From Planctomycetota bacterium (GTDB lineage Bacteria > Planctomycetota > UBA11346), in the NCBI GenBank assembly GCA_025055595.1, contig JANWWU010000022.1, positions 1-64,000 of the forward strand: a stretch of 64,000 nt of DNA. The letters are read 5' to 3'. A program made the translations under genes and the position numbers. Positions 1 through 64,000 of the stretch are shown here, one piece after another (positions within the stretch are counted from its first letter, which is position 1; each line of letters starts with the position of its first letter). The notes beneath the pieces were generated by a model that had not been told where the DNA came from, ran no database searches, and saw nothing but the letters and a program-made list of their open reading frames with translations.

Positions 1-344
1 GCCACCCAGCCAACATCGCCGATGAACTTGCCGCTCTTGATCTCGAGGCCGCTCATCGGGCTCCAGGTGCCGTAGGCCTGCTTGACGCCGATCGAGCCGT
101 CGCCGGGCGCGTAAAGATCGACCTGGGCCGCGATCTTCTCGGTGATCGTTGCCGCGAGTCCCAACTTAGCAGCGTAGTTGAACTCGGTGTTACTCTTCCT
201 GTACTCCGGGTCACTATTGATCAGCGATTCCGTCGACAGGATCGAGTCGACGAAACCGTCGAACTTCAGCTGCGGGTCGGCAGCGATGGCGAGGGGGACG
301 GCGGCCACGCAGGCCAGGGTGGGAACGAGGGTGGTGAGTCGCAT
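1..344 (-). CDS. Outer-membrane beta-barrel/porin-like protein, N-terminal part (runs off window start)
   Basis: Reverse-strand translation MRLTTLVPTLACVAAVPLAIAADPQLKFDGFVDSILSTESLINSDPEYRKSNTEFNYAAKLGLAATITEKIAAQVDLYAPG...; signal peptide, barrel-like strands, GGAG Shine-Dalgarno before ATG. Confidence 0.7.
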   Translation of the reverse strand, partial: MRLTTLVPTLACVAAVPLAIAADPQLKFDGFVDSILSTESLINSDPEYRKSNTEFNYAAKLGLAATITEKIAAQVDLYAPGDGSIGVKQAYGTWSPMSGLEIKSGKFIGDVGWV

Positions 345-566
345 GGAGTCTCCTGCAAGGGTGACGAGGACCGGCTGGGCCGGGGAGCAGTGACGCCGTG
401 GGGCACGGGGATCGATTCCTGCTCCACGAGTGAGTGTGTGGCGCAGTCAAAAACCGCAAGTGTCGCTTGGCGCAGCATTCATTGTTTCTTCATCCGGCGT
501 CTGCGCCGCCAGCGGACGGCGCGGCGGATGCCTTGGGCTGCCCGCGCTCTGCGCTACGCTGCAAAT

Positions 567-1466
567 ATGCCGCGCGACCTGCAGCTGCGCCTGCTCTTCG
601 GCGCCGCGCTGATCGCGATCGTCGGCGGCGCGGTCGCGCTTGATCTCGGCAGCGGCCAGCGCTGGGGCGCGCTGGCGCTCGGCGGTGCCGCGGCGGCGCT
701 CGGGGCGCGCGAGTTCGCGCGCCTGGCACGGGTGCGCGCGGCCGGGGTCCGGCTGGCGCCGATGCTGCTCGTCTCCCTCGCCCTCGTCGCGATCGCGCAC
801 TGCTATCCGGGCGGCGTCTGGGCCCAGCACTGTCCGGAAGTGGCGGCGCGCCTCGCTTCGGCCCCGCTCGAAGCCCTGGTGCTCGGTGCCGGGCTGGTGT
901 GGGCGACGCTGTCGCAGATGGTCGGACAGCAGCCGACGGCCGGCTTCTTCGCGCAGGTCGGCGGCTCGCTGTTCGGCATGCTCTACCTCGGCGTCAATCT
1001 CTACCTCCTCGAGCGCCTGGCCCTGCTCGGCGATCCCGCCCAGCCCGACCGCGGCCTGCAGTGGCTCGCCTGCTACCTCGTCGCGGTCAAGTGCGGCGAT
1101 GTCACAGCCTACTTCGGCGGCCGGGCCTTCGGCCGCCATGCCCTGTGCCCGGCGATCAGCCCGGGCAAGACCTGGGAAGGCTTCGCCTGCAGCTTCCTCG
1201 GCGCGATCGGCGGCACCTGGCTCATGCACGCGCTGTTCGCCAGCATCGGCGCCTCGCCCTTCGCGGCCTGGTGGCAGCCCGTGATCTGGGGCCTGGTCCT
1301 CGGCCCCTTGGGCGCGGCCGGCGACCTCGCGGAAAGCTGCATGAAGCGCGACGCGGCGATGAAGGACAGCGGCCGCGGGGCGCCAGGCTTCGGCGGCTAC
1401 CTCGACCTGCTCGACGCCGTCTTGTTCGCCGCCCCCGTCGCCTTCCTGCTCGCCGTCGCCATGTGA
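567..1466 (+). CDS. cdsA: Phosphatidate cytidylyltransferase
   Basis: Multi-TM protein with CdsA C-terminal signature SPGKTWEGF...GDLAESCMKRDAAMKDSGRGAPGFGGYLDLLDAVLF; start chosen at ATG 567 inside the longer ORF. Confidence 0.92.
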   Translation: MPRDLQLRLLFGAALIAIVGGAVALDLGSGQRWGALALGGAAAALGAREFARLARVRAAGVRLAPMLLVSLALVAIAHCYPGGVWAQHCPEVAARLASAPLEALVLGAGLVWATLSQMVGQQPTAGFFAQVGGSLFGMLYLGVNLYLLERLALLGDPAQPDRGLQWLACYLVAVKCGDVTAYFGGRAFGRHALCPAISPGKTWEGFACSFLGAIGGTWLMHALFASIGASPFAAWWQPVIWGLVLGPLGAAGDLAESCMKRDAAMKDSGRGAPGFGGYLDLLDAVLFAAPVAFLLAVAM

Positions 1467-1472
1467 GCGGGT

Positions 1473-3122
1473 TTGACCGCTGCCGGCGTCGCCGAACATG
1501 GCGGCGTGCGCATCGCGATCGCTCAGCTCGATCTCCGCATCGCCGACTTCGCGGCGGCCGCGCAGGCGATCGGCGAGGCGGCGCGCGCGGCCCGCGCCGC
1601 CGGCTGCGATCTGCTGGTGACCCCGGAGCTGGCGGCCTTCGGCGGCTATCCGCCGCGCGACCTGCTCGAGCGACGCGATCTCGTGCTCGCGCAGTGGCGT
1701 TGCGTGCAGGAGCTGGCAGCCGAGCTCGCCCTGCCGACGCTCGTCGGCTGCGCCGAGCCGCTGGAGCCCGGCATCGGGCCGGCGCTGGCGAACAGCCTGG
1801 TGCTGCTCGCCGATGGCCGGGTGGTCGCCAGCTACCGCAAGCGCCTGCTGCCGACCTACGATGTCTTCGACGAGCGGCGCTATTTTCGGCCCGGGGACGC
1901 CCCGTTGCTGATCGCGCTCGCTGGACGGCGCATCGCGCTGAGCATCTGCGAGGACATCTGGACGGCGGACTTCGCCGGCATCGCCTACTGCCAGGATCCG
2001 CTGGCCGACATCGCCGGACGCTGCGATGTGCTGGTCAATGCCAGCGCTTCGCCCTGGCACCTCGGCAAGCCGGCGCTGCGCCACCGCTTGCTGCACAGCG
2101 TCGCGCGGCGCATCGGCGCGCCCGTCGTCTATGTCAATCAGGTCGGCGGGCAGGACGAGCTGCTCTTTGACGGCGACTCGGCGGCGATCGCCCCCGATGG
2201 CGGCTGGATCTGCGCTGCCCCGCGCTGGCAGCAGGGGCTGTGGGTCGCCGACCTCGCCGCGCGCTGCCCGGCGCCGCCAGCGCCTCATCCCCTCGATGAC
2301 CTGCATGCGGCGCTGGTCACCGGCATCCGCGACTACTGCCGCAAGACCGGTCAGCAGCGGGTGGTGCTCGGTCTTTCGGGCGGCATCGACAGCGCGCTGA
2401 CCGCCGCCCTCGCGGTCGATGCCTTGGGCGCGGACGCGGTGACCGGCCTGCTGATGCCCGGGCCCTTCAGCAGCCCGGGATCGGTCAGCGACGCTCGGCG
2501 CCTCGCCGACAACCTCGGCATCCAGCGAGCGATCCTGCCGATCAGCGAGCTGTGGGAGCGGGCGCTGGCGGTGCTCGCGCCGCTCGGGGAGCCGTCCGAC
2601 CTCACCAGCCAGAACCTGCAGGCGCGCCTGCGCGGTACCCTGGTGATGGCGGCGGCCAATCAGCTCGGCGCGATGGCGCTGACCACCGGCAACAAGAGCG
2701 AGCTCGCCACCGGCTACTGCACGATCTACGGCGACATGAACGGCGGGCTGGCGCCGCTGGGCGATGTCTACAAGACGACGGTGTGGGAGCTCGCGCGGCG
2801 CATCAACGAGCGCGCCGGCGCCGAGCGCATCCCGCAGGCCTCGATCGACAAGGCGCCGAGCGCGGAGCTGCGCCCGAACCAGACCGATCAGGACACCCTG
2901 CCGCCCTATCCGGTGCTCGATCGCATTCTGATCGCCTACCTCGAGGAAGGCCGCAGCCGCGACGACCTCGTCGCTGCCGGCGAGGACGCTGCGACCGTCG
3001 ATCGCGTGCTGCGGATGGTCGAGCTCTCGGAGTTCAAGCGCCGGCAGGCGGCACCGGCGCTGCGCGTCTCGCGCAAGGCCTTCGGGATGGGGCGGCGCAT
3101 CCCGATCGCGCGCGCGTGCTGA
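1473..3122 (+). CDS. nadE: Glutamine-dependent NAD+ synthetase (nitrilase-type amidase + NAD synthase domains)
   Basis: N-terminal RIAIAQLD...LLVTPELAAFGGYPPRDLL and C-terminal LGLSGGIDSALTAALAVDALG, TTGNKSELATGYCTIYGDMNGGLAPLGDVYKT; start may be TTG 1473 or an internal GTG. Confidence 0.93.
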   Translation: MTAAGVAEHGGVRIAIAQLDLRIADFAAAAQAIGEAARAARAAGCDLLVTPELAAFGGYPPRDLLERRDLVLAQWRCVQELAAELALPTLVGCAEPLEPGIGPALANSLVLLADGRVVASYRKRLLPTYDVFDERRYFRPGDAPLLIALAGRRIALSICEDIWTADFAGIAYCQDPLADIAGRCDVLVNASASPWHLGKPALRHRLLHSVARRIGAPVVYVNQVGGQDELLFDGDSAAIAPDGGWICAAPRWQQGLWVADLAARCPAPPAPHPLDDLHAALVTGIRDYCRKTGQQRVVLGLSGGIDSALTAALAVDALGADAVTGLLMPGPFSSPGSVSDARRLADNLGIQRAILPISELWERALAVLAPLGEPSDLTSQNLQARLRGTLVMAAANQLGAMALTTGNKSELATGYCTIYGDMNGGLAPLGDVYKTTVWELARRINERAGAERIPQASIDKAPSAELRPNQTDQDTLPPYPVLDRILIAYLEEGRSRDDLVAAGEDAATVDRVLRMVELSEFKRRQAAPALRVSRKAFGMGRRIPIARAC

Positions 3123-4504
3123 GAGTCCTCGGCCTGGGCGCAGGGCTGGCCTCGGCGCTGGCGGGCGCGTCGCCGGCCGCCCTGGAACCAGGGCCGGGCG
3201 GCGTGTGGCCGCGCCTGCTCATTGCCAGCAGCAACGATCTGTTCGGAAACGGTCTCGGCAACGGCGACGACTTTCGGACCGCGGGGGCGGCGGCGCAGCT
3301 GCGGCTGGGGCCGCTGCTGCTGGTCGGCGATGCCGCACTGCTGACCGATCGCAGCGGCGGCACGCGCTGCGATGTCGTCTTTGGCGGGGCGCTGTGGCGC
3401 TGGGGCGGGGAGGCGACGCGGCTCGGCTGGTCGGCGACGGCGGCCGTCGGCGGCGGGGTGCGCGCTGCCGGTTCCCTCGGCGGTGCCGAGATCCAGAACC
3501 GCGTGCACCGGCTGCTCGGCATCGCCGGGGTGTCGCTGGCCTACGACGGGGACCTGACGGCGTCGCCGGCGCTCCTCGCCGCGGCTGCCGGCGGCTGGTG
3601 GAGCCCGGCGCCGCTCGGCACGGGCTGGTGGGGCTGGGAGTTCGTCGCGTGCGGCTCGGCGGTCGGCGACGGCGAACGGCAGCTGACTGCCGGGCCGCGC
3701 TGGGTCCTGCTCGGCCAGGAAGGGTCCTGGTGGCTCGCTGCCTACCGCCAGTGGTGGGACGGCGAGCCGCCGCGAGCGACGCTGGCGACCGTCGCCTCGC
3801 GCGAGAGCGGCTGGTGGGCCGAGATCGGCAGCGATGCCGTGCCCTGGGGGCGCGGCCCCCGGGCCTGGGGCTATCGCGTGCGCTCGGCGTGGAACCCGCA
3901 GACCCGCGCCGCGCTCGGCAGCGTCGGAGTGGTGTGGGCGCCGGGCGTCGCAGGGGCCGGCGCCGAGCTGTGGCTCGAGCACGAGCTCGCGCTCTACACC
4001 GGCGGCGGCCTCGGGGTGCAGCTGCGCTGGCGGCCCTGGCCGTGGCAGGACAGCGGCCGCTGGTGCGGGCCGCTGCTCGACTATCGCTTCGGCACCGAAC
4101 CCGCGGGCCGGCACCTGCTCGATCTCGGTTCCGGCGAGGCGCCGGCGGAGGCCGATCTGCGGCATGATCAGCTGAGCATCGGCTGGGAGGAAGCGTGGCG
4201 CTCGCCGCCGCACGGGCGCTGGCGCGCCATCCCCTTCGTGCAGGCGAGCAGCGGGCTGCGCCAGGAGGGCCTGGTCGTCATCGGGCAGCGGCGCGTGCAG
4301 CACAGCACGCGGGCGACCACGATCGCGCTGCGCGGCGGCTGCGGGCTGCGGGCGGAGTGGGCGGAGACCCTGAGCCTCGGCCTGAGCTGGGAGGGCTGGC
4401 TGCCGGCCTGGCGCGAGACGCTGTCGGCGCCTCCGCTCGTCGTGACGCTCAACGATGCGGGCTGGGCCTGGGGCGCGCAGCTCGCAGCGCTGCTCGCCTG
4501 GTGA
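3116..4504 (+). CDS. Outer-membrane protein, LpxR-like (lipid A 3'-O-deacylase/DUF2219-like)
   Basis: GTG start overlapping nadE stop; N-terminal signal-like segment; [21 protein letters not shown] and [10 protein letters not shown] resemble LpxR active-site regions; adjacent to lipid A genes. Confidence 0.5.
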
Positions 4505-4523
4505 GGCGGGGCGCCGCCCCGCC
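4505..4523 (+). terminator. GC-rich hairpin directly after the LpxR-like stop codon
   Basis: Perfect 8-bp stem GGCGGGGC-gcc-GCCCCGCC followed by CCTTT. Confidence 0.45.
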
Positions 4524-4558
4524 CCTTTCGCCGGCCGGAAGCGGCATATGTTGCAGCA

Positions 4559-5143
4559 ATGCGCCGTGTTCTTCTCATCGCCCTGGTCGTGAGCGCGCTG
4601 AGCGCTGGCGACAGCGGCGATGCCCCGCGCTATGCGGTGATCCGCCTGATCGATGCGATCAACGCCAGCCGCAGCTATCAGGAGCGCATCGAGCGCTTCC
4701 GCCAGGAGGAAGCGCAGATCAAGGCCCGGCTCAAGGAGTTCGAAGACCAGATCCAGAGGCTGTCGACCTCCCTCGAGGCCCTGCCCGCGGGCAGCGAGCG
4801 CTTCTTGCAGATCCAGGAAGAGCTGGAGGCGACCAAGGCGCGGCGCGAGGCCTATGCCCGGCGCGTCACCGCGGATTTCGAGCGGCGGCAGATCGCGATC
4901 ATCCGCGAGCAGTACCAGCTGGCGCTCGATCGGCTGGCGGAGTTCTGCCGCCAGCGCGGCATCCGCCTCGTCCTGCAGGCGGCCGAGCGCGATCTCGCGG
5001 CGCGCGACCTGATGCTGATGAACCTGCGCGTCGAGATGCAGACCGCGCTCTTCTACGATCCCGCGCTGGACATCACCGATGCCTTCGTCGGCTATGCCAA
5101 TCAGCGCTACGCCGACGAGGCGGCGAAGGCGGGCAATCCGTGA
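4559..5143 (+). CDS. skp: OmpH/Skp-like periplasmic chaperone
   Basis: Signal peptide plus long coiled coil, [42 protein letters not shown]; directly upstream of lpxD. Confidence 0.8.
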
Positions 5144-6219
5144 GCGCGGGCTGGTCGATCACCGTCGGCGAGCTGGCGCAGCTGATCGGTGGCCGGGTGG
5201 TGCCCGCGGCCGGGGAGGACCAGGCGACGGCCAGTGCCCGCGCGCTGCGCGGCCTGGCGGGCCTGCACGAGGCCGGACCGGCGGATCTCAGCTTCCTGAC
5301 CAATCCGCGCTACGAGAGCCAGCTCGCCAGCACGCGCGCGGGCTGCGTGCTGATCGCCAGCGAGCGCGCGCCCCTGCCGCACGCGGCGCAGCTCGTCGTC
5401 CCCCATCCCGATGCCACCCTCGCGCAGCTCGTCGCGCGCTTCGCGCCGCCGCCGGCGCAGCCCCCGCTCGGCATCCATCCGACGGCGGTGATCGGCGAGC
5501 GCGTACGGCTCGGTCGCGGCTGCCGCATCGGCCCCTATGTCGTGATCGGCGACGACTGCGAGCTCGGCGACGGCTGCGTCCTGCACGCCCAGGTCGTGCT
5601 CGGGGAGGGGGTGCGGCTCGGACCGGGCTGCGTGCTCTATCCGCATGCCAGCGTCCGCGAGCGCTGCGTGCTCGGCGCCCGCGTGATCGTGCACAACGGG
5701 GCGGTGATCGGCTCCGACGGCTTCGGCTACGCGACGGTCGACGGCGTGCACCACAAGATTCCGCAGATCGGCACCGTCGTCATCGAAGACGATGTCGAGA
5801 TCGGAGCGAACACCGCGATCGACCGCGCGCGCTTCGGCCGCACGCGGATCGGCGCCGGCACCAAGATCGACAACCTCGTGCAGATCGCGCACAATGTCGA
5901 GATCGGACCGCACAGCATCATCGTCGCCCAGGCCGGGATCGCCGGCTCGAGCAAGCTCGGGCATCATGTGACGCTCGCCGGGCAGGCGGGCATCGCCGGC
6001 CACCTGCGCATCGGCGACCGCGTCACCGTCACCGGGCAGTGCGGGGTGACCAAGGACCTGCCCGAGGGCGCGGTGGTCCGCGGCTCGCCGGCCCAGGACT
6101 TCAAGGCGCAGATCGCGCAGGAGGTGGCGGTGCGCAAGCTGCCCGGGGTGCTGGCGCGCCTGGCGCGCCTCGAGCAGCAGATCGCCGGGCTCTTGGCCGA
6201 CAAGGAGCCTCGTTCATGA
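5140..6219 (+). CDS. lpxD: UDP-3-O-(3-hydroxyacyl)glucosamine N-acyltransferase
   Basis: LpxD N-terminal domain and left-handed beta-helix hexapeptide repeats, [70 protein letters not shown] start overlaps skp stop. Confidence 0.95.
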
Positions 6220-7502
6220 GCGTGCAGCGGACCATCGGCACCGATGTCAGCATCTCCGGCATCGGCCTGCACAGCGGGGAGCCGTGCACCGTGACCTGCC
6301 GCCCCGCCCCGCCCGATCACGGCATCGTCTTCGTGCGCACCGACCTGCCGGGCCAGCCCTGCGTGCTGGCGCATCCCGAGCACCTCTGCCAGCGGCAGCG
6401 CCGCACCGCCCTCGCCGTCGGCGCGGTCGAGATCCACACCTGCGAGCACTTCCTCGCCGCGGCCTACGGCCTCGGCATCGACAACCTGCGCGTCGAGCTG
6501 ACGGCCACCGAGCTGCCCGGCCTCGACGGCTCGGCCAAGCCTTTCGTCGAGCTGCTGGCCGGCGCCGGCATCATCGAGCAGGGCGTGGAGCGGCGCACCT
6601 TCGAGCTCGGCGAGCCCGTCTCGGTCAGCCATGACAACCGCTCGATCATCGCCCTGCCGTGGAAGGGCGGCCTGAAGATCACCTACACGCTCGATGACCA
6701 CGGCGGGGCGCTGCTCGGCGCCCAGGTGGTCGAGATCGAGGTCAATGAGCGCAGCTTCGCCGAGCAGATCGCGCCGGCGCGGACCTTCTGCATGAAGCAC
6801 GAGGTCGAGGCGCTGCGCGCCGCCGGGCTCGGCAAGGGTGCGACCTACGAGAACACCTGCGTCTACGACGGCGACCGGGTGATCGGCACCACCCTGCGCT
6901 TCCGCGACGAGGCGGCGCGCCACAAGATCCTCGATCTCATCGGGGACCTGGCGCATGTCCGCCGCCGCCTACAGGCGCACATCGTCGCCGTGCGCACCGG
7001 CCACCGCGAGAACATGCAGCTCGTCCAGGAGCTGAACCGGCGCATCGCCGAGCAGGAGAAGCCGCGCGTCATCTTCGACACCCGGCGCATCCTCGAGCTG
7101 CTGCCGCACCGCTTCCCGATGCTGCTCGTCGACCGCATCGTCGAGTACGAGGCCGGCAAGCGCATCGTCGGCATCAAGGGCGTCTCGATCAACGAGCCGT
7201 TCTTCGCCGGACACTTCCCCGGCAATCCGGTGATGCCGGGCGTGCTGCAGCTCGAGGCGATGGCGCAGACCGGGGCGATCATGCTGATGCTGCACGAGGA
7301 ACCGGGCAGCCGGCGGATCCCGTTCCTGATGAGCATGGAGAAGGTGAAGTTCCGGCGCCCGGTCGTGCCGGGCGATGTCCTGCGCATCGAGCTCGAGGTC
7401 CTGCGCCTGCGCAGCCGGATGAGCGCCTGCATGGGCAAGACCCTGGTCGATGGCCAAGTGTGCTGCGAGGCCGAGATCCGCTCGGTGATGATGGAGCCGT
7501 GA
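6216..7502 (+). CDS. lpxC-fabZ: LpxC-FabZ fusion (UDP-3-O-acyl-GlcNAc deacetylase / 3-hydroxyacyl-ACP dehydratase)
   Basis: LpxC part [21 protein letters not shown]...[21 protein letters not shown]; FabZ part [64 protein letters not shown]. Confidence 0.96.
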
Positions 7503-8032
7503 GCCCCGCCGCCGGCATGTTCCTGGTCGCCGCCCCGCACCTCGGGGACCCCAACTTCATGCGCAGCGTCGTCTACCTGCTGCGCCACGGCGAGGACGGC
7601 AGCATGGGGCTGATCGTCAATCGTCCGCTGCCGATGCCGCTGTCGGAGATCTGGGACGAGACGCCGGAGGGCCTGCGCGATGCGCAGGTCGTCGCCGAAG
7701 GTGGCCCGGTCGACCGCCATCAGGGGCTGCTGCTGCACGGCGATCCCTCGTTGCCGGGCTGCCAGCCGCTGGCCGCCGATCTCGCGATCGGCGGGGAGCG
7801 CGCGGCGCTCGCCGTGCGCTATGCGCGCGGCCCGGACGGCAGCGGTCCTCGGCTCTTCCTCGGTTATGCTGGATGGGGCCCGGGTCAGCTCGCCGAAGAG
7901 ATCGCCGAGGGTGCCTGGCTGCTGCGGCCGGGCAGCGCGCTGCATGTCGTCATGGCGCCCGACCACGATCTGTGGCAGCGCCTGCTCGCCGGCGGCAGCG
8001 CCGTCGGCCCGCCGGCGCCGTCGCTGAACTAG
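7499..8032 (+). CDS. YqgE/AlgH family protein (UPF0301)
   Basis: GMFLVAAPHLGDPNFMRSVVYLLRHGEDGSMGLIVNRPL...LFLGYAGWGPGQLAEEIAEGAWLL. Confidence 0.92.
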   Translation: MSPAAGMFLVAAPHLGDPNFMRSVVYLLRHGEDGSMGLIVNRPLPMPLSEIWDETPEGLRDAQVVAEGGPVDRHQGLLLHGDPSLPGCQPLAADLAIGGERAALAVRYARGPDGSGPRLFLGYAGWGPGQLAEEIAEGAWLLRPGSALHVVMAPDHDLWQRLLAGGSAVGPPAPSLN

Positions 8033-8033
8033 C

Positions 8034-8867
8034 CTAGAGCGCGAGGTCGTCGGCGATCGCGAAGGCGCGATCGACCAGGGCCTGCAGCTCGCCGAGGCGC
8101 AGCTCGAGGCGCGCGACGGCCCAGTCGTCGAAGGCCGGCACGAAGCGATCGCAGCTCGGCCCGAAGCCGATGGCGCGGGTCAGCACATGCGCGACCTGGA
8201 CGAGGGCGCAGATATCGGCGTAGGGACCGCCGCTGCTGGGCTCGCGCCAGCGGCCGAGCACGGCCGCCAGCGGCTCGGGCAGGGACCAGGTTTGCGCCGC
8301 GCGCTGCGCCAGCTCGGGAAGCGGCATGCCGAGCTCCTCGGCGAGGGCCTCGGGCAGCGCCAGCTCGGCGCTGCGGCAGCGCGCCACCGCGCGCGCGTGC
8401 GCTTCCGGAAAATGGATGGCGACGAAAGCGGCGACGAGATCGTGGATCAGACCCGCGACGCGCAGCGCTTCTTCGTCCCACAGCTCGGCGAGGCGCAGGC
8501 GGTGGCGGTACACGGCCGCCAGCACGACGACGAGGTGGCTGACGAGGTAGGCCTGCGCCCAGAAGGCCTTGATCAGCGCCTGCTCCGCGCCGGTGACGGG
8601 CAGGGCGCAGCGCGCCGTGGTCAGCACGGTGCCGAGGCCGTTGTGCACGACGGCCTCCGAGAGGCGATGGGTCGCGCAGCCGGCGGCGTTCGCCTGTCCG
8701 ATCACCAGGGCGGTCAGCGCCGGATCGGTCCCCAGGATGTCGATGACGATCCGCGGCGGGGTATCGCCGATCGCGATGACGCGTTCGAGCTGCGCCAGGG
8801 TCGATGGCAGCGTCGGCATGCTGGCGCTCAGCAGGCGAGCAGCGATCGTGGCAGGCGACAGCGGCAT
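8034..8867 (-). CDS. HDOD domain protein
   Basis: LPSTLAQLERVIAIGDTPPRIVIDILGTDPALTALVIGQANAAGCATHRLSEAVVHNGLGTV, typical HDOD helices. Confidence 0.75.
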   Translation of the reverse strand: MPLSPATIAARLLSASMPTLPSTLAQLERVIAIGDTPPRIVIDILGTDPALTALVIGQANAAGCATHRLSEAVVHNGLGTVLTTARCALPVTGAEQALIKAFWAQAYLVSHLVVVLAAVYRHRLRLAELWDEEALRVAGLIHDLVAAFVAIHFPEAHARAVARCRSAELALPEALAEELGMPLPELAQRAAQTWSLPEPLAAVLGRWREPSSGGPYADICALVQVAHVLTRAIGFGPSCDRFVPAFDDWAVARLELRLGELQALVDRAFAIADDLAL

Positions 8868-8868
8868 C

Positions 8869-9174
8869 TCAGCTCCGACGCGCGAGGGCGTTGGCGACGC
8901 AGGCGCGCAGCGCTGCCATCAGCGGCAGGTGCTCGACCCGGGCGAAGCGCTCGGCGAGCCCCGCCATCTGCTCCTCGAAGCTTCCCCGCTCGGTGGTGCG
9001 CGGCAGCGGCTGGCCGCGGACGACGATGCGCGGCACTCCGCGCTTCAAGAGCAGGGCGATCATCGCATCGGTCAGCGCCGTGCCCTCGCCGATCAGCACT
9101 AGTCCGTCGACGACGACCGGCCGCGCCAGCACCATGCCGGGAGCGCTGAAAATGACCGGGATGCGCTGCTCCAC
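8869..9174 (-). CDS. Small conserved-type protein, partner of HDOD gene
   Basis: GMVLARPVVVDGLVLIGEGTALTDAMIALLLKRGVPRIVVRG resembles the small beta module found before HD-GYP/HDOD domains; 1-nt gap to HDOD gene. Confidence 0.5.
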   Translation of the reverse strand: MEQRIPVIFSAPGMVLARPVVVDGLVLIGEGTALTDAMIALLLKRGVPRIVVRGQPLPRTTERGSFEEQMAGLAERFARVEHLPLMAALRACVANALARRS

Positions 9175-9307
9175 GCCTGCACTCTAACAAACGGCGTGCC
9201 GAAAGGAAGGGGGCTCGCCGTTCGCGATTGGCACGGCGAGCGACGGTCTCTCCCGCGCGACGCCGGCCTGCGCTGCAGAAAGCAACGCCGGCGTTCAAGG
9301 AGGCCAC

Positions 9308-9742
9308 ATGCGTTGGTGGTACTTGCTGATGCTCGCCCTGCCTGCGCTCGCCGGCGAGGCGCCGCTGTTCACCGATCAGGAGTGGGCAGCAGCTGCACAA
9401 GCGCGGCCGCTGGCCAGCGCTCCGGGCTGGGAGACCCTGCTGATCATCATCATCGGCCTCGGCGTCGTCGTCGCGCTCGCCGTCGGGTGCGGCTGGCTGG
9501 CGCGGCGCCTCGGCGCCCGCCGCTTCTTGAGCGGCGGCGGGCAGCGCCTGGAGGTCGTCGAGAGCGTGCAGCTGGCGCCGCGGCGGCGCCTGGTGCTGGT
9601 GCGCGTCGACGCGCAGTGGGTCCTGGTCGGGGTCGGCGAGCGCGAGCTGACGCCGCTGGTCCTGCTGCCGAACGCGCCGGCGTCGCCGCCCTTCGCGCGC
9701 GAGCTGGCGCGCCTCGCCCCCGAGTCGGGGAACGAGCCGTGA
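9308..9742 (+). CDS. fliO: Flagellar biosynthetic protein FliO-like
   Basis: Single TM then RRFLSGGGQRLEVVESVQLAPRRRLVLVRVDAQWVLVGVGERELTPL; immediately upstream of fliP; AAGGAGG SD. Confidence 0.75.
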   Translation: MRWWYLLMLALPALAGEAPLFTDQEWAAAAQARPLASAPGWETLLIIIIGLGVVVALAVGCGWLARRLGARRFLSGGGQRLEVVESVQLAPRRRLVLVRVDAQWVLVGVGERELTPLVLLPNAPASPPFARELARLAPESGNEP

Positions 9743-10596
9743 TCCGCTTCCTGCTGTGCCTCGCCTGCCTCGCGCTCGGGGCCGGCGCGCTCGCCGCCGC
9801 CGAGGCGACCGCCGGCATCGTCGCCGACCTCGAGGCCCCGCTGCGGGGCGTCGCGGGGAGCAGCGAGGGCCTGGCCCCGCCGGCGCCGATGCGCGTCGAT
9901 CCGCCGGGACCGGCGAGCCCGGTGCTGCCGCCGGCCCAGCTGCGCCTGTCGCTCGAGACCGGCAGCGACGGCTTCACCACCGCCGTCCGCCTGCTGCTGC
10001 TGATCACCGTCCTCTCGGTCGCTCCGGCCTTCATCGTGATGATGACCTGCTTCACGCGGGTGATCATCGTCCTCGGCTTCGTGCGCCGCGCCCTCGGCAC
10101 CCAGACCCTGCCGCCCAACCAGGTGGTCGTCGGCCTCGCGCTGTTCCTCACCCTCTTCATCATGGCGCCGACGATCCAGCGCCTGGAGCGCGAGGCCTGG
10201 ACGCCGCTGCAGGAGCGGAAGATCAGCGAAAGCCAGGCCCTCGAAGCGGCCAAGGCGGCGGTCAAGGACTTCATGCTCAAGCACACGCGCAAGAGCGACC
10301 TCGCGCTGTTCATCCGCCTCGCCGGCGATGAGCGGCCGCGCAGCGCCGCCGATGTCCGCTTCCTGACCCTGGTGCCGGCCTTCATCACCAGCGAGCTCAA
10401 GACCGCGTTCCAGATGGGCTTCGTCATCTTCCTGCCCTTCCTGGTCATCGATCTCGTCGTCTCGGCGATCCTGATGAGTCTCGGCATGATGATGCTGCCG
10501 CCCGTCGTCGTCTCCCTGCCGTTCAAGATCCTGCTGTTCGTCCTCGTCGATGGCTGGACGCTGGTCGTCAGCGGACTGGCGGCCTCTTACGCGTGA
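9739..10596 (+). CDS. fliP: Flagellar biosynthetic protein FliP
   Basis: TCFTRVIIVLGFVRRALGTQTLPPNQVVVGLALFLTLFIMAPTI...ITSELKTAFQMGFVIFLPFLVIDLVVSAILMSLGMMMLPPVVVSLPFKILLFVLVDGW. Confidence 0.97.
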   Translation: MIRFLLCLACLALGAGALAAAEATAGIVADLEAPLRGVAGSSEGLAPPAPMRVDPPGPASPVLPPAQLRLSLETGSDGFTTAVRLLLLITVLSVAPAFIVMMTCFTRVIIVLGFVRRALGTQTLPPNQVVVGLALFLTLFIMAPTIQRLEREAWTPLQERKISESQALEAAKAAVKDFMLKHTRKSDLALFIRLAGDERPRSAADVRFLTLVPAFITSELKTAFQMGFVIFLPFLVIDLVVSAILMSLGMMMLPPVVVSLPFKILLFVLVDGWTLVVSGLAASYA

Positions 10597-10603
10597 GGCG
10601 CCG

Positions 10604-10873
10604 ATGACCGATACTGTCGTCGAGCTGCTGCGCGACATGCTGTGGGTCAGCCTGCTGCTGTCGGCACCCGTCCTGCTGACCGCCCTCATCGTCGGCCTGA
10701 TCATCGGCCTGCTCCAGGCCGTCACCTCGATCCAGGAGCAGACGCTGACCTTCGTGCCGAAGATCCTCGCCCTGGCCTTGGTCCTCGTCCTGCTCGGCGG
10801 CTGGATGCTGCGGCACCTCGTCGCTTACAGCGCCGCGCTGCTCGCCGATCTGCCGCGCTACGGAGCGCTGTGA
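10604..10873 (+). CDS. fliQ: Flagellar biosynthetic protein FliQ
   Basis: GLIIGLLQAVTSIQEQTLTFVPKILALALVLVLLGGWML. Confidence 0.95.
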   Translation: MTDTVVELLRDMLWVSLLLSAPVLLTALIVGLIIGLLQAVTSIQEQTLTFVPKILALALVLVLLGGWMLRHLVAYSAALLADLPRYGAL

Positions 10874-10874
10874 G

Positions 10875-11660
10875 ATGGATCCGGCGGCGGCGATCGCCCG
10901 GCTGTGGGAGCTGGCGCCGGCGCTGTTGCTCGCGCTCTGCCGCCTCGGCGCGCTGTTCTTCACTGCGCCCCTGCTCGGCGGGCCCTTCGTCCCCGTCCGC
11001 GTCAAGGTCTGGCTGACGCTGGCGATCGCCGTCGTCGCCCTGCCGACGCTCGCCCCGCACCTGCCGGCCGCGCTGCCGAGCGACGGGCGCTACCTGCTGC
11101 TGATCGCCGCCGAGCTGGCGATCGGGGCGGCGATCGGCTTCTCGGCCAGCTGCGTCTTCGAGGGCGTCCGCACCGGCGGCGAGCTGATCAACCGCTATGC
11201 CGGCTTCACCGCTGCCGAGAACTTCGACCCCGAGTCCGGCATCGGCGAGGGCCCGATCGGCGACCTGCTGATGGTCGGGATGGTGCTGATCTTCCTCGTC
11301 GCCGACGCGCACCTGTACCTGATCGCCGCCCTGGCGATGAGCTACGCGGCGGTGCCGCTGGGGGCCTTCGTCGTCGGACCGGCAGTGCTGCAGACCGCCG
11401 CCCTCGCTAGCGATCAGTGCCTGGCGCTCGCGGCCGCGATCTCGTTCCCCGTGCTGACCGTGGTCCTGCTGATCACGGTCGCCGAGGGCGTGCTGACCAA
11501 GGCGGTGCCGCAGATCAATGTCCTGTTCATCAGCTTCGCGGTGAAGATCCTCGCCAGCCTGCTCGTGCTCTACGCCGCGATGCCGGCGATCGTCGGCTTC
11601 ATGGGGCAGGCGGTGCTGATCGTCCGCCGCCTCAGCGAGGCCATGCTGCTCGCCCTGTAG
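10875..11660 (+). CDS. fliR: Flagellar biosynthetic protein FliR
   Basis: Multi-TM FliR-type sequence, RLGALFFTAPLLGGPFVPVRVKVWLTLAIAVVALPTL; follows fliQ. Confidence 0.93.
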   Translation: MDPAAAIARLWELAPALLLALCRLGALFFTAPLLGGPFVPVRVKVWLTLAIAVVALPTLAPHLPAALPSDGRYLLLIAAELAIGAAIGFSASCVFEGVRTGGELINRYAGFTAAENFDPESGIGEGPIGDLLMVGMVLIFLVADAHLYLIAALAMSYAAVPLGAFVVGPAVLQTAALASDQCLALAAAISFPVLTVVLLITVAEGVLTKAVPQINVLFISFAVKILASLLVLYAAMPAIVGFMGQAVLIVRRLSEAMLLAL

Positions 11661-11714
11661 CGGGCGGCGCCGCTGGCGGTTTCCCCTTCCGCCGTCGCGC
11701 TACAAGCGCGGCGC

Positions 11715-13028
11715 ATGCCGCGCACGGTCTTCTTCGAGACCTTCGGCTGTCAGATGAACACCGCCGACAGCGAGGCGATGCTGACGGCGCTGCGCCGCGC
11801 CGGCTGGCAGCCGACCGAGGATGTGGAGAGCGCCGACCTCGTCGTCTTCAACACCTGCGCGGTCCGCGACCACGCCGAGGCCAAGGTGCGCTCGCGCTTG
11901 GGCCTGCTGCGCGAGCTCAAGCAGCGCCGGCCGCAGCTGCGCATCGCGCTCGCCGGCTGCATGGCGCAGCGCGAGGGCCGCGCCTTGCTCGCCCGCCATC
12001 CGCAGCTCGATCTCGTCGTCGGCACCTCGCAGTTCTCGCGCCTGCCCGAGCTCGTCGAGCGCCTGCACGAGGAGCCCCGGATCGCCGCCCTCGACTTCGA
12101 GGACTGGGACGAGCGCGAGCGCGCCGATGTCGAGCCGGCGCCCGGCGTCAACGCCTTCGTGCCGATCATGCGCGGCTGCAACTACACCTGCACCTACTGC
12201 GTGGTGCCGATGACGCGCGGCCGCGAGCAGTCGCGGCGCCCGGAGGCGATCGAGGCCGAGGTCCGGCGCCTGGTCGCCGCCGGCTACCGCCAGGTGACGC
12301 TGCTCGGGCAGACGGTCGATGCCTATGGCAAGACGCTCGGCGACGGCACGACCCTGGCGGGCCTGCTGCGCCGGCTGCATGCGATCGACGGCCTGCTGCG
12401 CATCCGCTTCGTCACCAGCCACCCCAAGGACATCACCGACGAGCTGCTCGCGACCATCGCCGAGCTGCCCAAGGTCGCGCGCCATCTCCATGTGCCGGCG
12501 CAGTCGGGATCCGATCGCATCCTGCGGCTGATGGGCCGCCGCTACACCAGCGACGAGTACCTGCGCCTGGTCGAGCGCGCGCGGCGCTTCGTGCCGGACA
12601 TCGAGCTGGTCTCCGACTTCATCGTCGGTTTTCCGACTGAAAGCGACGACGACTACGCGGCGACCGAGCGGCTGCTCGACCGCGTCGGCTTCGCTGCGGC
12701 CTTCGTCTTCATGTATTCTCCCCGCCCGGGGACGCCGGCGACGCGCCTGGCCGACGATGTGCCGGAGCCGGTCAAGCGCGAGCGCTGCCAGCGCCTGCTC
12801 GAGCGCCAGCTGGCGCAGCAGGAAGCCCAGCACCGCGCCCTGCTCGGCAGCGTCCTGCCCGTGCTCTTCGAGGGCCCGTCGAAGACCGATCCCGGGATGC
12901 TGTTCGGCCGCAGCGCCGGGCAGCGTGCGGTGATCGCGCCGCGAGACGATGCTCTGATCGGACGCATCGTGCCGGTGCGCATCGCGCGCTGTACCGCGTT
13001 GACGCTCTATGGCGATCCCCTGCCGTGA
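11715..13028 (+). CDS. miaB: tRNA-2-methylthio-N6-isopentenyladenosine synthase
   Basis: ETFGCQMNTADSE, radical SAM CNYTCTYCVVP, PAQSGSDRILRLMGRRYTSDEYL, C-terminal TRAM-like region. Confidence 0.95.
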   Translation: MPRTVFFETFGCQMNTADSEAMLTALRRAGWQPTEDVESADLVVFNTCAVRDHAEAKVRSRLGLLRELKQRRPQLRIALAGCMAQREGRALLARHPQLDLVVGTSQFSRLPELVERLHEEPRIAALDFEDWDERERADVEPAPGVNAFVPIMRGCNYTCTYCVVPMTRGREQSRRPEAIEAEVRRLVAAGYRQVTLLGQTVDAYGKTLGDGTTLAGLLRRLHAIDGLLRIRFVTSHPKDITDELLATIAELPKVARHLHVPAQSGSDRILRLMGRRYTSDEYLRLVERARRFVPDIELVSDFIVGFPTESDDDYAATERLLDRVGFAAAFVFMYSPRPGTPATRLADDVPEPVKRERCQRLLERQLAQQEAQHRALLGSVLPVLFEGPSKTDPGMLFGRSAGQRAVIAPRDDALIGRIVPVRIARCTALTLYGDPLP

Positions 13029-13069
13029 GGCGGCGGTTGCCTGGCGGCCGCCGCTGACACCCTGAGACC

Positions 13070-14812
13070 GTGCTGCGGCGAACGCGCGCGTGGCAGCCCG
13101 AACCGGTCCTCGGCGACGTCGTGCGCGAGCTCGAGCATGAGCTCGGGGTGTCGCGCCTCGTCGCCACCCTGCTGTCACAGCGCGGCATCACCAGCGCCGC
13201 GCAGGCGACGAGCTGGCTGCAGAAGCGCCTCGGCGACCTCCATGCCCCGCAGGCGATGGCCGACATGCCGCGCGCCGCGCACTGCCTCGCCGAGGCGATC
13301 GCGCAGCGGCGGCGCATCCTGATCCACGGCGACTACGATGTCGACGGGACGACGGCGGCGGCGCTGCTCGCCCGCTTCTGCCGGGCCTGCGCGCACGACG
13401 CTGTGATCTGGATCCCGCATCGGCGCATCGACGGCTACGGTCTCTCCGAAGCCAGCCTGGAGGCGGCGCGCGCCCAGGGCGCGCAGCTGGTGGTGACCGT
13501 CGACTGCGGGATCAGCGACCACGGCTGGGCGCAGCGCATCGAAGAGGCGCTCGGCTGCCCGGTGCTCGTCACCGATCATCACCTGCCCAGCGGAGAACGG
13601 CCGCGCTGCACGGCGGTCGTCAACCCCAATCGCCCCGACTGCCCCTATCCTGACAAGCACCTGGCCGGCGTCGGCGTCGCTTGGAAGCTCGCCTGGGCGA
13701 CGGCCAGCGAACTGTGCGGCAGCGAGCGCGTCAGCGAGCGGCTGCGCGATTTCCTGATCGATGCCCTGGCCCTGGTCGCGCTCGGGACGATCGCCGACTG
13801 CGCGCCGCTGATCGGCGAGAACCGCATCCTCGTGCACCACGGGCTCAAGCAGCTGGCGCGCACCGCCGATCCCGGCCTGCGCGCCTTGCTGGCGCACTGC
13901 GACCTGCAGGGGGTGGAGCCGACGAGCGGCGATGTCAGCTGGCGCCTGGCCCCGCTGCTCAATGCCAGCGGGCGGATGGACAGCGCGATGAACACCATCG
14001 CCCTGCTGACGGCACGCGATGCGGCGGCGGCGCAGGCGGCGTTGGCCCGGGTGGTCGCCGAGAACGATGAGCGCCGCCGCGTCACGCAGCAGCTCAGCGA
14101 GGATCTGCTGGCGCGCGCCGAGCACGACCCGCAGCTGGCGACGCGCGCGGCCCTGGTCTACGCCGGCGAGGGTTGGCACCCTGGAGTGATCGGCATCGTC
14201 GCCAGCCGCCTGCTCGAGCGCTTCGCGCGGCCGACGGCGGTGATTGCGATCGACGGCGGGGTGGCCAAGGGCAGCCTGCGCTCCGTTCCGGCAGTGCCGC
14301 TTGGCGAGGCGCTGGCAGCCTGCCGCCCCTGGCTGAGCAGCGGCGGCGGGCATGCCTTGGCCGCCGGCATCACCCTCGCGCCGGAGGCGATCCCCGGCTT
14401 CGCCGCGGCCTTCGAGCGCCATGTCGCGGCGCGCCTGCCGCCGGGGACGCTGGTCCCCCGCACCTGCTACGATGCCGAGGCGCACATCCACGAGCTCGAC
14501 GAAGCATTCTTCAACTTCGTCGGCCAGATGCCGCCCTTCGGCATCGGCAACCGCGAGCCGGTGCTGCGCCTGCGCCAGGCGATCTGCGCTGGCCGGCCGC
14601 GCTTCGTCGGCCGGGAGGGCGAGCATGTGACCACCGCGATCACCGATGGCGGCGGCGGCCTGCGCCAGCTGTGGGTGTGGAACGGTGCGCGCATCTTCGC
14701 CGATCTCGCCTACCCCGGACGGCGCTTCGACCTGCTGGTGCGTCCGGAGCGCCGCCCCGGCCGCGAACAGTGGCTGCACCGCCTGATCTTCGTCGATGGG
14801 ACGGTGCTGTGA
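13070..14812 (+). CDS. recJ: Single-stranded-DNA-specific exonuclease RecJ
   Basis: HGDYDVDGTTAAALL, DCGISD, VTDHHLP, NPNRPDCPYPDKHLAGVGVAWKLAWA, SGGGHALAAG. Confidence 0.94.
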   Translation: MLRRTRAWQPEPVLGDVVRELEHELGVSRLVATLLSQRGITSAAQATSWLQKRLGDLHAPQAMADMPRAAHCLAEAIAQRRRILIHGDYDVDGTTAAALLARFCRACAHDAVIWIPHRRIDGYGLSEASLEAARAQGAQLVVTVDCGISDHGWAQRIEEALGCPVLVTDHHLPSGERPRCTAVVNPNRPDCPYPDKHLAGVGVAWKLAWATASELCGSERVSERLRDFLIDALALVALGTIADCAPLIGENRILVHHGLKQLARTADPGLRALLAHCDLQGVEPTSGDVSWRLAPLLNASGRMDSAMNTIALLTARDAAAAQAALARVVAENDERRRVTQQLSEDLLARAEHDPQLATRAALVYAGEGWHPGVIGIVASRLLERFARPTAVIAIDGGVAKGSLRSVPAVPLGEALAACRPWLSSGGGHALAAGITLAPEAIPGFAAAFERHVAARLPPGTLVPRTCYDAEAHIHELDEAFFNFVGQMPPFGIGNREPVLRLRQAICAGRPRFVGREGEHVTTAITDGGGGLRQLWVWNGARIFADLAYPGRRFDLLVRPERRPGREQWLHRLIFVDGTVL

Positions 14813-15696
14813 TGGCGCGCGACCTGCTCGCCGGCTGCCCCTGGCTGCGGCGGACCAGCATGCGCGCGGTCGTGCTCGGCGCGGCGGCGGTGCCCGGATG
14901 CTGCGGACGCGCCCTGGCCTACGGCTGCGGCTGGCTGGCGTGGTGGTGCGATGCCCGCGGCCGGCGCGTGGTCGAGCGGCGGCTGGCGCGGGCGGTGCCG
15001 GCACCGGACGCACGCGCCCGCGCAGTGCGCCGCAGCTATACCGACTTTGCGCTGACGCTCTTCGATGCCGCGCGGCTGCCGTCGCGGGATTGGCCGCGAC
15101 CCGGCAGCATCGAGATCCACGACCCGCATGGCGTGTTCCGCTCCCGCCCCCTGTTCGGCCCGGCGATCCTGGTTTCGGCGCACAGCCACTGGGACCTGCT
15201 GGCAGCGGCCCTGCATCGCCTTGGGCTGACCGATGGCATCCTGGCGCCGACCCTGTCCTACGGCGACCGCAAGCTCGACGCCTGGCTGGCCAGCCAGCGC
15301 CACCGCTGGGGCTGCCGGACGGTCGCGCTCGAGCGTGCGCCCTTGGCGCTGTTGCGCGCGCTGTACGACGGGCAGATCATCGGGCTGCTCATCGATCGCG
15401 ACTACACAGGCCACGGCATCGCGGGGCGCTTTCTCGGGCAGCCGACCCGCCTGCCGAGCGGACCAGCCGCGCTCGCGCTGCAGAGCGGGGCCCCGGTGAT
15501 CCCGCTGTGGCTGGCGCGGCGCAGCACGACCCGCTTCGCGCTGTTCGTCGGTCAGCCCCTGCGGCCCTCGCCGCTCGCCACGCGCAGCGCGTGCATCGTC
15601 GATCTCACCGAGCGGATCGCCGATGCGCTCAGCCGCATGCTGGCGGCCGCGCCCGCGCAGTGGGTCGCCTTCCACGACGATCGTTATGCACACTGA
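14812..15696 (+). CDS. Lysophospholipid/lipid A (lauroyl) acyltransferase family protein
   Basis: LpxL/HtrB-like; VSAHSHWDLLAAAL (H-x4-D-like), LLIDRDYTGHGIAGRFLGQPTRLPSGPAALALQSGAPVIPLWLARR. Confidence 0.8.
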   Translation: MARDLLAGCPWLRRTSMRAVVLGAAAVPGCCGRALAYGCGWLAWWCDARGRRVVERRLARAVPAPDARARAVRRSYTDFALTLFDAARLPSRDWPRPGSIEIHDPHGVFRSRPLFGPAILVSAHSHWDLLAAALHRLGLTDGILAPTLSYGDRKLDAWLASQRHRWGCRTVALERAPLALLRALYDGQIIGLLIDRDYTGHGIAGRFLGQPTRLPSGPAALALQSGAPVIPLWLARRSTTRFALFVGQPLRPSPLATRSACIVDLTERIADALSRMLAAAPAQWVAFHDDRYAH

Positions 15697-16261
15697 GACC
15701 GAACTCAAATGGGCGCTCGATGCTGCCGGGCATGCCGCCCTGGCTCAGCGCCTCGCCGAGCTGCTCGGCCCGCCGCTGCAGCTGGCCCAGGAGAACCGCT
15801 TCTACGACACGGCCGACCGCCGGCTGCGCGCCGCCGGGCTCTCGGTGCGCGTGCGCCGAGAGAACGGCCGCCTGCTGCTGACCTGCAAGGGGCGCGGACG
15901 GATGGCGCGCGATGGCACCGGCACCCATCGCCGCGAAGAGTGGGAGCGGGAGCTGCCGGCGGGCAGCGCGGAACCACTTGCCGAGCTGCTGCCCGAACGC
16001 TGGCGCGCGGCGCTCGGCGACGGCCGGCTGCAGCTGCTCGGCGGCTTCAGCAACCGGCGCCAGCAGTGGCGCGATGGTCCGCACCTGCTGTGCCTCGACG
16101 ACACCGATTTCGGGGTGCGCCACGACTACGAGCTCGAGATCGAGACGGCGCAGCCGGCGGCGGCGCACGCCCGCTGGGCGACGCTGCTCGCGGCGTGGGG
16201 CATCGCGTGGGAGCCGCAGCCGCACACCAAGCTGTGGCGCTGGCTGGCGCTCGTCGGTTGA
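15686..16261 (+). CDS. CYTH domain protein (class IV adenylyl cyclase/thiamine triphosphatase-like)
   Basis: TETELKWALD, ENRFYDTADRRLRAAGLSVRVRRENGRLLLTCKGRG. Confidence 0.85.
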   Translation: MHTETELKWALDAAGHAALAQRLAELLGPPLQLAQENRFYDTADRRLRAAGLSVRVRRENGRLLLTCKGRGRMARDGTGTHRREEWERELPAGSAEPLAELLPERWRAALGDGRLQLLGGFSNRRQQWRDGPHLLCLDDTDFGVRHDYELEIETAQPAAAHARWATLLAAWGIAWEPQPHTKLWRWLALVG

Positions 16262-16262
16262 C

Positions 16263-17876
16263 TCAGAAATCGATGGCGGCGCCGGCGGCGACGGCGAAGG
16301 CCTGCGGGTATTCTTCTTTGTTGATCGAGATGGTCTTGGTCGAGAGCGCGGCGCCGACATCGAAACGGATCAGCCACAGATCGAGGCCGAGGCCGGCATG
16401 CAGCATCCAGGCCGGTTCTGGAGCTGCGAAGTCATAGGAGCCGCCGGCACGCAGCGCGAGGACGCGCAGGATGTCCCACTCCGCGCCGAGGCCGAGGCGC
16501 TGGCTCGCCGTTTCGAACTCGAGCTCGCGCTGCGTTCCGGGCGGCAAGGCGGGGCGCTCGCTGACGGTGCGGAAGCGCGTGCGGTTCTCCGTGACATCGA
16601 TCTCGGCAGCGAAGCACAGCGTCTCGTGGGGATAGAGCGCGATGCCGGCCGCGACCTGCGGTTCCAGCTCGATGTCATCGACGCGGAACCACTCGCCGTC
16701 GGCATCCTGGTAGCGGCTGCCTTCGAGGGTCGGGAAGCTGAGGTTGCGCCCGGTCAAGCCGAGCTGACCCCAGCCCCAGCGCGCGGCGACGCCGAGATCG
16801 ATGCTGCCGGTGATGCTCTGCTGCGCGTTCTCCAGGCTGTCCTGGACATACTGCGAGAGATCGTCGGTATCGCGCGCTAAGCGCACTTTCGCCGCGCCGA
16901 TCTGGCCGACGATCAGCCTGAGGTTGCCGCCGACGGCGAAGCGCTCGTCGATCGGCCAGCCGAAGGTCAACGGGACCTCCGTCGCCGTGTAGGCGATGGC
17001 GATCGCTGCCGTCTGGTTGTTGGCGATCGAGGTGCTCGCATTGAATCCAGAGCCATTGATCGCCTGGATCAGAGGCCCGGCGCCCGTCGCACCGACCAGG
17101 CTGTCGACCTGTTGTTGTGTGATGCCTGCTTGCTGCGCGGCGAAGTCCATGCGGCGGATCGCTTCGTCAGCGGCTGCCCCGCCGCCGAGGGCGTTGTAGA
17201 GGAAGGTGTAGGTCGGGGTGCCCGGCACGAACACCGTCGGCTGGTGCGCGCTGCTGTAGCCTGCAGGCATCGGCGTCTGATTGATGTCGTTCACCACCTG
17301 CTGCAGCGTGTTCGTGCCGAACCCGAGGTTGACGCGGTCGACATCGGCGAAGCCGACCAGCGCTTCAGCGAACTGGCGGACGCCGAGGCCGAGGCGCCAG
17401 ACGCGGATGTTCAGCACGGAGAGCTGGGCCTGTACGCTGACGAAGTCGCGGTCAGGCACGAAGCGGTTGAAGGCATCGAGGGCCGTGAGCGCCCACTCGA
17501 TGTCGCGCGGGTTGGCCTGCGCCGTGCCGAGGTTCTGCAGGCGGCTGACATCGGCTTGCGCCAGACGATCGATCCAATCAGCAAGCTGCCCCTGCACCTC
17601 GGCGGCGACGCCGAGATCGAGCAGACCGACGCCCCAGTCCTTGCGGCCGATGAAGTTCGCGTCGGCCGGCACAGGCCCTCCATCGGCGTTAGTCATCCAG
17701 AACCAGCCGTACATCGCCGGGTTCCAGAAGCTGGCGTTGTGATCGTGGGCAGTGGCGGTGCCGACCCCGCCCATGCCGAGGGCCCGCGGCCCGACGATGT
17801 GCGAGTCCATCGCGCCGAGCGTCGCGACGCTGGCCAGCGCCGAGCCTGCGGCGAGGTGAAAAAGCCATGCTCGCAT
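16263..17876 (-). CDS. Outer-membrane protein, TraF-like/OMPP1-type beta-barrel
   Basis: Signal peptide; GPRALGMGGVGTATAHDHNASFWNPAMYG typical of this barrel superfamily; beta-strand-rich C-terminus. Confidence 0.7.
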   Translation of the reverse strand: MRAWLFHLAAGSALASVATLGAMDSHIVGPRALGMGGVGTATAHDHNASFWNPAMYGWFWMTNADGGPVPADANFIGRKDWGVGLLDLGVAAEVQGQLADWIDRLAQADVSRLQNLGTAQANPRDIEWALTALDAFNRFVPDRDFVSVQAQLSVLNIRVWRLGLGVRQFAEALVGFADVDRVNLGFGTNTLQQVVNDINQTPMPAGYSSAHQPTVFVPGTPTYTFLYNALGGGAAADEAIRRMDFAAQQAGITQQQVDSLVGATGAGPLIQAINGSGFNASTSIANNQTAAIAIAYTATEVPLTFGWPIDERFAVGGNLRLIVGQIGAAKVRLARDTDDLSQYVQDSLENAQQSITGSIDLGVAARWGWGQLGLTGRNLSFPTLEGSRYQDADGEWFRVDDIELEPQVAAGIALYPHETLCFAAEIDVTENRTRFRTVSERPALPPGTQRELEFETASQRLGLGAEWDILRVLALRAGGSYDFAAPEPAWMLHAGLGLDLWLIRFDVGAALSTKTISINKEEYPQAFAVAAGAAIDF

Positions 17877-17920
17877 GTGGTACTCCCGAAGCTTAACACA
17901 CTATATCGCACTGACCACTT

Positions 17921-19249
17921 ATGCTAGCGCCAGGAGCCGAGCGCGGGGGGGATGGCAAGGCGACAGCGCCGACGGTGCTCGTCGTCGACGACGACGCTGC
18001 CGTCTGCTGGGCCGTCGAGCGGGCGCTCGCGGCGGCTGGCTGGCGGGTGCTCGTTGCCGCCGATGCCCGCGCCGCGCAGCGCCTCGCCGCTCAGGCCGAC
18101 GCAGTGCTGACCGATGTGCGGATGCCGGGCAGCAGCGGCCTCGAACTGCTAAGCTGGCTGCGCGCGCAGCGGCCGCAGATCCCGGTGGTCGTGATGACCG
18201 CCTATGGCCACCTCGACAGCGCCGTCGCCGCCGTTGCCCGCGGGGCCTTCGACTACCTGGCCAAGCCCCTCGATCTCGATCGCCTGCAGGGCGTGCTGGC
18301 GCGCGCCCTCGGCGAGACGCCGCTGGCTGCCGCCGCTCGTCCGCAGGCCGGCTTCGCCGAGGACGGGGTGATCGGCAGCTCGCCGGCGATGCAGGAGGTG
18401 TACCGCCGACTGGCGGCTGCGGTCGTCGCGCCGGTGGCGGTGCTGATCACCGGTCCGGCCGGCAGCGGCAAGGAGCTGCTCGCCCGCGTGCTGCACCGCC
18501 ATGCCTGCGGTGCCGCGGCGCCGATCGTCCGCGTGCCCTGCGCGCTGCTCGCTGAGCGCGCGGCCGAGGAGCTGACGGCGGCGCTGGCCGCGGCGCGCGG
18601 CGGCAGCCTGCTGCTGGACGAGGTCGATGCCCTGTCGGCCCCGGCGCAGGCCGCCTTGCTGCAGGCGCTGCAGCGCGATGCCGGCTGCCGCCTGCTCAGC
18701 CTCGCGCGCCGCGATCTGCGCGTGCTCGCCAGCTCCGCCGCCTGGAACGCCGACCTCGCCGGCCGCCTGGCGACCGTGCACATCGCGCTGCCGCCGCTCG
18801 CCGAGCGCGCCGACGACATCCCGGCGCTGGTGCGCGCGCTACTGGCGCGCTGCGCGCAGCAGCTCGGGCGCGAGCTGGCGATCACCGAACGCGCGCTGGC
18901 GGCGCTCGGCGCCTACGCCTGGCCGGGCAATGTCCGCGAGCTGCGCCAGGTGATCGAGGAGGCCGCGGTGCTGGCGGTCGGCGGCGTCATCGACTGCGAG
19001 CACCTGCGGATCGATCCTGCGAGCCAGGCGGCGCCGCTCGGCTTCGCCGCCGCGGCCGCCCAGCTGGCGCGGCGCCTGCTGGACAGCCACCCCGGCAGCG
19101 TCCACGCGCGTGCCGTCGCCGAGCTCGAGATCGCGCTGGTGCGCGAGGCGCTGGCGCGCACGGGCGGCAATCAGCTGCGCGCCGCCGAGCTGCTCGGCAT
19201 CAATCGCGCGACGCTGAAGAAGCGGATGGACGCCGCGGGAATCGCCTGA
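17921..19249 (+). CDS. NtrC-like response regulator (receiver + AAA+ + Fis HTH), GAFTGA loop absent
   Basis: VLVVDDDAAVCWAVERAL, LTDVRMPGSSGLELL, Walker A GPAGSGKELL, Walker B SLLLDEVDAL, sensor II WPGNVRELRQV, Fis HTH ALARTGGNQLRAAELLGINRATLKKRM. Confidence 0.9.
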   Translation: MLAPGAERGGDGKATAPTVLVVDDDAAVCWAVERALAAAGWRVLVAADARAAQRLAAQADAVLTDVRMPGSSGLELLSWLRAQRPQIPVVVMTAYGHLDSAVAAVARGAFDYLAKPLDLDRLQGVLARALGETPLAAAARPQAGFAEDGVIGSSPAMQEVYRRLAAAVVAPVAVLITGPAGSGKELLARVLHRHACGAAAPIVRVPCALLAERAAEELTAALAAARGGSLLLDEVDALSAPAQAALLQALQRDAGCRLLSLARRDLRVLASSAAWNADLAGRLATVHIALPPLAERADDIPALVRALLARCAQQLGRELAITERALAALGAYAWPGNVRELRQVIEEAAVLAVGGVIDCEHLRIDPASQAAPLGFAAAAAQLARRLLDSHPGSVHARAVAELEIALVREALARTGGNQLRAAELLGINRATLKKRMDAAGIA

Positions 19250-21681
19250 TGTCTCGCTGGTGGACGCTGCTGCTGATCGTTGCATGCGGCGCCGCCGGCG
19301 AGATCCCGGCCGGGATGACAGAGCAGCGCCTGCCAGGCCTACGCCTCTACAGCGCTGTCGAGGCCGCGGCCACGCGCGCGCTCGCCGAGGAGCTGCAGCG
19401 CTTCCTGCCGGCGCTCAGCGCTTGGGCGGCACGCGCCATCGCCCCGCTGCCGCGCGCGGCCGCGGATCTGCCAGTGCTGTTCTTCGCTGATCGCAGCAGC
19501 TTCCGCGCCTATGCCGCGCGCCACGCGCAGCGCGTCGCGACCGTGCACGCCGCCGGCTTCTACAGCAGCGATGGTCGGCCAGAAACGGCGTTCATCGCGC
19601 TCTACCGCGATGGCGGCCGCGAGCAGGCGACCGTGCGGCACGAGCTGACGCACTGGCTGCTCGACCGCGCGATTCCGACCCGCCCCGGCCAGCCGGTGTG
19701 GTACAATGAAGGACTGGCGGTGTGCATGGAGGACGCCTGGATCAGCGATGGCGCGCTGGTGTTCAGCCGCGTTCCTCGGCAGCGCCAGGAGGTCCTGCGC
19801 CGCCTCGTGGCCGGCGCCGAGGAGCCCCTGGCGACGGTCGTCGCCCTCGGCAGCGAGGCCTGGCTGGCGCGCGCCGTCGATCACGAGCGCGCGCACCTCC
19901 AGTACACCGCCAGCTACGGCGCCGTCCTGTTCCTGCTGCAGCGCCACCCAGAGCGCCTCACCGCCTTCCTGCGCCGTCTCGCTCAGGGAGCAGCGCATGA
20001 TGCGGCGTACGCCGAGGCCTTCGCCGAGCTGCCGGGCGGACTCGATCGCGCCTGGCGCGCTTGGATGGCCGAGACGGTGTGGCTTGCGGCGCGCGGCACG
20101 ACGCCGCGTACGGCGCCGGAGGCCTTCGAGCACGGACTGGCCTGGCTGCCCGAGCACGCGGCAGGCGGCGATCGGCAGCGCGCCTGGTCCTGGCTGCAGC
20201 GCGCCGCCGAGCAGTTCGCGGCACGCGCCTCCGATGCCCGCGCCGCTGCCGACGCCTGGCTGGCGGCGGCCGAGGCTTGCGAGCAGCCGCCACGCGCGGC
20301 GCAGGCCGCCGAGACGGCGGCGGCCTGGTACGAGCAGGTGGCGCACGAGGCCGGCCAGGCCGAGGCCTGGCGCCTGGCCTGCCGTGCTTGGGGCAAGGCG
20401 GGGGACTGGCAGCGCGCGGCGCTGGCCGGCGGGCGTGCGCAAGCGATGGCGGAGCGCGTCGCCGACGAGGCGCTGCTGGCCGCCGCCCTCGCCGCCCATG
20501 CCGCGTGCTATGCCGCCGACCGCGCTCGCCCGCCCGCGGGGCAGACGCCGCAGGCCTTCGCGGCCCCGCTGTTTCATCGCGCCATCCAGCTCTATCGCCA
20601 GGCTGGCTGCGCGAGCGATGCGGCGCGCGTCGCCGTGCAGGCGGCCCAGGCCTTGGCGCCTCCCGACGGACAACCCGGCGACTGGGCCGGCTGCATCGCG
20701 CTGGTCGAGCAGGCGGTGCAGCACTGGCGTCGGGACGGCGCCGCCAGCGAGGGCGACGCCGACCTCGCCACCGCCGAGCGCGTGCTCGCCGGCCTGTGGC
20801 GGCCCGATCGCAATCCGGCTGGCAGCTGGACGGAGGCGATCGCGGGCTATCGCCGCGCGCTCGCCCTGCTCGATGACGGCGAGGCGCGAGAGCGCCTGCA
20901 CGCCCGCCTGGAGCTGGCCTCGTGCCTAGCAGCGGCTGCGGACCCGGAGACGATCGCGCAGTATCGCCGGGCGGAGAGCGAGGCGCTGGCCCTCGGCGAC
21001 CTCGCCCTGGCCGCCTACGCCGCGTACCAAGTCGGCTGGGAGCTGCGCGAACGCGAGCCGGAGGAGGCCGTCGCCGCCTTCTTGCGCGCAGCGCCGCGCT
21101 ATCGCCGAGCCGGCAAGCTGGCGGAAGAGATCGCGGCCATCGGCCAGGCGGCGCAGGTCCTGGCCGGCAGCGGTGGCGACCCCGCGCGCATCGCCGAGCT
21201 TCACCGGCAGGCGGCTGCGCTCGCGCGCGCCCGCGGCGACCTCTCGCGCCTCGGCTACCACCTGCATCAGCAGGCCTGGTTCAGCGAGCCGGCGCGGCAG
21301 CCGGGCCTGTCGCCCGCCATCGCAGCGGGCCTCTACGCGGCGGCCGCCCAGGCCTGGCAGAACGATCCCGAGCGCGCGGTGCGGGCCCTCTCTCAGCGCG
21401 CACGCGTCCTCACCCCGCAGCCAGGGGCGGCCGAGGGCTGGGAAGAAGCCGCTGCGGCTTGGCAGGCGGTGGCCGAGGCCTTGGCCGCGCTGCCGGAGAG
21501 CCGGCAGCGGCGCGGCGAGCGCGGCCAGGCGCTACACCAGCAGGCCTGGTGCCTGATCCGCGGCGATCACCAGCGCCACACGCGGCTCAGCCGCGCGCTG
21601 TTCAGCGAAGCTGCGCGCCTGCAAGAAGAGGCCGGCGACAGCCGCGGCGCCGCCGCCAGCCGCAGCTGGCTGCGCGAATGA
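19249..21681 (+). CDS. Secreted HExxH metallopeptidase-like protein with TPR-like repeats
   Basis: Signal peptide; RHELTHWLLDRA and downstream VWYNEGLAV (gluzincin/peptidase MA-like); long alanine-rich helical repeats. Confidence 0.7.
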   Translation: MSRWWTLLLIVACGAAGEIPAGMTEQRLPGLRLYSAVEAAATRALAEELQRFLPALSAWAARAIAPLPRAAADLPVLFFADRSSFRAYAARHAQRVATVHAAGFYSSDGRPETAFIALYRDGGREQATVRHELTHWLLDRAIPTRPGQPVWYNEGLAVCMEDAWISDGALVFSRVPRQRQEVLRRLVAGAEEPLATVVALGSEAWLARAVDHERAHLQYTASYGAVLFLLQRHPERLTAFLRRLAQGAAHDAAYAEAFAELPGGLDRAWRAWMAETVWLAARGTTPRTAPEAFEHGLAWLPEHAAGGDRQRAWSWLQRAAEQFAARASDARAAADAWLAAAEACEQPPRAAQAAETAAAWYEQVAHEAGQAEAWRLACRAWGKAGDWQRAALAGGRAQAMAERVADEALLAAALAAHAACYAADRARPPAGQTPQAFAAPLFHRAIQLYRQAGCASDAARVAVQAAQALAPPDGQPGDWAGCIALVEQAVQHWRRDGAASEGDADLATAERVLAGLWRPDRNPAGSWTEAIAGYRRALALLDDGEARERLHARLELASCLAAAADPETIAQYRRAESEALALGDLALAAYAAYQVGWELREREPEEAVAAFLRAAPRYRRAGKLAEEIAAIGQAAQVLAGSGGDPARIAELHRQAAALARARGDLSRLGYHLHQQAWFSEPARQPGLSPAIAAGLYAAAAQAWQNDPERAVRALSQRARVLTPQPGAAEGWEEAAAAWQAVAEALAALPESRQRRGERGQALHQQAWCLIRGDHQRHTRLSRALFSEAARLQEEAGDSRGAAASRSWLRE

Positions 21682-21847
21682 ATCGCTGCGAAGAAGAACG
21701 CATTCGGACTGTTTCGCCGTATGATACGGTTGTTCTAACCTTAGATGCGGCAATGGTGGCCGCTGTAGTGCAATCTGCAAAATAGCTCATTGGCGAGTTT
21801 CTGCGAATCAAGGTTGGTATGCCTTCGAATCGCCCAGGAGCCGATGC

Positions 21848-23377
21848 ATGACATCTCGCGAGAAGATCGCCGAGCTCATCGATCGAGCCTTGCCGGTGGG
21901 CGCCAAGCTCGTGCCGACGAGCGTCGCTCTGCACATCGCTGCCATCGATCTCTGTCTGTTGCGCGGCAAACGGGAGTTTAGCTGGCGAAGGAGGCATGTC
22001 CTGGAGAGCGACGCGACGCCGCGGACGAAGAAAGACATGCAGGAACGCCTGTCCCGTTTTCGGACGCAGCCGCCCAAGAGCATCCATCAGCTGTTCGCAT
22101 GGGGGAGCACCGAAGCTGCCTACGAAATCGGCAAACTGGATGAAAAGATCCCTTGTCCCGAGTGCCACGGCGACAGTCCGACACAATGTGCGACCTGTGA
22201 AGGCGTCGGGAAAGTAGCGTGTAAGCGCTGCGAAGGTCACGGCATCCTGAGCAATGCCGATGCCCTGCGCGCCTGCCCGAACTGCAAGAAAGGGCTCGTC
22301 GATTGTTCCAACTGCCGGGGGTCTGGCCTTATCAACTGTAGCAAATGCGAGAACCAGCACGAATTGTGGGAAGTCTACAAGATCCACTACAAAGATCACA
22401 TTGAAGTGACTGCGGTCGGTGGCCAGACCTTCGCCGAGCGATATAAGAGCAAGCTTTGGACAGTGCCGAAGGATTTCAGCATCAGTCGGGATTGGTCGGC
22501 CTACGGGCCGCCGCTGACGCTCGAGGATCAGGATGGACTGAGCACTGAACTGCTGCAGCCTCGTTCCCTCGAGGAGATGCGGAACTATGTCCAACAGAAG
22601 AAACCAGCGTTGATTGCACGCTTCGGCGAATCGGCATACGCCAACATCAATCAGGCCCTGGCCAAGGCCGATCCCGATGCTGACAATCGCTATGCGATCG
22701 CCTTGCGCGCTCTCAACTGTGTCACATTTACTTACCAACAAGACGACAAGAAACACAGCGCTGTCGGGCAAATTTTCTTCAGCGAGGGTCAGCCGAGCAA
22801 GGTCGAGTATCAAAGGACGGCCGCGCCACCATCGAAAGGCGCAACATGCCTCAAATACGGCTGCGGTTGTTTGACGTTCTTCTTCATCATCGGTCTGATT
22901 GGTTCGCTGTTTGAGGAGGACAAAGACAAAGCCAAGCAAGAAGGCGCGGCCGAGAAGCAGTCTGCCCCTGCCGCAACTGCTTCCGCGGCCGCTCAGCGCC
23001 CGCTGACAGGGCGCGTCATCTCGGTCAAGAACGGCTACCAGCTCAAGTTGCCGACCTTCGCGCTCGTCGAGTTTGCCGTATACGGCAAGTCATTGAGCGA
23101 CCAACAGCTGCTCGCGCTCGTCGGCAAGCGGCTGCAGATCATGCGCGACGATCAGGTGCTGGCCGAGGCAGAGATCGCGAACATCGTACCTGCGAGTCAA
23201 GCGGGCGATGTTTCCGAACCACGCGCCCAGGAAGACAAGGAGAACAAGGAAAAACAAGCGGCACCGACGCAGCAGCAGTTCCGCGCGCTGGTGCAAGTGG
23301 TCGATACCTCGTGGCGCGTGCCGGCTGACAAGCGGGAACTCGCCGTCGGCGACCTCGCAGCGCTGATGGACAACTGA
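21848..23377 (+). CDS. Protein with DnaJ-type CxxCxGxG zinc repeats and one TM segment
   Basis: CPECHGDS, CATCEGVG, CKRCEGHG, CPNCKKG, CSNCRGSG, CSKCE; TM LTFFFIIGLIGSLF; AGGAG SD; clearly lower GC than flanks. Confidence 0.8.
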   Translation: MTSREKIAELIDRALPVGAKLVPTSVALHIAAIDLCLLRGKREFSWRRRHVLESDATPRTKKDMQERLSRFRTQPPKSIHQLFAWGSTEAAYEIGKLDEKIPCPECHGDSPTQCATCEGVGKVACKRCEGHGILSNADALRACPNCKKGLVDCSNCRGSGLINCSKCENQHELWEVYKIHYKDHIEVTAVGGQTFAERYKSKLWTVPKDFSISRDWSAYGPPLTLEDQDGLSTELLQPRSLEEMRNYVQQKKPALIARFGESAYANINQALAKADPDADNRYAIALRALNCVTFTYQQDDKKHSAVGQIFFSEGQPSKVEYQRTAAPPSKGATCLKYGCGCLTFFFIIGLIGSLFEEDKDKAKQEGAAEKQSAPAATASAAAQRPLTGRVISVKNGYQLKLPTFALVEFAVYGKSLSDQQLLALVGKRLQIMRDDQVLAEAEIANIVPASQAGDVSEPRAQEDKENKEKQAAPTQQQFRALVQVVDTSWRVPADKRELAVGDLAALMDN

Positions 23378-23443
23378 GCGAGCGGTTCGGTCGCGCTCGC
23401 CCTTCCTTCGCTAGCGGCGTGAATATGGTGTACTCCTGCTACG

Positions 23444-23908
23444 ATGGTGTGGCTGATCCGCACGCTCATCGGCTTCGCCGTGTTCGTCGTCGCAGTCGTG
23501 TTCGCTGCGACCTGGCTGCCGGCCTGGCTCAACCGCGTGCAGGTGCCCGTCGACTACGACGATCTGCAGGGACTGGAAGGCGGCAAAGGCCTGTGGCTCG
23601 AGCCACCGCCGTATCGAGCGGGCGATGTGCTCGCCTATCGCCTCGGACCCGGTCCCGATGACGTCGGCTTCGGTGTCGTCGTCGCCCTGCCAGGCGACAG
23701 CGTGCGGCTCAGCGAGGACCGCCTGCTGGTCAACGGCGAAGCGGTGCGTCCCTGGAGCCCCTATCAGCCGCTGCGCGGCTTGGCCGAGCTCGGACCGCTG
23801 ACCGTGCCGGCCGGCCACTGGTTCGTCGTCAGCACCCGCCACCAGCGCGACAGCCTCGCGCACGGCCCGATCGGCGCCGAGCGCGTGCTCGGCAAGGTGC
23901 GCGAATGA
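23444..23908 (+). CDS. Signal peptidase I (S26)-like protein, probably catalytically inactive
   Basis: N-terminal TM; YRAGDVLAY, VVALPGDSVRL, VNGEAV, GHWFVVSTRHQRDSLAHGPIGAERVLGKV align with S26 boxes C, D and E; box B Ser and box D Lys absent. Confidence 0.65.
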   Translation: MVWLIRTLIGFAVFVVAVVFAATWLPAWLNRVQVPVDYDDLQGLEGGKGLWLEPPPYRAGDVLAYRLGPGPDDVGFGVVVALPGDSVRLSEDRLLVNGEAVRPWSPYQPLRGLAELGPLTVPAGHWFVVSTRHQRDSLAHGPIGAERVLGKVRE

Positions 23909-24702
23909 ACGGCCCCTTCGTCTCCTGGTCCTCCGGCCAGCGGCTGCTGCTCGGCGTCGCCCTGCTGATCGCCGGGGCCGTGATGCTGGTGGCGGCAGCC
24001 GGGATCGCTTGGAGAGCGGTCCAGCGCTGGCTGGCGGTCGGCGAGCTGCGCGCGGCGCATGCCCAGCTGCATCGGGGCCGACTCGACGAGGCCCGCCGCT
24101 TGGCGGCCGCGGCGGCGGAGCGCCTGCCGCGGGAGCCGAGCGCCCAGCTGCTCGCGCTCGACCCGGCAGATCCGCAAGCCGGGGAACGGCTGCGCGCGCT
24201 CGCTTCTGCCTGCGAGCGCGCGAACGACCGCCACGCCGTGCTGGCGACCCTCGGCCTGCTCCAGGCCCTCGCTGGGCGCGCGGTCGATGCCCCGCTCGAG
24301 GGGACCGGCGATGCCCGCCTGCTGGCGGCCATCAGGGCGGCGCACGGCGAGCGGATGGCGAGCTGGCGGCTGGTCGCCGGCGAGGATCCGCCGCAGCGCC
24401 AGGTGCTGCTGGCGGCGCACACGGTGCTTCTGCGGCAGGCTCTTCGCCTGCGCAGCCGGGACGATGTCCGCCTGCATGCTGGCGCGCTGTTGCTGCTCGA
24501 CCCTGGGCACCCGCGTGCAGCGCTGTTGCGTCCCCTGCTGCTGGCCCTCAGCCCGGCGGCGGCAGACGAAGAGCTCGTGCGCGCGGTCGCCGAAGCGCGC
24601 GAAGAGAGCGAGGCGCTCGCGCGCACGATCGCGGCGCTCGTGCCCGAGCGTCGCGCGGCGCTGACGGCGCGCTGGCCGGGCCTCGCGGAGCAAACGCCAT
24701 GA
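23905..24702 (+). CDS. Membrane-anchored helical-repeat protein, unknown function
   Basis: ATGA overlap with preceding gene; N-terminal TM LLLGVALLIAGAVMLVAAAGIAW then TPR-like helices. Confidence 0.6.
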   Translation: MNGPFVSWSSGQRLLLGVALLIAGAVMLVAAAGIAWRAVQRWLAVGELRAAHAQLHRGRLDEARRLAAAAAERLPREPSAQLLALDPADPQAGERLRALASACERANDRHAVLATLGLLQALAGRAVDAPLEGTGDARLLAAIRAAHGERMASWRLVAGEDPPQRQVLLAAHTVLLRQALRLRSRDDVRLHAGALLLLDPGHPRAALLRPLLLALSPAAADEELVRAVAEAREESEALARTIAALVPERRAALTARWPGLAEQTP

Positions 24703-24995
24703 TCGTCTGTCAAGCCTGCGGGCACCGCAATCCCCTCCGCACGCGCTACTGCCACGCCTGCGGCGTGCGCCTCGAGGCGAACCTGCGGGAGATCGCGGTC
24801 GCGGTCGAGGAGGACCGCGAGGCGCAGATGGCGGAGCGCTGGTTGGAGCGCGGCCGCTCGCTCTTCTTGCTCGGCGCGTTCTTCTTGACCTGCGCGCTGG
24901 TGCTGCGCTACGCCGTGGTGCCGGAGCTGCCGCCGGCCGTCATGCCGCCGATCGCTGCCGGGCCCTTGCTGCCGCCGGCGGCGAGCGCGCCCTGA
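24699..24995 (+). CDS. Small zinc-ribbon membrane protein
   Basis: MIVCQACGHRNPLRTRYCHACG (two CxxC) plus TM LFLLGAFFLTCALVLRYAVV; overlaps preceding gene. Confidence 0.7.
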   Translation: MIVCQACGHRNPLRTRYCHACGVRLEANLREIAVAVEEDREAQMAERWLERGRSLFLLGAFFLTCALVLRYAVVPELPPAVMPPIAAGPLLPPAASAP

Positions 24996-24997
24996 GC

Positions 24998-26470
24998 ATG
25001 ACGCAGGTCGTCGTCCCCCTCGGCGACGCCGAGCCCGCGGCGCTGCTGGCGCGCGCGGCGCGGGCTCGGCAGCTCGGCGCCGATCTGCTCGAGCTGCGCC
25101 TCGACCTCGCGCTCGCGGCCGGCGCTCGCGCGGCCGACCTCCTCGCCGTGCTGCCGCAGCTGCCGCTGCCGGCGATCGTCACCGTGCGCCATCAACGAGA
25201 GGGCGGGCGATGGCAGGACGACGAGCGCGCTCGCCTGCGGCTCTACGAGGAGGCCGAGGCGCGCGGCGCGGCCTGGATCGATCGCGAGCTGGCGGCGCAG
25301 CGCGAACACCCCTGGCGGCCGACGCGTGCCCGCTTGCTGCTCAGCTATCATGCGTGGTCCGGTGCTGGCCAGGCGCTGCCCGAGGTTGTCGCGGCGATGC
25401 GTGCGGCCGGCGCCGACCTCGCCAAGCTGGCGGTGCTGGTGCGCGATGCCGCCGAGCTGGCGGCGCTGCGCGCCCTGCACGATCGCCGGGGGCCGGTGGC
25501 GGCGATGGCGATGGGCGAGGCCGGCCTGCCATCGCGGGTGCTGGCCGGGGTCTGGGGCGCGGCGCTGGTCTACGCGCGCTTGCCGGAGGATCCCGGCACC
25601 GCTCCCGGCCAGCCGGCGCTCGACGAGCTGCTGACGCTCTACCGCCTGCGCGCGCAGCGGCCGGAGACCGCGGTCTATGGCGTGATCGGCGCGCCGATCG
25701 CGCACTCGCTCTCACCGTTGGTCCACAACCTCGGTTTCGCGCACCACGGCATCGATGCCGTCTACGCGCCGTTCCTGGTGCACGACGCGCGCGCCTTCTG
25801 GCAGGCCTGCGGCGACTGGTTCGGCGGGCTCTCGGTGACCGTGCCGCACAAGCAGACGCTCGCCGCGCTGCTCGCGGAGTGCGAGCCCGAGGCGGCGCCG
25901 ATCGGCGCGATCAACACTGTCTACCGCCGCGCTGACCGCTGCTGCGGCGCCAACACCGACGCCGAGGCCGTGCGCCGCTGCTGCGAGCGGGCGCTCGGCG
26001 GCTCGCTGCACGGCCGCTGCGCGCTCGTTCTCGGCGCCGGCGGCGCCGCGCGCGCCGCCGTCCATGCCTTGCGCGCGGCCGGCGCCCGCGTGCTGATCTC
26101 CAATCGCACGCCGCAGCGCGCTGCGGAGCTGGCGGCGGAGTTCGCAGCGACCGTTGTGCCGCTGGCGCAGGCCGCGACCGCGCCCTATGACATCCTGATC
26201 AATGCGACGACGGTCGGCCTGCGCGCGCCCGACGACACGCCGTGGCCTCACCCGCTGCGTCCCGAGGCCCTGGTCTTCGACATGGTCTACGACCCGCTCG
26301 ACACCGGCCTGCTGCGCCGCGCGCGCGTCGCCGGCTGCTCGGTCGTCAGCGGCCTCGACATGTTCCTCGAGCAGGCGAGCGGGCAGTTCCGGCGTTGGAC
26401 GGGGCGGGAGCTGCCGATGGCGGAGGCCCGCGCCGCCTGCCTCGCCCGCCTCGCTCAGCGCAGCGTGTAG
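24998..26470 (+). CDS. aroDE: Bifunctional 3-dehydroquinate dehydratase (type I) / shikimate dehydrogenase
   Basis: AroD part ADLLELRLDL, LLSYHAWSG, DLAKLAVLVRDA; AroE part YGVIGAPIAHSLSPLVHNLGF, GLSVTVPHKQ, INTVYRR, LGAGGAARAAVHAL, INATTVGL. Confidence 0.95.
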   Translation: MTQVVVPLGDAEPAALLARAARARQLGADLLELRLDLALAAGARAADLLAVLPQLPLPAIVTVRHQREGGRWQDDERARLRLYEEAEARGAAWIDRELAAQREHPWRPTRARLLLSYHAWSGAGQALPEVVAAMRAAGADLAKLAVLVRDAAELAALRALHDRRGPVAAMAMGEAGLPSRVLAGVWGAALVYARLPEDPGTAPGQPALDELLTLYRLRAQRPETAVYGVIGAPIAHSLSPLVHNLGFAHHGIDAVYAPFLVHDARAFWQACGDWFGGLSVTVPHKQTLAALLAECEPEAAPIGAINTVYRRADRCCGANTDAEAVRRCCERALGGSLHGRCALVLGAGGAARAAVHALRAAGARVLISNRTPQRAAELAAEFAATVVPLAQAATAPYDILINATTVGLRAPDDTPWPHPLRPEALVFDMVYDPLDTGLLRRARVAGCSVVSGLDMFLEQASGQFRRWTGRELPMAEARAACLARLAQRSV

Positions 26471-27360
26471 AAGGGGCGCGGGAAGCGGACATTGACGCTC
26501 GCTACCCGGGCGAGATCGCCCTGGCAGCGCAGCGCATGGACGAGGTCGCGGGCCTTGGCCTGCGCGCTGCGCCCATAGAGCGCGTCGCCGGGATCGCCCC
26601 ACACCAGCCGGCAGCCGTTGCTGGTCAGGAGCACGATGCCCTGCCCGCCGCGCTCGTCGCTGCTGCCCGCGCAGTCGATGGCCGCGATCAGGCCGGCATC
26701 GACGTGGGGCTCGATCAGCTGCCAGGCCTCGACCGCCGCGCGCACGCGCTGCGGGGCGAGCTCGACATTCCACAGCGGCGGACGCCGTCGCTCGGGCGCG
26801 GGCAGGCTGCCGGGCAGCAGAACGCCCTCGCGGTCGACCCACACCCGTTTGCCGCTCGCCAGCACCGCCGGCATGTATGGCTGGCGCATCCCGATCTCGA
26901 CGATCAGCTTGCGCGCGGCCCGCAGCTGCCCGCTGTGGTAGCTGCGCTCGTGGGCGAGGCGGATGCGACCGACGGTGGCGACGCCGGGCCGGCTGCGCAG
27001 GTGCTCGGCGAGCCTGCCGATCACCCATTCGTTGGCTTCCTGGAGGAGCTCTCGTTCCGCGAAGCTCGCCAGCCAGCCCTCGACTTCGCGTTGCGGAGCC
27101 TGCGGTCCCGCGAGCCACAGCACCTCGATCCGCGTCACCGGCTGGCCGCGGGGCTGGCTGACCGCGGCCGCGACGCTGATGACGAGCACTGCCAGCGCGG
27201 CGCAGACGCAGGCCGCCATCCAGGCTTGCTGCGGCGCCCCCGCGCCGGCAGCGGCGGCGGGAGCGCAGAGCGCGGTCGCGACCGTGCGCGCGGCGTCATC
27301 GCGGCGCGGCGCGGCGGCGCTGAGGTCGTCGGCGGGCGGAGACGCGGGGTGCTCGGTCAT
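26455..27360 (-). CDS. ftsQ: FtsQ/DivIB-like cell division protein
   Basis: Single TM, POTRA-like region TRIEVLWLAGPQ..., VWVDREGVLLP; last gene of dcw cluster. Confidence 0.65.
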   Translation of the reverse strand: MTEHPASPPADDLSAAAPRRDDAARTVATALCAPAAAAGAGAPQQAWMAACVCAALAVLVISVAAAVSQPRGQPVTRIEVLWLAGPQAPQREVEGWLASFAERELLQEANEWVIGRLAEHLRSRPGVATVGRIRLAHERSYHSGQLRAARKLIVEIGMRQPYMPAVLASGKRVWVDREGVLLPGSLPAPERRRPPLWNVELAPQRVRAAVEAWQLIEPHVDAGLIAAIDCAGSSDERGGQGIVLLTSNGCRLVWGDPGDALYGRSAQAKARDLVHALRCQGDLARVASVNVRFPRPFYTLR

Positions 27361-28298
27361 GGCGGGGCAGTGCGGGCTGCGGCGCGGCGTACGAGGTGTT
27401 CGACGAGGTCGGCGAAGGAGATGCCGGCCGCTGCCGCCGCTTTCGGCGTCAGGCTGGCATCGGTGAAGCCGGGGAGGGTGTTGAGCTCGAGCACTGCGAG
27501 CTCGCCATCGGCAGCGGCCATGATGTCGATGCGCGCCAGGTCCCGGCAGCCGCAGGCGCGGTAGGCAGCGAGCGCGAGCGCGCTCAGGCGGCGCGCCAGC
27601 GCCGCCTCCTCGACCGGGGCTTCGATGGTGTCGTGGCGGTGATATTTCGCGTCGTAGTCGAAGACGCCGCCGGCGGGGCGGATGAACAACGGGGGCAGCG
27701 CGCGCGGGCCGCGGTCGTCGTCGATGACCGCCACCGTGTACTCGGGGCCGGGCAGACGTTCCTCGATCAGGTAGCGGCGCGGCCCGAACTCGGCGCGCAG
27801 CGCCGGCAGCGCGCCCAGCGCTTCGCAGGCCCCTTCGACCAGGCGCAGGCCGACCGAGCTGCCGTCGTCGGCCGGCTTCATGATCAACGGTCCGCGGCCG
27901 GCGAGGCGCTCGGCGAGGTCTTCGCCGGCCGCCGCGCCGAGGTCGATGACGATGCCCCAGGGGACGCGCAGCCCGGCCTCTTGAAGGCGGCGCTTGCTCG
28001 CCGCCTTGTCCATGCACAGGGCGGAGGCCGCGCTGTCCGAGCCGACGAAGGGGACGCCGTGCTGCTCGAGCAGGCGCTGCAGCGTTCCGTCCTCGCCGTA
28101 GGTGCCGTGGACGATGTTGAAGACGATGCTGCCCGGACGCAGCTGCCGGACATCGAGGGCCGCGGCGATGTCGATGGTCGTCACATCGTGTCCGCGCGCG
28201 GCGAGGGCGCGCGCGATCGCCACGCCGCTGCGCCGCGACACTGCGGCCTCGCGGCCCGGACCGCCCATCACGACATCGACGCGCAGCGGCTCGCTCAT
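27357..28298 (-). CDS. ddl: D-alanine--D-alanine ligase
   Basis: NIVHGTYGEDGTLQRLLEQHGVPFVGSDSAASALCMDK, IMKPADDGSSVGL, LELNTLPGFTDASLTPKAAAAAGISF. Confidence 0.94.
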   Translation of the reverse strand: MSEPLRVDVVMGGPGREAAVSRRSGVAIARALAARGHDVTTIDIAAALDVRQLRPGSIVFNIVHGTYGEDGTLQRLLEQHGVPFVGSDSAASALCMDKAASKRRLQEAGLRVPWGIVIDLGAAAGEDLAERLAGRGPLIMKPADDGSSVGLRLVEGACEALGALPALRAEFGPRRYLIEERLPGPEYTVAVIDDDRGPRALPPLFIRPAGGVFDYDAKYHRHDTIEAPVEEAALARRLSALALAAYRACGCRDLARIDIMAAADGELAVLELNTLPGFTDASLTPKAAAAAGISFADLVEHLVRRAAARTAPP

Positions 28299-29239
28299 GT
28301 CTCCTCCTCGGGCAGCTGCGCGGGGTCGGCGCGCAGCTCGTCGGGGCAGCCCCAGGTTTCGATCTCCAAGGCCAGCGCGATGCCGCGCTCCTGCCAGGCC
28401 CGCCGGCGGATGCGGCGGATCAGCCGCACGACATCCTCGGCCCGCGCTCGACGCTCGGGGTTGACGATGAAGTTCGCGTGCCGCGTGCTGACTTCGGCGC
28501 CGCCGCAGCGCGCGCCCTTGAAGCCGAGCTCGTCGATCAGGCGCCCGGCCGGCAGCTCTCGGCTGGGGTTCTTGAACACGCAGCCGGCGCTGGGCAGGGC
28601 GAGCGGCTGGGAGGCGGCCTTCGCGGCCTTGAGCCGGGCGGCAGTCGCGCGCAGGCGCTGCGGGTCGTCGGGGGTGAGGGCGAGCTCGCAGCCGAGGAAG
28701 AGGGTGCCGGCCGGCAGCCCGCAGCTGCGATAGGCCGCGGGGATCTCGCGGCGCTCCAGCCAGCGCGGCTGCTCCTCGCCCGGCAGCACGCACTCGACGC
28801 GCGCGACGACATCGAAGAACCAGCGCTGCGCAGTACCGGCGTTCATGCGCAGGGCCCCGCCGATGCTCGCCGGCACGCCGGCCAGGCCCTCGAGGCCGCC
28901 CCAGCCGGCGGCGAGGCAGCGGTTGAGCAGCGCCGCCAGGTCGACGGCGGCGCCGACATGCAGCAGCAGACGGCCATCATGCAGGCCGCGCTCGCTGATC
29001 TCGGCGAAGGCGCGCCCCAGGCGGGCGACGGGACGCGGCGGGCCGGCGTCGCCGACCAGCAGGTTGGCGCCCTTGCCGAGCCACAGCGGCTGGCAGGCCA
29101 GCGCTTCGCGCAGGTCGTCGCGGTGGTGGACGGTGATCAGCGTCGCCGGCCCGCCGATGCGGAAGGTGGTCAGCTCGGCGAGGCGGCGCTCCTCGATCGC
29201 GTTGCGCGCGCAGAACCCGGCGCTGAAACCCTGCTTCAT
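28295..29239 (-). CDS. murB: UDP-N-acetylmuramate dehydrogenase
   Basis: TTFRIGGPATL, LGKGANLLVGD, GLEGLAGVPASIGGALRMNAG, SAGCVFKNP, LIDELGFKG, STRHANFIVN. Confidence 0.94.
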   Translation of the reverse strand: MKQGFSAGFCARNAIEERRLAELTTFRIGGPATLITVHHRDDLREALACQPLWLGKGANLLVGDAGPPRPVARLGRAFAEISERGLHDGRLLLHVGAAVDLAALLNRCLAAGWGGLEGLAGVPASIGGALRMNAGTAQRWFFDVVARVECVLPGEEQPRWLERREIPAAYRSCGLPAGTLFLGCELALTPDDPQRLRATAARLKAAKAASQPLALPSAGCVFKNPSRELPAGRLIDELGFKGARCGGAEVSTRHANFIVNPERRARAEDVVRLIRRIRRRAWQERGIALALEIETWGCPDELRADPAQLPEEET

Positions 29240-30633
29240 GCGGCACCTCGCGGCGGGGCGGGGTCGAGCCGGGCGACCAGGCGCGGCGCGAGGCGGCCGA
29301 CATCGCCGGCGCCGAGCACGAGGACGGTGTCGCCGGCCGCCGCCGCCTCCAGGACATGGGCGATTGCCGCCTCGGTGTCGGGGCAGAAGGCGACGCTGCC
29401 GTCGCCGCCGCGGCGCTCGGCCAGCGCTTCCGCCAGCTCGCGCGCCGCCGGTCCCGGCAGTGGCGCCTCGCCGGCGGGGTAGACCGGCAGCACCGCCACG
29501 GCATGCGCCTGATCGAAGGCGGCGACGAAGCCGGCGAAGCAGTCGACGGTGCGCGTGTAGCGATGCGGCTGGAAGAGGACATGGACCCGGCCGCCGGCGA
29601 GGCGCGCGGCGGCGATCGTCGCGCGGATCTCGGTCGGGTGATGGCCGTAGTCCTCGACGACGCGCACGCCGCGCGGCCGGCCGTGGACGGTGAAGCGGCG
29701 GCGCACGCGCTCGCAGCTGTCAAGGGCGCTCAGCGGGCAGCCCGGCACCAGGTGCCGGACGGCGGCGCAGGCCATCAGCGCATTGAGCGCCATGTGGACG
29801 CCCGGCAGCGGCACCGTGATCTCGCCGAGATCAGCGCCGTCGCCCCAGACGCGCAGCCGGCTGTGCTCGGCGGCCAGCGCGAGGTCGCGCGCCTGCCAGT
29901 CGCCGTCCTGGAGGCCGACGCGGATCACGCGGCAGCGCAGCCCGCGCGCGAAGTCGGCGGGCAGCCCCTCGCTCGGCAGCACCGCCGCGCCGTGGGCGGG
30001 GAGGCGCTCCAGCCAGCGCCGGAAGGCCGCCAGCAGGGCGGCGCGCGAGCCGCCGTAGTGGCGCAGGTGCTCGTCGTCGAGGTTGGTGACCACCGCGACC
30101 TCCGGCGCGACGCCGGCGAAGCTGCCATCGCTCTCGTCGACCTCGGCGATGAACAGGTCGCTGGCGCCGGCGCGGCCGCCGCTGCCATCGAGCGCCGGCA
30201 CCGCGCCGCCGACCATCACCACGGGATCGAGGCCGCAGGCGGTCACCAGATGGGCCGCCATCCAGGTCGTGCTGGTCTTGCCGTGGCTGCCCGCCACTGC
30301 CAGGGTGCGGCTGCCTTCCATCAGGCTGATCAGGCACTCGCCGCGCGTCAGCACCGGCAGCCCGCGGCGGCGCGCCTCTTCGAGCTCGGGGTGGGCGGCG
30401 TCGATGGCGGCGCTGTGCACGACCGCGTCCGCCCGCTCGACATGGTCCGGATGATGCCCGATCGCGCAGGACACGCCGCCGGCGCGCAGGCGCTCGAGCA
30501 CCGGCGATTCGTGGAGGTCGCAGCCATCGACCGCCGCTCCGACGCGCTGCAGGAGGGGGACGAGGGCCGAGACGCCGGCGCCGCCGATGCCCATCAGGTG
30601 CACGCGCCGGCCGCGATAGCGCGTGGTGATCAT
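29236..30633 (-). CDS. murC: UDP-N-acetylmuramate--L-alanine ligase
   Basis: RVHLMGIGGAGVSALVPLL, AVAGSHGKTSTTWMAAHL, EVDESDGSF, EDYGHHPTEIRATI. Confidence 0.95.
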   Translation of the reverse strand: MITTRYRGRRVHLMGIGGAGVSALVPLLQRVGAAVDGCDLHESPVLERLRAGGVSCAIGHHPDHVERADAVVHSAAIDAAHPELEEARRRGLPVLTRGECLISLMEGSRTLAVAGSHGKTSTTWMAAHLVTACGLDPVVMVGGAVPALDGSGGRAGASDLFIAEVDESDGSFAGVAPEVAVVTNLDDEHLRHYGGSRAALLAAFRRWLERLPAHGAAVLPSEGLPADFARGLRCRVIRVGLQDGDWQARDLALAAEHSRLRVWGDGADLGEITVPLPGVHMALNALMACAAVRHLVPGCPLSALDSCERVRRRFTVHGRPRGVRVVEDYGHHPTEIRATIAAARLAGGRVHVLFQPHRYTRTVDCFAGFVAAFDQAHAVAVLPVYPAGEAPLPGPAARELAEALAERRGGDGSVAFCPDTEAAIAHVLEAAAAGDTVLVLGAGDVGRLAPRLVARLDPAPPRGAA

Positions 30634-31751
30634 CGCTGGCTCCTCGACAGCAGGTGCCGACGCCAGGCCGCGCGCGCCGCCTGGCGCCGCTGCGCGCGGC
30701 GCTGCCGCGCCTCCGCCAGGCCGCAGATCAGCGCCGCGACCTGGCGCGCCGCCGCTGGCCGGCCGAGGCGGGCGGCAGCCTCGCCCATCGCCGTGATCCG
30801 TGCCGGCTCGCGGCAGAGCTCGAGCAGCAGGCGCGCCATGTCCTCGGGCCGGCTGCTCGCCTGCGGCAGCACCAGCGCCGCGCCCGCTTCGGCGAGGGCG
30901 CGCGCGTTGGCGGTCTGGTGGTCGTCCGCGGCCCAGGGCAGGGGGACCAGCACCGAGCCGATGCCGGCAACGCACAGCTCGGCCAAAGTGGTCGCCCCGG
31001 CGCGGCAGACGGCGAGGTCGGCGCGCTCGTAGAGCGCCGGCATGTCGGTGACGAAGCCGTGCACTTCGGCCGCGATCCCCGCAGCGCGGTAGAGGGCGGA
31101 GACGCGCTCGCGGTCCTGCTCGCCGGCGATGTGCACGAGGCGCAGCTGGGGCAGGGCGCGCAGCTGATGCGCCGCCAGGGCCACCAGGTCGTTGAGGCTC
31201 TTGGCGGCGAGGCTGCCGCCCATCACCAGCACCGTCAGTTCGGGGCCCGTAGCGCGGCGGCGACAGGCGATGCGGCGGACCGGATTGCCGAGGCAGCGCG
31301 CGCGCGGCAGCTCGCTGGCGGCGCTCGGGTAATGGACGACGACGCAGCTGGCGAGGCCGCTCAGCCAGCGATTGGCCTTGCCGGGGCGCGCATTCTGCTC
31401 GAGGAGCACCAGCGGTCGGCCGAGCAGCGGTGCGAGCAGGCCGGGCAGCAGCGCCGCGTAGCCGCCGAGCGCGACCAGGACCCCCGGCCGCTGCTGGCGC
31501 AGCAGGCGCCAGCTGTCCCACAGCGCGCGCAGCGCCGCCAGCCACCACCGCCAGCTCCAGGGCCTGGGCCGCGGCAAGCCGCAGGGCAGCAGCGGGATGC
31601 CGGCGGCGGGGACGAGGCGGGCTTCGAGGCGCTCGGGGTCGCCGATCCACAGCAGATCGCGCCAGCCCCAGCGCCGCAGCTCCTCGGCGATCGCCAAGCC
31701 CGGCAGAATGTGGCCGCCCGTGCCCCCGCCGCAGAACAACACCCGCCTCAT
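30630..31751 (-). CDS. murG: UDP-N-acetylglucosamine--N-acetylmuramyl transferase
   Basis: CGGGTGGHILPGLAIAEELR, LLEQNARPGKANRWLS, VMGGSLAAKSLN, CRAGATTLAELCVAGIGSVLVPLPWAADDHQTANARAL. Confidence 0.94.
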   Translation of the reverse strand: MRRVLFCGGGTGGHILPGLAIAEELRRWGWRDLLWIGDPERLEARLVPAAGIPLLPCGLPRPRPWSWRWWLAALRALWDSWRLLRQQRPGVLVALGGYAALLPGLLAPLLGRPLVLLEQNARPGKANRWLSGLASCVVVHYPSAASELPRARCLGNPVRRIACRRRATGPELTVLVMGGSLAAKSLNDLVALAAHQLRALPQLRLVHIAGEQDRERVSALYRAAGIAAEVHGFVTDMPALYERADLAVCRAGATTLAELCVAGIGSVLVPLPWAADDHQTANARALAEAGAALVLPQASSRPEDMARLLLELCREPARITAMGEAAARLGRPAAARQVAALICGLAEARQRRAQRRQAARAAWRRHLLSRSQR

Positions 31752-32947
31752 GCGGCCTCCGCCCACGCCGGGGCCTCGCGCCGCGCACGCAGCGCCGTGG
31801 TGGCGCCGATGATCCGGGTCTCGCCGCGGCGCGCCGCCGGCAGGCCGGCCTCGGCGCGCGCGCATGCATCGAGGATGCCGATCAGCATCAGGCAGACGAT
31901 GATCGAGGATCCGCCGTAGCTGACGAAGGGCAGCGTCAACCCCTTGGTCGGCGCCGCGCCGACGACGACCAGCATGTTCCAGAAGGCCTGGGTGCCGAGG
32001 ACGGCGGTCGCGCCGGTGGCGAGCAGGCGCCGGTGCAGGTCCGGGGCGCGATAGGCGATCGTCAGGCCGAGCGCGATCAGGGCGAGAAACAGCAGGGCGA
32101 CGCCGAGGCCGCCGATCATGCCGAGCTCCTCGCAGATGACGGCGTAGATGAAGTCGGTGTGTCGCTCGGGGAGGAAGGCGAGCGCCGCGCTGCCCTGGCC
32201 GAGCCCGACGCCGCTGATGCCACCGCTGCTGATCGCGATGAAGCTCTGCTGCAGGTGGTAGGCCGCGGGGCCGGCGGCCTGCCAGGGGTCGAGGAAGGCG
32301 AAGAAGCGCTCGCGGCGGTAGGCGACCTCCCACACCGTGAAGTACAGCAGGAGCGGCAGGGCGGAGAGCGCGATCAGGGCGAGGCGCGGCCACGGCGCGC
32401 CGGCGCAGACGAGCAGGGCGAGCACGGTCAGCGCCATGACGATCACCGAGCCGAGATCCTTGGTGAGATAGACGAGGCCGGCGAGGACGGCGAAGATCAG
32501 CAAGGGCTGCAGCAGGCCCCAGCGCAGGGTGCGGATGCGCTCACCGGCGTTGGCGAGCAGGCAGGCGAGGCTGAGCACCAGCGCGAGCTTGGCGAACTCC
32601 GCGGGCTGGACATTGATCGGCCCGAAGTCCAGCCACCGCTTCGCGCCGTTGATCGTGCGGCCGAAGAGCAGGACGGCGAACACGCTCGCGGCGGCCGCGC
32701 CGGCCAGCAGCCAGGCCGTCCAAGGCCGCTGCAGCCAGGTCGTGCCGGCGACGGAGAGCAGGCCGGCGGCGACGACGCCGACGCCGATCGCCGCCAGCTG
32801 CCGCAGCAGGTAGGCGTAGGTGACGCTGCCGTCGCTGTGGCCAACGGCGGTGCCGAGGACCGTGGTCGAGGCGATCATCGTCAGGCCGAGGCCGACGAGG
32901 GCGGCGACGAGGACGAGGAGGGCGAGGCGGAGGGCGGAGGACGGCAT
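31748..32947 (-). CDS. ftsW: FtsW/RodA-family peptidoglycan polymerase
   Basis: GAKRWLDFGPINVQPAEFAKLALV, TKDLGSVIV, GLGQG...FLPERHTDFIYAVICEELG, GLTLPFVSYGGSS. Confidence 0.95.
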   Translation of the reverse strand: MPSSALRLALLVLVAALVGLGLTMIASTTVLGTAVGHSDGSVTYAYLLRQLAAIGVGVVAAGLLSVAGTTWLQRPWTAWLLAGAAAASVFAVLLFGRTINGAKRWLDFGPINVQPAEFAKLALVLSLACLLANAGERIRTLRWGLLQPLLIFAVLAGLVYLTKDLGSVIVMALTVLALLVCAGAPWPRLALIALSALPLLLYFTVWEVAYRRERFFAFLDPWQAAGPAAYHLQQSFIAISSGGISGVGLGQGSAALAFLPERHTDFIYAVICEELGMIGGLGVALLFLALIALGLTIAYRAPDLHRRLLATGATAVLGTQAFWNMLVVVGAAPTKGLTLPFVSYGGSSIIVCLMLIGILDACARAEAGLPAARRGETRIIGATTALRARREAPAWAEAA

Positions 32948-32948
32948 G

Positions 32949-34142
32949 TCAGCGGAGCCTGAGGGTGACGAGGGCGAGCAGGGCGCAGATCGCGGCGATG
33001 ATCCAGAAGCGGACGACGATCGTGGTCTCTGGCCAGCCGAGGTACTGGAAGTGGTGGTGCAGCGGCGCGCAGCGGAACACGCGCCGGCCGCCTTGCGGGC
33101 GGTGCTTGGTCGCCTTGAACACCAGCTTCTGGATCAGCACCGAGCCGGCCTCGGCGACGAACACCGCGCCGATCAGCAGGAACAGCAGCTCCTGCTTGGT
33201 GGCGGCGGCGGCCACGCCGAGCCCCGCGCCGAGGGCCTGCGAGCCGGTGTCGCCCATGAAGACGCGGGCGGGCGGCGCGTTGAACCACAGGAAGCCGAGG
33301 CAGGCGCCGGCCATCGCCGCGCAGAACACGGCGACTTCCTGGCCGCCGGAGACATAGAGCGCCTGCAGGTGGTCGGCGGCGTCGACGCGCGACACCAGGT
33401 AGGCGATGACGGCGAAGGCGAGCGCCGCGATGAACACCGTACCGGCGGCCAGCCCATCCATGCCGTCGGTGAAGTTGACGGCGTTGGCGCAGGAGATGGT
33501 GACGAAGGCGACCCACGGCACGAGCAGCCAGCCGAGCGCGAGCGCGTGCTCGACCGGGATCAGCGGGAACGCCAGCTGATCGATCGCCAGGCGTACGAGG
33601 TAGAGCTCGCCGCCGAGCTCCTTCTCGTAGAAACCGTAGGGGAAGCCGGCGGGGGCGTGGCCGGCGAGCAGCGTGCGCGCGTCGTGCTGTCCGACCAGCC
33701 ACAGGCCGAGCCCGCAGCCGAGGGCGAGCAGGACCTGCAGCACCAGCTTGCTGCCGCTGCTCATGCCGCGGGCGTCGCGGAACATCTTGACCCGGTCGTC
33801 GCTGTAGCCGAGGGCGGCGAAGCCGAGCAGGACGAGCAAGAGCAGCCAGGGCCGGGTCTCGCTGAGGTCGGCGCACAGCAGGGTGGCGAGGCCGATGCAG
33901 GCGACGATGCCGAGACCGCCCATCGTCGGCGTCCCCTTCTTGCCCTCGCGCATCGCATCGACCAGCGCCGCGCCCTCGCCCTTGGCGCCGCTCTCGCCGA
34001 GCTTCTGCGCGCGCAGCCAGCGGATCAGCGGCGGCATGACGACGAACATGCCGAGGAAGGCGAGCATCGTCGCGGCGAGGATGCGCGTCGCCGCCCCCGC
34101 GAGCGCCGGCAGGCCCAGCCAGTCGGCGACCAGCGGCAGCAT
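32949..34142 (-). CDS. mraY: Phospho-N-acetylmuramoyl-pentapeptide transferase
   Basis: GKKGTPTMGGLGI, GYSDDRVKMFRDARGMSSGSKL, NFTDGMDGLAAGT, HHHFQYLGWPETTIVVRFWII. Confidence 0.95.
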   Translation of the reverse strand: MLPLVADWLGLPALAGAATRILAATMLAFLGMFVVMPPLIRWLRAQKLGESGAKGEGAALVDAMREGKKGTPTMGGLGIVACIGLATLLCADLSETRPWLLLLVLLGFAALGYSDDRVKMFRDARGMSSGSKLVLQVLLALGCGLGLWLVGQHDARTLLAGHAPAGFPYGFYEKELGGELYLVRLAIDQLAFPLIPVEHALALGWLLVPWVAFVTISCANAVNFTDGMDGLAAGTVFIAALAFAVIAYLVSRVDAADHLQALYVSGGQEVAVFCAAMAGACLGFLWFNAPPARVFMGDTGSQALGAGLGVAAAATKQELLFLLIGAVFVAEAGSVLIQKLVFKATKHRPQGGRRVFRCAPLHHHFQYLGWPETTIVVRFWIIAAICALLALVTLRLR

Positions 34143-35527
34143 CAGTGCAGCCCTCCCGGCCACGGCGCGCCGAGCCCGGCGCAGAGCCGCTCCAGCACCA
34201 GCTCGAGGCGCGCGCTGCGGCTGCCCTTGACCAGGACGCAGCCCGGAGCGTCGGCCAGCCAGGCGAGGGCCAGCCGCGCGGCCTGCTCGTGGTCCTGCGC
34301 CGCCTGTCCCTCCTGCCCGCCGGCGGCCCGGAAGGCCTCGAGGATCGGGCGCGCCGCCTCGCCGACGGCGAGCAGGGCGCAGCCGAGCGCCGCAGCGCAG
34401 CGCCCGACCCGCGCATGGCCGGCAGCGCTCGCCGCCCCGAGCTCGCCCATGTGGCCGAGGATCGCCAGGCGGCGGCCGCCCTGCTCGGCGAGCACGCGCA
34501 GCCCGGCGCACATGCTCGCCGGATTGGCGTTGTAGCAGTCGTCGATCAGCAGGTGCGCGCCGATGCGCAGCGGGCGCAGGCGGCCGGGCGCGGCCTCGAC
34601 CTCGGCGAGCGCGCGGCGCGCGCCGCCCTCTTCGGCCCCGGCCGCCAGCGCAGCCTGCAGCGCCAGCCAGGCATTGGCGCGCTGATGGGCGCCGAGCAGG
34701 CGCACCGCGAGCTCCGGCGGCGCCTCGCCGCTGAGCAGCAGCCGCCGGCTGCCGGCGGCCGCGCGCGCGATCGCCAGCAGCCGCTGCGGATCCTCGCCGT
34801 GGGCCGCGCATTCTTCGTCCAGGCCGTGGACGCCGAGCAGGGCCAGGCCGTCCGGCGGCAGGCTGGCGAAGGCGCTGCACTCCTCGCGCGCGACGCCGGC
34901 GAGATCGCCGAAGCCGGCGAGGTGCTCGGGGCCGAGCGAGGCGACGACCGCGATCCGCGGGCGGACGAGGCCGGCCAGCGGCGCCAGCTCGCCGGGATGA
35001 TTGGTGCCGATCTCGATCACCGCGTGCGTGGCGTCGGCGGGCAGCGCGAGGACGCACAGCGGCACGCCGAGATGGTTGTTGCGATTGCCGTCGGTCGCGT
35101 GCACGCGCGCGCCGCCGCCGCGCAGCGCCGCAGCCAGCAGCCGGGTCGTCGTCGTCTTGCCGTTGGCGCCAGCGACCGCCAGCCAGCAGCAGTCGTCGTG
35201 CTCGGCGCGGAAGGCCGCGGCCAGACGGGCGAGCGCCTGCGCGACATCGTCGACGACCAGCACCGGAACCGGCAGCGTCAAGGGCCGCGATGCCAGCACC
35301 AGGGCCGCGCCCTTCGCGACCGCTTCCGGCGCGTAGTCGTGGCCATCGGCGCGCGCGCCGACGAAGCAGGCGAAGAGGTTGCCCGGCTGCACGCTGCGGC
35401 TGTCGAGGCTGGCGCCGCGCACGGCGACGCTGTCGGCAGCGCCCAGCCAGGAGCCGCCGGTCAGCGCGCTGGCGCGCGCGCGGCTGAGGACGAAGAGCGC
35501 GGGAGAGCCCGCAGCGTCAGCCGCCAT
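34142..35527 (-). CDS. murF: UDP-N-acetylmuramoyl-tripeptide--D-Ala-D-Ala ligase
   Basis: DSRSVQPGNLFACFVGARADGHDYAPEAVAKGA, VAGANGKTTTT, EIGTNHPGELAPL, DDCYNANPASM, ILGHMGELG, VKGSRSARLE. Confidence 0.94.
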   Translation of the reverse strand: MAADAAGSPALFVLSRARASALTGGSWLGAADSVAVRGASLDSRSVQPGNLFACFVGARADGHDYAPEAVAKGAALVLASRPLTLPVPVLVVDDVAQALARLAAAFRAEHDDCCWLAVAGANGKTTTTRLLAAALRGGGARVHATDGNRNNHLGVPLCVLALPADATHAVIEIGTNHPGELAPLAGLVRPRIAVVASLGPEHLAGFGDLAGVAREECSAFASLPPDGLALLGVHGLDEECAAHGEDPQRLLAIARAAAGSRRLLLSGEAPPELAVRLLGAHQRANAWLALQAALAAGAEEGGARRALAEVEAAPGRLRPLRIGAHLLIDDCYNANPASMCAGLRVLAEQGGRRLAILGHMGELGAASAAGHARVGRCAAALGCALLAVGEAARPILEAFRAAGGQEGQAAQDHEQAARLALAWLADAPGCVLVKGSRSARLELVLERLCAGLGAPWPGGLH

Positions 35528-36989
35528 CGGCCCTCCCTTCCGCGCTGCCGAGGGCGCGGACGAAGGCGCGATCGTCCCACGGCAGCGCGCGATCGCCGAT
35601 GATCTGCTGCGTCTCGTGCCCCTTGCCGGCGACCAGCACCACGCCGTCGGCGCCAGCGCGCCGCCGCGCTTCGCAGATCGCGCTGCCCCGCTCGTGGATC
35701 ACCTCGGCGACGGCGCCGGCCGCGCGCACGCCCTCGAGGATGGCAGCGGCGATCGCGCGCGGATCCTCGCGCCGCGGGTTGTCATCGGTGATGATGATCG
35801 CATCCGCTGCGGCCGCCGCCCGCCCCATCAGCGGCCGCTTGCCGGGATCGCGCTCGCCGCCGCAGCCGAAGACGACGACCAGCTTGCGGCCGGGGAAGGC
35901 CTCGCGCAGGGCGGAGAGCGCGAACGCGAGGCTTTCTGGCGTGTGCGCGTAGTCGACGAAGGTCGCGGGGCGCTCGGCCAGACGTTCGAGGCGGCCGGGC
36001 AGCGGGGGCGCGGCAGCGATACGGGCGCTGGCGACCGGTGGTGGCACGCCGAGGATTTCGGCCAGCAGCAGCGACGCGGCGGCGTTCCAGGCATTGCGCT
36101 CGCCAAATAGCGGCGGCTGCAGCGGCCAGCGCCCGCTCGCGCTCGCCAGCTGCCACTGTCCGTCGGGCAGGCGCTGCAGGAGCGCCAGCGGCAGCCCGGC
36201 CGCCCACGGCGGGGGAGCGGTGGCCAGCAGCAGCGGCTGGGCTCCTCGCGCCAGCGCGCGCTCGGCGAAGCGCGGGGCCAGCGCGTCGTCGCCGTTGAGC
36301 ACGCAGCGCCCGCCGGCGGCGAGCAGCTCGACGATCCGCAGCTTGGCCTCGACATACGCCGCAAACGAGCCGTGGTAGTCGAGGTGATCGCGGCCGATGC
36401 CGGTGACCGCGACGGCGGCGCAGCGCAGCCCGGCCAGGCGATGCTGGTGCAGGCCGTGAGAGCTCGCTTCGATGACGACCCCTGGGCAGGACTCCGGCAG
36501 CGCCGCGAGGAAGGCGTGCAGAGCCTCGGGAGGGGGCGTGGTCTGGGGGTTGGGCCGCTCGCTCTGTCCGTCATGCCAGCCGAGCGTGCCGACGCGCGCC
36601 GCGCCGGGACCGAGGGCGGCCCAGGTCCAGTGCACGACGCTGCTCTTGCCCTTGGTGCCGGTGACGGCGAGCAGCGGGGTGGCGCGCGGCAGGCGGTGCG
36701 CCGCGCACGACAGGCGGGCGAAGGCCCAGCGCGCCGCCGGGGTCGGCTGGACGCGGGGATCGGGCGGCAGGTCCCCGCGATCTTCCGCCAGCACCAGGCT
36801 GGCGCCGCGAGCCAGCGCCTCGGCGATGTGCGCCGCCCGCTCCGGACCCTCGGCCTGGGCGACGAAGATGTCGCCGGGCTGGACCTGACGGCTGTCGCGA
36901 CGCGGCCAGGCCTGAGGCGGCAGCGGCGGCAGCGCGCTGCGCGGCCGCGGGATCGCTTCGGCGAGCGCTGCCAGGAGCGGCTCGTTCAT
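35517..36989 (-). CDS. murE: UDP-N-acetylmuramoyl-L-alanyl-D-glutamate--meso-DAP ligase-type MurE
   Basis: TGTKGKSSVVHW, EASSHGLHQHRL, VDYAHTPESLAFAL, FGCGGERDPGKRPLMG, DDNPRREDP, GKGHETQQI. Confidence 0.94.
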   Translation of the reverse strand: MNEPLLAALAEAIPRPRSALPPLPPQAWPRRDSRQVQPGDIFVAQAEGPERAAHIAEALARGASLVLAEDRGDLPPDPRVQPTPAARWAFARLSCAAHRLPRATPLLAVTGTKGKSSVVHWTWAALGPGAARVGTLGWHDGQSERPNPQTTPPPEALHAFLAALPESCPGVVIEASSHGLHQHRLAGLRCAAVAVTGIGRDHLDYHGSFAAYVEAKLRIVELLAAGGRCVLNGDDALAPRFAERALARGAQPLLLATAPPPWAAGLPLALLQRLPDGQWQLASASGRWPLQPPLFGERNAWNAAASLLLAEILGVPPPVASARIAAAPPLPGRLERLAERPATFVDYAHTPESLAFALSALREAFPGRKLVVVFGCGGERDPGKRPLMGRAAAAADAIIITDDNPRREDPRAIAAAILEGVRAAGAVAEVIHERGSAICEARRRAGADGVVLVAGKGHETQQIIGDRALPWDDRAFVRALGSAEGRADGG

Positions 36990-38749
36990 CGCGCCCTCCG
37001 CGCTGGCGCCGGCTTCTCGACCTTCGGGACGCCGGCGCGCTCCAGGGCGAACTGCAGGACGCGCTGCACATAGGGCGCCGCGACCTGCGCGCCGAAGTGC
37101 CCGTTCTTCGTCGCATCGTCGAGGGCGATCAGGCACACCAGCTTGTCCTGCACCGGCGCCTCGCGGTGCGCCGGCGCCCAGCCGACGAAGGAACCGACAT
37201 GCTGCTCGTGGGAGTACCGGCCGTCGACGATCTTCATCGTCGTGCCGGTCTTGCCGGCGGCGACATAGCCCTCGAGGTCCGAGGCCCTGGCGGTGCCCTC
37301 GCTCATCGTGTGGGTCATCGCTTCCTCGATCTGCAGCGCATCCTGCTCGCGGAAGACGCGCCGCGGCGCCTCCAGCAGGGGGAGCGCCGCATCGCTCGCG
37401 CCCTCGCGCCACACGCGCTTGATCAGGCGCGGCGGCATCCACATCCCGCGGTTGGCGATCGCGGCGTGGGCCATGATCAGCTGCAGGGGGGTGACGGCGA
37501 TCTCGTGCCCCATCGGCACCGACATGCAGGCGCCGAGCTCGTTCCACGCCTGGCGCGGGCGCACGATGCCGGGACCCTCGCCGGGCAGGGGGATGCCGAG
37601 GCGGCGTCCGAACTGCAGCTGCTGCACCCATTCGTAGAGCCGCTGCGGGCCGAGGCGCAGGCCGAGCTTGGCCATCAGGATGTTGTCGGAGAGCGCGATG
37701 CCCTCGGTGACGGTCAGCATGCCGTGGCCGCCGGAAGCCAGCGAGTGATCGGTGATCGTGCGCGCGGCGCGCCCGACGCGATGGGTCCAGCGCCCGTGTT
37801 CGCAGAAGATCCGCTCGTCGAAGCGCGCCAGGCCGTCGGCGACGGCGGCGCCAGCGATCAGCGGCTTGAAGGTCGAGCCCGGCTCGTAGGTGAACTGCAC
37901 CGCGCGGTTGTTGAGCGCCTCCGGACGGAAGGTCGAGCGATCGCGCGGATCGAAGGTCGGCCAGCTCGCCATCGCCACGATTTCGCCGGTCGCCGCGCGG
38001 ACGACGATGCCGGCGATTCCCTGGGGCGCATGCTTCTCGGCGGCCTCCGCCAGCGCGGCCTCGAGCGCGCGCTGCACCGGGATCTCGATCGTCAGCTGCA
38101 CATGGTGGCCGTCCTCCGGTTCCTGCCGCTCGCCGGAGATGCCGACGAGCGGATTGCCGAGGGCATCGACCTCCATCACCTCGCGGCCATCGCGGCCGGC
38201 GAGCCATTCGTGCATCGTCTGCTCGATGCCGCCGCCGCCTCGGCCGTCGTCGTTGACGAAGCCGACGACATGCGGGGCCAGCGGTTCGCTCGGCCAGCAG
38301 CGCGCGTGGTCGCGGCGCAAACGCAGTCCGCGCAGCCGGAGTTCGCGGATCGCCTGGGCCTGGGCCTCGTCGAGGCCGTGGGCGATGACGCGGCCGTTGG
38401 TCGCGGCGGAAAAATGCGCGCGCAGCCGCTCGCGGGGGACGCCGATGATCCGTTCGAGCTCGAGGGTGGCGCGCAGGCGGTCGTCCATGTAGGCGGGATC
38501 GGCGAGCAGCGTCCAGCTCGGCTGGCTGACCGCCAGCGGCGCGCCGCTGGCATCGAAGATGCCGCCGCGCCGCGCCGGCACGCTGATGACGCGCACGCGC
38601 TGCCGTTCGCCGCGCGCGCGCAGCGCCTCGTGCTGCTCGATCTGCAGCGCATGCAGGCGCAGCGCGAGGACGGCGAAGGCCGCCGCGAAGATCGCGAACA
38701 TCGCGATCGTCAGCCACACGGGATGCGGCGCCGGAGCCGATGTGATCAT
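36986..38749 (-). CDS. ftsI: Penicillin-binding protein 3 / FtsI-type transpeptidase
   Basis: N-terminal TM; GRGGGGIEQTMHEWLAG, EPGSTFKPLI (SxxK), LSDN (SxN), AAGKTGTT (KTG). Confidence 0.94.
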   Translation of the reverse strand: MITSAPAPHPVWLTIAMFAIFAAAFAVLALRLHALQIEQHEALRARGERQRVRVISVPARRGGIFDASGAPLAVSQPSWTLLADPAYMDDRLRATLELERIIGVPRERLRAHFSAATNGRVIAHGLDEAQAQAIRELRLRGLRLRRDHARCWPSEPLAPHVVGFVNDDGRGGGGIEQTMHEWLAGRDGREVMEVDALGNPLVGISGERQEPEDGHHVQLTIEIPVQRALEAALAEAAEKHAPQGIAGIVVRAATGEIVAMASWPTFDPRDRSTFRPEALNNRAVQFTYEPGSTFKPLIAGAAVADGLARFDERIFCEHGRWTHRVGRAARTITDHSLASGGHGMLTVTEGIALSDNILMAKLGLRLGPQRLYEWVQQLQFGRRLGIPLPGEGPGIVRPRQAWNELGACMSVPMGHEIAVTPLQLIMAHAAIANRGMWMPPRLIKRVWREGASDAALPLLEAPRRVFREQDALQIEEAMTHTMSEGTARASDLEGYVAAGKTGTTMKIVDGRYSHEQHVGSFVGWAPAHREAPVQDKLVCLIALDDATKNGHFGAQVAAPYVQRVLQFALERAGVPKVEKPAPARRAR

Positions 38750-39018
38750 CGCCGCGCCATCTCCGGGGCCTGCAAGGGCAGGCGCAGGCGGCGCAGCGCG
38801 GTCTCGAGGGCCGGCGGCGAGGCCAGCGCATCGAGCTCGCTGCGCAGCGTCGCCAGCTTGGCCTCGAGATCGCGCAGTCGGTCGCGATCGGCGCCGAGGC
38901 GCCGCGCCAGCGCGCGCTGCTCGCTGCCGGCGGCGGCGATCGCGGCAGCGAGCAGCGCCGCCAGCGCCAGCCACAGGAAGGCGAGCAGGATGTCCCCCCG
39001 CAGATGCTGCATCGTCAT
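38746..39018 (-). CDS. ftsL: FtsL-like small bitopic protein
   Basis: Single TM followed by coiled coil RALARRLGADRDRLRDLEAKLATLRSELDAL; position between rsmH and ftsI. Confidence 0.65.
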   Translation of the reverse strand: MTMQHLRGDILLAFLWLALAALLAAAIAAAGSEQRALARRLGADRDRLRDLEAKLATLRSELDALASPPALETALRRLRLPLQAPEMARR

Positions 39019-39914
39019 GGTGCTCTCCTCGCCCAACGAAGCTTCGCGCTGTGCGCGCGCGAGTTGGCGGCGATCTCCGCCGGCGTCGGCCGCAGCGGCG
39101 TGCGCGCGATCTCGCGCCACAGCCCGCGCGCCAGCTGCTCGCGGAAGGCGCGCTTGACCAGGCGATCCTCCAGCGAGTGGAAGGCGATGATCACCGCGCA
39201 GCCGCCGGCCGCCAGCAGCGCGGGCAAGGCGCCGAGCAGGCGCTCGAGCTCGCCGAGCTCGTCGTTGACCGCGATGCGCAGGGCCTGGAACGCGCGCAGC
39301 GCCGGATGGCGGCGGTGCCGGCCGGGGATCGCGGCGCGGATCGCCGCGGCGAGGCCGGCGGCGCTGGCGATGCCGCGCGCCCGCGCGCGCTTGAGGGCGC
39401 GTGCGACGCGCCGCGCCTGACGCTCCTCGCCATAGGTGCGCAGCAGCTGGACGAGCGCCGCCTCATCGCTGCCGTCGATCACCGCGAGGGCGTCGCGCAC
39501 GCAGCCGTCGCCCATCCGCATGTCGAGCGGATGCTCGTCGTGCAGCGAGAAGCCGCGGCCGGGCTCGTCGAGCTGCATGCTGCTCATCCCGAGGTCGGCG
39601 AGCACGCCGTCGAAGCGCTCGCCGGCGGCGACCAGCGCGGCGGCCGCCTCGCTGAAGGTGCCGCCGCGGATGGTCAGGCGCTCGCTGTGCGCGTGCAGGC
39701 GCTCGCTGGCCAGCGCGCGCGCCCGCGGATCGCGATCGATGCCAAGCACGCAGGCGCCGGCGGCAAGCAGCGGCGCGCTGTGCCCCCCCGCGCCGAGCGT
39801 GCAGTCGAGGAAGCGCTTGCCCGGAGCCGGCGCCAGCAGGGCCGCGACTTCGGCGCAGAGCACGCTGGCATGCGGCGACGATGGCGCGGGCGATGCCAAA
39901 GCCGTCGCCCTCAT
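39015..39914 (-). CDS. rsmH: 16S rRNA (cytosine-1402-N4) methyltransferase
   Basis: HASVLCAEVAALL, FLDCTLGAGGHSAPLL, DGVLADLGMSSMQLDEPGRGFS, QALRIAVNDELGELERLL, AFHSLEDRLVK. Confidence 0.95.
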   Translation of the reverse strand: MRATALASPAPSSPHASVLCAEVAALLAPAPGKRFLDCTLGAGGHSAPLLAAGACVLGIDRDPRARALASERLHAHSERLTIRGGTFSEAAAALVAAGERFDGVLADLGMSSMQLDEPGRGFSLHDEHPLDMRMGDGCVRDALAVIDGSDEAALVQLLRTYGEERQARRVARALKRARARGIASAAGLAAAIRAAIPGRHRRHPALRAFQALRIAVNDELGELERLLGALPALLAAGGCAVIIAFHSLEDRLVKRAFREQLARGLWREIARTPLRPTPAEIAANSRAHSAKLRWARRAP

Positions 39915-40120
39915 CACGCGCTCGCCGCGAGACGGTCGCGGGATGCCGCCGCGCAGTGTTGCAGGTAGCGCAGGTAGGGGCTGGCGCTGACGGCGATGCC
40001 GAGGCGCGCGGCGGCGCGCAGGCGGGCCTCGCACTCCGCGAGCGTCGGCGCGAGCCGCGCGCTCGCGAGTTCGCGGCGATCGAGAGCCGACAACAGGGAG
40101 ATGCACAGCTGGTCGCGCAT
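39914..40120 (-). CDS. Small uncharacterised protein (68 aa) between mraZ and rsmH
   Basis: MRDQLCISLLSALDRRELASARLAPTLAECEARLRAAARLGIAVSASPYLRYLQHCAAASRDRLAASA; TGATG overlap with rsmH start, 4-nt gap after mraZ stop. Confidence 0.55.
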   Translation of the reverse strand: MRDQLCISLLSALDRRELASARLAPTLAECEARLRAAARLGIAVSASPYLRYLQHCAAASRDRLAASA

Positions 40121-40124
40121 GGCC

Positions 40125-40583
40125 TCACACGATGAGGTAGGGGGTGAGATCGATCGTCGGAGCCTGCGCGGGATTGCTCCAGCGCGCGAACTCCTCGGGA
40201 TTCCACAGATAGACGATGTCGCCGGTGACGACGAACAGGGCGTCGCGCTGCAGGCCGAGGTAGTCGACGAGGTGCTGGGGGAGCACGATGCGCCGCTGGT
40301 CGTCGATCGCCAGCTGCACGGCGCGCGCATTGAGCTCCTGCACGAGCACCAGCTTGTCTTCCGGCGTGCGGTCGGCGGCTTCGAGGATGCGTCGCTCGCG
40401 CCGGCGCAGCTCCTGCTCGCTCATGATCAGCACGACGGGCGAGCGCTGGCGCCGATCGGCCTTGCCCGGCATGTAGTGCGGCAAGGCGCGCACCTGTTCG
40501 AGGCCCGCCAAGCCGACAGCGTCCCGCGGCAGCGTCAGCTGCTTCTTCGGCGACAAGCGGTGCGTCGGCGGCAGGGGAAGCAT
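40125..40583 (-). CDS. mraZ: MraZ-like AbrB-fold transcriptional regulator
   Basis: Two SpoVT/AbrB-like repeats HRLSPKKQLTLPRD and IDDQRRIVLPQHLVDYLGLQRDALFVVTGDIVYLWNPEEF; first gene of dcw cluster. Confidence 0.82.
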   Translation of the reverse strand: MLPLPPTHRLSPKKQLTLPRDAVGLAGLEQVRALPHYMPGKADRRQRSPVVLIMSEQELRRRERRILEAADRTPEDKLVLVQELNARAVQLAIDDQRRIVLPQHLVDYLGLQRDALFVVTGDIVYLWNPEEFARWSNPAQAPTIDLTPYLIV

Positions 40584-40601
40584 GGCGAGGGGCGTTAGGA
40601 A

Positions 40602-40631
40602 CAGTTTGCAACTTTTTGCTACTGGCTGCAA
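40602..40631 (-). promoter_or_regulatory. Putative MraZ operator: three 10-bp-phased direct repeats upstream of mraZ
   Basis: Plus strand CAGTTTGCAA|CTTTTTGCTA|CTGGCTGCAA; minus strand TTGCAGCCAG|TAGCAAAAAG|TTGCAAACTG (TWGCA-N5 x3). Confidence 0.6.
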
Positions 40632-40693
40632 CCAGCAAGCGCAGGAGCGCCTGAGATTTCTAGGTCATTACGAACTCCATTGCTGGGAACGCC

Positions 40694-40722
40694 TTGTATG
40701 ACGGCGACTTCTGCACTATGCT
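40694..40722 (+). promoter_or_regulatory. Putative sigma70-type promoter for the four-HTH gene
   Basis: TTGTAT-N17-TATGCT, 8 nt before ATG 40731. Confidence 0.4.
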
Positions 40723-40730
40723 TCCCGCTT

Positions 40731-41975
40731 ATGGCCGATGCTCCCTTGCTCTGCGATGTGCTGCGTCAACACTTGCAAGCCGCGGGCATCAGCGCCCGGG
40801 CGCTGGCCTTCAAGATCGGCGCCAGCTATCCGAGCATGCTGGCATGGCTGCGCGGGCGCGGCATTCCGCGCAAAGAAGAGCACCGCGAGGCCTTGCGCCG
40901 CGAGCTCGCCTTGCAGCCCGATGTCTTCCACCGCGTGCTCGCGGCGAGCATCAAGGAGAGCGGGATCGAGGATTTTCCCGACGAGAGCGAGCTCGACCTG
41001 CGGCAGCTCGTGCTGCGCCACCTCGAGACCCATCACCTGACCGAGCGCACCTTCGCTGATCTTTCGGGGATCCCCTATGCAACGCTGCAGGGCATCACGC
41101 GGCGCGGCGCTCTGCCGCGCGCCAGCACGCTCGAGCAGCTGGCGCATGCGCTCGGCCTGCCGCTCGAAGTCGTGCGCGAAGCCGCGCAGCGCACGCGCGG
41201 CGAAGCGGAAGCCGCCGGACATCCCGTGACCTTGACGACCGAGGTCGAGACCCACGCCGCGCCGCCGTCGCCCGTCAGCGTTGGTAGCGTCAGCGAAGCG
41301 CCGTCGGCCCCGATGCCGGCGCCGGCCTCCGAGCTCGCGCGCCGCGTCAGCGAGCGCATCGCCGCCAGCGGGCTGACGATCGGCACCTACGCGCGCACCC
41401 ACAACCTGCCCTACATTCCGCTGGCGCGCCTGGTCAGCGAAGGCATCGAGCCGAGCGACCCGGCGGTGCGCGAGGCGATCGTCGCCGCGTTCACCGCCGG
41501 CAACGCCGAGGGCGGCGCAGCCGGCGGCCAAGGCGGCGAGCATCCGACGCGCGCGCTGCACCGCTTCGATCGGCAGACCCATCCGCTCTACAGCCGAGAG
41601 CCGGCGCCGGGCGATCACCCCCTGCAGGACGCCTTGCTGCGGCTCTGCCGCGAGCGCGGGTGGAGCCAGCAGCAGTTCGCGCGCGCTGCCGGCATCGCCG
41701 TCCAGACCGCTTCCCGCTTGCTGCGCGGCGAGCTGCCGGTGCGCGATGCGACGCACGCCAAGCTGCGCGAGCTGCTCGGCCTCGACGAGGCGGCGTACCG
41801 CGCCCTGCTGCCGCCGGAGCCGGCGCATGTGCCGGGCGACGCCGAGCGGGCGGGCAGCGCGGAGGACGGCGACAGCACCACCGAAGCCCTCGATCTGGCG
41901 CGGCAGATCATGCGCCTGCAGCCCGGGCAGCGCCGGGCCGTCAAGCGTCTGGTGAAGACGCTGCGCCGCGAGTGA
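40731..41975 (+). CDS. Multi-HTH (four XRE/Cro-like modules) DNA-binding protein
   Basis: Four successive HTH-like units: LLCDVLRQHLQAAGISARALAFKIGASYPSMLAWLRG; LVLRHLETHHLTERTFADLSGIPYATLQGITRRG; VSERIAASGLTIGTYARTHNLPYIPLARLVSEG; LLRLCRERGWSQQQFARAAGIAVQTASRLLRG. Confidence 0.75.
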   Translation: MADAPLLCDVLRQHLQAAGISARALAFKIGASYPSMLAWLRGRGIPRKEEHREALRRELALQPDVFHRVLAASIKESGIEDFPDESELDLRQLVLRHLETHHLTERTFADLSGIPYATLQGITRRGALPRASTLEQLAHALGLPLEVVREAAQRTRGEAEAAGHPVTLTTEVETHAAPPSPVSVGSVSEAPSAPMPAPASELARRVSERIAASGLTIGTYARTHNLPYIPLARLVSEGIEPSDPAVREAIVAAFTAGNAEGGAAGGQGGEHPTRALHRFDRQTHPLYSREPAPGDHPLQDALLRLCRERGWSQQQFARAAGIAVQTASRLLRGELPVRDATHAKLRELLGLDEAAYRALLPPEPAHVPGDAERAGSAEDGDSTTEALDLARQIMRLQPGQRRAVKRLVKTLRRE

Positions 41976-42384
41976 GCGCGCGCTGCGCGAGGAAGCGCCG
42001 CAGGATGCAGGCGGCCGCCTCGGCGTCGATCCAGCCGTCGGCGCAGGGCCAGCGGCCGCTCTCCTGCAGCAGGGCGATCGCCTCCGCGGTCGTGTCCCGT
42101 TCGTCGCAGAAGCGGATCGGCAGCGTGGTGCGCTGCGCCAGCCGGGCACGGAAGCGCTGCACCCAGCGCGCGTTGTCGCCGTAGCGGCCGTCCGCGAGGC
42201 GCGGCATGCCGATGACGATGCCGGCCGCCGCGTGCCGCTGGGCGATGGCGGCGACCGCACGCGCCGCGCGCTCGTCGTCGGCGCGTGCGATCCAGCCGAG
42301 GGGCCGCGCCGTGAGCTCCAGGGCATCGCAGACGGCGAGGCCGATGCGCGCGCGCCCGTAGTCGACTCCCACCCAGACCGGCAT
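41941..42384 (-). CDS. ruvX: RuvX/YqgF Holliday junction resolvase-like protein
   Basis: VGVDYGRARIGLAVCDALELTARPL, GIVIGMPRLADGRYGDNARWVQRF, FCDERDTTAEA, AEAAACILRRFL. Confidence 0.9.
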   Translation of the reverse strand: MPVWVGVDYGRARIGLAVCDALELTARPLGWIARADDERAARAVAAIAQRHAAAGIVIGMPRLADGRYGDNARWVQRFRARLAQRTTLPIRFCDERDTTAEAIALLQESGRWPCADGWIDAEAAACILRRFLAQRALTRGAASSPDA

Positions 42385-42445
42385 GCCGCAGTGTCAGCCC
42401 GCGGCCGCTGCGCCAACCGCCGTCGCCTTGAGCCGCCGCCGCTGC

Positions 42446-44101
42446 ATGGAGGATGCCGGGGTGCCAGTCAAGACGACGGTGCTGCGCCTCGAGCGCGCCG
42501 TACGGGAAGAGCACCAGCGCGCCCTGGTGGTCGCCCGCCTGGAGTGGGAGCGTCTGGCGCAGGCCGTGGTCGCGGCGGCGCGGCGCCGCGGCTACGCCGG
42601 CGACGATCCGTATCTCGCGCTGCAGAGCCTGGCGCTCGTCGATCTGCAGCTGCGGCGGCTGGCGTCGGCGGTCGGCGACCTGTGGTTGACGCTGGCGGCA
42701 GCGCGGCCGCTGTCGCAGCTCGATCCCGAGCAGGGGGCCCTGGTCGATGTCGTCCATCGCTGCCTGACGGCAGCGCACGCCGAGCAGCCCGTTGATCCCG
42801 AGGCGCTGCGCGAGGCGATCGCGGCGATTGCCGCCGTCTGCGCGGCGCAGCAGCGCGCGCCGGCCGCGGTCTCGGAGGCGCCGGAGGCGGTGGCGGCGCG
42901 TGCGGCGATCGCCGCCGCCGAACGCGAGCGAGACGGGACCGTGCGCGCCTTTGCCGAGGTGCTCGGCGCCCTGCAGGCCGCGCTCTCCGGCCAGCCGAGC
43001 GCCTTGAGCGGGCGCGGCGCGGAGCTGGTCGCGGCGGTGCGCGGCCTGCGCGAGCAGCGCGAGGAGCTTGTCCGGCAGCTGCGCGACCTGCAGCAGCGCG
43101 TGGCGCGGCTGATTGGCGAGCGGCGCCAGCTGGCCGACGAGCTCGAGCTGTGCCTGCACGAGCTGGGGCGCCTGCGCGCGGCGCGCAACCTGCGGCTTGA
43201 GCTCGCGCCGCGCACCGCGCAGGCGCTCGCCCACAGCGGAAGGCGGCGCCTGGCCCGCGTCCGGCGAGCGCTGGCGGAGCTGCATGCCTGCCTGCCGTTG
43301 ACGGCCGAGCCCGCCCGCGCGCCGCAAGAGCCCGCCGAGGATCCGGAGGCCGCCGATCTGGCAGGGCTGCTGCAGGCCTGGCGCGAGGCCGCCGCCGCCG
43401 TCCTCCTCTATGCCGATCGCTGGCGCTGGGCGCTCGGCGTGCAGCAGCTGGCGGAGGCGGCGCCGCGCTGGCGCGCGCTGCTCGATGAGCTCGTACGCCT
43501 GCTGGCGGCGTGGCGCGCGCGGCTCGGGCTGCCGGCGGGCTGGCTGGCGCAGCCGGAGCGCGGCGCCGTCGCCCTCTGCGCGCTGCCGCCGCTGATCGCC
43601 GAAGATCTGCGCGCGCTCGCGGCGCACCCCGAAGCCGACGCTGCGCTGCCGGAGCTCGTCCGTGTCCTCGCGCCGAGCGTAGCCTGGATGGGGTGCGTCG
43701 TCGCGCATGCCCGGGGCCGCGCCTGGCAGAGCCCGGATCCGCCGGCCGAGGCCGCGCCGCGCGCGGCGCTTGCCCAGCTCGCCGATGCCCTGTGGGACAT
43801 CGCTGGAACCCTCGAGGCCTGCTTCGCCGAGGCCCTGGCCAGCGAGCTGCGCCTGCCGCCCCCCGAGCAGCGGCTGCTCGGCGCCTCTGCCGCGCTGAGC
43901 GGCGCCGTGCGCGAGCTGTGCGCGTGCTGCGAGGAGCTCGCACCGCATGCGCCGCTGCCCCTGCCGCTGCCGGCCGCGCTCGCCGATCATCCCGAGCCCG
44001 ATGCCGTGCTCGAGAGCGCGCGCCGCGCCGCGAGCTGGCTCGATGCGCTTGCCGCCGTGCCGCTCAGCGTCGGCGATGGCGAGGACCGAGAACGCCGCTA
44101 G
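42446..44101 (+). CDS. Uncharacterised long helical/coiled-coil protein
   Basis: Open frame of about 551 aa with heptad-rich segment LREQREELVRQLRDLQQRVARLIGERRQLADELELCLHELGRL; no family recognised. Confidence 0.55.
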   Translation: MEDAGVPVKTTVLRLERAVREEHQRALVVARLEWERLAQAVVAAARRRGYAGDDPYLALQSLALVDLQLRRLASAVGDLWLTLAAARPLSQLDPEQGALVDVVHRCLTAAHAEQPVDPEALREAIAAIAAVCAAQQRAPAAVSEAPEAVAARAAIAAAERERDGTVRAFAEVLGALQAALSGQPSALSGRGAELVAAVRGLREQREELVRQLRDLQQRVARLIGERRQLADELELCLHELGRLRAARNLRLELAPRTAQALAHSGRRRLARVRRALAELHACLPLTAEPARAPQEPAEDPEAADLAGLLQAWREAAAAVLLYADRWRWALGVQQLAEAAPRWRALLDELVRLLAAWRARLGLPAGWLAQPERGAVALCALPPLIAEDLRALAAHPEADAALPELVRVLAPSVAWMGCVVAHARGRAWQSPDPPAEAAPRAALAQLADALWDIAGTLEACFAEALASELRLPPPEQRLLGASAALSGAVRELCACCEELAPHAPLPLPLPAALADHPEPDAVLESARRAASWLDALAAVPLSVGDGEDRERR

Positions 44102-45245
44102 CGCCGGTGCGGCGCAGCGGCAGGCGCGGATGCTCCAGGCGCTCGAGCGCGCGCAGCAGCTCCTCGGCGGAGGCGTAGCGCTCCTCCGGCCGCTTGCGCA
44201 GCAGGCGGGCGACGATCTGCGCCATTCCCAGGCTGACGCCGCGCGCGACGCTGCGGACATCGGGGGCCGGGCGATGCAGATGCGCCTGCACGAGCTCGCT
44301 CGGGCTGCCCTCGAACACCGGCCGCCCGGCGAGGAGGTGGAAGGCGGTGGCGCCGAGGGCGTAGAGATCGGCACGGACATCGAGGTCTTGGCCGGCGGCC
44401 TGCTCGGGCGCGACATAGAGCGGGCTGCCGACGATGCGCTGCTGATGCGCCTTGCCGTCGGCGGCGATCGTCTCGGCGATGCCGAGATCGGCGAGCTTGT
44501 AGGTGCCCGCCTCGTCGAAGAGGATGTTGTCGGGCTTGACATCGCGGTGGACGAGGCGCTGGCTCGCGGCGTAGGCCAGGGCCTGGGCGATGTGGTGCAG
44601 CACCGCGCGCACCCGTGCTTCGGGCAGCGCGCCTTCGCGGTCGAGGACCTCGCCGAGGGAGCCCGCCATCAGCTCCATGACGATGAAGTAGTGCTCGCCG
44701 GCGGTGACGATGTCGTGGACCTGCACGACGTGCGGATGATTGAGCGCTCCCATCCGCCGCGCTTCGGCGAGGAAGGCGCGCACGCGCTCCGGGTTGCGGG
44801 CCTGCTCGGGCGACAGCACCTTGAGCGCCACAGGGCGGCGCAGGGCGAGCTGCAGGCCGCGATACACGGCGCCGAATCGGCCGCGGCCGATCAGCGACTC
44901 GAAGGCGTAGCCGGCGATCTGGGCGCCGAGCAGCGGATCGGGGTCCTCGGCCGCTTCCAGATGCAGGACGCAGCTGCCGATGCGCAGCCGGTCGCCGGGC
45001 ATCACCACCGCGCGCTGCACGCGCTGGCCGTTGAGCCAGGTGCCGTTGCGGCTGCCGAGGTCCTCGACCACCCAGCCCTCCTCGCTCGGTCGCAGACGGC
45101 AGTGCGCGCGGCTGACCTGCGCATCGGGGATGACGATCTCGGCGTGCTCCGCGAGGCGACCGATGATCACGCCGGCAGGCCCCGGCTCGAGGTCGATCGC
45201 CCGCGTCGTGCCGTCGTTGGCGCGCATCACCAAGCGGGTGGCCAC
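44064..45245 (-). CDS. FHA domain + serine/threonine protein kinase
   Basis: FHA: GVIIGRLAEHAEIVIPDAQVSRAHCRL...DLGSRNGTWLNGQRV; kinase: GRGRFGAVYRG, VALKVLS, LVHRDVKPDNIL, KLADLGIAE, GSPLYVAPEQ; GTG start inferred. Confidence 0.92.
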   Translation of the reverse strand: MATRLVMRANDGTTRAIDLEPGPAGVIIGRLAEHAEIVIPDAQVSRAHCRLRPSEEGWVVEDLGSRNGTWLNGQRVQRAVVMPGDRLRIGSCVLHLEAAEDPDPLLGAQIAGYAFESLIGRGRFGAVYRGLQLALRRPVALKVLSPEQARNPERVRAFLAEARRMGALNHPHVVQVHDIVTAGEHYFIVMELMAGSLGEVLDREGALPEARVRAVLHHIAQALAYAASQRLVHRDVKPDNILFDEAGTYKLADLGIAETIAADGKAHQQRIVGSPLYVAPEQAAGQDLDVRADLYALGATAFHLLAGRPVFEGSPSELVQAHLHRPAPDVRSVARGVSLGMAQIVARLLRKRPEERYASAEELLRALERLEHPRLPLRRTGASGVLGPRHRRR

Positions 45246-45280
45246 GCCGGCATCTTCGCGCCTACCCCGGCCCTGGCTAG

Positions 45281-46678
<1,398 letters not shown>

Positions 46679-46708
46679 TCCGTGGCGCGAGGCAGTGCCG
46701 GGCATCGA

Positions 46709-46736
46709 TTGTCGAGCGCCGATCGCGAGGCATAAT
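46709..46736 (+). promoter_or_regulatory. Putative promoter upstream of the endonuclease III-like gene
   Basis: TTGTCG-N16-CATAAT. Confidence 0.35.
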
Positions 46737-46759
46737 CCGCCGCTCATCAGGGGATCAGC

Positions 46760-48475
46760 ATGCCACAGGCCACCGCCGCTTCTGAAGCCCCAACGCTGGC
46801 CGACAAGCTCCGCCGCATCATCGAGGAGTTGGAAGCCCGCTACGGCCCCTACCAGCCGCCGCCTTCCAACGATCTCGTCGCCTCGCTGGTGTTCCAGCAC
46901 CTCGAGCTCGGGGTCGAGCAGGCGCGCGCGCGCGCGGCGATGGAGCGCCTGCTCAACGAGTTCATCGACTGGAACGATCTGCGCGTAGCGACGGTCCGCG
47001 ACATCGAAGACACGCTGGGCCGCGACTACCCCCAGGTCCGCGAGCGCGCCGAGGACATCCACCACCTGTTGGCCAACTTGCATACGGCCTTCCGCCGCTT
47101 CGACCTGCGCGAAGCGTTGATGGGCGATGGCATCGAGACCCTGCGCGCGCTGCCCGATGTCAGCACCCTGCGCCGCGACTTCGTCGATCGCGCGCTGCTG
47201 CAGGCGCTCGGCATGAAGGTCTTCCCCTGCGATGAGGAGCAGCTGCGCGTGCTCAAAGCGATGGGCGGCTGCCCCAAGTCATGGAGCCTGGCGATCGCGC
47301 AGCGGCGCATCGAGGAAGCGCTCGAGCTTGTGGAGCTCGACCGCCTGAGCCGCGTGCTGCGCGAGGCCGCCGAGCAGGCGCGCCGCGAGCACGAAGCGAC
47401 GGACCCCGCGAACAGCGAGGAAGATATGGGAGACGAGGAAGTGATCGAAGACGAGACGAACGCGAAGAACGCCGGCGAGCAGCGCGATGCGGAAGCGTCG
47501 ACGGCGACCGAACCGAAGCAGGGACCTGCCGATGCCGGCCAGAGCGACCTCGCGGAGCCATCGGCTGCTGGCAAGCCGACAGATGCTCAGCCGTCCGTCG
47601 ACACGGCGACGCCCAGCGCGACGGCGGCGAGAGACCATTCGACAGCGCCGACGAGCGCTTCGTCTCCGGCAACGGGCGAGCCCGCGCCGCAGCCGGCAAG
47701 CGTGACGGCTGAGCAGCCGCGGGCCGAGCGCAGCGAGCGCCGGCCGCGTTCTGCGGCCCGCCGCCGGGAAGCGAGTGCCGCGCAAAGCGCCGAGCAGCAG
47801 CCGCAGCCAATGTCTGCAACGGAATCGCCGATGGCGCCGCCGCCGCAAGCCGCCCATGAGCTTCCAGCCCCCGCGCCGGCCGCGCCGCAGGCCTCACGTC
47901 GCGCCGCAGCGTCGGAGCCGGCGGCGACACGCAGCGTCGCTCCGCAGCCTGGTTCCAGTACGCCAACGACGTCGGCCTCCTCCCTTGCGGCGGCGCCGCA
48001 AGCCGCGACGGCCGCGGGCGCGAAGGCGCGGCGCAGCCAGCCGGCAACGGCAAGCAAGACGCCCGCTCAGTCCTCGCCTCCCAGTGCTGCTGCGGGTCAG
48101 CGCTCGGGCTCAGCGACGCCGCGAGCGGTCGCAGCGCAGTCCGCAGCGCGCGCGGGCAGCCAGTCCCGGCAGGCAGCGCGTCCGGCGGCGCGCGCGCAGC
48201 AGCCGGCCAGCAAGCGGCTGTCGCAGACCAAGGCGGGCGCCACGAAGGCCGCGGCGGCCAAGCCGGGGCGGGTCGCGGCGCGCGCGGCCAAGGCGGGAGC
48301 CAAGCCGCCGCGGGCGACGAGCCGTCCGACGACCAGGCCGAGCAAGGCGGCCAAGCCGAACAAGCTGAGCAAGCCGAAGCCGAAGCAGCCGCAGAAGCCG
48401 TCGAAGTCAGCTCGGCCGAGCGGGGCCAAGGCGCGCCAGGCGACGACGAAGGGCAGCAAGCGCCGCGCCACCTGA
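46760..48475 (+). CDS. HhH-GPD (endonuclease III)-like domain with long Ala/Pro/Lys-rich histone H1-like tail
   Basis: N-terminal NDLVASLVFQHLELGVEQARARAAMERLL...LRALPDVSTLRRDFVDRALLQALGMKVFPCDEEQLRVLKAMG; C-terminal KAGATKAAAAKPGRVAARAAKAGAKPPRATSRPTTRPSKAAKPNKLSKPKPKQPQKPSK. Confidence 0.65.
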   Translation: MPQATAASEAPTLADKLRRIIEELEARYGPYQPPPSNDLVASLVFQHLELGVEQARARAAMERLLNEFIDWNDLRVATVRDIEDTLGRDYPQVRERAEDIHHLLANLHTAFRRFDLREALMGDGIETLRALPDVSTLRRDFVDRALLQALGMKVFPCDEEQLRVLKAMGGCPKSWSLAIAQRRIEEALELVELDRLSRVLREAAEQARREHEATDPANSEEDMGDEEVIEDETNAKNAGEQRDAEASTATEPKQGPADAGQSDLAEPSAAGKPTDAQPSVDTATPSATAARDHSTAPTSASSPATGEPAPQPASVTAEQPRAERSERRPRSAARRREASAAQSAEQQPQPMSATESPMAPPPQAAHELPAPAPAAPQASRRAAASEPAATRSVAPQPGSSTPTTSASSLAAAPQAATAAGAKARRSQPATASKTPAQSSPPSAAAGQRSGSATPRAVAAQSAARAGSQSRQAARPAARAQQPASKRLSQTKAGATKAAAAKPGRVAARAAKAGAKPPRATSRPTTRPSKAAKPNKLSKPKPKQPQKPSKSARPSGAKARQATTKGSKRRAT

Positions 48476-48484
48476 GGAGACCGG

Positions 48485-49225
48485 ATGGCGCTGCGTTCCG
48501 GTCGCTACCACAATGTCAGGCACCAGAAGGATGCCGCGGACCGCAAGCGGGCCGCGGTCTGGGCCAAGCTGGCGGTGCAGATCGCTTCGGCAGTGCAGCT
48601 GGGTGGCAGCGGCAGGCCCGAGGACAATCCCCGCCTGCGCCTGGCGATCGCTCGCGCTCGCGCGGCGGAGATGAGCAGCGAGGCGATCGAGCGGGCGATC
48701 CGCAAGGGCCTGGGCCAGGGCGGCGAGGGGGCGCGCGCGCTGTGCGAGCTGACCTACGAAGGCTACGCCGCGGGCGGGGTCGCGGTCGTCGTCGACGCCG
48801 TGACCGACAACCGCAACCGCACGGCGCCGGAGATCAAGAAGCTCTTCGAGGTGCACGGCGGCGCGCTTGGCACCCCGGGCTGCGTCGCATGGCAGTTCCG
48901 CACGCGCGCCTGCTGCCTGGTCGCCGAGGCCAGCGAGGAACGGGTCCTCGAGGCGCTGCTCGCCGCTCGCGCCGAGGTCGAGGATCTCCTGTGCCACGCT
49001 GGAGGCGTCGAGGTGATCGCCGAGCCTCAGCACTACGATGCGCTGGTCAGGGCGCTGACAGCGGCGGACCTGCAGGTGCGCGAGGCCGATATCGTCCGCA
49101 TGCCGGAATGCACGGTGCCGCTCGCCGATCAGGCGACGGCGCACAGCGTCCAAGCACTGCTTGTCGCCCTCGACGAGCATCCCGATGTGCAGGCCGTCTA
49201 TCATAACGCCGAGCTCTCGGTCTGA
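48485..49225 (+). CDS. yebC: YebC/PmpR-family protein
   Basis: KRAAVWAKLAVQIASAVQ, NPRLRLAIARARAAEMSSEAIERAIRKG, YEGYAAGGVAVVVDAVTDNRNRTAPEIKKLFEVHGG. Confidence 0.92.
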   Translation: MALRSGRYHNVRHQKDAADRKRAAVWAKLAVQIASAVQLGGSGRPEDNPRLRLAIARARAAEMSSEAIERAIRKGLGQGGEGARALCELTYEGYAAGGVAVVVDAVTDNRNRTAPEIKKLFEVHGGALGTPGCVAWQFRTRACCLVAEASEERVLEALLAARAEVEDLLCHAGGVEVIAEPQHYDALVRALTAADLQVREADIVRMPECTVPLADQATAHSVQALLVALDEHPDVQAVYHNAELSV

Positions 49226-49281
49226 TCGATTGACGCGAATCCCGCGGCGATAAACTTCTCCCCTCGCTTTCGGAGTTGGTC

Positions 49282-49539
49282 ATGGCCCGCGGTCAGCACC
49301 GTTTCTATCACATCCGCCTGCTCGCCGAGCGGCGGATGCGCGCCGAGACCTACGCGCGCAATGCCCCGCAGAACGCCAAGGAGAAGGCGCGGCGCGACCG
49401 CCGCATGCAGGCGCTGGCCGCGCGGCAGCTGGCGGCCGGCGTTCCCCTGTCGCCGGCGGTGCAGAGCTGGGTCTCGCGCCGCGCCGGCAAGCCGTTCCGC
49501 AAGCTCAGCGCCGAGGAAGTCGCGCGCGCGATCGGCTGA
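49282..49539 (+). CDS. Small basic protein, unknown function
   Basis: MARGQHRFYHIRLLAERRMRAETYARNAPQNAKEKARRDRRMQALAARQLAAGVPLSPAVQSWVSRRAGKPFRKLSAEEVARAIG; fills the gap between yebC and GNAT gene. Confidence 0.55.
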   Translation: MARGQHRFYHIRLLAERRMRAETYARNAPQNAKEKARRDRRMQALAARQLAAGVPLSPAVQSWVSRRAGKPFRKLSAEEVARAIG

Positions 49540-49542
49540 GCG

Positions 49543-50079
49543 CTACTCCGCCGCGAGCTTGCGCAGCCACTCGCCGCTGAGCCGATAGGTCGTCCACGCG
49601 CTGTTGGGCGTCGCGCCATGACGCTCGAAGAACTCGATCGCGACGGTGTTCCACAGCAGCACGGTGAACTCGACGCGGCCGAGCTTGCGCTCGGTCGCGA
49701 TCTTGGCGATGTGCTTGAGCATCGCGGTCGCGATGCCCTTGTTGCGGTGCTCCTCGCGGACGAAGATGTCCTCGAGGTACAGGCCGCGCCGCGCGCTGAA
49801 GGTCGCATAGGTCTGGAAGAACACGGCAAAGCCGACGGGACGATTGTCGAGGAAGGCGATCACCGCCTCCATCACGCGATCCGGACGCGACAGCTCCTCG
49901 CGCAGGCTCTCGGCGGTCGAGGCGTTCGGCAGGCGCTCGTAGGCCGCGAACGCAGCGATCATTTCGTTGAGAATCTCGGCATCGGCGGCGGTAGCGGAGC
50001 GGATGGTCAGTCCCGGCACAGTGCGCGTAGCCACGATCGTGCTCCTGCGCGCATCCTCCCCAGCGAGCACATCCTGCAA
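49543..50079 (-). CDS. GNAT-family N-acetyltransferase
   Basis: LTIRSATAADAEILNEMI, LYLEDIFVREEHRNKGIATAMLKHIAKIATERKLGRVEFTVLLWNTVAIEFFERHGA. Confidence 0.92.
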   Translation of the reverse strand: MQDVLAGEDARRSTIVATRTVPGLTIRSATAADAEILNEMIAAFAAYERLPNASTAESLREELSRPDRVMEAVIAFLDNRPVGFAVFFQTYATFSARRGLYLEDIFVREEHRNKGIATAMLKHIAKIATERKLGRVEFTVLLWNTVAIEFFERHGATPNSAWTTYRLSGEWLRKLAAE

Positions 50080-50129
50080 GGGCGCCAGCTTGTCGCTTGG
50101 CGCGACAGCGCGACCGCGACGATGCTTCC

Positions 50130-51482
50130 ATGGCAGCGGTGCGCGCGGCGCTGATCAGCCTCGGGTGCGCGAAGAATCTCAGCGACTCCGAGCGCCTGGT
50201 CGGCGAACTGAAGGGCCTCGGCATCGCGCTGACCGATCGCCTGGAAGCGGCCGACCTCGTCCTGATCAACACCTGCGGCTTCATCGAGCCCGCCAAGCAG
50301 GAGTCGATCGAGCGCATCCTCGGCGCGGCGCAGGCGCGGCGCCCGGGAGCGAAGCTGTTCGTCGCCGGCTGCCTGACCGAGCGCTATCTCGAGGCGCTGC
50401 GTGCCGAGCTTCCCGAGGTCGATGTCTGGGTGCCCTTTGCCGACTACAGCCGCTTCGCCGACCTCGTGCGGCGGCATGTTCCCGGCCTGCCGGAGCATCG
50501 CCTGCGCCACGACGAGCGCGTGCAGCTGACGCCGCCGCACTATGCCTACCTGAAGATCGCCGAGGGTTGCGACAACGACTGCAACTTCTGCGCGATCCCG
50601 CGGTTTCGCGGGCGGCATCGCAGCCGGCCCTTCGCCGAGCTGGTCGAGGAGGCGCGCGCGCTGCAGCGCCGCGGCGTGCGCGAGATCATCCTGATCAGCC
50701 AGCACCTCGACTACTATCATCGCGATCTCGACGGCCAGGCGCGCCTGCCGCAGCTGGTGCGCGCGATCGCCGCCGCTGCGCCCCAGTCTTGGATCCGCCT
50801 GCACTACTGCTACCCCAACGATTTCAGCGACGAGCTGATCGCGGCGATGGCCGAGACGCCGAATGTCTGCCGCTATGTCGACATGCCGCTGCAGCATGCC
50901 AGCGACCGCATGCTGGCGGTGATGGGCCGGCGGACGACGCGCGCGCGCATCGTCGAACGGCTCGACGCGATCGTCCGCGCGATGCCCGACGCCGTACTGC
51001 GCACCGCCTTCATCGTCGGGCATCCCGGCGAGCGGCCGACGGATGTCGCCTGCCTCGAGCGCTTCATCGCCGAGGGGCGCTTCGACCACGGCGGGGTCTT
51101 CGCCTACAGCGACGAGGAAGGGACGGTGTCGGCGCGCATGCCGAAGAAGCTGTCGCCGCGGACGATCGCCGCGCGCCGGCGCCGCATCGAGCGCGCGCTG
51201 GCGCAGGCCCTGGCAGAGCGCGCCGCACGCTGGCTCGGCCAGGAACTGACGGTGCTCGTCGACGCCGCGCGCGACTTCGGGCTCTTCGCCTGCCGCCACT
51301 ACGGTCAGTCTCCTGGCGTCGATAGCGTCGTCCTGGTCGAGGACGACCGCCTGCAGCCGGGGATGTGGGCGCGCGTGCGAGTGCGCGGCCTGCGCGGCCT
51401 CGACCTGCTCGCCGACTGCCTGGAGCGCGACGCCGCTGCGCCCTTTCTGGAAGCTCCAGCATGCCGCGCTGGGCTCTCTTGA
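50130..51482 (+). CDS. rimO: Ribosomal protein S12 methylthiotransferase
   Basis: ALISLGCAKNLSDSERLVGEL, NTCGFIEPAKQESIERIL, CDNDCNFCAIPRFRGRHRSR, DMPLQHASDRMLAVMGR. Confidence 0.94.
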   Translation: MAAVRAALISLGCAKNLSDSERLVGELKGLGIALTDRLEAADLVLINTCGFIEPAKQESIERILGAAQARRPGAKLFVAGCLTERYLEALRAELPEVDVWVPFADYSRFADLVRRHVPGLPEHRLRHDERVQLTPPHYAYLKIAEGCDNDCNFCAIPRFRGRHRSRPFAELVEEARALQRRGVREIILISQHLDYYHRDLDGQARLPQLVRAIAAAAPQSWIRLHYCYPNDFSDELIAAMAETPNVCRYVDMPLQHASDRMLAVMGRRTTRARIVERLDAIVRAMPDAVLRTAFIVGHPGERPTDVACLERFIAEGRFDHGGVFAYSDEEGTVSARMPKKLSPRTIAARRRRIERALAQALAERAARWLGQELTVLVDAARDFGLFACRHYGQSPGVDSVVLVEDDRLQPGMWARVRVRGLRGLDLLADCLERDAAAPFLEAPACRAGLS

Positions 51483-52117
51483 TCGCTGTGCTCGCGGTGC
51501 TCGGCTGCCAGCGCGCCGCGCCGCCGGCCGCGCCGCAGTTCGGCAGCATCGGCGCGTTCGCCGCGAGCATCCTGCTGCAGACCCGCGCGCCCGACGGCGA
51601 GGGCGAGGTGTTCACCGTGCGCCTGTGGCGGGCGGCGCAGGGCGATGCCCGCCTGCGCGTGCAGAAGCTCGATGTCGATCTCATCGATGGGCTGCTGCGC
51701 CGCGACGGCTCCTTCATCGCGTGGTCGCCGCGCGAGCGGGTGGCGACCAGCGGCGGCGCGGACGCGGCGCCGCCGCTGCTGGCCGATGTCCGCTGGCTGC
51801 TGCGCGAGCTCGCCGAGGGTCCGGAAGAGACCGGCGTCGCGGACCGCGACGCCGAGGGCCGACCGCTGGCGCGCGTCATCGGCGAGCGCCGCATCGTCTA
51901 TGCGCGGTGGCAGGACTACGATGGGCGCTGGCGACCGAGTCTGATCCGCATCGTCGAGCGCGATGGCCGCCAGATCGCGATGCGGCTGAAGGCGCTCGAC
52001 ATCGTGCCCGCGATCAGCGCCGAGCGCCTGCGGCTGAGCGTGCCGGAGGATGCCGCCGTCGTCGCGCCCGCGGCGTTCCTCGAGCGGATCGCCGGTTCAG
52101 AAAGCAGCGTGCGTTGA
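51461..52117 (+). CDS. Putative lipoprotein, unknown function
   Basis: Lipobox signal peptide MPRWALLIAVLAVLGCQRAA; overlaps rimO end. Confidence 0.6.
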   Translation: MPRWALLIAVLAVLGCQRAAPPAAPQFGSIGAFAASILLQTRAPDGEGEVFTVRLWRAAQGDARLRVQKLDVDLIDGLLRRDGSFIAWSPRERVATSGGADAAPPLLADVRWLLRELAEGPEETGVADRDAEGRPLARVIGERRIVYARWQDYDGRWRPSLIRIVERDGRQIAMRLKALDIVPAISAERLRLSVPEDAAVVAPAAFLERIAGSESSVR

Positions 52118-52975
52118 CGACGGCAGCCCGAAATCGGTAGCGCTGACCTCGGCGAGCGCCTCGTCGCGGACCGTGAAGCCGTGCCACAGCAGGCCCTGGC
52201 CGTCGGGCAGGGTCGGCGCGCCGCGCAGCGCGCCTTGAACATAGGCCTTGGCGCCGAGGATCGCCTCGCGCAGGCTGTCGCCCTTGGCGAGGCAGGCGGT
52301 GATCGCTGCGCTGTGCGCGCAGCCCGTGCCGGCGATCTTGCTGCGCGGCACGGTCGGGCTCTCGAAGTGGCTGATGCCGTCGAGCGCGGCGAGCAGATCG
52401 ATGTGCCGTCCGCCGATGCCGCCGCCGGTGACGAGGATCGGACAGCCGTAGCGCGCGCGCAGCCGCGTCGCCGCCTCCTCCATGTCGGCGATGTCCAGGC
52501 ACTCGTCCATGCCAGCGAGCATCGCCGCCTCCAGGCGGTTGGGAGTGGCGAGGGTGCCGAGCGGCAGCAGCTGCTCGCACAGGCCGCGGATCACCGCGGG
52601 GTTGGTCAACGGCACGCCCTGGCTGGTCAGGATGATCGGATCGATGACGACCGGCACGCGGGACTGCGCGCGCAACCACTGTTCGACCACCGCGATCAGG
52701 TGAGCCTCCGGGATGTAGCCGATCTTCACTGCTCGTATCGGCAAGCTGCTGGCGAGCGTCTCGAGCTGCGCGCGCAGCTGCTCGGCGCTCGTCTGCATGC
52801 AGACCTGCACGCGGCACAGGGCGGCTTCGCGGCGCTGCGTGATGACGGAGGTGGCCGCTGCCGCGCCATAACAGCTGAGCGCCATGAACACCTTGATATC
52901 GGCGAGAACCCCCGTGCTGCCGGCACCATCGATGGTGCCGATCGCCACGCACACCGGATAGGGGAAATGCCCCAT
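52097..52975 (-). CDS. thiD: ThiD/PdxK-like hydroxymethylpyrimidine/pyridoxine kinase
   Basis: GTIDGAGSTGVLADIKVFMALSCYGAAAATSVI, KIGYIPEAHLI, TPNRLEAAML, GTGCAHSAAITACLAKGDSL. Confidence 0.85.
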   Translation of the reverse strand: MGHFPYPVCVAIGTIDGAGSTGVLADIKVFMALSCYGAAAATSVITQRREAALCRVQVCMQTSAEQLRAQLETLASSLPIRAVKIGYIPEAHLIAVVEQWLRAQSRVPVVIDPIILTSQGVPLTNPAVIRGLCEQLLPLGTLATPNRLEAAMLAGMDECLDIADMEEAATRLRARYGCPILVTGGGIGGRHIDLLAALDGISHFESPTVPRSKIAGTGCAHSAAITACLAKGDSLREAILGAKAYVQGALRGAPTLPDGQGLLWHGFTVRDEALAEVSATDFGLPSSTHAAF

Positions 52976-53028
52976 GCTGCCCCCTCATCTTCCACTGCCG
53001 AAGTCGAGATCAAAAACATTGACTCTGC

Positions 53029-53046
53029 GCAGTACGCCTGTACTGC
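53029..53046. repeat. Perfect inverted repeat, 7-bp arms, 4-nt spacer
   Basis: GCAGTAC-gcct-GTACTGC. Confidence 0.7.
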
Positions 53047-53075
53047 ACCGCCTGCAGCACGCTGCCCGCGCGGGT

Positions 53076-53300
53076 TCAGGGCCGCTGTTCGGCCTCGAAA
53101 CGCCGCAGGGCTTCCGGGCTGATCTGCACCTGGTCGACGCGCGGCGCGGGCGGGGTCTGCACGACCTGCTGCCCCGCGGCCGCGATCGAGCCGAGCAGGC
53201 GCTCGATGACGGCCTTGGACAGCTGCTGCCCGGCGCGGGCGGCGCCGATCGATGCGGCTTGCCCGGTGACGCCGTTCACGGAGAGGATGGTATCCGCCAT
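53076..53300 (-). CDS. Small uncharacterised protein (74 aa)
   Basis: MADTILSVNGVTGQAASIGAARAGQQLSKAVIERLLGSIAAAGQQVVQTPPAPRVDQVQISPEALRRFEAEQRP; DxVQISPEA C-terminal motif. Confidence 0.5.
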   Translation of the reverse strand: MADTILSVNGVTGQAASIGAARAGQQLSKAVIERLLGSIAAAGQQVVQTPPAPRVDQVQISPEALRRFEAEQRP

Positions 53301-53327
53301 ACGGCAGTCAGTATACCAAGGACGACG

Positions 53328-54659
53328 ATGACGGCAAGCTCCGAACTCGGCCGCGCGCCGCCGCTGAGCGTCTCGGCCCTGACGCATCTCATCACCCATG
53401 CGCTGTACAACCTTGGCAGCGTGGCCGTGATCGGCGAGCTCTCCCAGGTCAAGGTGGCGGCGAGCGGCCATCTCTACGGCACGCTCAAAGACGAGCAGGC
53501 GGTGCTCAACATCGTGATCTGGCGCAGCCAGCTCGCCCGCCTCGGGCGCATCCCGCAGGAAGGCAGCCGGGTCATCGTCCACGGCCAGCTCGATGTCTAC
53601 CCCGCGCGCGGCAGCTATCAGCTGATCGTCCAGCGCCTGCTGCCGGCCGGGGCGGGGGAGCTGGCGGCGCGCCTCGAGCAGCTCAAGCAGCGGCTGGCGG
53701 CAGAGGGCCTCTTCGCCGAAGAGCGCAAGCGCCCCTTGCCCTTCCTGCCGCGCGCCGTCGGTCTGGCGACCGCTGCGAACTCGGCGGCCCTCGCCGACCT
53801 GCTCGAGGGCATTCGCCGCCGCTTTCCGACGATGCCGGTCGTCCTCGCGCCCTGCCTCGTGCAGGGCGAGGGCGCCGCAGCCTCGATCGTCGCCGCCCTG
53901 CAGCGGCTCGCGGCGCACCCCGAGGTCGATGTCATCGTCTGCGGCCGTGGCGGTGGCTCGCTCGAAGACCTCTGGGCGTTCAACGAAGAGCCCGTCGTGC
54001 GGGCGATCGCCGGCTGCCCCAAGCCGGTGGTCAGCGCCGTCGGTCATGAGACGGACTGGACCCTCGCCGACCTGGCGGCCGATGTCCGGGCGAAGACGCC
54101 GACGGCGGCCGGCGAGCTGGTGGTGCCGGTGCTGGCGGACCTGCTGGCGGCGCTCGCCGAGCGCCGACAACGCCTGCAGGCGGCCATCGACCGCAGCCTG
54201 TCCGAGGCCCAGGCGCGCCTCGCCGCGCTTGCCGCTCACCGCGCCTTGCAGTCGCCGCACTACCAGGTCGCGCTGCGCCAGCAGCGCCTCGATGAGCTGG
54301 CAGGCCAGCTTGAGGCGACCTGGCAGCGGCGCTGGACGGCGGCCAACGCTGAGCTGGTCACGCTCAGCGCGCGCCTGCATGCCCTGTCGCCGCTTGCGGT
54401 GCTGGCGCGCGGCTATGCGATCGCGCGCCGGTCGCACGCCGGGGTGCTCAGGCGGGTCGCCGATGCACCGCTTTTACACTTCACTGGCTGGGCCGCGCAC
54501 GCCGACATGCTCCGGCAGCTCGCCGATGCACCGCTGGGCACCACGATCGAGGTCCGCTTGCGCGACGGCTGGCTCGAGGCGCAGGTGACGGGGCATCGAC
54601 CCTTGAGCGCCTGGGAGGCGCAGCTGTCCGCTGCCGGGGAGCACGATGCCGAGCCGTGA
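53328..54659 (+). CDS. xseA: Exodeoxyribonuclease VII large subunit
   Basis: VIGELSQVKVAASGHLYGTLKDEQAVLNIVIWRS, CGRGGGSLEDLWAFNEEPVVRAIAGCPKPVVSAVGHETDWTLADLAADVRAKTPTAAGELVVP. Confidence 0.95.
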   Translation: MTASSELGRAPPLSVSALTHLITHALYNLGSVAVIGELSQVKVAASGHLYGTLKDEQAVLNIVIWRSQLARLGRIPQEGSRVIVHGQLDVYPARGSYQLIVQRLLPAGAGELAARLEQLKQRLAAEGLFAEERKRPLPFLPRAVGLATAANSAALADLLEGIRRRFPTMPVVLAPCLVQGEGAAASIVAALQRLAAHPEVDVIVCGRGGGSLEDLWAFNEEPVVRAIAGCPKPVVSAVGHETDWTLADLAADVRAKTPTAAGELVVPVLADLLAALAERRQRLQAAIDRSLSEAQARLAALAAHRALQSPHYQVALRQQRLDELAGQLEATWQRRWTAANAELVTLSARLHALSPLAVLARGYAIARRSHAGVLRRVADAPLLHFTGWAAHADMLRQLADAPLGTTIEVRLRDGWLEAQVTGHRPLSAWEAQLSAAGEHDAEP

Positions 54660-55407
54660 GCGCAGCGCCGCGGTTCCGGGGGCGGGCTCGGTGGACCCCG
54701 CCGACCATCCGCCGCTGCCGCTGCCGGATGCCGACTGGGACTGGCTGCGCGAGCGCTGCGCCGCCCTCGGCCTGCCTGATCCCGCGCCCTGGCGGGAGAC
54801 CCTCGCAGCCCTCTACGGTCACCTCGTCGGCGTCAACCGCTGGCTGAATCTGACGACCGTCACCAGCCCGCGCGACTGGCTGAAGTGGCATGTGCTCGAC
54901 AGCTGGAGCGGGCTGCGCGCCGCGGCCCTGCGCGCCGTGCAGTCTGGGGCCTTGGCTGTCGACCTCGGCTCGGGCGGCGGCTACCCCGGCCTGCCGCTGG
55001 CGCTGGCGCTCCCGCATCTGCGCTGGTTGCTCATCGATGCTCGCCGCAAGAAGGCCGAGTTTCTCGGCGCCGCGGCGCGCCTGCTGGGTCCCTGGGTCGG
55101 CGCCCGGCACCTGCGCGGCGACTGCGTCCCGCACGCCGCTCCCGAGCTGCATCGCGCTTGCCAGCTGGTCGTCAACCGCGCGATGGGCCCGGCCGACGCC
55201 GTGTTGCCGCAGGCCGCGCCGCTGCTGGCGGAGGGCGGGCTGCTCGTCGTCTGGAAGGGTCCGGCCTTCCTCGGCAGCGAGCGCGATCGCGCGGCCGGCG
55301 TCGCGCCGCGCTGGGGGTTCCGGGTGGCCGACGTGACGGGCCTGCGCCTCGAGGACGGGGATCCCGAGCGCTATCTCGTCACTTACCGCCGGGTGGGGGG
55401 GCGCTGA
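54646..55407 (+). CDS. rsmG: 16S rRNA (guanine-527-N7) methyltransferase
   Basis: NRWLNLTTVTSPRDWLKWHVLDSWSGL, AVDLGSGGGYPGLPLALALPHLRWLLIDARRKKAEFL, NRAMGPADAVLPQAAPLL. Confidence 0.92.
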   Translation: MPSRERSAAVPGAGSVDPADHPPLPLPDADWDWLRERCAALGLPDPAPWRETLAALYGHLVGVNRWLNLTTVTSPRDWLKWHVLDSWSGLRAAALRAVQSGALAVDLGSGGGYPGLPLALALPHLRWLLIDARRKKAEFLGAAARLLGPWVGARHLRGDCVPHAAPELHRACQLVVNRAMGPADAVLPQAAPLLAEGGLLVVWKGPAFLGSERDRAAGVAPRWGFRVADVTGLRLEDGDPERYLVTYRRVGGR

Positions 55408-56905
55408 GCGACGATGCCGCCGTCGGCGCGGCGACAGCCGCCGACGAGGGCAGCAGCCCGGGGCAGGCGAGCAGCGCGACCAACAGCACGGCCGCCGCGG
55501 CGCTGCCCCAGCGGTTGAGCGCGTCGCCGCCCAGCGCCAGCGGCTGCTCGTCGCGCGGGGTTCCGGCCCACAGCTGGACGAGCAGGTAGAGGTAGGCGGC
55601 GGCAGCGGCGAGCGCCGCTATCAGGGCGACGAGCGCGATGATCCAGCCGCCGGCGGCGACGGTCTGGCCGAGGACGGCGAACTTGCCGAGGAAGCCGAGC
55701 ATCGGCGGCAGGCCAGCGAGGCTCGCCAGGCAGACGCTGAGCACGGCGCCGTAGAGCGGGAACTGGCGGCCGCGGCCGTGCAGCTGGCTCAGGTTGTCGC
55801 CGGCATCGTCGGGCCCGGCGATCGCGGCGGCGGCGGCGAGGGCTGCCGCCGTCGCCAGGGCGTAGGCGACGGCGTAGAGCCACAGCGCCGACAGGTCGAT
55901 CGCGGCATCGCGGAAGGGCAAGATGAAAGGCAGCAGGAGGAAGCCGGCGTTGGCGATCGCGCTGTAGCCGACGAGGCGGCGCAGGCTGGACTGGCGCAGC
56001 ATCGCGAAGCTGCCGATGACGATCGAGGCGATGGCGAGGATCGTCAGCAAGAGGGCCAGCGGCTCGAGCAGGGCGCTGCGCAGTCCCGGCACCGGCGGTA
56101 CGGCCTGATCGAGGCGCACCGGCTTGCCATCGGAGGCCGCCAGGCCGAGCCAGAGGCTGCCGAGGAGCGCGACGGCGCCGAGCTTGACGATCGCGCCCAT
56201 CAGGCCGGTGACCGCGACCGGCGCCCCGGTGTAGGCGTCTGGGGCCCAAGCATGGAAGGGCACGGCGCCGAGCTTGAAGGCGAGGCCGATCAGCATGCAG
56301 CTGGCGCCGAGCGCGAAGAGGGCTTCGCGGCCAGCGACCGCAGGGGCGCCGAAGCGCGTCGAGCCGGTCGCCCCGTAGTACAGGGCGACGCCGTAGAGGA
56401 AGATCGCGCTGAACACCGCGCCCATGACCAGGTACTTGAGCAGGGCCTCGCCGGACTCGGGGCGCTGACGGCGCAGGCCGACGAGCGCGTAGATCGCCAG
56501 CGCCGCTGTCTCCATCCCGACGAAAGCGGCGAGCGCGTCGAGGCTCATGATCATCAGCAGGACGCCGCTCGCTGCGACGGCGGCGAGGGCGTAGGATTCG
56601 CCGCCTGGGAAGCGGTCGCGATCAAGGCTGGCCTGCAGGCCGCCGACGGCCACCGCGGTGACGGCGAGCGTCGTCAGCATCAACCAGCGCCGGGCGGCAT
56701 CGAGCGCCAGCATGCCGTATGCCTGACCGTTCGGCGCCAGCGCGACGGCGAAGGCGGCCGCGATGCAGGCGACGGCGACGATCCACGGCAGCACCTGATG
56801 CTTGCGGACGCGCGCCAGGAAGGGCTCGGCGGCGAGGGCGATGAGCCCGCCGGACAAGGCCAGCAGCAGCGGGGCGAGCAGGGACAGCAGGGGAGCGGGA
56901 TCCAT
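55379..56905 (-). CDS. nuoN: NADH-quinone oxidoreductase subunit N
   Basis: Proton-pumping antiporter-like fold; FKLGAVPFHAWAPDAYTGAPVAVTGLMGAIVKLGAVALL; last gene of nuo operon. Confidence 0.93.
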   Translation of the reverse strand: MDPAPLLSLLAPLLLALSGGLIALAAEPFLARVRKHQVLPWIVAVACIAAAFAVALAPNGQAYGMLALDAARRWLMLTTLAVTAVAVGGLQASLDRDRFPGGESYALAAVAASGVLLMIMSLDALAAFVGMETAALAIYALVGLRRQRPESGEALLKYLVMGAVFSAIFLYGVALYYGATGSTRFGAPAVAGREALFALGASCMLIGLAFKLGAVPFHAWAPDAYTGAPVAVTGLMGAIVKLGAVALLGSLWLGLAASDGKPVRLDQAVPPVPGLRSALLEPLALLLTILAIASIVIGSFAMLRQSSLRRLVGYSAIANAGFLLLPFILPFRDAAIDLSALWLYAVAYALATAAALAAAAAIAGPDDAGDNLSQLHGRGRQFPLYGAVLSVCLASLAGLPPMLGFLGKFAVLGQTVAAGGWIIALVALIAALAAAAAYLYLLVQLWAGTPRDEQPLALGGDALNRWGSAAAAVLLVALLACPGLLPSSAAVAAPTAASSLSAPPPGGK

Positions 56906-58419
56906 CAGCGACGCTCCTCGGAGGGCGAAGTGGTCGCAGACGCCGCCGGCTGCGTCGCGCGCGCCGGCTCGCACAGCGCATTCGCATCGGCACCGGCGTG
57001 GCGCGCGATCAGGCCGGGCTGGAAGCCGAACCACAGGGCGCCAAGCAGCAGCGGAACCACGGCGAGCACCTCGCGCGGCAGCAGGTCGCTGACTTCGGCC
57101 CGGCCTTCCGGAGCCTCGCCGAAGCACCACTTCTGGACGAGGATCAGCAGATAGCCGGCGCCGAGGACGACGGACAGCCCAGCGATCGCCGCCCACCACG
57201 GATCGCGCTGCCACAGGCCCATGAGCAGCAGGAACTCGCCGGCGAAGTTGGCGGTGCCCGGCAGCGCTGCGGTGGCGAGGACGCTGAGGACGAGCAGGGT
57301 GGCGAACCACGGCGCGCGCCGCGCCAGGGCCCCGTGGTCATCGAGGTAGGGGCTCTGCGTCCGCTGTTCGAGGGCTCCGACCAGCACGAAGAGCGCGGCG
57401 GTGCTCAGGCCGTGGGCGATCATCTGCACGGTCGCGCCGTCGATGGCCGCCGCTTGCAGCGAGAAGACGCCGGCGGCGGTAAGGCCGAGGTGCGACAGCG
57501 AGGCGTAGGCGATCAGCCGCTTGGCATCTTCTTGCGCGAAGGCGACAACGGCGCCGCCGACGGCGCCGAGCGTGCCGAGGAGCAGGAACAGCGGGGCCTG
57601 CTCGCGGCTCAGCGCCGGGAACAGCGGCAGGACGATGGCGAGGAAACCGTAGAGGCCGAGCTTGGCCATCGCGCCGGCGACCAGCACCCCCGCTCCCGCC
57701 GGCAGCTCGGCGTAGGTTCTCGCCTGCCAGGCGTGCAGGGGGACGAGCGGGATCTTGACTGCGAAGGCGAGGGCGAAGGCCCAGAACCACCACTCGAGCG
57801 TCGCCGCGTCGAGCTTGCCGGCGCGCAGGGCGGCGGCGGCCTCGTTGAAGGCCGTCGTGCCGGTTTCGGCCGCGATCGCCCAGACGGCGATCAGCATCGG
57901 CACGCTGCCAAGCATCGTCATCAGCACGAACCACAGGGCGGCGCTGCGTCGCTCGTAGCCGCCGAACAGCGCCAGGACGACGACGACCGGGATCAGCATC
58001 GCTTCGTAGCAGAAGGCGAACAGCGCGAGGTCGCGCGCGAACAAGGCGCCGAGCATCGCCGCCTCGGCGGCGAAGAGCGCAGCGGCGTACTCGCGCATCC
58101 GCCCCCCTGCCTCGCCGCGCGCCGCGAGCAGGGCCACCGGCATCAACCAGGCGACCAGGGCCGCCAGCCAGGCCGAGAGCCCGTCGCTGGCCAGCCGCAA
58201 GTGGATGATGGCGTTGGTGCCGGGGATGCGCCACCAGGGAACGGCGAGCGTGCCGCCGTGGCCGAGGAGGACGGCGAGGCTGCCGCCGGCGATCAGCAGC
58301 GCGAGCAACAGCGCCAGGCGCCAAGTCGCGGCGCCCGCGCGCTCGTCGTCGCCGCCGTGCGCGAAGGCGACGATCAGGGCCGCGGCCAGCGGGGCGAGGA
58401 CGAGGGCGAGGAGCAGCAT
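56905..58419 (-). CDS. nuoM: NADH-quinone oxidoreductase subunit M
   Basis: FAVKIPLVPLHAWQARTYAELPAGAGVLVAGAMAKLGLYG, DAKRLIAYASLSHLG, MIAHGLSTAALFVLVGALEQRTQS. Confidence 0.94.
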   Translation of the reverse strand: MLLLALVLAPLAAALIVAFAHGGDDERAGAATWRLALLLALLIAGGSLAVLLGHGGTLAVPWWRIPGTNAIIHLRLASDGLSAWLAALVAWLMPVALLAARGEAGGRMREYAAALFAAEAAMLGALFARDLALFAFCYEAMLIPVVVVLALFGGYERRSAALWFVLMTMLGSVPMLIAVWAIAAETGTTAFNEAAAALRAGKLDAATLEWWFWAFALAFAVKIPLVPLHAWQARTYAELPAGAGVLVAGAMAKLGLYGFLAIVLPLFPALSREQAPLFLLLGTLGAVGGAVVAFAQEDAKRLIAYASLSHLGLTAAGVFSLQAAAIDGATVQMIAHGLSTAALFVLVGALEQRTQSPYLDDHGALARRAPWFATLLVLSVLATAALPGTANFAGEFLLLMGLWQRDPWWAAIAGLSVVLGAGYLLILVQKWCFGEAPEGRAEVSDLLPREVLAVVPLLLGALWFGFQPGLIARHAGADANALCEPARATQPAASATTSPSEERR

Positions 58420-58420
58420 G

Positions 58421-60448
58421 TCAGCGGACCACGAACACGATGACGACCGCGAGGAAGGCCGCGCCGCCGAGGACGGCGCACAGCAGGTTGGCGCGCAGCC
58501 GCGCGCGCTGCACGACGGCGAGGTAGCCGGCGCCGAGGGCGCGCGCCGCCTGCATCGCGAGCCAGCCGCTGATCCCGAGGATCGCGAGCTCGATCACCCA
58601 GTAGAGCGCGTACCCGAGGGCGAACACCGGCTTGACGATCAGCCACTCGGCGAGGCGGTCCCAGGCGAAGGTCCAGTGTCCGCCCCAGCCGCTCGGCGCG
58701 GTCTCGCTGCCGGCGCTCGGCACCTGGGCGGGACCCTGGCGCCAGACGGCGTAGCCGATCAGCGCTCCGAGGGCGGCGACCAGGGTGCCGACCCCGGCGA
58801 TCGCCCACGGCAGGTTGCCGAGCTCGCCGTGGGGATGGGCGGCGAGCCAGCGCTGCTCGGGGGCGGCGAGGACGGGAGCCAGGTAGTGCTTGATGAAGGC
58901 CAGCGCATCGGGCGGAATGCCGAGCGCATCGAGCGGCAAGCCGACCCAGGCGAAGCCGGCGACCAGGCTGCCGAGCGCGAGGATGAGCAGCGGGACGCTC
59001 ATCGTCAGCGGCGTCGGCGCGATGTGGGCGCGCGCCTCGGCATCGAGCCGGCAGGGGCTCCAGAACACCAGCGTCATCACCCGCGTCATGTAGACGGCGG
59101 TGAGGCCGGCGGTGAGCAGGGCGACACCGGCGACGAGCGGGGCGATGTTGAGCGCGCCGAGCTCGTTGTGGCCCAGCCACAGGTGCTCGAGGATCAGGTC
59201 CTTGGAGAAGAAGCCGGCGGCGAAGGGCAGGCCGACGATCGCCCACCAGCCGTAGAACGCGGCGAGGTAGGCGATCGGCAGGTGGGGCCGCAGCCCGCCC
59301 ATCCGCCGCATGTCCTGCTCGTGGTGCAGGCCGTGGATCACCGCGCCGGCGGCAAGGAACAGCGCGGCCTTGAAGAAGGCGTGGGTGAAGACATGGAAGA
59401 GCGCGACGCTGAAGGCCCCGCTGCCGGCGGCCATGAACATGAAGCCGAGCTGGCTGACCGTCGAGTAGGCGAGCGCCTTCTTGATGTCGTGCTGCACCAG
59501 GCCGGCGATCGCGCCCCACAACGCGGTCGCGCAGCCGACGAGCAGGACGACGGTCAGCGCCTGCGGCGCGACGACATAGAGGTCGGCGAGGCGGGCGACG
59601 AGGAAGACGCCCGCAGTGACCATCGTCGCGGCGTGGATCAGGGCCGACACCGGGGTCGGACCGGCCATCGCATCGGGCAGCCAGGCGGCGAGCGGGATCT
59701 GCGCGCTCTTGCCGCAGCAGCCGAGGAAGATCGCGAGCGCCGCCAGGCTCAGCAGGGGGCCAGCTTCGGCCAGCCGCGCGGCATCGGCGCTGCGACACCA
59801 CTGGCTGATCGCCGCATAGTCGAGGCTGCCGGCGACCGAGAGCAGCGCGAAAGCGCCGAGCAGGAAGCCGAGGTCGCCGACGCGGTTGTAGACGAAGGCC
59901 TTGCGCGCGGCGTCAGCGTAGGCGGTGCGCTCGTGCCAGAAGCCGATCAGCAGGTAGCTGCACAGGCCGACCCCTTCCCAGCCGAGGAAGGTGACTGGCA
60001 GGCTGCCGCCCATCACCAGCACGATCATCGCTGCCATGAACAGGTTCATGTAGCACATGAAGCGCGCAAAGCCGCGATCCGCCCACATGTAGCCGACGGA
60101 ATAGAGGTGGATCAGGGCGCCGATGCCGGTGACGAAGAGCAGCATCAGCGCGCTGAGCTGGTCGAGGACCAAGGTGAAGGGCAGCGCGAAGCCGCTACCG
60201 GCGAACCAAGTGAAGTAGGTCGCGCGGTAGACCTCGGGCAGGCCCTCGAGGGGTCCGCCGGCGCTCGGCCACAGCGCCAGGGTCAGGGCGAAGCTCAGCG
60301 CCGGTCCGAGCACGGCGAGCAGCGCGACGAGCGCGCGCGGCGCCCCGTAGGCGTCGCGCGCGGTGCCCAGCGCGAGCGCGCCGTTGACCAGGGCGGCAGC
60401 GAGCGGCAGGGCGGGGATGAGCCAGAGCAGCTGGGCGTCCACGGTCAA
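58421..60448 (-). CDS. nuoL: NADH-quinone oxidoreductase subunit L
   Basis: GWEGVGLCSYLLIGFW, KAFVYNRVGDLGFLLG, CCGKSAQIPLAAWLPDAMAGPTPVSALIHAATMVTAGVFLVAR, DIKKALAYSTVSQLGFMFMA; TTG start likely. Confidence 0.95.
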   Translation of the reverse strand: MTVDAQLLWLIPALPLAAALVNGALALGTARDAYGAPRALVALLAVLGPALSFALTLALWPSAGGPLEGLPEVYRATYFTWFAGSGFALPFTLVLDQLSALMLLFVTGIGALIHLYSVGYMWADRGFARFMCYMNLFMAAMIVLVMGGSLPVTFLGWEGVGLCSYLLIGFWHERTAYADAARKAFVYNRVGDLGFLLGAFALLSVAGSLDYAAISQWCRSADAARLAEAGPLLSLAALAIFLGCCGKSAQIPLAAWLPDAMAGPTPVSALIHAATMVTAGVFLVARLADLYVVAPQALTVVLLVGCATALWGAIAGLVQHDIKKALAYSTVSQLGFMFMAAGSGAFSVALFHVFTHAFFKAALFLAAGAVIHGLHHEQDMRRMGGLRPHLPIAYLAAFYGWWAIVGLPFAAGFFSKDLILEHLWLGHNELGALNIAPLVAGVALLTAGLTAVYMTRVMTLVFWSPCRLDAEARAHIAPTPLTMSVPLLILALGSLVAGFAWVGLPLDALGIPPDALAFIKHYLAPVLAAPEQRWLAAHPHGELGNLPWAIAGVGTLVAALGALIGYAVWRQGPAQVPSAGSETAPSGWGGHWTFAWDRLAEWLIVKPVFALGYALYWVIELAILGISGWLAMQAARALGAGYLAVVQRARLRANLLCAVLGGAAFLAVVIVFVVR

Positions 60449-60774
60449 TCCTTGAGCGCGCTGCGGGCATCGGTGTCGACCGTGTCCTGCTGACGGACCA
60501 GCAGGACGACCATCGCCAGCGCGACGCAGGCCTCGGCAGCGGCGATCGCGATCGTGAACAGCGGCGCGAGCTGGCCAAGGGTGCTGGCGCTGCCGGCATG
60601 GCTGCGGGCGAAGCCGATGAAGGAGAGGTTGACGGCGTTGAGCATCAGCTCGATGCCCATGAGGACGATGAAGAGGTCGCGGCGGGCGAGCGCTGCCGTC
60701 AGCCCCAGGCCGAAGAGCAGCGCCGCCAGGACCTGCACATGGATCGGGGTGAAGAAGGCGGCGTCAGTGGGCAT
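60445..60774 (-). CDS. nuoK: NADH-quinone oxidoreductase subunit K
   Basis: RRDLFIVLMGIELMLNAVNLSFIGFA, AAAEACVALAMVVLLVRQQDTVD. Confidence 0.94.
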   Translation of the reverse strand: MPTDAAFFTPIHVQVLAALLFGLGLTAALARRDLFIVLMGIELMLNAVNLSFIGFARSHAGSASTLGQLAPLFTIAIAAAEACVALAMVVLLVRQQDTVDTDARSALKD

Positions 60775-61318
60775 GGTCGTCCTCGGCGGCCTTCGGTTCG
60801 GTATCGAGCGAGCGCTTGGCCAGCAGCACCGCCCCGACGACGGCGGTCAGCAGGGTGACGCCGATGGCGACGAAGAGCAGCCACCAGCCCTGGGCCGGCG
60901 CGAAGAGCAGGGCGCTGATCGGCTCCGGCTCGCCGCGTACGGCCGCGGGGTGCGCGGCGAGCTCGCGCTGCGCCAGCGTGCTGGCGAGCAGGGCGGTCAG
61001 CAGCAGGGAGGCGGCGCTGGCGCCGACGCTCAGCCAGTCGCAGCGCGGCACATCGCTGCGTGCGCGGTTGAGCACCATGATGACGAAGACCATCAGCATC
61101 ATCACGGCGCCGGCGTAGACCAGCACTTGCAGGACGGCGAGGAACGGCGCATCGAGCAAGGCGTAGATGCCGGCGAGCGAGAGCATGACGCCGATCAGCA
61201 GGACCGCGGCATTGAGCGGGTGGCGGGCCAGCACCATGCCGACGCCGCAGATCAGGGCGGCGAGGGCGAGCAGGGCGAAGTAGAGGTCGGCGAGCGTCGC
61301 GTCGAGATGGGGAAACAT
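60764..61318 (-). CDS. nuoJ: NADH-quinone oxidoreductase subunit J
   Basis: ARHPLNAAVLLIGVMLSLAGIYALLDAPFLAVLQVLVYAGAVMMLMVFVIMVLN. Confidence 0.94.
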   Translation of the reverse strand: MFPHLDATLADLYFALLALAALICGVGMVLARHPLNAAVLLIGVMLSLAGIYALLDAPFLAVLQVLVYAGAVMMLMVFVIMVLNRARSDVPRCDWLSVGASAASLLLTALLASTLAQRELAAHPAAVRGEPEPISALLFAPAQGWWLLFVAIGVTLLTAVVGAVLLAKRSLDTEPKAAEDDHAH

Positions 61319-61319
61319 G

Positions 61320-61895
61320 TCAATGCCCCGTTCCGGAGCGCAGTTCCTGGAGCGCCTGCTCGTGCAGCAGGCCGCCCGGGGCCTTCTGGCTCTGCACATC
61401 GTCGGGCGGATAGTCCTTCGGGTCCCAGTCGAGCAGCTGCTCCTTGGTCAGGACGAAGGAGGCGCGGCTGTCGCCGACGATCACCGCCTGCTTGGTGTCC
61501 ATGCGGATGGCGTCGCAGGGGCAGGCCTCGACGCAGTAGCCGCAGAACACGCACAGCAGCAGGTCGATCTCGAAGCGCGCCGGCCGCTTCTCGATGTGCT
61601 TGTCCGGGCTCTCCTCGGCGACGATGTGGATGCAGCGCGCGGGGCAGGCCGTCGAGCACATGTAGCAGGCGACGCAGCGCGGGCTGCCGTCGGCGCGCTT
61701 CATCAAGCGGTGCCGCGCGCGGTAGTCGCGCGGGATGTCGGGCCGCTGCTCGGGATATTGCAGGGTGGGGAAGTGCGCGGGATCGGAGAGCGAGCGCGCG
61801 GCGTGGCTGAGCGTCGTCAGCAGACCCTTGAAGATCTCGCCGATGTAGAGTCGCTGCCAGGCATCGAGTTCGGGACGGGGGACGACCTTGGCCAT
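61320..61895 (-). CDS. nuoI: NADH-quinone oxidoreductase subunit I
   Basis: Two 4Fe-4S motifs CVACYMCSTACP and CVFCGYCVEACP. Confidence 0.95.
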   Translation of the reverse strand: MAKVVPRPELDAWQRLYIGEIFKGLLTTLSHAARSLSDPAHFPTLQYPEQRPDIPRDYRARHRLMKRADGSPRCVACYMCSTACPARCIHIVAEESPDKHIEKRPARFEIDLLLCVFCGYCVEACPCDAIRMDTKQAVIVGDSRASFVLTKEQLLDWDPKDYPPDDVQSQKAPGGLLHEQALQELRSGTGH

Positions 61896-61897
61896 GA

Positions 61898-63289
61898 CTA
61901 CCCGATCAGCTTGACGAGGAGGGCGGTGAGCAGCAGGTTGACGAGCGCGGCGTTGAGCAGGACCTTCCAGCCGAGGGCCATGATCTGGTCGTAGCGGAAG
62001 CGCGGCAGCGTCCAGCGCACCCAGACGAAGAGCCAGGCCAGGCACAGGGTCTTGGCGATCAGGATGTGGAACTGGACGATGGCGGTCAGCAGATCGACCT
62101 TCCAGCCCCAGACCGCGGTGCCGGCGATGATGCGCGGGGCCTCGCTCCAGCCCCACAGCGCCCACGCGGCGAGGCCGGCGAGGCCGGCGAGGGCGAGGAA
62201 GAGGCCAGTGTAGAAGCGATACTCGCGACCGCGGCGCGCGGCGTCGCTGGCACCGCTCGCGACATAGTGCCGGCGACGGCGCTCGACCAGGCGCGCCGCG
62301 TAGAGGGCGAGCAGCGCGAGCGCGATCAGGAGGACCGCGGTGACGCTGCCGATGTGCTCGCGCATCCATCGGTCGTCGAGCGCCACCCAGGCGCCGTCCG
62401 GCCCGAGCGGCAGGGGGATCGGCGACAGGTGGTAGCCGCCGAGAAACAGCGTGCTGATCAGCGCCGCCGCCACCAGCATGTGGAAGTACTCGGCGCTCAT
62501 CACCAGCATGAAACGCATCGCGCCGTACTCGGTGTGGAAGCCGGCGACGATCTCGCTCTCGCCCTCGACGACATCGAAGGGCGTGCGGTTGCTCTCGGCG
62601 AAGGCGGCGGCGGTGAACAGCAGGAAGCCGAGCGGCTGGACGATGATGCCCCAGACATGCTCGCCCTGCCAGGCGACGATGCGCGCGAGGTCGAAGGTCC
62701 CGCAGATCAGGAACATCCCGGCCGCCGCCAGGCCGATCGCGACCTCGTAGCTGATCATCATCGCGCTCGCGCGCAGGCCGCCGAGCAGGGCGTACTTGGA
62801 GTTGGCGGCCCAGCTGCCGAGGACCAGGCCGTAGGCCGAGAGGCCGGCGAAGGCGAAGAGCGCGAGCAGCCCCGAGTGGCTCGCGATGCCCTGGCCGGCG
62901 AGCCAGGCGACGCCGTCGCCCGAGGCGTAGGCGATCGGCGCGAACACCGGGATGAAGGCCGGCAGGATCAGGCCGGCGATCAGCGGGATGAAGGGCCCGA
63001 CGACGTAGTAGAAGCGGCTGGCGGCGAAGCGCGGCACGAAGTCTTCCTTGACCGCCAGCTTGATGAAGTCGCAGAGGTTGTAGATCAGCCCAAAGGCCCG
63101 CAGCTGGAAGCCGAGGCCGGGAATCGGGATGCCGGCGCGGTTGGGCCCCGGGCGGTCCTGGATGAAGGCGGCGCCGCGCCGCTCCAGGACGACGAGCAGC
63201 GGCAGCAGCTGAAAGAAGAGCAGCGGCACGGCCGGGACGAGCAGGAGGGCGATCGTCTCGTAAGGGTGCGCGGCGATCCACTCGAACAT
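61898..63289 (-). CDS. nuoH: NADH-quinone oxidoreductase subunit H
   Basis: LVVLERRGAAFIQDRPGPNRAGIPIPGLGFQL, AFAESNRTPFDVVEGESEIVAGFHTEYGAMRF, LRFRYDQIMALGWKVLLNAALVNLLL-type C-terminus. Confidence 0.95.
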   Translation of the reverse strand: MFEWIAAHPYETIALLLVPAVPLLFFQLLPLLVVLERRGAAFIQDRPGPNRAGIPIPGLGFQLRAFGLIYNLCDFIKLAVKEDFVPRFAASRFYYVVGPFIPLIAGLILPAFIPVFAPIAYASGDGVAWLAGQGIASHSGLLALFAFAGLSAYGLVLGSWAANSKYALLGGLRASAMMISYEVAIGLAAAGMFLICGTFDLARIVAWQGEHVWGIIVQPLGFLLFTAAAFAESNRTPFDVVEGESEIVAGFHTEYGAMRFMLVMSAEYFHMLVAAALISTLFLGGYHLSPIPLPLGPDGAWVALDDRWMREHIGSVTAVLLIALALLALYAARLVERRRRHYVASGASDAARRGREYRFYTGLFLALAGLAGLAAWALWGWSEAPRIIAGTAVWGWKVDLLTAIVQFHILIAKTLCLAWLFVWVRWTLPRFRYDQIMALGWKVLLNAALVNLLLTALLVKLIG

Positions 63290-64000
63290 CAGGCGACTCC
63301 CGCTGCTGCCGGCTGCGGCAGCAGCCGACCGTAGGGACCGATGCTGCGGTAGCTGAGGCCGGCGAGGACCGGCGCGCGCTGTGCAGCGAAGCGGAAGGCC
63401 TCGAGCTCGCTCGTCCAGGACAGGCCGCCGAGTTCAGCGAGCACGCGCCACGCCGGCTCGAGTTCGGGGTCGGGCAGCACCGGGCAGGCCTGCAGCACCT
63501 GGATGCGCTGCTGGCAGTTGACCATCGTGCCGCGGACCTCGGCCCAGGCGCGGATGCCGAGGGCGATCGTCGCCTGGCGCACGCTGCTCTCGAGCCAGGG
63601 TGCGAGGACGATGCGCTGCGGAATGCGCGCGAGGCGCGCCGCCTTGGCCGGATCGGCGGCCCACAGGTCGTGATGCAGGATCACCACGGCGTCGAACTCG
63701 TCGGCGCGCCGCACGAGCTCATCGAGGTTATCGGCCAGGCCGAGCAGGCGCAGGCCGGCGCGGTTGGCGACGGGATCGCCGGAGAGCGCGATGCCGTCGG
63801 GCCGGCCGAGCGGCAGCCAGGAGCCGCTGAACACCGACGCCTTGGCGCCGAGGCGCTCGGCGAGGGCGAGCAGCGCGGCGTTGTCTTCGAGCGTGCAGTG
63901 GCCGCTGGCGACCAGCGCGACGCGCGCCGCCGCGGCGAGCGCGGCGCGCGCCGCCGCCAGGCCCTCGGCGAGCGGCGCATCGCGGCCCTGGAGGCGTGCC
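63289..64000 (-). CDS. nuoG: NADH-quinone oxidoreductase subunit G-like, C-terminal part (runs off window end)
   Basis: Open reverse frame to window edge; VALVASGHCTLEDNAALLALAERLGAKASVFSGSWL...TMVNCQQRIQVLQACPVLPDPELEPAWRVLAELGG; directly upstream of nuoH. Confidence 0.8.
   Translation of the reverse strand, partial: ARLQGRDAPLAEGLAAARAALAAAARVALVASGHCTLEDNAALLALAERLGAKASVFSGSWLPLGRPDGIALSGDPVANRAGLRLLGLADNLDELVRRADEFDAVVILHHDLWAADPAKAARLARIPQRIVLAPWLESSVRQATIALGIRAWAEVRGTMVNCQQRIQVLQACPVLPDPELEPAWRVLAELGGLSWTSELEAFRFAAQRAPVLAGLSYRSIGPYGRLLPQPAAAGVA

Follow-up and report, generated by a model that had tools for sequence, protein, structure and literature searches.

The window, the whole 64,000-nucleotide stretch of DNA analysed here, comes from a 2.26-Mb Planctomycetota metagenome assembly (90% complete, 107 contigs), and the named relatives used for comparison are Planctomycetota MAGs. 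Its minus strand carries a dcw cluster (mraZ, rsmH, ftsI, murE), upstream of a plus-strand gene for a four-module XRE-type regulator that we call HTH4. The start codons of mraZ and HTH4 are divergent and lie 147 bp apart (40584–40730), in agreement with the shared intergenic region of roughly 150 bp given in the preliminary description of this DNA. At its 3' end, HTH4 converges with ruvX, and the two genes share 35 bp (41941–41975).

39015–39917, minus strand: rsmH/mraW, second gene of the dcw cluster
40125–40583, minus strand: mraZ, 152 aa
40694–40722, plus strand: putative sigma70-type promoter of HTH4, TTGTAT-N17-TATGCT (from alignment)
40731–41975, plus strand: HTH4, four-module XRE-type regulator gene, 414 aa (start backed by orthologues)
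41941–42384, minus strand: ruvX, convergent with HTH4

The HTH4 ORF runs from an ATG at 40731 to a stop codon at 41973–41975. In-frame alternative starts are present further upstream; the chosen start residue is common to the HTH4 orthologues within genus g1 (MxDxPLL or MSEIPLL), and the predicted −10 box directly precedes this ATG. Three congeners have matching −35/−10 sites in the alignment, and the resulting leader would be very short. Further along the window are a 572-aa ORF with no Pfam family above cut-off (42383–44101, plus strand) and, adjoining it, an FHA and Ser/Thr kinase gene (44064–45323, minus strand).

Four homologous HTH modules in one chain

The preliminary description had delimited four HTH-like units and a C-terminal helix in the protein, and structure prediction bears out both. 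An AF2 model built on a 20-sequence alignment contains four XRE/lambda-repressor-like helical modules with pLDDT of about 90 or more, and the helix quoted earlier sits inside a C-terminal hairpin.

40749–40967, plus strand: HTH module 1 (M1), residues 7–79, recognition helix YPSMLAWL at residues 33–40 (AF2, HHalign, conservation)
40998–41213, plus strand: HTH module 2 (M2), residues 90–161, recognition helix YATLQGITRR at residues 116–125 (AF2, HHalign, conservation, Pfam)
41331–41504, plus strand: HTH module 3 (M3), residues 201–258, not seen by Pfam here (AF2, HHalign, orthologue model)
41619–41807, plus strand: HTH module 4 (M4), residues 297–359, top Pfam match, HTH_3 (Pfam, AF2)
41871–41969, plus strand: C-terminal two-helix hairpin, residues 381–413 (AF2)

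A second AlphaFold model, of a 396-aa orthologue (L037), likewise has four modules, each with five helices, and a well-ordered M1–M2 linker. In the HTH4 model the linkers are disordered and the pTM is 0.40, so the modules have no fixed placement relative to one another. Every pair of modules aligned in HHalign with a probability of 97.1–98.9% (E ≤ 8e-11), whereas the modules aligned with the C-terminal hairpin, used as a control, at less than 1%. Taken repeat by repeat, structure and profile gave four HTH folds, not fewer than three.

HTH4 as a whole scored 60.9 bits against HTH_3 (cut-off 23), with HTH_31 and HTH_26 also exceeding their cut-offs. By this domain score and its lambda-repressor-like fold, it is an XRE/Cro-C1-type protein. 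Scored module by module, M2 and M4 were above the Pfam cut-off, M1 matched barely or weakly and M3 had no match; counting modules by family scan would therefore give too low a number. Conservation peaked at the recognition helices and H3–H4 loops of M1, M2 and M4, the M2 helix being the best conserved of the protein, and a G-x-x-P loop signature is common to all four modules; with these features, no module appears degenerate. The M1–M2 linker measures 8–11 residues in all 15 four-module orthologues, whereas the other linkers span 11–39, 18–39 and 18–63 residues.

Foldseek returned P22 c2, HipB, C proteins, SinR and DdrO at a probability of about 1, though with E > 0.05 and without giving the module aligned; a full-length profile search with HTH4 found no solved relatives. 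Each module shares the lambda-repressor-like fold of the XRE/Cro-C1 proteins (HTH_3, PF01381), but P22 c2, SinR, DdrO and C proteins carry one HTH per chain and HTH4 carries four homologous ones. The SinR (1b0n) and DdrO (6jq1) alignments span 114–120 columns, close to the combined length of M4 and the hairpin. Judged solely by that length match, the hairpin resembles the SinR/DdrO arrangement, suggesting that it probably mediates dimerisation.

Among proteins with several HTH domains, Cbp1, the CRISPR-repeat binding protein of the Sulfolobales, has three (PMC10883916). Cbp1 and HTH4 both have several internally duplicated HTH domains per chain, which in HTH4 would likewise be laid along DNA, but Cbp1 is archaeal with three domains and HTH4 is bacterial with four. 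Only 2 of 20 HTH4 members matched the NCBIfam Cbp1 model NF040595 (best E 9e-7, the level of a generic HTH), which does not place HTH4 in the Cbp1 family. Wmk of Wolbachia is prophage-associated and has two HTH domains with an interdomain linker (PMC12889037); it resembles HTH4 in architecture, both being multi-HTH proteins with a linker, with two HTH in Wmk. The closest structural matches were predicted phage CI-like proteins in BFVD (A0A8S5SGL7 and others; Foldseek E 1e-7), whose alignment over 339 columns suggests that several HTH units probably align, although the TM-score is low and the identity 14%, making the full chain at most a candidate homologue. Our literature search for tandem HTH combined with XRE found no reports. 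Regulators with four homologous HTH heads per chain are uncommon, and the HTH4 architecture is both real and unusual.

Distribution and gene neighbourhood of HTH4

A profile search found the HTH4 family in 21 of 23 genomes and all 12 genera of the class, and in none of 320 other genomes of the phylum sample. Both class genomes that lack it are incomplete (72% and 61%). HTH4 is a class-specific core gene. (A separate scan of genome contigs gave only the three congeners.) Each genome has one full-length match, with one extra weak HTH match in each of G000 and G001. Four modules are present in 15 genomes, but the three g5 orthologues contain M3 and M4 only and the G005 orthologue is without M4, indicating that four modules are not strictly required. 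The G016 orthologue ends at a contig edge, and G021 has only weak fragments, split over two contigs. In G017, the two-module orthologue is closely preceded by a tandem DNA repeat of CCTTCGTAC-like units (L047:7472–7838).

This distribution bears on whether HTH4 could be a domesticated phage-type repressor, or another mobile-element regulator, with a local function. The phage CI-like proteins that are its best structural matches are apparently multi-HTH, and PHROG repressor families also match HTH4. However, searches of phage and plasmid records gave no HTH4 matches, nearly every class genome carries the gene, no phage genes were seen beside it, and its tree mostly tracks genus. We therefore regard a phage-type origin of this kind as highly improbable. 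In the same unrooted tree, g1 and g2 group together with a support of 100, and the g1 branch is long.

The neighbourhood of HTH4 changes from clade to clade. It adjoins mraZ-rsmH-ftsI in g1 only, that is, in 4 of 4 g1 genomes and 4 of 21 carriers. In every other genus that yielded both genes, HTH4 and mraZ lie on separate contigs, and these can be long: HTH4 of G011 sits within a 1.56-Mb contig with mraZ on another, and the G006 contigs are also large. The divergent pairing with mraZ, whose conservation the preliminary description named as a check, is therefore conserved within g1 but not outside it. Taking the clade-varying neighbourhoods together with the grouping of g1 and g2 in the unrooted tree, the pairing is most simply read as a lineage-specific relocation in g1.

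Elsewhere, in six genomes of five genera (L041, L042, L043, L044, L045 and L049), a pair of CNNM/CorC (CBS) transporter-like genes comes closely after HTH4 on the same strand, in an operon-like arrangement (Pfam was run on three of the proteins). An MBL-fold gene precedes HTH4 in g4, g5 and g11; in g5 this gene belongs to a run of dnaA-pilM-MBL-HTH4. HTH4 is directly divergent from dnaA in both g2 genomes, and in all three g5 genomes dnaA is about 3.3 kb or less away. The pilM-dnaA pair is itself conserved (L164, L165, L167, L168, L169, L047, L048 and L050) and stays together without HTH4 in g1 and elsewhere; in several genera the block has a divergent MBL-fold gene, and in some HTH4 is attached.

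HTH4 is placed divergently from dnaA in one genus, within about 3.3 kb of it in another and divergently from mraZ in a third, which could be read as the mark of a class-specific master regulator. Such a protein would coordinate replication with division, in a class where no FtsZ was found, by reading multi-part operators at dnaA and dcw with its four HTH heads. Since interesting neighbours were freely chosen, the dnaA adjacency in g2 and g5 is a lead and not significant by itself. We consider such a role very unlikely.

A phased repeat array upstream of mraZ

The preliminary description had also placed the mraZ repeats in the shared intergenic region. There we found three perfect units, overlapping a plausible promoter.

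40604–40633, minus strand: MraZ-box-like array, 3 × (RGTWG-N5), with units GGTTGCAGCC, AGTAGCAAAA and AGTTGCAAAC (motif scan)
40603–40631, minus strand: putative mraZ promoter, TTGCAG-N17-CAAACT, overlapped by the array (from alignment)

The RGTWG-N5 triplet occurs once in the window, where 20 shuffles produced none, and nowhere else in the 2.26-Mb assembly. Across the class, 3–5 units, some imperfect, recur with a 10-bp period upstream of mraZ in 19 of 19 members examined, among them all 15 that lack an adjacent HTH4. The units often alternate GTTGCA and GTAG, and the array is near-unique in most genomes (L051–L070). Perfect triplets in the class are mostly at mraZ, the rest being mainly simple repeats in G017 with a few single sites. 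In g1 the −35/−10 pair overlapped by the array has a spacing of 17 bp.

Known MraZ boxes have a similar layout. The Burkholderia box comprises four 7-nt direct repeats with 3-nt spacers in the mraZ promoter (PMC7761207), and in Mollicutes the boxes are AAAGTG[T/G] repeats, autorepression being known from E. coli (PMC8475190). Like these, the array consists of direct repeats in the mraZ promoter with a period of about 10 bp, and in g1 it overlaps the predicted −35/−10 elements. Its GTTG/GTAG core is a GT-x-G variant; the repeat core of E. coli, B. subtilis and mycoplasmas contains GTG. Because it follows mraZ and resembles the published boxes, the array is most likely a class-wide MraZ operator, for which it is at present a sequence-based candidate. 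Many class members (G008, G009, G010, G014, G018, G020 and others) have a further element, partly palindromic and near TGACCCACTATATATAGTGG, that is upstream of the array and about 110–150 bp upstream of mraZ.

MraZ itself has an AbrB-like fold and is unrelated to HTH4, whose fold is different. At the 14 HTH4 orthologues away from mraZ, the array was not found upstream, with scores at background. A search of these 14 promoters for any phased repeat gave nothing convincing (weak values in two, P = 0.02 and P = 0.08), whereas the same scan picked up a register of 10 or 20 bp in every mraZ promoter, only about half of them individually significant. No target site of HTH4 was found, and its own promoters held no other clear shared motif, so that no operator backs the proposed reading of DNA by HTH4. 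We rejected the array as an HTH4 target because it tracks mraZ and was not found at HTH4 loci elsewhere. TGACCCACTATAT, as a genome-wide site of a second regulator, was also rejected: three of its four exact matches lie upstream of mraZ, and its other numbers resembled the control.

These results weigh on the proposals, made in the preliminary description, that HTH4 is a good candidate for a second regulator of division and cell-wall genes and that its four modules could read a phased repeat array. As a dedicated dcw regulator, HTH4 would bind the mraZ/HTH4 intergenic region, perhaps at the phased array, and tune mraZ and the downstream cell-wall genes. The divergent adjacency in all four g1 genomes, with a repeat array of 3–4 units inside the shared region, is what speaks for it. 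Yet the mraZ pairing is missing from all other genera, and the only clear array in the mraZ promoter stands there with or without HTH4 next door, as fits MraZ, although another site that escaped detection may exist. Of the four linkers, three are of variable length, which does not favour reading by four modules in a fixed phase. Neither the dcw role nor the reading of the array is supported by this comparative evidence, and we judge a dedicated dcw regulator to be decidedly unlikely. What had been merged can now be separated into an HTH4 gene of shifting neighbourhood and a class-wide operator of probable MraZ type.

No ftsZ was found above cut-off in any of the 23 class genomes, the one weak match being a fragment in G007. 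The class has nevertheless kept mraZ, its array and dcw genes, and with a class-wide MraZ-type operator but no FtsZ found, one may ask which genes or processes MraZ controls in these bacteria.

Proposed role of HTH4 as a multivalent regulator

The reading we favour, and consider reasonably probable, is that HTH4 is a multivalent transcriptional regulator of the XRE type, specific to this class, whose four HTH modules arose by internal duplication and which has a conserved type of target. It builds on the four homologous folds, the constant and variable linkers, the conserved DNA-facing segments, the class-wide retention and the changing neighbourhoods. The near-constant linker between M1 and M2, set against the variable others, suggests that these two modules probably form one rigid two-headed reader, to which M3 and M4 would be tethered by longer, disordered linkers, giving a multivalent, bead-like DNA binder. 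The conserved recognition helices and G-x-x-P loops suggest that all four modules probably contact DNA, the operator being multi-part and of one conserved type. Two chains would probably be paired through the C-terminal hairpin, as in SinR, and transcription would be controlled at sites elsewhere in the genome.

A protein with such beads-on-a-string multivalency, retained across the class with no fixed neighbourhood, might instead be nucleoid-associated or architectural, coating or bridging DNA in the manner of Cbp1, which offers a three-HTH precedent (PMC10883916) and whose NCBIfam model is weakly matched by two members. Other generic HTH matches are just as good as this weak one, however, and the strong conservation of the recognition helices suggests specific sequence reading and favours a specific operator over general coating of DNA, making an architectural function unlikely in our view. 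As for the multivalent transcriptional regulator that we favour, its retention throughout the class and absence from all other genomes in the phylum sample suggest that HTH4 is probably a core regulator of this lineage.
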